A DNA stretch of 27,039 nucleotides from a virus: positions 1 to 27,039 of the IMG/VR virus record IMGVR_UViG_3300025276_000177; one strand, 5' to 3'. The position numbers and the translations under genes were made by a program. Of the stretch, positions 1-27,039 are shown piece after piece. How positions within the stretch are numbered: position 1 is the stretch's first letter; each line of letters starts with the position of its first letter. Below the pieces are notes generated by a model. That model saw only the letters and a program-made list of their open reading frames with translations. It did no database searches and had not been told where the DNA came from.

Positions 1-1616
1 ACGCACGTTTTGGGATTTTGTCCAAATCTGGCGCCGATGCTAAGAAGATGTTCACGGATAAGGTGGTACCGATATCCGTTAATTACCCATTCTTTTTCAA
101 GCCCATCCAGGACGGAATGGACCGTCCAAAGACCGAGTTGGCCTACAGGGTCCCAGCCAGCAAGTTCACCAGAAGAAGTATTACCTCGTCCGACAAAACC
201 GAGGATCTCGCCGGGCTTGACACGACCATCGATTGGAAGAACACGGGTGACAACGCCTACGATGGGGAGAAACTCAAACTCCTCGTCCACGATGAATCGG
301 GGAAGTGGGAACGCCCGAACAACATCCTCAACAATTGGCGTGTTACGAAAACCACCCTTCGATTAGGTAGTAGAATTATTGGAAAGTGTATGATGGGATC
401 AACGTCAAATGCTTTAGATAAAGGTGGTAGAAATTTTAAAAAATTATATGATGACTCAGACGTCAACAAAAGAAATGCGAATGGACAGACTCGTTCGGGA
501 CTCTATTCTTTGTTCATTCCTATGGAATGGAATTACGAAGGATACATCGATTCTTATGGCTTTCCTGTCTTCGACACACCATCAAAAAATACCAAAGGTC
601 CTCATGGGGTCTCTATTAAAATAGGCGTATTAGAATATTGGGAAAATGAAGTAGAAGGATTAAAGAATGATCAAGATGGATTAAACGAGTTTTATAGACA
701 ATTTCCACGTACTACTAAACACGCGTTTAGAGATGAATCTAAAATGTCTTTATTTAATCTTACTAAGATATATGAGCAGATAGATTACAACGAAGAAATG
801 TCTCATAAAAATTTAGTTACTCAAGGTAATTTTCAATGGGAAAATGGTATTAAAGATACTAGAGTTATATTCATGCCTAACAAAAACGGTAGATTTTATA
901 TATCTTGGATACCAAATATAAACTTACAAAATAGAAACATAATTAAAAATGGTATTAAATATCCAGGCAACGAACACTTGGGTGCTTTTGGTTGTGATAG
1001 TTATGATATATCAGGTACAGTTGACGGTAAAGGATCTAACGGATCTTTACATGGTTTAACTAAATTTAGCATGGAAGATGCTCCACCTGATCATTTTTTC
1101 TTAGAGTATATCGCTCGTCCACAAACCGCAGAAATATTTTTTGAAGATGTATTAATGGCTTGTGCTTTTTATGGCATGCCAATATTATGTGAAAATAATA
1201 AACCAAGATTATTGTATCACTTTAAAAGAAGAGGTTATAGAGGTTTTGCAATGAACAGACCAGATAAAAAGTATAATAAATTATCTGTAACAGAAAGAGA
1301 AATAGGTGGAATACCTAATTCAAGTGAAGACATAAAACAAGCTCACGCAGCAGCTATTGAAACATATATAGAAGATGCTATTGGCTTTTTAGGCGAAAAC
1401 TATGGAGATTTATATTTTCAAAGAACTTTAGAAGATTGGGCTCAGTTTGATATAAACAATAGAACAAAGCATGATGCTTCTATTAGCTCTGGACTTGCTA
1501 TAATGGCTTGTAACAAGAATAGATATGCACCAGTTAATATAACTGTTAGAGAAAAGATAAATTTAGGTTTTAAAAAATACGACAACAAAGGCTCGGTTTC
1601 AAAAATAATAAAATAA
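1..1616 (+). CDS. terL: Terminase large subunit (TerL), 5' end missing
   Basis: This is the ATP-driven DNA packaging motor and headful/terminus nuclease of the phage. The frame is open to the left edge (it reads ARFGILSKSGADAKKMF there), so the TTG at 18 is not the true start and the Walker A region lies outside. Numbering from codon 18, a Walker B-type strand ends in LLVHDESGKW (D92, E93). It is followed by an MMGSTSNALDKGG coupling-motif-like segment near residue 122. The RNase H-like nuclease shows its three acidic positions: D327 in GCDSYD, E392 in ILCENNKP and D486 in KHDASISSG. The stop codon abuts the portal start (TAAATG), typical of a coupled terL-portal pair. The sequence style recalls crAss-like and marine Bacteroidetes phage terminases (from memory). 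Odd point: bases 1-360 have much higher GC and different codon choice (CTC, ACC, AAG) than the rest of the gene. Confidence 0.93.
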   Translation, partial: ARFGILSKSGADAKKMFTDKVVPISVNYPFFFKPIQDGMDRPKTELAYRVPASKFTRRSITSSDKTEDLAGLDTTIDWKNTGDNAYDGEKLKLLVHDESGKWERPNNILNNWRVTKTTLRLGSRIIGKCMMGSTSNALDKGGRNFKKLYDDSDVNKRNANGQTRSGLYSLFIPMEWNYEGYIDSYGFPVFDTPSKNTKGPHGVSIKIGVLEYWENEVEGLKNDQDGLNEFYRQFPRTTKHAFRDESKMSLFNLTKIYEQIDYNEEMSHKNLVTQGNFQWENGIKDTRVIFMPNKNGRFYISWIPNINLQNRNIIKNGIKYPGNEHLGAFGCDSYDISGTVDGKGSNGSLHGLTKFSMEDAPPDHFFLEYIARPQTAEIFFEDVLMACAFYGMPILCENNKPRLLYHFKRRGYRGFAMNRPDKKYNKLSVTEREIGGIPNSSEDIKQAHAAAIETYIEDAIGFLGENYGDLYFQRTLEDWAQFDINNRTKHDASISSGLAIMACNKNRYAPVNITVREKINLGFKKYDNKGSVSKIIK

Positions 1617-4016
1617 ATGAATACATACACAAATAAAAATAGTGCTTTTCCTAGCCAAGTCGTTAGTGATGAAGAAAAAAATTCATTAGAATATGGAACT
1701 AGAGTTGCGCAAGCTATACAAGGTGAATGGTGGACACAAGGAGGAGAAGGTAATAGATTTGCTAGTTCTTTTAATAGATTCCATAGTTTAAGATTGTATG
1801 CTAGAGGAGAACAACCTGTTCAAAAATATAAAGACGAATTATCTATTAACGGTGATATGTCTTATCTTAATTTAGATTGGAAACCAGTTGCGGTTGTTTC
1901 TAAGTTTGTAGATATAGTAGTTAATGGTATGTCACAGAAGGATTACAAAATAAAAGCTTACGCTCAAGATCCTTCGTCTATGAAGCAAAGAACTAAATAC
2001 GCTCAGTCTTTATTAAAAGACATGAAGGCAAAACCGTTTACAGATGCTGTTAAAGAACAATTAGGGTTTGATTTAACTGAAAATGATCCAGCTGTAATAC
2101 CTGAAAGCCAAGAAGAACTGGATTTACACATGCAGTTAACTTACAAGCAGTCAGTAGAAATTGCAGAAGAGGAAGTAATAAATAATGTATTAGATAGAAA
2201 TAAATTTGATGTATTAAAAAGAAGATTTAATTATGATTTAACTGTACTAGGTATTGGAGCAGTTAAAACTAATTGGAATAAAGCAAATGGTATAAAACTA
2301 GAATATGTAGACCCATCTAAATTAATATATTCTTACACAGATGATCCAAACTTTGAAGATATATATTATGTTGGCGAAGTTAAGTCTTTAACAATACCTG
2401 AAATTAAAAAACAATTTCCAAACTTAACATCTGAGCAATTAGAAAAAATACAAGACCAAGGAAGTAGCAATAGATCACAAACTTTTGGATGGCAAACTTA
2501 CGATAGAAACACTATACAAATTTTATTTTTTGAATACAAAACTTACAATGATCAAGTTTTTAAAATAAAAAAGACTGAACAAGGTTTATTAAAAGCTTTA
2601 GAAAAACCAAGCACTTTTAATCCACCAGAAAATGATGGATTTGAAAGAGTATCTAGAACTATAGAAGTTTTATACAAAGGAGCTAAAGTTTTAGGCAACA
2701 ATGAAATGCTACAGTGGGAATTAGCAGAGAACATGACAAGACCTACTGCTGATACTACAAAAGTAGAAATGAGTTACAGCATATGTGCTCCTAGAATGTA
2801 TTTAGGTAAGGTAGATTCATTAGTTAGCAAGATAACAGGTTTTGCTGATATGATTCAATTAACACATCTTAAACTACAACAAGTTATGTCTAGAATAGTA
2901 CCAGATGGTGTATTTTTGGATATGGATGGATTAGCAGAAGTTGACTTAGGTAATGGTACAAATTATAATCCAGCTGAGGCTTTGAATATGTATTTTCAAA
3001 CAGGTTCTATAGTTGGTAGATCACTTACTCAAGAAGGTGATATGAACAGAGGTAAAGTACCTATACAAGAATTAAGTAGTTCTAGTGGTCAAGCTAAAAT
3101 TCAAAGTTTAATACAAACTTATCAATATTATTTACAAATGATAAGAGATGTAACTGGACTTAACGAAGCTAGAGATGGTAGTGCTCCAGATAAAGACGCT
3201 TTAGTTGGTTTGCAAAAAATGGCAGCCAACGCATCTAACATAGCTACAAGACATATACTGGATGCTAGTTTATGGTTAACACTTAGAACATGTGAAAACA
3301 TTTCTTTAAAAGTTGCAGACTCAATACAATATCCTTTAACTTTAAACTCATTACTTAATAGTATATCAGTATATAATACTGAAACATTAAAAGAAATAAG
3401 CAATTTAAATCTTCATGATTTTGGTATATATCTAGAATTAGAACCTGAAGAAGAAGAAAAACAAATGCTAGAGCAAAACATACAAGTTGCTTTGCAATCA
3501 GGCGGTATTGATTTAGAAGATGCTATTGACTTACGTCAAATAAGAAATCTTCAACTAGCTAATGATATGCTAAAAATAAAGCGCAAGAAAAAACAAGAAG
3601 AAGATAGAGCGCAACAACAGCAAATGATTAAATCACAGGCTAACGCTAATGCTGAAACTGCCGAAAGAGCTGCTATGGCTGAAGTTCAAAAAAATCAAGC
3701 TTTAACAGAGCAAGAAGTAAACATACAGCAATCTAAGTCTCAAATGGAAATGCAAAGAATGCAAATGGCATCTCAAATCAAACAACAAGAGATGGAGATT
3801 AAATTTGGCTATGATTTACAATTAGCTAATGTTCAGTTAAGCGCAGTTAAAGAAAAAGAGCAGTTTATTGAGGATAGAAAAGACAAACGTACTCAAATAC
3901 AAGCTACACAACAAAGTGAAATGATTAGTCAAAGACAAAATGATTCTATGGCTAAGAATTTTGAATCAAGCCCTACTATGGGTGGATTTGGCGCGCAAGA
4001 ATTAGCGCCTCAATAA
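1617..4016 (+). CDS. Portal protein
   Basis: At 799 residues it is the right size for a podovirus-type portal, the dodecameric ring through which DNA enters and leaves the capsid. It directly follows TerL, whose stop touches its ATG, and precedes the scaffold and capsid genes, the classic position. Recognisable portal-like stretches are YLNLDWKPVAVVSKFVD near residue 83 and DVTGLNEARDGSAPDKDALVG near residue 510; the latter resembles the clamp/stem region of Bacteroidetes podovirus portals (from memory). From about residue 655 to 775 the protein becomes a long Q-, M-, E- and K-rich helix prediction (RKKKQEEDRAQQQQ onward), compatible with the C-terminal coiled-coil barrel seen in P22-type portals. 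It ends in a short flexible tail (GGFGAQELAPQ). No Shine-Dalgarno sequence precedes the start. Confidence 0.9.
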   Translation: MNTYTNKNSAFPSQVVSDEEKNSLEYGTRVAQAIQGEWWTQGGEGNRFASSFNRFHSLRLYARGEQPVQKYKDELSINGDMSYLNLDWKPVAVVSKFVDIVVNGMSQKDYKIKAYAQDPSSMKQRTKYAQSLLKDMKAKPFTDAVKEQLGFDLTENDPAVIPESQEELDLHMQLTYKQSVEIAEEEVINNVLDRNKFDVLKRRFNYDLTVLGIGAVKTNWNKANGIKLEYVDPSKLIYSYTDDPNFEDIYYVGEVKSLTIPEIKKQFPNLTSEQLEKIQDQGSSNRSQTFGWQTYDRNTIQILFFEYKTYNDQVFKIKKTEQGLLKALEKPSTFNPPENDGFERVSRTIEVLYKGAKVLGNNEMLQWELAENMTRPTADTTKVEMSYSICAPRMYLGKVDSLVSKITGFADMIQLTHLKLQQVMSRIVPDGVFLDMDGLAEVDLGNGTNYNPAEALNMYFQTGSIVGRSLTQEGDMNRGKVPIQELSSSSGQAKIQSLIQTYQYYLQMIRDVTGLNEARDGSAPDKDALVGLQKMAANASNIATRHILDASLWLTLRTCENISLKVADSIQYPLTLNSLLNSISVYNTETLKEISNLNLHDFGIYLELEPEEEEKQMLEQNIQVALQSGGIDLEDAIDLRQIRNLQLANDMLKIKRKKKQEEDRAQQQQMIKSQANANAETAERAAMAEVQKNQALTEQEVNIQQSKSQMEMQRMQMASQIKQQEMEIKFGYDLQLANVQLSAVKEKEQFIEDRKDKRTQIQATQQSEMISQRQNDSMAKNFESSPTMGGFGAQELAPQ

Positions 4017-4045
4017 TTTTATTAATAATTATATAATATTTTATC

Positions 4046-5248
4046 ATGTCAGAATTAAAAGAAGAAGTACAAAAAGAAGGTGACTTTAAAATTAAATCAG
4101 CCAAAAAAACTAAACCTAAGCAATTAGTGCCAGATTCAACTGCTGTTCCAAAAATGGATTTATCTAAACCAGTTAAAGCAGAGGAAAAAGCTGAAGTCCC
4201 TAAGTTAGATTTAACTAAAAAAACAGAAGACGATGCCATTCAAATCGGAGAAACAGAAAAAGTGGTTGTGGGCGAACAAACCGGAGATAGCGCTAAGGTG
4301 GACAAACAAATACCAGAGCCCATCAAAGCTACTGAAAATGAGTCGCCGATTCAAGAAATAACAAAAGAAGAAGTAAAACAAGTAACTAGTGAAGTTAAAG
4401 AAGCTTTACGTGATGAGAAAGTTTTAGGTAAAAAATTACCAGAAAATATTGAAAAACTAGTTAGCTTCATGGAAGAAACTGGTGGAAACATAGAAGACTA
4501 CGCAAGATTAAACGCAGACTATTCTAATGTAGATAATAATGTTCTGTTAAAAGAATATTATAAAAAAGCAAAACCTCATTTAAACGAGGAAGAGATTGAC
4601 TTTATCATGGAAGATAATTTTCATTTTGATGATGAGGTAGATGAGGAGCGAGACATCCGAAAAAAGAAACTCGCAAAAAAAGAAGAAGTTGCAAAAGCTA
4701 AAGACTATTTAGAGGACTTGAAAACTAAATATTACGACGAGATCAAGATGAGACCGGGCGTAAATCAAGAACAAAAAAAAGCCGTTGACTTTTTCAACCG
4801 ATATAATGACGAGCAAGAAGAAGCAAGGCAGAAACATGACAGGTTTTTAAACGAAACTAAACAAATTTTTACTAATGAATTCAAAGGTTTTGATTTCGAA
4901 GTTGGTGAAAAAAAGTATAGATATGGTGTTAAAAATCCAGCTAAAACTGCTGAAAATCAATCAGATATTAACAACTTTGTTGGGAAGTTCCTAGACGCAG
5001 AAGGTAATGTTAGTGATCCTAAAGGTTATCACAAAGCTCTTTACGCCGCTCAAAACGTAGACAATATAGTAAATCATTTTTATGAACAAGGTAAAGCTGA
5101 TGGTGTTAAAACCGTAATCGAAACCTCTAAAAATCCTACTAGTGATGTAAGAAAAACATCCACAGGGGAAATGTTTATAGATGGATTTAAAATAAAATCT
5201 TTATCTGGCGGTGTTAGTAGCTCTAAGTTAAAAATTAAAAAAAGATAA
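4046..5248 (+). CDS. Putative capsid scaffolding protein
   Basis: A 400-residue, highly charged, lysine- and glutamate-rich protein lying between portal and major capsid genes, where the scaffold is normally encoded. Scaffolds shape the procapsid and are later removed. Residues 1-115 look disordered and carry a short internal repeat, VPKMDLSKP then VPKLDLTKK (about residues 31-58). Residues 115-280 are mainly helical and acidic (for example FIMEDNFHFDDEVDEERDI), and the C-terminus is strongly basic (KLKIKKR), as in scaffolds that bind the coat protein through a basic tail. The assignment rests on position and composition, not on a recognised domain. Codon use is patchy: CGA and CTC codons, rare elsewhere, occur here, and 4261-4320 reaches 52% GC by hand count. 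The leader is A/T only and has no Shine-Dalgarno site. Confidence 0.72.
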   Translation: MSELKEEVQKEGDFKIKSAKKTKPKQLVPDSTAVPKMDLSKPVKAEEKAEVPKLDLTKKTEDDAIQIGETEKVVVGEQTGDSAKVDKQIPEPIKATENESPIQEITKEEVKQVTSEVKEALRDEKVLGKKLPENIEKLVSFMEETGGNIEDYARLNADYSNVDNNVLLKEYYKKAKPHLNEEEIDFIMEDNFHFDDEVDEERDIRKKKLAKKEEVAKAKDYLEDLKTKYYDEIKMRPGVNQEQKKAVDFFNRYNDEQEEARQKHDRFLNETKQIFTNEFKGFDFEVGEKKYRYGVKNPAKTAENQSDINNFVGKFLDAEGNVSDPKGYHKALYAAQNVDNIVNHFYEQGKADGVKTVIETSKNPTSDVRKTSTGEMFIDGFKIKSLSGGVSSSKLKIKKR

Positions 5249-5276
5249 TTAACATTTAAAATTAAAAACAAAAATT

Positions 5277-6833
5277 ATGGGAACATTAAGTCCGCAATTT
5301 GGCACGTTACAACCCTCACAAACTCAACAATTAACAACAGGAAATTACTTACAGTGGACCAACAATGGTGGTGGAGCTGGAGTACCTGGAAATTTTGTTG
5401 ATTTTGCTCAACAATATTTACCTGAAGTTTACGAAGCTGAAGTAGAGAGATATGGAAATAGAACTCTATCTGGTTTTTTAGGAATGGTTGGAGCTGAGAT
5501 GCCAATGACATCTGATCAAGTAATTTGGTCTGAACAAAATAGATTACATATCGCATACGATGGCTGTTCATTAGCTATTGGTGGTATATTATTAAACATT
5601 AACCCTGCTGCTACAGCCGGTGTTACAAATACAATTTTTCCTAACATGACAGTAGTTGTTATGGATCCTGCAAATCCTGCTGGAGCTGTTCACTGTTTTG
5701 TTGGTAGATCTGGAGCTACGGTTGCTGGAGCTGCTGCTATTGGAGCAAACGTAGTGGAATTATTTCCATACGATGCTGCTTTTGCAAGTGGAGCTGCTGC
5801 TAATGTTGCTGCTATCACAGGATTAAAATGCTTTGTATATGGTTCTGAATTTGCTAAAGGTTCTGGATTAGCTGCTGCACAAGGTGGTAATGGTGGTGTT
5901 GTACAAGAAAGTATTACTCCATCTTTCACACAGTTTTCAAACTCTCCAATCATTATTAGAGATAGATATGCTATATCTGGATCTGATACTGCACAAATTG
6001 GATGGATTGAAGTTGCAACTGAAGACGGTCAAGGAGGATACTTATGGTATCTAAAAGCTGAGTCTGAAACTAGATTACGTTTTGAAGATTACTTAGAAAT
6101 GAGTATGATTGAAGGTGAATTAGCTCAGGTACTTGGTGGTAACTCTTTCGGTACTCAAGCTGCTGCTGCAAACGCCAACTTAGCTGCTGGTGGTTTTAGC
6201 GCTGCTGTTGCTGCAAAAGGAACTCAAGGTTTATTCTCTGCTATAAACGCAAGAGGTAATGTACTATCTGGTTATGCTGGAGGTTTACAAGACTTTGACG
6301 AAGTGTTAGCAAATTTAGATTCTCAAGGAGCTATTGAAGAAAACATGCTTTTCTTAGATAGAAAAACTGAGTTACTATTTGATAACATGTTAGCACAACA
6401 AAATTCTTACGGAGCTGGAGGTACATCTTACGGTGTATTTGAAAACTCTGAAGATATGGCACTTAACTTAGGATTTTCTGGATTCAGAAGAGGTTCTTAT
6501 GACTTCTACAAGACTTCATGGAAATATTTGAATGATGCTTCTACAAGAGGTGGTTCTTCAAATTTTGTTAATGGTGACAATATCGATGGTGTATTAATTC
6601 CAGCTGGAACTTCTACAGTATACGATCAGTTACTAGGAACAAACATAAGACGTCCTTTCTTACACGTAAGATACAGATCTTCAGAAGCTGATGACAGAAG
6701 AATGAAATCATGGCTAACAGGTTCTGTTGGTGGTGCATTTACTTCTGCATTTGATGCAATGGAAGTGAACTTCTTATCAGAAAGATGTTTATGTGTACAA
6801 GCTGCAAACAATTTCGTATTGTTTACTGCTTAA
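5277..6833 (+). CDS. Major capsid protein
   Basis: A 518-residue protein right after the scaffold, rich in alanine and glycine, that should form the icosahedral shell in the HK97 fold. The N-terminus (NFVDFAQQYLPEVYEAEVERYG) resembles the N-arm region of coat proteins from marine and crAss-like Bacteroidetes phages, and the stretch ETRLRFEDYLEMSMIEGE near residue 267 is the kind of spine-helix segment expected. The segment 350-450 (FLDRKTELLFDNMLAQQ, then NLGFSGFRRGSYDFYK) also matches my memory of this coat family. There is no sign of a fused protease or of an N-terminal delta domain. A hairpin terminator follows the stop, which suits a very highly expressed gene. The start is preceded by an A-rich leader without a Shine-Dalgarno sequence. 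Confidence 0.9.
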   Translation: MGTLSPQFGTLQPSQTQQLTTGNYLQWTNNGGGAGVPGNFVDFAQQYLPEVYEAEVERYGNRTLSGFLGMVGAEMPMTSDQVIWSEQNRLHIAYDGCSLAIGGILLNINPAATAGVTNTIFPNMTVVVMDPANPAGAVHCFVGRSGATVAGAAAIGANVVELFPYDAAFASGAAANVAAITGLKCFVYGSEFAKGSGLAAAQGGNGGVVQESITPSFTQFSNSPIIIRDRYAISGSDTAQIGWIEVATEDGQGGYLWYLKAESETRLRFEDYLEMSMIEGELAQVLGGNSFGTQAAAANANLAAGGFSAAVAAKGTQGLFSAINARGNVLSGYAGGLQDFDEVLANLDSQGAIEENMLFLDRKTELLFDNMLAQQNSYGAGGTSYGVFENSEDMALNLGFSGFRRGSYDFYKTSWKYLNDASTRGGSSNFVNGDNIDGVLIPAGTSTVYDQLLGTNIRRPFLHVRYRSSEADDRRMKSWLTGSVGGAFTSAFDAMEVNFLSERCLCVQAANNFVLFTA

Positions 6834-6848
6834 TATTTATTGTGATAT

Positions 6849-6895
6849 TTACCCTCGTAAAAACTACGGGGGTAATTATTACTCTTATTTTTTTT
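6849..6895 (+). terminator. Rho-independent terminator after the major capsid gene
   Basis: An 11-bp hairpin: TTACCCTCGTA (6849-6859) pairs with TACGGGGGTAA (6865-6875) around loop AAAAC, with one T-G wobble. A run of eight T begins 12 bases after the stem (6888-6895). The spacer is longer than in a textbook terminator, so termination may be partial, which would set a high capsid to downstream ratio. Confidence 0.7.
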
Positions 6896-6920
6896 ATAAA
6901 CTATTTAATTATATTATATT

Positions 6921-7697
6921 ATGTTACAAAGTACAAAAGTAGACGCCCTAGAGGCAGAAAAAAACTGGGAAATAAAAGATAGAAATTATTTTCTTTCAAG
7001 AAACAGAAAGCCAGTTACATTTACAATAAAATCAAAACATACTGAAAAGTATCCGTTATTACATTTTGATCCAACAACTAACACGCAAAGAGCATTACGC
7101 TACGCTACTAATCAAAACTCTTGTTTTGTAGACGACCAAAAAGGTGAAAGTACATTAGGACATATAATGTTTAAAGACGGAGCGTTGAATGTTCCAAAAG
7201 AATATCAAGCTTTACAGAAATTACTATCTATATATCATCCAGATCTTAACTTGAGATACGAAGAGTATAAACCAAGTCAAATAGCTAAAGATGAGTTAGT
7301 AGATTTAGAAGTAGAACTAATGGCTATGAACATAGCGAAGAACATGGAGATTGACCAAGTGGAAGCTATACTTAGAGTAGAGCACGGATCAGCAGTTGCT
7401 AACCTAAGTTCTAAAGAACTAAAAAGAGATATTTTAGTCTTTGCTAGAAGAGAGCCTAGAACACTTATTGCATTAGCACAAGATGAAAATGTTTTGCTAA
7501 GAAACTTTGGTATAAGAGCGGTGGAAGATCAAATTATAGATTTATCACAAGATCAAAGAACTTTCAAATGGAAGAAAAATGGTAAAAAATTGATGACTGT
7601 TCCTTTTGACGAACAACCATACTCAGCACTAGCTGCTTGGTTTAAGACAGATGAAGGAGTTGCAGTGTACAAATCAATAGAGAAAAAAATCTCTTAA
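6921..7697 (+). CDS. Phage protein of unknown function between capsid and neck genes
   Basis: A 258-residue soluble protein that I do not recognise as any named family, although proteins of this kind occur in marine phage genomes in my memory. The N-terminal third is beta-like and aromatic (KYPLLHFDPTTNTQRALRYATN near residue 40). The rest is mainly helical and charged, with LSSKELKRDILVFARREP near residue 158 and a closing TDEGVAVYKSIEKK segment. No signal peptide, membrane segment or catalytic motif is visible. It is enclosed by two hairpin terminators, one after the capsid gene and one 18 bases after its own stop, so it is likely expressed as its own unit or at a level distinct from both neighbours. 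Its position suggests a head-completion, decoration or non-structural role, but nothing in the sequence decides between these. The start ATG follows a TAATTATATTAT leader. Confidence 0.8.
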   Translation: MLQSTKVDALEAEKNWEIKDRNYFLSRNRKPVTFTIKSKHTEKYPLLHFDPTTNTQRALRYATNQNSCFVDDQKGESTLGHIMFKDGALNVPKEYQALQKLLSIYHPDLNLRYEEYKPSQIAKDELVDLEVELMAMNIAKNMEIDQVEAILRVEHGSAVANLSSKELKRDILVFARREPRTLIALAQDENVLLRNFGIRAVEDQIIDLSQDQRTFKWKKNGKKLMTVPFDEQPYSALAAWFKTDEGVAVYKSIEKKIS

Positions 7698-7715
7698 CCT
7701 GTAATACTAATAATT

Positions 7716-7738
7716 AGGCGGCTTCGCGCCGCCTTTTT
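7716..7738 (+). terminator. Strong rho-independent terminator
   Basis: A 7-bp GC-rich perfect stem, AGGCGGC (7716-7722) and GCCGCCT (7728-7734), with loop TTCGC and a T run at 7734-7738. It is the most GC-dense spot between genes. It separates the head-gene block from the neck/tail block, with only 22 bases between it and the next ATG. Confidence 0.9.
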
Positions 7739-7760
7739 ATTATAATAAAAAAAACACACA

Positions 7761-8534
7761 ATGGCAATAAACGTAGATACTGTATACAAGACAGTCTTAT
7801 TAATCCTTAATCAACAACAAAGAGGATATATGACACCTGATGAATTCAACAAAGTTGGCACACAGGTACAGTTAAGTATTTTTGAAACTTATCAAGATGA
7901 TTTAAACCAACAATACAGAACGCCACAAAACGATACTGAATACGCAAACCGCGTAACAAACATTGAACAAAAACTACAACCTTTTCAAAAATATATAAAC
8001 AACGCTTCTACAGCAGGAGCTATTACTGGTAATAATCCTTTTACTTTAAACGTAAGAGTGTATCCAGATGACACACCTGGTCCATTAAATGATATATACA
8101 AAATAGGTTCTATAATATACCAAGGCATACAACTAAGTCAATATGCACAAAGAAACGAGATAACACAATTACTTCTATCTCCTTTAACACAACCAACAAC
8201 TTCTTTTCCTATATATTTATTAGAGGCAGGCGCAGATACAACACCTAGTAATTCATTACTATCTGTTTATCCTACTACTATTGTTACTGCTAATGATATT
8301 AATATATCATATTTAAAAAAACCTAAAGATGTTTTTTGGGCATCGTCACCAGGTTTACTAGGTCAGTTGTTATTTAACGCGGATGAAGCTCAAAACTTTG
8401 AATTAAGCGTAACAGAACAAACAAGCGTTATAACTAAAATATTAATATATGCTGGTGTTATAATAAACGATCCTACTATAATACAAGTTGCTTCTCAACA
8501 AGTAAATCAAGAAGAACAAAACTCTAAAAGCTAA
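7761..8534 (+). CDS. Neck or tail-ring structural protein (putative)
   Basis: A 257-residue virion protein. Its opening, INVDTVYKTVLLILNQQQRGYMTPDEFNKVG, and its close, with YLKKPKDVFWA and then FELSVTEQTSVITKILIYAGV, recall small neck/adaptor proteins common in marine and crAss-like podovirus genomes, from memory. No enzyme motif, signal peptide or membrane segment is seen. It opens the neck/tail block after a strong terminator and is followed 3 bases later by the next gene, so both are probably translated from one message. The leader ATAAAAAAAACACACA is purely A/T/C and has no Shine-Dalgarno sequence. The likely role is a ring between portal and tail hub; an alternative is an internal head-completion protein. 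Confidence 0.7.
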   Translation: MAINVDTVYKTVLLILNQQQRGYMTPDEFNKVGTQVQLSIFETYQDDLNQQYRTPQNDTEYANRVTNIEQKLQPFQKYINNASTAGAITGNNPFTLNVRVYPDDTPGPLNDIYKIGSIIYQGIQLSQYAQRNEITQLLLSPLTQPTTSFPIYLLEAGADTTPSNSLLSVYPTTIVTANDINISYLKKPKDVFWASSPGLLGQLLFNADEAQNFELSVTEQTSVITKILIYAGVIINDPTIIQVASQQVNQEEQNSKS

Positions 8535-8537
8535 AAT

Positions 8538-9725
8538 ATGTCTACACCTAATGGCGGTTTAATAACTGAAACAAATATACAATACTATGAAGGTGCTCAG
8601 CAATTCTTCATAAGCACGCTTACTCAAGGATCGGTTACTACAACTTTTAATACTGATTTAATATTAGGATCTTCTACTAGTTGGAATCCTAGTGACTCTG
8701 ATTACGCTTTAAATAATTTTCTTATATTTACTAGCGCTAATGGAATAACGTTTGTTCCATATATAACTTCATACATAGTAACAGGTAATACTATAACTTT
8801 TCCAGGTAATCTACCGCAGTTTAGTTATGTAAGAATTCAATTAAAAAGCACTGCTGTAGAAAATAACTACGGAAGTTATGAATACACAAAGTTAAACGAT
8901 ATTATAAATAACTTTATAGTTGGGTACGTTGGTCAAGATAAACTAATACCTAGAGTAAATAGAACAGATGTTATATTTCATGCTAAACGTGGATTACAAG
9001 AATTTAGTTTTGATACTTTAAAAAGTATTAAATCACAAGAGTTATCTGTACCTGGATCATTAAGTGTTCCAATGCCTCAAGATTATGTTAACTATGTTAA
9101 AATGTCATGGGTTGATGCTATAGGTGTTAAACATACTATATATCCTACACAATTAACTAGCAGTCCAAGTGAAGCTCCATTGCAAGATAATTTTGGTGAT
9201 ATTATACAAGATCAATTTGGTGAAAACACAGAAGGTAGTTCTCAAACAGATGAAAGATGGGCTGCTAATAATCCAGCTAATATAACTGGCGCTAATATTA
9301 ACAACAACATGTCTGATTGGTGGGGTATGAACAGCTGGGGTTATGGTTTTCAAAACTATGGCCAAAGGTATGGTGGCGATCCTGTCAACATGCAAACAAA
9401 CGGTTGGTTTACAATAAACGAAACTACAGGTACTATATCATTCTCTAGTGATTTAGCTAATAAACTTATATTGCTAGAGTACATTTCTGATGGACTTGCT
9501 TATGACTTGGATACTAAAGTACCAAAGATGGCTGAATCAGCTATGTACGCTCATCTAAGTTATTCTATATTGTCAACTAGAGCTAATATACAAGAGTACG
9601 TGGTTCAAAGATACAAAAAAGAAAGGTCTTCAGAATTAAGAAACGCAAAGATAAGATTGTCTAACATTAAGCTTGATGAAATAGTTCAAGTAATGAGAGG
9701 TAAATCTAAATGGATAAAATCATAA
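8538..9725 (+). CDS. Head-tail adaptor or tail-ring protein (putative)
   Basis: A 395-residue structural protein. The N-terminal 110 residues are beta-rich and could be a peripheral domain. From residue 115, SYEYTKLNDIINNFIVGYVG, VIFHAKRGLQEFSFDTLKS and MPQDYVNYVKMSWVD form a distinctive core that I associate with adaptor/ring proteins of crAss-like and marine podoviruses (by memory, compared by others with P22 gp4-type tail accessory factors). The C-terminus is helical and basic (QRYKKERSSELRNAKIRLSN), as in adaptors that dock against the portal. Residues 240-285 are rich in Asn, Gly and Trp (NNNMSDWWGMNSWGYG) and look like an exposed loop. It sits 3 bases after the previous gene and 3 bases before the next, so the three are likely co-translated. 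Confidence 0.75.
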   Translation: MSTPNGGLITETNIQYYEGAQQFFISTLTQGSVTTTFNTDLILGSSTSWNPSDSDYALNNFLIFTSANGITFVPYITSYIVTGNTITFPGNLPQFSYVRIQLKSTAVENNYGSYEYTKLNDIINNFIVGYVGQDKLIPRVNRTDVIFHAKRGLQEFSFDTLKSIKSQELSVPGSLSVPMPQDYVNYVKMSWVDAIGVKHTIYPTQLTSSPSEAPLQDNFGDIIQDQFGENTEGSSQTDERWAANNPANITGANINNNMSDWWGMNSWGYGFQNYGQRYGGDPVNMQTNGWFTINETTGTISFSSDLANKLILLEYISDGLAYDLDTKVPKMAESAMYAHLSYSILSTRANIQEYVVQRYKKERSSELRNAKIRLSNIKLDEIVQVMRGKSKWIKS

Positions 9726-9728
9726 TAC

Positions 9729-12700
9729 ATGGCTGAAATTAAAAATACCTTTTTAAAAGGTAAAATGAACCAGGATCTTGACTCTCGATTATTACCTAAC
9801 GGTGAATATCGAGAAGCTATTAATTTAATGATTAGTAGATCAGAAGGCTCTACTGTTGGCGAGTTTGAAAACATGCTAGGAAATACATCTATTAAAACTC
9901 TAAATGCAATTAACGCTAGAATAATAGGTCATTATGTAAACGAAACTACAAATAAAGTATATTTATACGCTACTGATTGGGATAGCCCTAATGGCGTTAG
10001 ATCTGTTGATAAAAAACATTTTATATACGAATTAGATTTATCAGCTCCATATAATTTAGTTACTTTAGTTACTGGTAATTTCTTAAATTTTAATCAATCT
10101 TTCCCAATAACAGGAGTTAATTTAGTTCAAGATTTATTATTTTGGACTGATAACTTAAATCAACCAAGAAAAATAAACATAAACTTAGCTAATCCAAGTC
10201 CTGTACAAAGTATTCCTACTCATTATTCATCTGAGGATAATATTTCTGTAGCAAAATATGCTCCATGTGATCCTGTTATAGTATTAGACAGAGTAATTCA
10301 TAAAGTATCATTAGTAACAACGGTTCTTAGTACAACTATTACGCCAGCTAGTATTGTTGGTATAAAAATAGGTGATATAGTTAGCCAAGCGTCTACCATA
10401 GTTCCACCAATAGCTTCTTCACCATGGAATCAATACATATACGTAGTTGCTATAGAGCCCACGGATGCTGCTGCAAACTCTATAGTATTATCAAAATCTG
10501 TAACCATTCCAACTGCTGATTTTGAAATAGCTTTTCAAAGACCAGGAATGACTAATAAAACAGAGCAATTTTTACCAGGTGGTAAACAAGTTTCACTATC
10601 TGCAGCAGTAACTGGAACTTCTCCTAATCAAGTATATGAATTTTTATTACCAGCGACAGATCATTATGCGGATATTATACCTAAAATAGGATGGTTAGTT
10701 TCAGGGCCAGACACTACTATAGAAAGTAACACTACTATAACTTCAGTTGTCGCAAGCTTTGCAGCAACAACCGGAACAGCTCCCGATACACAAGATAATA
10801 TAAAATGGACAGTAACGTTATCTAAAGCAACGACTGTTTGGGGTATAAATCAAGCAATAAAAATTGGATTAAACCCTAATTTTGATATTAGTTGGACAGG
10901 TGATGCAGATTTTTTAGAAGATAAATTTATTAGATTTAGTTATAGATTTAAATATGAAGACAATGAGTATTCTTTAATGGCTCCTTTTTCTCAACCTATG
11001 TTTATACCAAAACAAAACAGCGAGTTTGGTGGAGGTTTAAACAGCTATCAAGTTGACATGGATAACGCTTACAAATCTACTATATTAAATTGGTTTGAAA
11101 ATAGCGCTGAGAATATAGGAATAAAAATTCCATTACCTTATAAAAACCCGGCTGATTTAATTGCTGAGCTTTTAGTTATTGAAATAGATATTTTATATAA
11201 AGAGTCAGATGCTTTAGCTGTTAAAGTTTTAGATACTGTAATAGTTTCAAGCTTAACTTCAGATTTTTTAAATATTAATTTTGATGATCCTATACATGGT
11301 GATATTTTTCAAACTTATTATGAATATGATTACGCTTCCAGCAAACCTTACAAAACATTACCAGCAAGCCAAACAACTAGAGTATACGACAAAGTACCAA
11401 TTAAAGCTTTAGCTCAAGAACTTATAGGTAATAGAGTTGTTTATGGTAATTATGTAGACAAACATAGTAGCCCAGCTTCTATAGACTTTAGTGCTTTAAT
11501 AGATGCTAAAAAACCTTATAACCAAAATACAGTTGAATATCCTTTTCATAACTTAAAGCAAAATAGAACATATCAAGTTGGCTTTGTGTTATCAGATAGA
11601 TATGGAAGACAATCAGACGTTGTGTTATCTTCTTATGATAGTTTAAACGGCACAAATGGTTCAACTATATTTAGTCCTTATAATAGTTATACTGATCAAA
11701 TAGGTAATCCTATTATAGATTGGCTAGGCGATGCGTTAAGCGTTAGAATAGATTCAGCTGTTGCTACAGAATTAAACCCAGCTACTGGTATGCCAGGCAT
11801 ATGGTCTTTAACAAATCCACTTGGATGGTATTCTTACAAAGTTGTAGTTAAACAACAACAACAAGAATATTATAATGTATATCTTCCTGGTTTTGTAAAT
11901 GGTCTACCTATAACCCAAAGCGACGAACAAAACAAATCATCTTTTTCTGTGTTGCTAAGTGACAATATAAATAAAGTTCCTAGAGACTTAAATGAAGTAG
12001 GTCCTACGGATACTGAATTTAGCAGTAGCGAAAGATTATATTTAAGAGTAAACAATCCTACTTTAAACAGTAAAACAACACGACCTTATGGTGTGCCTCA
12101 AGCTTACACAGCTTGGAACAAACAATATTACCCAGGTCTTTTAGCACAAGAAGTTTTATCTATACAAACTGTAAGAGACATGGAAATAGCAGCAATACCT
12201 TTTAAAGCTAATGCTCCTGAAGGAGACTATGGTCAAGTTGGTACAACTGAGACATCAGGTGTTACAGTTCCAAATACTATAGGATCTTTACCTTGGGGTA
12301 CATCACCTAAAGTTCAACCTTTTTATAATTCTGATTTAAATCCTTTTGCAATTAAAATAGATACAACTTCTAACGGTAAGTTAGGACTTAGTTCTACAGA
12401 AATACCTACAGTAGCTGGTGGCATTGGTGCGTTAACTAATAGTTTAACACAACCTTCAACTTATCCAGTAGATAACACAGAACAAATAAGTACAATGACT
12501 CCTTATTTAAGCGTTGCAGAAACTAAACCTGTATTTTCTTTGTTAGAAATATTCTGGGAAACATCTTTGCAGGGTAAAATAAATACTTTAAATAATTTAA
12601 TAAACGCACAAGATCCTGGTATAACTAGTATAACTTCTAATTCAGCAAGTTTTAGCGAAGCTTTAGCCCCTGAAGGAACTGTAGACGCTGCTATATCTTT

Positions 12701-13868
12701 TGTAAGCGGTGGTGGAACTACAATAACAAACGCTTCTGAATTAACAAACGTATCAATACTAAGCGCGTTTAGAGCCAGTGACGTTAATTTAACAGAAAAC
12801 GTTTCAGCTTTCTTTACTTTTACTACAACTGAAAATGCTATTTATTCACTAAAAACAGCTGCAGCTAAATTCTTTGTATTTAACCAAGCGTCGGCAAATA
12901 ATCCTTCTAGCGATGTTTATAACATAACTTTTCAAGCAACTTACGATCCAGGTCAAACTGGAACTAGCTATACAAGCACAGTTACTTATGTAGCTTCTTT
13001 AACTAATATTACTCCAAGTTTTACAAGTGCCGCTGATCCAACTGGTATAACCATAGCTTCGACAACTATACAAACTTTTACAGCTGTAAACGGAACTAAC
13101 ACAGGTAATACTACTGCTAATAAAATCGAGCAATTATTATTTGATCTAAGCCCAACAAATCCATCTGCTGTTTTAAATCAATTTACAATGAGTGCTGCTG
13201 GAGTTTTGACAACTAATAGCGCTTTGACAGAAGGTCAAACTTATACTGTAATCGCTAGAGTTACTGATGTTAATGGAAACGGAATATCAGCAACAGCTAG
13301 TATAACATTTACCGTAGGTGTTCAGCACGTCCCTCAATCTATTTGTAACGGTAAACAAGGTACTTTAAGCGCTGGTTGTGGCGAAAGCTTTGAAGCTTTC
13401 TTCGGAGCAAGTTCAACAACTACATCAACAGGTTCGTACCCAACACTAAGTGGCGTGTTTTTTCCTGGTAATAATATTGATTTTTATAACGTTAGAGCAA
13501 ATGCTCCTACAGGCGTTTCTTATACAACTGGAGCCTTAACTCAAGGAGTTATGTTTATCACGCCTTTATTAACAACTACCGGAGGAGATATTACAGCTTA
13601 CTATGCAGTGCAATATAGATCAACGCCTAGTTCTAGCTGGAATTTAGCAGTTGATAGTTCTGGCAACATAACAAGTAGATATCAACTAGTAGCATCAAGC
13701 GGAAATCCTGGAACTCAAACAAAAAACTTTAGTGCACCAGGAGAGTACAGAGTTATAACAACAAACGTTTCAGGAGAAGGATGTGTAGGCTCAGGTGTTA
13801 AAAGTTTAATAATAAATTTTGGAGACGCAACATACGGAGCAACAGACTGTAGCTTAGGTCCACTGTAA
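9729..13868 (+). CDS. Large tail (muzzle/stabilisation-type) protein with adhesin-like C-terminus
   Basis: A 1379-residue tail protein. The N-terminus (NTFLKGKMNQDLDSRLLPNGEYREAIN) is a signature that I recall from the large tail stabilisation or muzzle proteins of crAss-like and marine phages. Residues 210-385 contain two copies of a small beta module opening with KIGD or KIGW and closing on a TLSK/VLSK strand. A second recalled signature, YLSVAETKPVFSLLEIFWETS (about 926-946), ends the conserved part. After it come two Ig/cadherin-like repeats (about 980-1095 and 1098-1198; the second shows FTMSAAGVLTTN and TYTVIARVTDVNGNG). A final domain (about 1203-1379) holds four cysteines and a PKD-like APGEYRVITTNVSGEG strand pair. 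The gene lies between the adaptor and a second tail protein. The exposed C-terminal half is a good candidate for host contact, although that is inference. Confidence 0.82.
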   Translation: MAEIKNTFLKGKMNQDLDSRLLPNGEYREAINLMISRSEGSTVGEFENMLGNTSIKTLNAINARIIGHYVNETTNKVYLYATDWDSPNGVRSVDKKHFIYELDLSAPYNLVTLVTGNFLNFNQSFPITGVNLVQDLLFWTDNLNQPRKININLANPSPVQSIPTHYSSEDNISVAKYAPCDPVIVLDRVIHKVSLVTTVLSTTITPASIVGIKIGDIVSQASTIVPPIASSPWNQYIYVVAIEPTDAAANSIVLSKSVTIPTADFEIAFQRPGMTNKTEQFLPGGKQVSLSAAVTGTSPNQVYEFLLPATDHYADIIPKIGWLVSGPDTTIESNTTITSVVASFAATTGTAPDTQDNIKWTVTLSKATTVWGINQAIKIGLNPNFDISWTGDADFLEDKFIRFSYRFKYEDNEYSLMAPFSQPMFIPKQNSEFGGGLNSYQVDMDNAYKSTILNWFENSAENIGIKIPLPYKNPADLIAELLVIEIDILYKESDALAVKVLDTVIVSSLTSDFLNINFDDPIHGDIFQTYYEYDYASSKPYKTLPASQTTRVYDKVPIKALAQELIGNRVVYGNYVDKHSSPASIDFSALIDAKKPYNQNTVEYPFHNLKQNRTYQVGFVLSDRYGRQSDVVLSSYDSLNGTNGSTIFSPYNSYTDQIGNPIIDWLGDALSVRIDSAVATELNPATGMPGIWSLTNPLGWYSYKVVVKQQQQEYYNVYLPGFVNGLPITQSDEQNKSSFSVLLSDNINKVPRDLNEVGPTDTEFSSSERLYLRVNNPTLNSKTTRPYGVPQAYTAWNKQYYPGLLAQEVLSIQTVRDMEIAAIPFKANAPEGDYGQVGTTETSGVTVPNTIGSLPWGTSPKVQPFYNSDLNPFAIKIDTTSNGKLGLSSTEIPTVAGGIGALTNSLTQPSTYPVDNTEQISTMTPYLSVAETKPVFSLLEIFWETSLQGKINTLNNLINAQDPGITSITSNSASFSEALAPEGTVDAAISFVSGGGTTITNASELTNVSILSAFRASDVNLTENVSAFFTFTTTENAIYSLKTAAAKFFVFNQASANNPSSDVYNITFQATYDPGQTGTSYTSTVTYVASLTNITPSFTSAADPTGITIASTTIQTFTAVNGTNTGNTTANKIEQLLFDLSPTNPSAVLNQFTMSAAGVLTTNSALTEGQTYTVIARVTDVNGNGISATASITFTVGVQHVPQSICNGKQGTLSAGCGESFEAFFGASSTTTSTGSYPTLSGVFFPGNNIDFYNVRANAPTGVSYTTGALTQGVMFITPLLTTTGGDITAYYAVQYRSTPSSSWNLAVDSSGNITSRYQLVASSGNPGTQTKNFSAPGEYRVITTNVSGEGCVGSGVKSLIINFGDATYGATDCSLGPL

Positions 13869-13898
13869 TAATCATTAAAAACACGTAATTAATATAAT

Positions 13899-15521
13899 AT
13901 GTCACTAACATTAGAAGTATCATTTTTTAACTCATACTACGTGAAGAAATTAGCAGACGTTCCTTACATATTTGAAATTGGGGCTACTAGGTCATCTACA
14001 GCCGCACAAACAGTAAGTGCTGGTGGTAATGTTAGTTTTGGCACTCTTGGTATAGGAACTCCTAAAATAGGTGATACTATTATAGGTGCAGGCGCTGCTG
14101 CTAACACAAGAGTTGTAACAGTAAACCAAAATCAAACAGTAATGACGTTTGACAAAGACGTTGCAATAACTGCTAGCGCTTATAGCTTTACAGTTACCTG
14201 GACAGGACCTCAAGTTAAAAACGAAGACGAAGATTGGTACATAGAAGAATCACGTATTAGAGGAGGTTATAATAATACATCTACTGATTTAGGTGTAAAA
14301 GCATATATAGTTGAAGATAATGACGCTCAGTCACGCAGAGAGTCGTCTCTTATATACTCAGGCATATTTAATTCAAGAACAGGTGTTAATCAAACAAATC
14401 AATTTAGTGTAGCAGAAGAAATAACTAGAAGTGTAGATCCAATAAGCGGATCAATACAAAAGTTGTTTGCAGAAGATACTAATTTACTTATATTTCAAGA
14501 GCGTAAAGTTAATAATGCTTTAATAGATAAAGATGCTATATTTACAGCTGAAGGTTCTGCTATTACAACTAGTGGTAGATTAGTTATAGGTCAAATAACT
14601 CCTATATCAGGAAACTGGGGAATAAGTACTAATCCAGAATCCTTTGCAGTATATGGTTACGCTAAGTACTTTGTTGATAGAACTCAGAATGCTGTTCTAA
14701 GACTAGCAGGAGGACAAATAACAGAAATATCAAACTATGGTATGATTGATTTTTTTAGAGATCAATTGTCAGCCATTTCAAGCACTGGTTCAATATTAGG
14801 TTCTTACGATTCTCATAATAAAAACTATGTATTATCTATACAAAAAAACAGGTTTACTAATGTTACCGACGATGGCACTTACACTAGTTTAAGTTTTGAC
14901 GAAAGATCTAAAGGTTGGACAAGTTTTTATACTTACAAACCAGGAGACATGTTTAGCTCACAAGGTAATTTTTATACAGCTAAATCTAACGCTAATAATA
15001 GTAAAATATATCAACATTATACTAATCAAACTAGAAATAGTTTTTATGGAACAACACCTCAAGCTTCATCTGTTCAATTCGTGTTTAATCCATCACCAAA
15101 CAATGTTAAAACTTTTCAAACAATTAACTATGAAGGAAGTAATGGATGGGAAGTAACATCTTTAGTTTCTGATGAAACTGGTTTTGATACAGACGTAAAT
15201 AATCAATGGGTTCTTAGAAACGATACTATTGTTGAAGGAACTGGATCGTCGCAGTATAGAAAAATATATAGTTATGTTGAAGGTTTTTATGAAGAAAATG
15301 GTATTCCTTATAGAGCAGGTTTTGATAGAAAACAAAATAAATATATGGCTGTTATACCTAACAATACACAAACAGTAATAACTGGTGAAGTTGTATTTGG
15401 TAATTCAATGACAGGTATAAAAGCTTATTACGCAACAGTAACAATGAAAACAGATGGAACAACTGATCCTAATGGTTTAAAAGAACTATTTGCAGTTGGT
15501 AGTACGTTTGCACCAAGATAA
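13899..15521 (+). CDS. Second tail protein, beta-rich, companion of the muzzle-type protein
   Basis: A 540-residue beta-rich virion protein. After a short N-terminus, residues 40-105 contain one more copy of the KIGD-type module found twice in the upstream protein. The main body has ESSLIYSGIFNSRTGVNQTNQF (near 145), KLFAEDTNLLIFQERKVN (near 188), GNWGISTNPESFAVYGY (near 245), SNYGMIDFFRDQL (near 280) and TINYEGSNGWEV (near 408). In related large tail proteins I remember these segments lying in one chain behind the NTFLKGKMN-type N-terminus, so the pair here may be one ancestral protein carried on two genes. Repeated short strands with aromatic turns suggest a propeller or layered-beta architecture. 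There is no signal peptide. Its stop abuts the next start (TAAATG). Confidence 0.78.
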   Translation: MSLTLEVSFFNSYYVKKLADVPYIFEIGATRSSTAAQTVSAGGNVSFGTLGIGTPKIGDTIIGAGAAANTRVVTVNQNQTVMTFDKDVAITASAYSFTVTWTGPQVKNEDEDWYIEESRIRGGYNNTSTDLGVKAYIVEDNDAQSRRESSLIYSGIFNSRTGVNQTNQFSVAEEITRSVDPISGSIQKLFAEDTNLLIFQERKVNNALIDKDAIFTAEGSAITTSGRLVIGQITPISGNWGISTNPESFAVYGYAKYFVDRTQNAVLRLAGGQITEISNYGMIDFFRDQLSAISSTGSILGSYDSHNKNYVLSIQKNRFTNVTDDGTYTSLSFDERSKGWTSFYTYKPGDMFSSQGNFYTAKSNANNSKIYQHYTNQTRNSFYGTTPQASSVQFVFNPSPNNVKTFQTINYEGSNGWEVTSLVSDETGFDTDVNNQWVLRNDTIVEGTGSSQYRKIYSYVEGFYEENGIPYRAGFDRKQNKYMAVIPNNTQTVITGEVVFGNSMTGIKAYYATVTMKTDGTTDPNGLKELFAVGSTFAPR

Positions 15522-15980
15522 ATGAAATTAAATAAAACACAAACAAAACAAATAGCTATACAAGATTTTAGAAATAAAATAACTTTGTTAGAAAATAAAC
15601 TTCTAACATATGACAGTCCTGATATAGTAAAAGGAAACTCAAACAGTTTTCCTTTAACCCATTCTTTTTCAGACGGCGTTTACATAAGAGAAATGTCTAT
15701 GTTAAAAGATGGAATAGTTATTGGTAAAATTCACAATCGAACTCAAACTTGGTTCTTAATGAAAGGAAGAATTAAAATAGCTACAGAAGAAGGAACAATA
15801 ATATATAACGCACCAACGTATGTAAACGCAATTGCTGGTGCTAAAAGAGTAATACAAGCATTGGAAGATTCTGTTTTTATAAACGTACATCCTAACCCAG
15901 ACAATACAACTGACACTAAGAAATTAGAAGAAAGATTAACATACAATACTTATGAAGAATTTGAAAAAAATAATACTTAA
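15522..15980 (+). CDS. Small cupin-like phage protein
   Basis: A 152-residue protein with the spacing of a single cupin beta-barrel: GVYIREMSMLKDGIVIGKIHN, then WFLMKGRIKIATEEG, then RVIQALEDSVFINVHPNP. Cupins usually bind a metal through H-x-H, E and a later H. Here H71 and H123 are present, but the second histidine of the first motif is replaced by R73 and a glutamine (Q75) lies near the usual glutamate position, so metal binding is uncertain. Similar small proteins sit beside tail genes in many marine phages, in my memory, without a settled function; capsid/tail attachment or a small metabolic role are both possible. It begins directly at the stop of the tail gene, so it is probably translationally coupled to it. 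The last 25 residues are charged and likely helical. Confidence 0.72.
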   Translation: MKLNKTQTKQIAIQDFRNKITLLENKLLTYDSPDIVKGNSNSFPLTHSFSDGVYIREMSMLKDGIVIGKIHNRTQTWFLMKGRIKIATEEGTIIYNAPTYVNAIAGAKRVIQALEDSVFINVHPNPDNTTDTKKLEERLTYNTYEEFEKNNT

Positions 15981-15992
15981 AAAAATAATTAT

Positions 15993-16820
15993 ATGACAAT
16001 GGTAGCAGTCGGCATTATTGGCGTAGCATCGACTTTAATAACAGGTTTCATTGGTGGTAGTAGAGCAGCTAAAGCTCAAAGAAACGCTGATAGAAGACAG
16101 AAAGTGCTAGCTGCGGAGCTAAAAACTTTAGAAGCAAATAGACAAGATATAAGTAATCCATATGCTAATTTTGAAAACCTTAGTGGTATGGCTTCTGATT
16201 TAAGTGGTATGGCTACTAATACTTATGCTAATTTAGGCGTTGCTACTCAAGCGGCTGAGATGCAGGCTGAAGAAGCTGATTTAGCTTTAGCTAACAGTCT
16301 AGACACAATTCGAGCAACTGGAGCAGGCGCAGGTGGAGCAACTGCTTTAGCGCAAGCAGCTTTAGAAAGTAAAAAAGGAGTATCTGCTAGTATAGAAAAA
16401 CAAGAGGCTGATAATGAAAAATTAAAAGCACAAGGAGAAGAAAGACTAGAAGGTATAAGAATTAACGAAGGTCAAAGAATGCAGAATGTTGGTATGTCAG
16501 AAGGTGCTAGAATGCAAGGAGCGGATGCTGCTGGTATACAATACACTCAAGGTATGCAAGAAAATAGAGAACAAGGCGAAATAGACAGAGTTGCTGGAAT
16601 GATGGGAATACAATCTCAAGCGTCTAGTCAAGCTTATTCAGATCAAACAAATGCTATGACAGGAACCATGAGTGCCCTAGGTAATATAGCTCAAGCTTAT
16701 GCTGGATACGAAGCGCCAGCAACACCACCAGGAGGTGGCAGTGGCGGCGGTGGCGGTGGTGGCACAGGTAGCGGTGGTAACACAGGTGGTAGTGCTCAAC
16801 CTAGCACCGGAAGCGTTTAA
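15993..16820 (+). CDS. Internal virion (ejection) protein, T7 gp14-like (putative)
   Basis: A 275-residue protein with a glycine-rich hydrophobic N-terminal helix (VAVGIIGVASTLITGFIGG, residues 4-22). A long Ala/Gln/Glu-rich helical body (about 23-240) and a low-complexity glycine/serine tail follow. This layout, with NPYANFENLSGMASDLSGMA and then a stretch of short hydrophilic heptads, is the one I recall for small internal core proteins that leave the capsid with the DNA and line a channel across the host envelope, comparable to T7 gp14. The evidence is composition and position (after the tail genes, before a larger internal protein and a giant one), not a catalytic motif. The N-terminal helix could insert in a membrane. 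Start choice: ATG at 15993 is followed by another ATG at 15999; the first fits the TAATTAT leader. Confidence 0.62.
   Translation: MTMVAVGIIGVASTLITGFIGGSRAAKAQRNADRRQKVLAAELKTLEANRQDISNPYANFENLSGMASDLSGMATNTYANLGVATQAAEMQAEEADLALANSLDTIRATGAGAGGATALAQAALESKKGVSASIEKQEADNEKLKAQGEERLEGIRINEGQRMQNVGMSEGARMQGADAAGIQYTQGMQENREQGEIDRVAGMMGIQSQASSQAYSDQTNAMTGTMSALGNIAQAYAGYEAPATPPGGGSGGGGGGGTGSGGNTGGSAQPSTGSV
16729..16812 (+). repeat. Glycine-codon low-complexity tract
   Basis: The end of the preceding internal protein is encoded by a run of GGT/GGC/GGA codons interrupted by Ser, Thr and Asn codons (protein PGGGSGGGGGGGTGSGGN). It is a local GC peak in an AT-rich genome and a likely site of replication slippage and length variation. 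Confidence 0.85.
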
Positions 16821-16839
16821 CAACTAAATTAACATAACA

Positions 16840-18336
16840 ATGGCATATAACAACCCACAATACAGCGCTTACGTTTCAACGGCAGCAGGTACTCAAGCAG
16901 CTTTACAAGGCATATCAAACTCTACAAGTAAAATAGCTCAAATAGTAAACGCTAGACAGCAAAGAGAATTACAAGAAAGAAAAGCAAAAAATCTTTTATT
17001 AGACAAGAAAAAAGAACAAAAAACAGCGGCGTTTAATACTCAATTATCTAAAGCTGTTGCAACTGGTAAAATAACAGATGTAGAAGGTGATTTTGGTTAT
17101 CTTAGAGATGAATATTATAACTTAGTTCAACAATACGGTAATGATGGAGTAAGTAAAACAGATTTAGATTTTAAAATGTCAAAAATAGTAGGTATGATAC
17201 CTGCTTTTGTTACAAATATAACAAATCAATCTGTGGATGTTGGAGAATGGAAAAGCTCTACACCAGGTCAAAGAGATCCAGCAATGGACCCTACTCTTGG
17301 AGAATATCTAGATACTATGGGTCAAACAGATGGGTATCAACCTCCACAAAGAGATAAAGACGGTAACTTAACAGTAGGTGGTTTCCAAATGGAACATAAA
17401 CCAAATATTGAAACTGGAACATGGGACACTGTTGTCACTGAATATAAAATAGGTGAACCACCTAGACTTGTTAGATCAGTTAATAGTGGCGCTTATTCTT
17501 TAAGTGAACAAGGTATATTTAACATAACCGAAGGTCCTTTAAATACTCAAACAGAGATAGCTACTGGAATTAATTTATACGCGAAAAATTCTAAAGGAGA
17601 AATACAAGAAGGCGTGCTAAATGATAAATACGTTCAAGAGTTTATTAGAACTGGAAAAGAAGGATACCAACAAAGAGTTCAAACAGCTAACACAGTTTTA
17701 ATTAGAGCAAATATTCAAAACGCTACAGATGTTCAAGCGTCTAGTTATTTAATTAACTCGCAAACAGCAGCTACTGCGTGGAATAATAATTTCATAAAAG
17801 AAGTTCCAAATGATTTGCAAGAAAAAATAAACATTACTAACAAATCTGCTTTAAAGTCAGGTAAAGAAAATGGATCAAGCGATGATGATATATTAGAGGC
17901 TCAACAAGCTTTTAAAAATGACATATTAATTAAAGCTGGTTTAAACCCTGTTGAATATGAAATGTGGAGTCCTGATGATGAAGTAACACCTGAAAAAACA
18001 GCATTAATGAAAGAAGGCACAATGCGTTCTTTTATGAAAAATAACGATAATTTATTTACCGAGAAATATTCTCAAGGTTCTGTAAGACCTTATAAAGGAG
18101 AGGGTGCAATAGAAATTTCAAAACAATTATCAGCCTTTAGAAAATTAACGCCGCAAGTAAAAGCTAATAACGTAAACGGTAAAGCTGCTTTTTGGACTCT
18201 GAGCGAAGACAAAACAGCATACGAATTAAGACAATACAACGAAATAGGTGATACTGGACTATTTGATATGGTGATAATAAATGGATTTGCTCCTATACCA
18301 GTAGGTGATGAAACAGCTTTCAATGCAGCATTTTAA
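16840..18336 (+). CDS. Internal virion protein (putative)
   Basis: A 498-residue protein, helical at both ends, with an N-terminal basic-acidic helix (NARQQRELQERKAKNLLLDKK, about residues 37-57) and a middle part with beta strands and short loops. I do not recognise a domain. Its place between a probable T7 gp14-like protein and a giant internal protein matches the run of two to three internal core proteins in T7-like and crAss-like podoviruses (comparable to T7 gp15). No transmembrane segment, signal peptide or catalytic motif is apparent. The gene follows the previous one by 19 bases and precedes the giant gene by 17, so all three are probably expressed together and packed together in the capsid. 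Confidence 0.62.
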   Translation: MAYNNPQYSAYVSTAAGTQAALQGISNSTSKIAQIVNARQQRELQERKAKNLLLDKKKEQKTAAFNTQLSKAVATGKITDVEGDFGYLRDEYYNLVQQYGNDGVSKTDLDFKMSKIVGMIPAFVTNITNQSVDVGEWKSSTPGQRDPAMDPTLGEYLDTMGQTDGYQPPQRDKDGNLTVGGFQMEHKPNIETGTWDTVVTEYKIGEPPRLVRSVNSGAYSLSEQGIFNITEGPLNTQTEIATGINLYAKNSKGEIQEGVLNDKYVQEFIRTGKEGYQQRVQTANTVLIRANIQNATDVQASSYLINSQTAATAWNNNFIKEVPNDLQEKINITNKSALKSGKENGSSDDDILEAQQAFKNDILIKAGLNPVEYEMWSPDDEVTPEKTALMKEGTMRSFMKNNDNLFTEKYSQGSVRPYKGEGAIEISKQLSAFRKLTPQVKANNVNGKAAFWTLSEDKTAYELRQYNEIGDTGLFDMVIINGFAPIPVGDETAFNAAF

Positions 18337-18353
18337 TAATTAAATAATAGAAC

Positions 18354-21300
18354 ATGGCAGAAATTATATATATTGCAAACGGCAAAGAGTACACTGAAAG
18401 TGAGCTCGCTGCTTTAGCAGATCAAAATGGAAAAGATCTTGAAGAGTTTAAAATGCTTTTAGGTGCTGTAGTTAAACAACAAGAACAAGATTTTCAAGAA
18501 GACTCAACTGTACAGGATGCAAATGTGGAGTCTGCAAACAACCCAGCATCCGAAGATACGGATTCGTTTTCGGTAAATACTTCTACGGCTTCACTAGATA
18601 ACTCTTTAGTAGCATCTACTGATTTATTAGGATCAGAAGAAGATGTTCAAACTTTATTACGATCTAGACTTTCTGCCGTAGGTATTACCTCAACAGAAGG
18701 AACTTCATTTGGAAGTATGGATGCTTTAAACTTACAAAATGAATCAGACAGATTGTATGACGAACAAAATCCATATGGTATTGGTTTAAGATCTACTTTA
18801 GACGCTGTATCTGTTAACGATGATGATGATTTAGAAAACTCTGCTAATGAAATAAATGAGTTTATAAAAACAAATGGTAATGTTAATTTTTTAAATGAAG
18901 CAAACGCTAGAAGTGGTGAAGTGTTTAATGAATTAACTCAATACATAGAAGCTCCAACTATAGAAAAACAAGACCTAGAGCAACAATACTGGGATGATAT
19001 TAGAAATAAGTTTGCTAAAATTAAAAAAACAGTAACAACAGGTGGTATTTCAAGTATATTTGATACATCAACAAAAAGAGCAAAAGACGGAACTGTTAGA
19101 TATGGAGAAGATCTTACTGAAAAAGATTTTGATTCTAAAAAAGAATTTGAATTATATAAAATTTACGACGAAGGTGGAGATTTAGGTCAAGCATCTGAAG
19201 AACAATTAAATGAATTTGACGCTAAAAGAATTGCAAAATATAAAGCTAGAAGATTTTCAGAGTTTAGTACTGATTTAGACAAAACAACAAGGTTTGATTT
19301 ACTTGCTTTAACTTATAATATAGGTAATCAAGCAGAAGATGCTATAGAGCAACTACCTAAAGACCTTGCTTTGTTTGAAAAAAGAGAACAAAACTACAAA
19401 AACTACGCAGCAACATATACTGACAATCCAACTCTTGAAAACTGGGAAGGACTTACTATAGCTTTTGAAGATGTTGTAGATTCTCAAAGCACATTACAAT
19501 CCACTCAAGACATTGTAGGAAATTATAAAGAAGTTGTGCCTTTAGGTATAAAAAACTTTGGAGCAAACTATGATAGATTACAACAGCTTAGAACAGGTTT
19601 TAAGTCTTTAGGAGCTAACGGCATGTATTTAAATGCTCAAATGGAAGAATTAACTGGAATCTTTGAACTGAAAGAGTCTATATATGGAGAAGAATTTATG
19701 GAACAATTTTCTGAGTCATCAATGGTAGATCTTGGTGAGGATATAAGAAAAGAAACTAGTAAATTTCAAGAATCAATTAAAGTAGATGAAATACAATCTT
19801 TAAAAGATGCGGGAAGATGGCTGTCATCAAGCACTACTCAATTATTACCTTCTTTCAGCATGGCTTTAACTGGGCCTATGGCTCTTCCTTTGTTTTTTGT
19901 AACAGGAGCGGGTGCAGCTGGATTAGATGTAGCTATTGATCAAAAAAACGCAGGTATAAGATTTGCGAAAAACTTCGATTTACTTAATGATAAATCAAAA
20001 ACATTAGATCCTTTTCAAATAATGGGAATTGAAGAGGAAATGAAGCAAGATAAAAAAACGTTAGAAATAACACCTGGTCAAAAATTAACTAAACAATTTG
20101 TTGATGGTATAGCTGAAGTTATGTTTGAAAAATATGGTACAATGCTTTTAATGAGAAACGTTAAGCAAGGTATAAAATCCATGGGTAGGATGAGTAAAAT
20201 GGAAGCTTTTACATATGCAGGAAAAGGATTTATTGGCGGTAACATTAGAGAAGGTGGTTCAGAATGGGGTACCAATGCTGTTCAAAACTTTGCTAGCATT
20301 TATGTTTTAGATCAAAACAAAAACTTTTTCCCTGAAGATGCTGAAGGCTTTGAAAAATTTAAAGGATCTTTTACAGGTGGATTAGAAGTTTATGCTCAAG
20401 GTGGATTAATGGGTAGTGGTATAAATAGTATAAATGGTTATAAAGCTGTAAAACAAGCTATTGTTAGCGAAATCTATACTAAAGCAGATATGACTGCTTT
20501 AAAAGAAAGTTTAGCTAAATTAAAAGAATTAACAGGAGTTGATCTTGTAACAAATCCTGGAGCTGTTATTCCTGGCCCACATAAACCAGAGGTTCAAAAA
20601 CTAATAGATGAAATACAAAACGAAAAATATGCTTTAGATGAGCAAACTTTAAATAGACTAGGAACTGAATTAACGTATGATCAAGTATTTGAAATTGGAG
20701 AATTAAACTATAAATTAAGAGAAAACAATACAGAATTTCAAGCTTTAGCTAGCATGAAAGACGTAACTCCTGAACAATTAAGGTTATTAGAAACTAAGCA
20801 TAGAAATCAGTTTGAACTTCTCATGAATCAAAGAGAAAAAATACTGGTAGATAAAGACTCTGAAAAAACAAACGTAGAAAATAATACATTAAATCAATTA
20901 GGCTTTAATATCACTTCAGGTTATCAAATGTATAATGCTAGAATGACAAACGCTAGTTTATTTAATATAAACAAACGATGGGTTGATTCTTCTCAAGAAA
21001 CAAAACAATTATACTACGATCAAGCAAGAAAAGAACTAGACGACGAAGGTAGTGTAAAATTACCAGTAAGTTTAGCAAGTAAAGAAGCCATAGAAAAAAG
21101 AGGTAAACAAAAATATTTTAAAGAAATTTATACTAAAAGCTTTGAATCAGGTCTAGAAAATGCTAAAAAATTTACAGAAACTTTTATAACAGAAGATATT
21201 GTTTGGACTATAGCTCAAGGTAAAGATTCTAAAAATGAAATAATATTAGCTTATGCCGCAGCTTTAGAAAACACAGAGCTTACGGAAAAAGAAAAAAACA

Positions 21301-24300
21301 CTAGAAAAGCAGATTTATTAAAAACTTTAAACGACGGTAGTTTTGACGGCGTTAGTGTTGGTAATGCTATAATAGTAAACAAAGACGCTGCTATAGAAAA
21401 AATGAGAACTGGAATAAATGCTCACGAAGCTTTACACCCTTATATAAAGCAACAGTTTAAAACTCAAAAAAACATTGACGAAAAAGGCCAGCAATTATTA
21501 GACTTTTTAGAAGAATCTCAACCAGATTTATTTGCTCAAGTAAAATTTAGGTTAGATCAAAGTTATAAAAAAGTAGGCGAAAATGGAAAACTTGTAAAAG
21601 ACGAGGCGTATTATGAAGAAGCTATGAACGCTTTATCAGATGTGTTAGCTGACGATAGTGGAGATTTTGGTTCTAATATAAAGCCTGAAACAATAAATGT
21701 TCTTAGAAATTTTATAAATGGTTTTTTACCTAGCGCTTTACAATTTAAAGAAAATCAAGGATTTGCAGTATTTCAATTTGTAAAAGATTTTAATAAAGCC
21801 GCTCATTTTGGTGATAAATACAGACAAAGCAAAGGTAATCCAGCTGCTGTTATGGATGAAGAAGAAAAAGCTGAAGCAAAAGTAAATTTCTCTTTAAGTA
21901 AACCAGCAAGAAGAGCTAAAACTATAGTTGATAATATAGGTACTGCTGAAAACTATGATCCTAATTCTGAAGCTTTAATAAAAGAACTACAAGGTGCAAA
22001 AGGTTCACCAGGTATGATTGATGCTGTTATATCAGGAACTTTTAAAGGTTTAAGAGCAGAGGTTCAAGAGGAATTAAAACAAGATATTTTATTTAATTTA
22101 GTTAACCCTAGTAGAACTGGAAAAAGTGATTTAAACGCTTTTGTTCCAGCTGAATATGATAATGATGGCAAAAAAACAAAAGGTAATACTAGTTTATATG
22201 GATATTTAAACGGTAGAATTTCTTTTAGAATGCTAGATGCTTTAAGAAAAAATCCTGAACTTATAAACAATTATAAAGAACAAATTGACGAAGGTACTTT
22301 AAAAATTGAAGGAGACGCAAACGTTAAAAATGTAGATTTAGTTGCTGAAAAGCCTATATACAAAAGCTTGTTAGCTAGTAGAGTTGTTGACACTGATGTG
22401 TTAAAGAACATTAATGCTAAAGTAGTTAAAACAGTTAGAGTTTTAAAAAATCGTATAGACAAAGCTGTAAGTAAAAACACTACTCAAACTCCAATAGTTA
22501 GAGAAATCATAAACTCAGTTGGAAAAGATGTTGATATAGACATCAAAAAAGAAATGGGTGGCAAAGATAATAATACGTTTAAAAATTATCTTACTAAAAA
22601 TAAAAAAGCAATTTTAGAAAACATGACCACTACTTATTTGGCTAAAGCTTTTCCAGAAGCAATTCAAAAAAAGGTTGATGGTAATTGGACTAGCGATTGG
22701 CAAGGTAAAGAAACTGATATTTCTGATACTTCTACTAATTTAGCTGGAATGACATCAGGGTTTCAATTAATGAGACGTTTACCTAATGTTAACAATCAAA
22801 TAAGTACTGAACAATTTCTAGAAAATTACATAGAAAAAAACGGAAGCTTAGTAAGAGGTAGAAAAGAATCTTTAGCTAAAGCTATTGGTGGAGAAGTTAG
22901 TTTTGAAATAATAAACAGAGATTTAAAAACAGAAGGTCCAATATATCAAGCGTTGGTTGTTAACCAGGAGGCTTTAGGATTAATTGTTGCTGAAAATTCT
23001 ATTGATGAATTAACAAAACAAATGGAGCGTGGTCAAATTAAATTTAGCGTTACTCCAGAAGCAATGACTGATGGATTATATGAGTTACTTGATGTAGCTG
23101 CTAATTTTAATACTAATTCAAATTTCTTTAAAGAGTCTTTTGATTATCAAGATCCAGATATTCAAAACCAATGGAATAAATTAGGTCTTACTGATATGTT
23201 TAGCGAAGGTCAAACTGGATTTAAAAGTCCATTATTGAAATGGGCAGATCTACCTAGCGTCTTTAAACCTTATTTAAAAATATATAGACAAACTATTACA
23301 GCTAAGTCACAAGAAAAGTCTATGGATCAATTAAAAGACTTCTCTGAAGCTTTAATGAAAGAAATGCCTTCAGATTTAGTTAAATTTTTAGGAGCTGACG
23401 TATTTGGTTTAACTAATAGATATTTAGATCCTGCGCTTACTAAAAGAGACAAAGATGGTAACATTATAATTGGCGAGCAAGGTAAATATGCTGATACTGC
23501 AAACTTAAGAAAAGAAATAATTGACAATGCAGATAATTTAGACTTACCATTTAATCCAGCTAATCTAGAAATATATAATTCTTCTTCTGGAATCATGCAA
23601 CAAATAGGTAAAGTATTAGATAAGCCAATATCAAAAGCTGAAAAACTATTAGAAATAGAAAGAAGATTTGGAGACAGAATACGTAGTGCTAACGGCGCTA
23701 ACAAAGCTGCTTTAAATTATTTAATGGAGAAAGCAACTGAAATGTTAATTTCTAAACCAGAATTAACTCCAGGCTTTATGCGCTGGATGGAATCAAACAC
23801 TAGTAATGCTAGAGGCATGAGAGGTTTAACAACCTTAGATATGTTTGATGTAAGAGATGGTTCACAAGCAGCGACAGAATCTCATCCTGATTATTTAGAT
23901 GCTCTTCAGTTTGCTAGAGATTCAGCTAAAAAATCTTATGATAAATTATCTGCAAAAAGAAAAAAAGAAATTTCACTAGAGTTTTATATTAATAACAGAT
24001 TAGCAAATCCTACAACAGGAGCATTATCTCATTTAAGACACAAAGGAGAGCATGTAGATCCTGCTGCTAATGTTTCTTTTGCTTTAGCTAAAATAGTTTT
24101 AACAAATGCCGCTAGAGGATTAAAATATGAATCTCAAATAGAGACTATATTAGTTAATCAAGCTATTGAAATTAATGAAGCTATTGCTAATTACTCTCAA
24201 ACATTAGGTGTAAAACTATATTCAGACATACAAGACGGTAAATTAGGTTCAACTAGTAAAGCTGGTGATTTTAGAGTATTATCACTAAGTACAGATCAAC

Positions 24301-27039
24301 TAGCTAACTACACTACTTTAGACGGCAGAACAGCTGAAGAATATGTTAAAGATAAGATATACAAATTAAGTGATAAAATAAACATAGATGAATTAATAGA
24401 TGTTAAAACTAAACAAAAAGCTTTAGATAATGCTACTTCAATTAAACTATCTGTAACACCTAAAAAAATTAGAGTGTTTGATTTTGATGATACTTTAGCT
24501 ACAACTAAAAGCAACGTATTATACACTGCTCAAGATGGAACTAAAGGTTCTTTAACAGCTGAACAGTTTGCCGCTCAAGCAGATCAATTAACTTTAGAAG
24601 GTGTTAAGTTTGATTTTTCTGAGTTTAACGAGGTTTTAGATGGTAAAAAAGGACCATTATTTAGAGTAGCTGAATTAATGAGAGACAAAAGAGGCACAGA
24701 AGATATGTATGTTCTTACCGCTAGACCTCAAGCCGCGGCACCTGCTATATATAAATTCTTAAATGAAGTAGGTTTAAATATACCTTTAAAAAATATAACA
24801 GGCTTAGAAAATGGTAACCCACAAGCTAAAGCTGATTGGATTATAGGTAAAGCTGCAGAAGGATATAATGATTTTTATTTTGCTGATGACGCTGAGTCTA
24901 ATGTTAAAGCTGTTAGAGACGTGCTAGAAACAATAGATGTTAAAAGCAAAGTACAACAAGCTAGAATCAATTTTAGTAAAACTTTTAGCGCTGATTTTAA
25001 TGAAATGCTTGAAAGAAATTCTGGTATAGCTGCTGAAAAGCGATTCTCTGAAGTTGTAGCAAGAAGAAGAGGAACAGCAATAGGTAAGTACAAGGTATTT
25101 TTACCACCATCAGCTGAAGATTTTGAAGGTTTAACTTCTTATGTATTTGCTGGTACAGGAAAACAAGGTACTAAAGATCAAAAGTTTTTTCGTGAAGCAT
25201 TAATAAAGCCTTACATGAGAGGTGTTAGTGCTATAGAAAACTCTAAACAAAGTATACTTAAAGATTATAAAAACTTACAAGCTTTATCAAAACAAAAAGG
25301 ACTTGGTAAATTAATACCTTCAGGTGATTTTACTTATGATCAAGCTGTAAGAGTATATTTATGGGAAAAAGCTGGTTATGAAATACCTGGTATATCAAAA
25401 AGAGATAGAGCTAAACTAAATGAATTAGTTGCTGCTGATGTAGAACTTGCTAATTTTGCAAATGGTCTTTTGTTAATGAGCAAAAAAGATAACTGGACAG
25501 AACCTGGTGACTATTGGGATACTCAAACTTTATTGTCGGATTTAAATAGTTTATCTGAAAAAACTAACAGAACAGAATTTTTACAAGAATTTACTGATAA
25601 TGTAGATGTTATATTTAGTAAAGAAAACTTAAACAAAGTTGAAGCTTTGTACGGTACTAATCAAAGAGAAGCTTTAGAAGATGTTATATATAGAATGAAG
25701 AACGGTACTAATCGTCCTAGCGGTAACAATAAGATAACAAATGCGTGGAATGATTGGGTAAACAACTCTGTTGGTGCTATTATGTTTTTTAATAGAAAAT
25801 CTGCATTATTACAAACTTTATCTACGGTTAATTTTATTAATTGGTCAGACAATAACCCAGTTAAAGCTGCTGCAGCATTCGCAAATCAACCACAATTTTG
25901 GAGAGATTTTGCTTATATATTTAATTCTAATAAATTAAAAGAACGTAGATCAGGATTAAAGCTTAACGTTAATGAATCAGAAATAGCTAATGCAGCTAAA
26001 GGAGCTAAGAATAAGGCTAATGCTATTTTATCTTATTTATTAAAAATAGGTTTTACGCCAACTCAACTAGTAGATAGTTTTGCTATATCTTCAGGTGGAG
26101 CTACAATGTACAGAAATAGAGTTAATACATACATAAAAGAAGGTATGTCTAAAATGGAAGCTCAAGAAAAAGCTTGGGAAGAGTTTTCTGAAATAGCAGA
26201 TTCAACTCAACAGTCTTCTGATCCTATGTTGATATCTCAAGAACAAGCTAGTATTGTAGGTAGATTAGTTTTGAATTTTCAAAATACAACAATGCAGTAT
26301 ACTAGATTAATGAAGAAAGCTGGATTAGATATTTTAAAACGTAGAACATCTAAAGGTTATGAAAATCAATTTCAAAGTGATGTGGCTAATGTAAGTAAGA
26401 TAGTTTACTATGGAGCAATACAAAACTTTATATTTTCTGCATTACAAAACGCTATATTCGCTTTCTTACCTGGCTTTGATGATGACGAAGATGTTGATCA
26501 AGAAGCTATAGATAAAAAACTTAACACTAAAACTGACAGAATAATATCCGGGATGATTGATACTTTATTAAAAGGTTCTGGATTAAAAGGAGCTGTTCTT
26601 TCAGCTATTAAAAATGTAATTAAAAAATACATAGATCAAGACAAGAAAGGTTATATGGCTGATCATACTTATACTATACTAGAAGCAGCTAATATATCAC
26701 CTCCTATTGGATCTAAGTTAAGAAAAATATATAGCGCAATACAAACAAACAAGTTTGAAAAAGCAGTTATAGACGAAAGAGGTTTTGATATAATGGTTGA
26801 TGGTAGATTTAATTTAAGTCCAAAATATCAAGTTTATGGATCTTTAATAGAAGGAGTTACAAATTTTCCATCAGATAGAATTGTTTCTGAGGTTAGTTCT
26901 ATAACTGAAGCTTTTGATGGAAGAAATACTAAATGGCAAAGACTTGCTTTAAGTTTAGGTTGGAGAAACTGGGATGTAGGAGCAAAAAATGAAGAAAATG
27001 ATTTAATAAAAATAGAAGCAAAAGAAAACAAAAAGAAAA
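18354..27039 (+). CDS. Giant multidomain internal virion protein (polyvalent-type), 3' end missing
   Basis: An uninterrupted frame of at least 2895 codons that runs off the window. I translated it by eye and found no stop. The N-terminus (IIYIANGKEYTESELAALAD) is a short signature that I recall at the start of giant marine phage proteins, followed by a Ser/Asp/Asn-rich linker. Hydrophobic segments lie near residues 497-525 and 2690-2712. A zincin-like motif HEALH starts at residue 1024, with E1088/E1089 about 60 residues later. A HAD hydrolase domain spans about 2037-2200. A motif [IV]-[NK]-[FL]-S occurs at 1177, 1562, 2030 and 2205. The C-terminal part (NRKSALLQTLSTVNFINW, LVLNFQNTTMQYTRLMKKA) resembles the large polyvalent protein domains described by Iyer, Burroughs and Aravind, tentatively LPD38. 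Proteins of this type are thought to be ejected with the DNA. No phage RNA polymerase motif is seen in the visible part. Confidence 0.88.
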   Translation, partial: MAEIIYIANGKEYTESELAALADQNGKDLEEFKMLLGAVVKQQEQDFQEDSTVQDANVESANNPASEDTDSFSVNTSTASLDNSLVASTDLLGSEEDVQTLLRSRLSAVGITSTEGTSFGSMDALNLQNESDRLYDEQNPYGIGLRSTLDAVSVNDDDDLENSANEINEFIKTNGNVNFLNEANARSGEVFNELTQYIEAPTIEKQDLEQQYWDDIRNKFAKIKKTVTTGGISSIFDTSTKRAKDGTVRYGEDLTEKDFDSKKEFELYKIYDEGGDLGQASEEQLNEFDAKRIAKYKARRFSEFSTDLDKTTRFDLLALTYNIGNQAEDAIEQLPKDLALFEKREQNYKNYAATYTDNPTLENWEGLTIAFEDVVDSQSTLQSTQDIVGNYKEVVPLGIKNFGANYDRLQQLRTGFKSLGANGMYLNAQMEELTGIFELKESIYGEEFMEQFSESSMVDLGEDIRKETSKFQESIKVDEIQSLKDAGRWLSSSTTQLLPSFSMALTGPMALPLFFVTGAGAAGLDVAIDQKNAGIRFAKNFDLLNDKSKTLDPFQIMGIEEEMKQDKKTLEITPGQKLTKQFVDGIAEVMFEKYGTMLLMRNVKQGIKSMGRMSKMEAFTYAGKGFIGGNIREGGSEWGTNAVQNFASIYVLDQNKNFFPEDAEGFEKFKGSFTGGLEVYAQGGLMGSGINSINGYKAVKQAIVSEIYTKADMTALKESLAKLKELTGVDLVTNPGAVIPGPHKPEVQKLIDEIQNEKYALDEQTLNRLGTELTYDQVFEIGELNYKLRENNTEFQALASMKDVTPEQLRLLETKHRNQFELLMNQREKILVDKDSEKTNVENNTLNQLGFNITSGYQMYNARMTNASLFNINKRWVDSSQETKQLYYDQARKELDDEGSVKLPVSLASKEAIEKRGKQKYFKEIYTKSFESGLENAKKFTETFITEDIVWTIAQGKDSKNEIILAYAAALENTELTEKEKNTRKADLLKTLNDGSFDGVSVGNAIIVNKDAAIEKMRTGINAHEALHPYIKQQFKTQKNIDEKGQQLLDFLEESQPDLFAQVKFRLDQSYKKVGENGKLVKDEAYYEEAMNALSDVLADDSGDFGSNIKPETINVLRNFINGFLPSALQFKENQGFAVFQFVKDFNKAAHFGDKYRQSKGNPAAVMDEEEKAEAKVNFSLSKPARRAKTIVDNIGTAENYDPNSEALIKELQGAKGSPGMIDAVISGTFKGLRAEVQEELKQDILFNLVNPSRTGKSDLNAFVPAEYDNDGKKTKGNTSLYGYLNGRISFRMLDALRKNPELINNYKEQIDEGTLKIEGDANVKNVDLVAEKPIYKSLLASRVVDTDVLKNINAKVVKTVRVLKNRIDKAVSKNTTQTPIVREIINSVGKDVDIDIKKEMGGKDNNTFKNYLTKNKKAILENMTTTYLAKAFPEAIQKKVDGNWTSDWQGKETDISDTSTNLAGMTSGFQLMRRLPNVNNQISTEQFLENYIEKNGSLVRGRKESLAKAIGGEVSFEIINRDLKTEGPIYQALVVNQEALGLIVAENSIDELTKQMERGQIKFSVTPEAMTDGLYELLDVAANFNTNSNFFKESFDYQDPDIQNQWNKLGLTDMFSEGQTGFKSPLLKWADLPSVFKPYLKIYRQTITAKSQEKSMDQLKDFSEALMKEMPSDLVKFLGADVFGLTNRYLDPALTKRDKDGNIIIGEQGKYADTANLRKEIIDNADNLDLPFNPANLEIYNSSSGIMQQIGKVLDKPISKAEKLLEIERRFGDRIRSANGANKAALNYLMEKATEMLISKPELTPGFMRWMESNTSNARGMRGLTTLDMFDVRDGSQAATESHPDYLDALQFARDSAKKSYDKLSAKRKKEISLEFYINNRLANPTTGALSHLRHKGEHVDPAANVSFALAKIVLTNAARGLKYESQIETILVNQAIEINEAIANYSQTLGVKLYSDIQDGKLGSTSKAGDFRVLSLSTDQLANYTTLDGRTAEEYVKDKIYKLSDKINIDELIDVKTKQKALDNATSIKLSVTPKKIRVFDFDDTLATTKSNVLYTAQDGTKGSLTAEQFAAQADQLTLEGVKFDFSEFNEVLDGKKGPLFRVAELMRDKRGTEDMYVLTARPQAAAPAIYKFLNEVGLNIPLKNITGLENGNPQAKADWIIGKAAEGYNDFYFADDAESNVKAVRDVLETIDVKSKVQQARINFSKTFSADFNEMLERNSGIAAEKRFSEVVARRRGTAIGKYKVFLPPSAEDFEGLTSYVFAGTGKQGTKDQKFFREALIKPYMRGVSAIENSKQSILKDYKNLQALSKQKGLGKLIPSGDFTYDQAVRVYLWEKAGYEIPGISKRDRAKLNELVAADVELANFANGLLLMSKKDNWTEPGDYWDTQTLLSDLNSLSEKTNRTEFLQEFTDNVDVIFSKENLNKVEALYGTNQREALEDVIYRMKNGTNRPSGNNKITNAWNDWVNNSVGAIMFFNRKSALLQTLSTVNFINWSDNNPVKAAAAFANQPQFWRDFAYIFNSNKLKERRSGLKLNVNESEIANAAKGAKNKANAILSYLLKIGFTPTQLVDSFAISSGGATMYRNRVNTYIKEGMSKMEAQEKAWEEFSEIADSTQQSSDPMLISQEQASIVGRLVLNFQNTTMQYTRLMKKAGLDILKRRTSKGYENQFQSDVANVSKIVYYGAIQNFIFSALQNAIFAFLPGFDDDEDVDQEAIDKKLNTKTDRIISGMIDTLLKGSGLKGAVLSAIKNVIKKYIDQDKKGYMADHTYTILEAANISPPIGSKLRKIYSAIQTNKFEKAVIDERGFDIMVDGRFNLSPKYQVYGSLIEGVTNFPSDRIVSEVSSITEAFDGRNTKWQRLALSLGWRNWDVGAKNEENDLIKIEAKENKKK
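21360..21881 (+). other. Zincin-like metallopeptidase region inside the giant protein
   Basis: Codons 21423-21437 encode HEALH (H1024, E1025, H1028), the HExxH zinc-peptidase motif, placed in a helix (MRTGINAHEALHPYIKQ). About 60 residues on comes EEAMNALSDVLAD (E1088 or E1089), in the place of the third, glutamate ligand of gluzincins. A helical FINGFLPS and VFQFVKDFN tail follows, as I remember it from zincin domains in other giant phage proteins. The region ends at a VNFSLSK motif. Whether it cleaves the giant protein itself or a host target is not visible. Confidence 0.65.
24441..24986 (+). other. HAD-family phosphatase domain inside the giant protein, flanked by repeat motifs
   Basis: All expected HAD motifs are present. 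Motif I is FDFDDTL with the nucleophile D2043 and acid/base D2045, motif II is VLTARP with T2122, motif III is probably K2146 or the lysine in PQAKADW, and motif IV is FADDAESN with D2178/D2179. The cap between motifs I and II is small. The general form is that of phage and bacterial HAD nucleotide or polynucleotide phosphatases, but the substrate cannot be read from the sequence. The domain starts 7 residues after IKLSVTP and is closed by INFSKTF. Confidence 0.85.

Follow-up and report, generated by a model that had tools for sequence, protein, structure and literature searches.

Phage polyvalent proteins, as described in the main text of Iyer et al. 2017 (PMC5512222), are giant multidomain proteins encoded in the virion gene cluster, with exchangeable enzymatic domains and an embedded zincin-like metallopeptidase, and the protein analyzed here is similar in each of these respects. 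The same text proposed, on grounds other than those given below, that the zincin processes these proteins between their domains; the word linker is absent from it, and we found no seam motif or cleavage sites named in it. In contrast, the metallopeptidase of the polyvalent proteins (MPTase-PolyVal, PF18818) resembles the module found here weakly, with no Pfam match above the cutoff and a probability of 26% in a profile comparison. The N4-like vRNAP (gp50 of the Schitoviridae) is a protein of about 3500 aa that is ejected with the DNA, contains an HExxH domain, and has flexible linkers between its folded units (PMC12633501). Our protein, for which ejection is predicted, is similar to it in these features, but we found no polymerase in our protein, and the main text of PMC5512222 has the N4 protein packaged uncut. 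The cargo of crassviruses likewise consists of large proteins that are stored in the virion and ejected, in phages of Bacteroidota (PMC10172136), a likeness for which no sequence match was shown.

The stretch of DNA that we analyzed, referred to here as the window, is 27,039 nucleotides long (IMG/VR record IMGVR_UViG_3300025276_000177, positions 1 to 27,039). It contains terminase, portal, capsid, and further head-and-tail genes in a row, followed by a giant open reading frame (ORF) (18354..27038, + strand), beyond which the window shows no further gene of the virion cluster. The ORF is open at the end of the window and encodes at least 2895 aa; a complete homolog at locus L002 has 3306 aa. 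The window portal is 40 to 49% identical to those of the Flavobacterium elemo phages, Cellulophaga phages, and related podoviruses, and by this comparison the phage is placed as a relative of the Flavobacterium and Cellulophaga podoviruses. MAG matches were for the most part from Bacteroidota, and the host of the lineage probably belongs to the same group. The giant proteins of Flavobacterium phage elemo (gp18) and of MW202828 (3694 and 3859 aa) are encoded at the corresponding position, following portal and terminase genes homologous to those of the window, and contain HExxH. Unlike the window protein, however, they show no enrichment of the motif described below, and tblastn found no match between them and it; the positional homolog in elemo is annotated only as “structural protein.” A tblastn search of 50,697 phage records with the whole giant protein gave no match, and C-terminal parts of near relatives, searched against phage records, gave no usable homolog. 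A scan with a deeper alignment found the C-terminal module encoded on at least 591 IMG/VR stretches. This marine lineage is common yet uncultured.

The giant protein combines a metallopeptidase, a HAD phosphatase, and exchangeable blocks in one chain, and its gene adjoins those for portal and capsid. Several enzymatic domains are joined in one late-gene virion protein, as in the polyvalent proteins, and we file it with the phage polyvalent and ejection proteins. The new part is a short motif at the seams between its modules. This seam motif was seen neither in the Dar proteins of phage P1 nor in the Bacteroidota proteins found with PF18818, and a search of article main texts for motifs in the linkers or at the seams of giant virion proteins found no description of it.

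Modules of the giant protein

Relatives were collected at 80 loci, and 66 proteins were retained after identity in the HAD region had been limited to below 90%. A further scan, with a query starting after the motif, brought the total to 114 nonredundant proteins of at least 1500 aa. Comparison of these proteins showed that the giant protein is a mosaic of exchangeable modules, comprising the metallopeptidase, two blocks designated B and C, the HAD phosphatase, and a constant C-terminal module; all coordinates below are on the + strand. In the N-terminal halves of the relatives, Pfam searches found no recurring domain and four weak single matches.

The zincin-like metallopeptidase module spans residues ~985 to 1170 (21306..21863). 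Its HEALH sequence (residues 1024 to 1028) is predicted by the structure model to form a helix after a short pair of strands, and with H1024, E1025, H1028, and the distal E1089 it has both the HExxH and the third ligand of a zincin. Of 114 relatives, 109 have HExxH, and 108 of the latter also have the distal Glu. A fold search of the PDB with the metallopeptidase model gave no significant match. The intact HExxH is missing in five relatives. Two of these, L054 and L074, have lost the first zinc ligand His (EELFH) and yet hold five copies of the seam motif each, an observation that speaks against cutting by the zincin.

Block B (residues 1200 to 1558; 21951..23027) is present in 18 of the 66 relatives, about ten of which lack block C. 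Block C (residues 1572 to 1985; 23067..24308) occurs in 10 of the 66, with or without block B. The HAD module follows at residues 2037 to 2203 (24462..24962), with the sequence FDFDDT at residues 2042 to 2047. All four catalytic motifs of this module are present, and D2043, D2045, T2122, K2159, D2178, and D2179 are invariant in 43 sequences. In its AlphaFold2 model, strands and helices alternate at high pLDDT in a Rossmann-like HAD fold. The best profile match was phrog_415, polynucleotide kinase (E value, 5.9e-8), and a structure search of viral proteins matched the phosphatases of phage PseT and PNKP; matches in the PDB were weak, the best HAD match being Ceg4 with a probability of 0.96 but an E value of 0.08. 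The module is thus similar to the phage PseT/PNKP 3'-phosphatase but differs in that no kinase domain lies beside it and in that it is embedded in a giant protein. We regard it as a real phosphatase domain of the PNKP/PseT type with predicted activity. The remainder of the window encodes the conserved C-terminal module (24987..27038), recognizable by FNxhhE...PPSAEDF...FQNTxMQY and common to all relatives.

The seam motif and its surroundings

A preliminary description of this DNA had listed four copies of a motif, and all four are exactly where it placed them: VNFSLSK after the metallopeptidase (residues 1177 to 1183; 21882..21902), IKFSVTP between blocks B and C (1562 to 1568; 23037..23057), IKLSVTP before the HAD module (2030 to 2036; 24441..24461), and INFSKTF at the start of the C-terminal module (2205 to 2211; 24966..24986). 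A strict form, [IV][KN][FL]S[VLK][TS], occurs at these four places alone, with 0.015 expected in shuffled sequences, for a form fitted afterwards. With a looser form, the window protein has 4 copies against 1.24 expected (P = 0.04). None of the window's other virion proteins has the form [FY]S[KR]. Four copies within a single chain are weak evidence by themselves, so the strength of the case must come from the relatives.

Among the relatives, the copy after the HAD module is well conserved (F in 47/66, S in 55/66) and is flanked by a conserved VKSKVQQAK strand before it and the conserved FNxhhE helix after it. At the start of the C-terminal module, 86 of 114 proteins have [FYM]S and 1 of 114 has [FYM]T. 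The counterpart of the copy at residue 1562 has F in 20/22 and S in 20/22 in a diverse set whose flanks barely align, and similar forms recur downstream of the metallopeptidase. Ahead of the HAD module, 22 of 66 relatives have [FYMW]S within 12 residues; the remaining relatives have FSR, NAR, or nothing. Individual proteins carry between 0 and 7 copies, and 18 of 114 relatives hold no copy of the fuller form. These comparisons show a general seam motif of about [VI]-[KNQ]-[FYM]-S-[KRL]-[ST] (roughly V-K-F-S-K-S) at many module seams, in which the Ser, as judged from the alignments, is strict.

Enrichment was measured with the form [IVLM]-[KNRQST]-[FYLMW]-S-[VLKRIQ], based on the preliminary description; borders were defined by motif-free homology searches, and the rest of the chains served as the baseline. 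One C-terminal module is common to all relatives, which are therefore not independent. With kinship ignored, the enrichment of this form was 12-fold over the 50 residues that follow the metallopeptidase (P = 1e-6), about 100-fold where block B ends (P = 6e-14), and 15-fold over the 60 residues that precede the HAD module (P = 1e-14). With any other residue in place of Ser, the motif was rarer by a factor of 3 or more once composition was taken into account. A homology breakpoint lay within 12 residues of 141 of 158 copies, compared with 86 ± 6 after circular shifts (kinship ignored), and breakpoint counts were at expectation for control motifs in which T, N, D, or A replaced the Ser. The ends of HSPs peaked at 1.88 per copy within 10 residues after the motif, over a base of about 0.25, and the control motifs showed no such peak in those 10 residues.

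The modules on either side vary widely, which counterbalances the kinship of the relatives. The sequences around 242 motif copies fall into 75 upstream and 86 downstream classes; one upstream class is paired with 20 downstream classes while the motif stays between them, and one downstream class is joined to 13 upstream classes. In these sequences, the motif is kept while the modules on both sides change. The earlier view that the motif recurs at domain borders is thus borne out by the 12- to 100-fold enrichment at borders and by breakpoints centered on the motif, and relatives keep it.

AlphaFold2 models built from alignments of 43 and 32 sequences place all four copies in linkers or hinges and none in a core strand, as the earlier view of the copies as linkers had predicted. 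The copy at 1177 lies in a disordered stretch (pLDDT < 50 over 1152 to 1186; model residues 193 to 227). That at 1562 is also disordered (pLDDT < 50; model residues 601 to 614), although its low confidence is partly an end effect in the first model and it lies 20 to 30 residues from the end in the second. The copy at 2030 is in a short helix and loop right before the first HAD strand, and that at 2205 forms a hinge (pLDDT ~63) past the last HAD strand, at the start of a helix. As in a polyprotein, then, a conserved site is repeated at domain borders in exposed linkers.

Possible functions of the seam motif

We read the seam motif of this mosaic protein as a site for a partner, the most likely partner being a protease by which the chain would be cut into its modules, and give this reading a probability of about 0.42. 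The partner would need Phe-Ser in an exposed linker. Separation of the modules could take place ahead of packaging, inside the capsid, or once the protein has been ejected into the host, and the embedded HExxH...E metallopeptidase would be the first candidate for the cutting. The HAD phosphatase would be one of several released modules and may have nucleotides or the ends of nucleic acids as its substrates in the host. Two features of the proteins lead us to favor a protease: 109 of 114 chains carry a conserved metallopeptidase active site of their own, and the motif, which accepts F, Y, or M at one position, requires Ser at the position that follows. The S1' site of such metallopeptidases usually prefers large hydrophobic residues, which F, Y, and M fit. 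A protease is also favored because the main text of PMC5512222 had already proposed processing of such proteins by an embedded zincin. The prohead protease family S78 supplied no candidate for a separate protease: none was found in 16 related contigs, some of which may be fragments. Against cleavage stands the N4 vRNAP: this giant protein is ejected and contains HExxH, yet it is packaged uncut according to PMC12633501 and the main text of PMC5512222. Further points against it are the broken HExxH of five relatives, the metallopeptidase model that matched no known structure, the nonindependence of the relatives, and the 18 of them that hold no copy of the motif.

Two other explanations remain real rivals to the protease reading. 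The motif may be a linker that is not cleaved but serves as a joint, with the aromatic residue and the Ser opening the next helix, so that modules unfold and refold stepwise as the protein is threaded through the tail. The motif lies directly before a predicted helix at 1177, 1562, and 2205, and both the N4 vRNAP and the crAss001 cargo are thought to lose all or part of their fold as they cross the tail (PMC12633501, PMC10172136). However, Thr, Asn, and Asp cap helices well too, yet at the start of the C-terminal module most proteins have [FYM]S and only 1 of 114 has [FYM]T, and the +3/+4 residues lack the usual capping box. A threading joint is therefore somewhat unlikely. A plain helix cap is unlikely given the strict choice of Ser over Thr.

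Alternatively, each copy might dock onto a virion component such as the portal, the inner core, or a chaperone and so keep the modules anchored in order. The motif is short and strict, lies in exposed linkers, is repeated along the chain, and is kept when modules change, all of which would suit a docking site, and the crAss001 cargo binds the portal wing (PMC10172136). Docking is nevertheless improbable, since no partner pocket was identified and the number of copies ranges from none to seven per protein.

The preliminary description had interpreted the copies at 2030 and 2205 as sites placed for release of the HAD domain as an effector. In the window protein they do bracket this domain, the AlphaFold2 core of which spans ~2037 to 2203, and a hinge follows it; among relatives, good conservation holds for the downstream copy only, and the upstream site is found in only about a third. 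A search with the C-terminal module returned 74 proteins, 26 of which had no match to the HAD module. In the nonredundant proteins without HAD, [FYM]S lies at most 28 residues from where the C-terminal module starts in 16/25 and [FYM]T in 0/25. L131 and L132, for example, have the C-terminal module in common and different sequences preceding it; their seams read TMYSKT and IKFSRT. Because relatives without HAD keep the downstream motif, the motif marks module seams and not HAD, and the copy at 2205 belongs to the start of the C-terminal module. Bracketing of HAD as a general rule is thereby ruled out, and excision specific to this domain is very unlikely.

A DNA-level recombination tag, conserved as a guide for module exchange between genomes, would account for the coincidence of breakpoints with the motif but is effectively ruled out by codon use, which for the motif Ser (TCT, 31%; AGT, 32%; AGC, 18%; TCA, 16%), Phe, and Lys matches the background. 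At the start of the C-terminal module, Ser is encoded by 69 AGY and 15 TCN codons, and three other conserved Ser columns each use almost a single codon class. This ordinary codon use places selection on the protein residue. The motif seems to have been regained repeatedly.

In its strongest form, the protease reading would make the giant protein a true polyprotein of a double-stranded DNA phage, a chain of 2000 to 3400 aa made up of exchangeable effector and ejection modules, whose own embedded metallopeptidase cuts a shared six-residue seam site. We hold this stronger claim to be possible but doubtful. If it is correct, any module flanked by the site could be swapped in. The lineage provides a concrete candidate cleavage site with single-residue predictions at Phe-Ser, more than 100 natural variants, and a candidate enzyme, and together these make the question of zincin processing testable. 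If the motif is a threading joint or a docking site, it would still provide a rule for how such proteins accept new modules.

Metallopeptidase variants and seam motifs

In the relatives L054 and L074, the metallopeptidase of the giant protein carries EELFH instead of HExxH. Judging from this altered motif, the enzyme is probably inactive in both. L054 and L074 each keep five seam motifs, the short peptides found at module borders, despite this change.

Variation at the HAD phosphatase module

Where the HAD module (residues 2037-2203) would be, five relatives (L108, L109, L111, L112, and L120) have a different conserved sequence, VTKTWDSVQES...RFYEINTDNL, which runs up to and ends at the same seam motif. 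Five others (L024, L025, L027, L067, and L076) have an insertion of a few to about 100 residues in the HAD domain, directly C-terminal to motif I. In L028/L097 (contig 3300047157_000041), the C-terminal 883 amino acids form a distinct ORF that starts within the HAD domain, indicating that this giant gene is split or frameshifted there.

Block C and chaperone genes

The exchangeable block C (positions 23067-24308) is mostly helical and unnamed. It contains a near-invariant Glu-His pair (residues 1888-1889 in the relative L005) that is about as conserved as the zinc ligands in a 22-sequence alignment. Separately, the related phages MW202828 and elemo (L003 and L004) carry both groEL and groES genes of their own.
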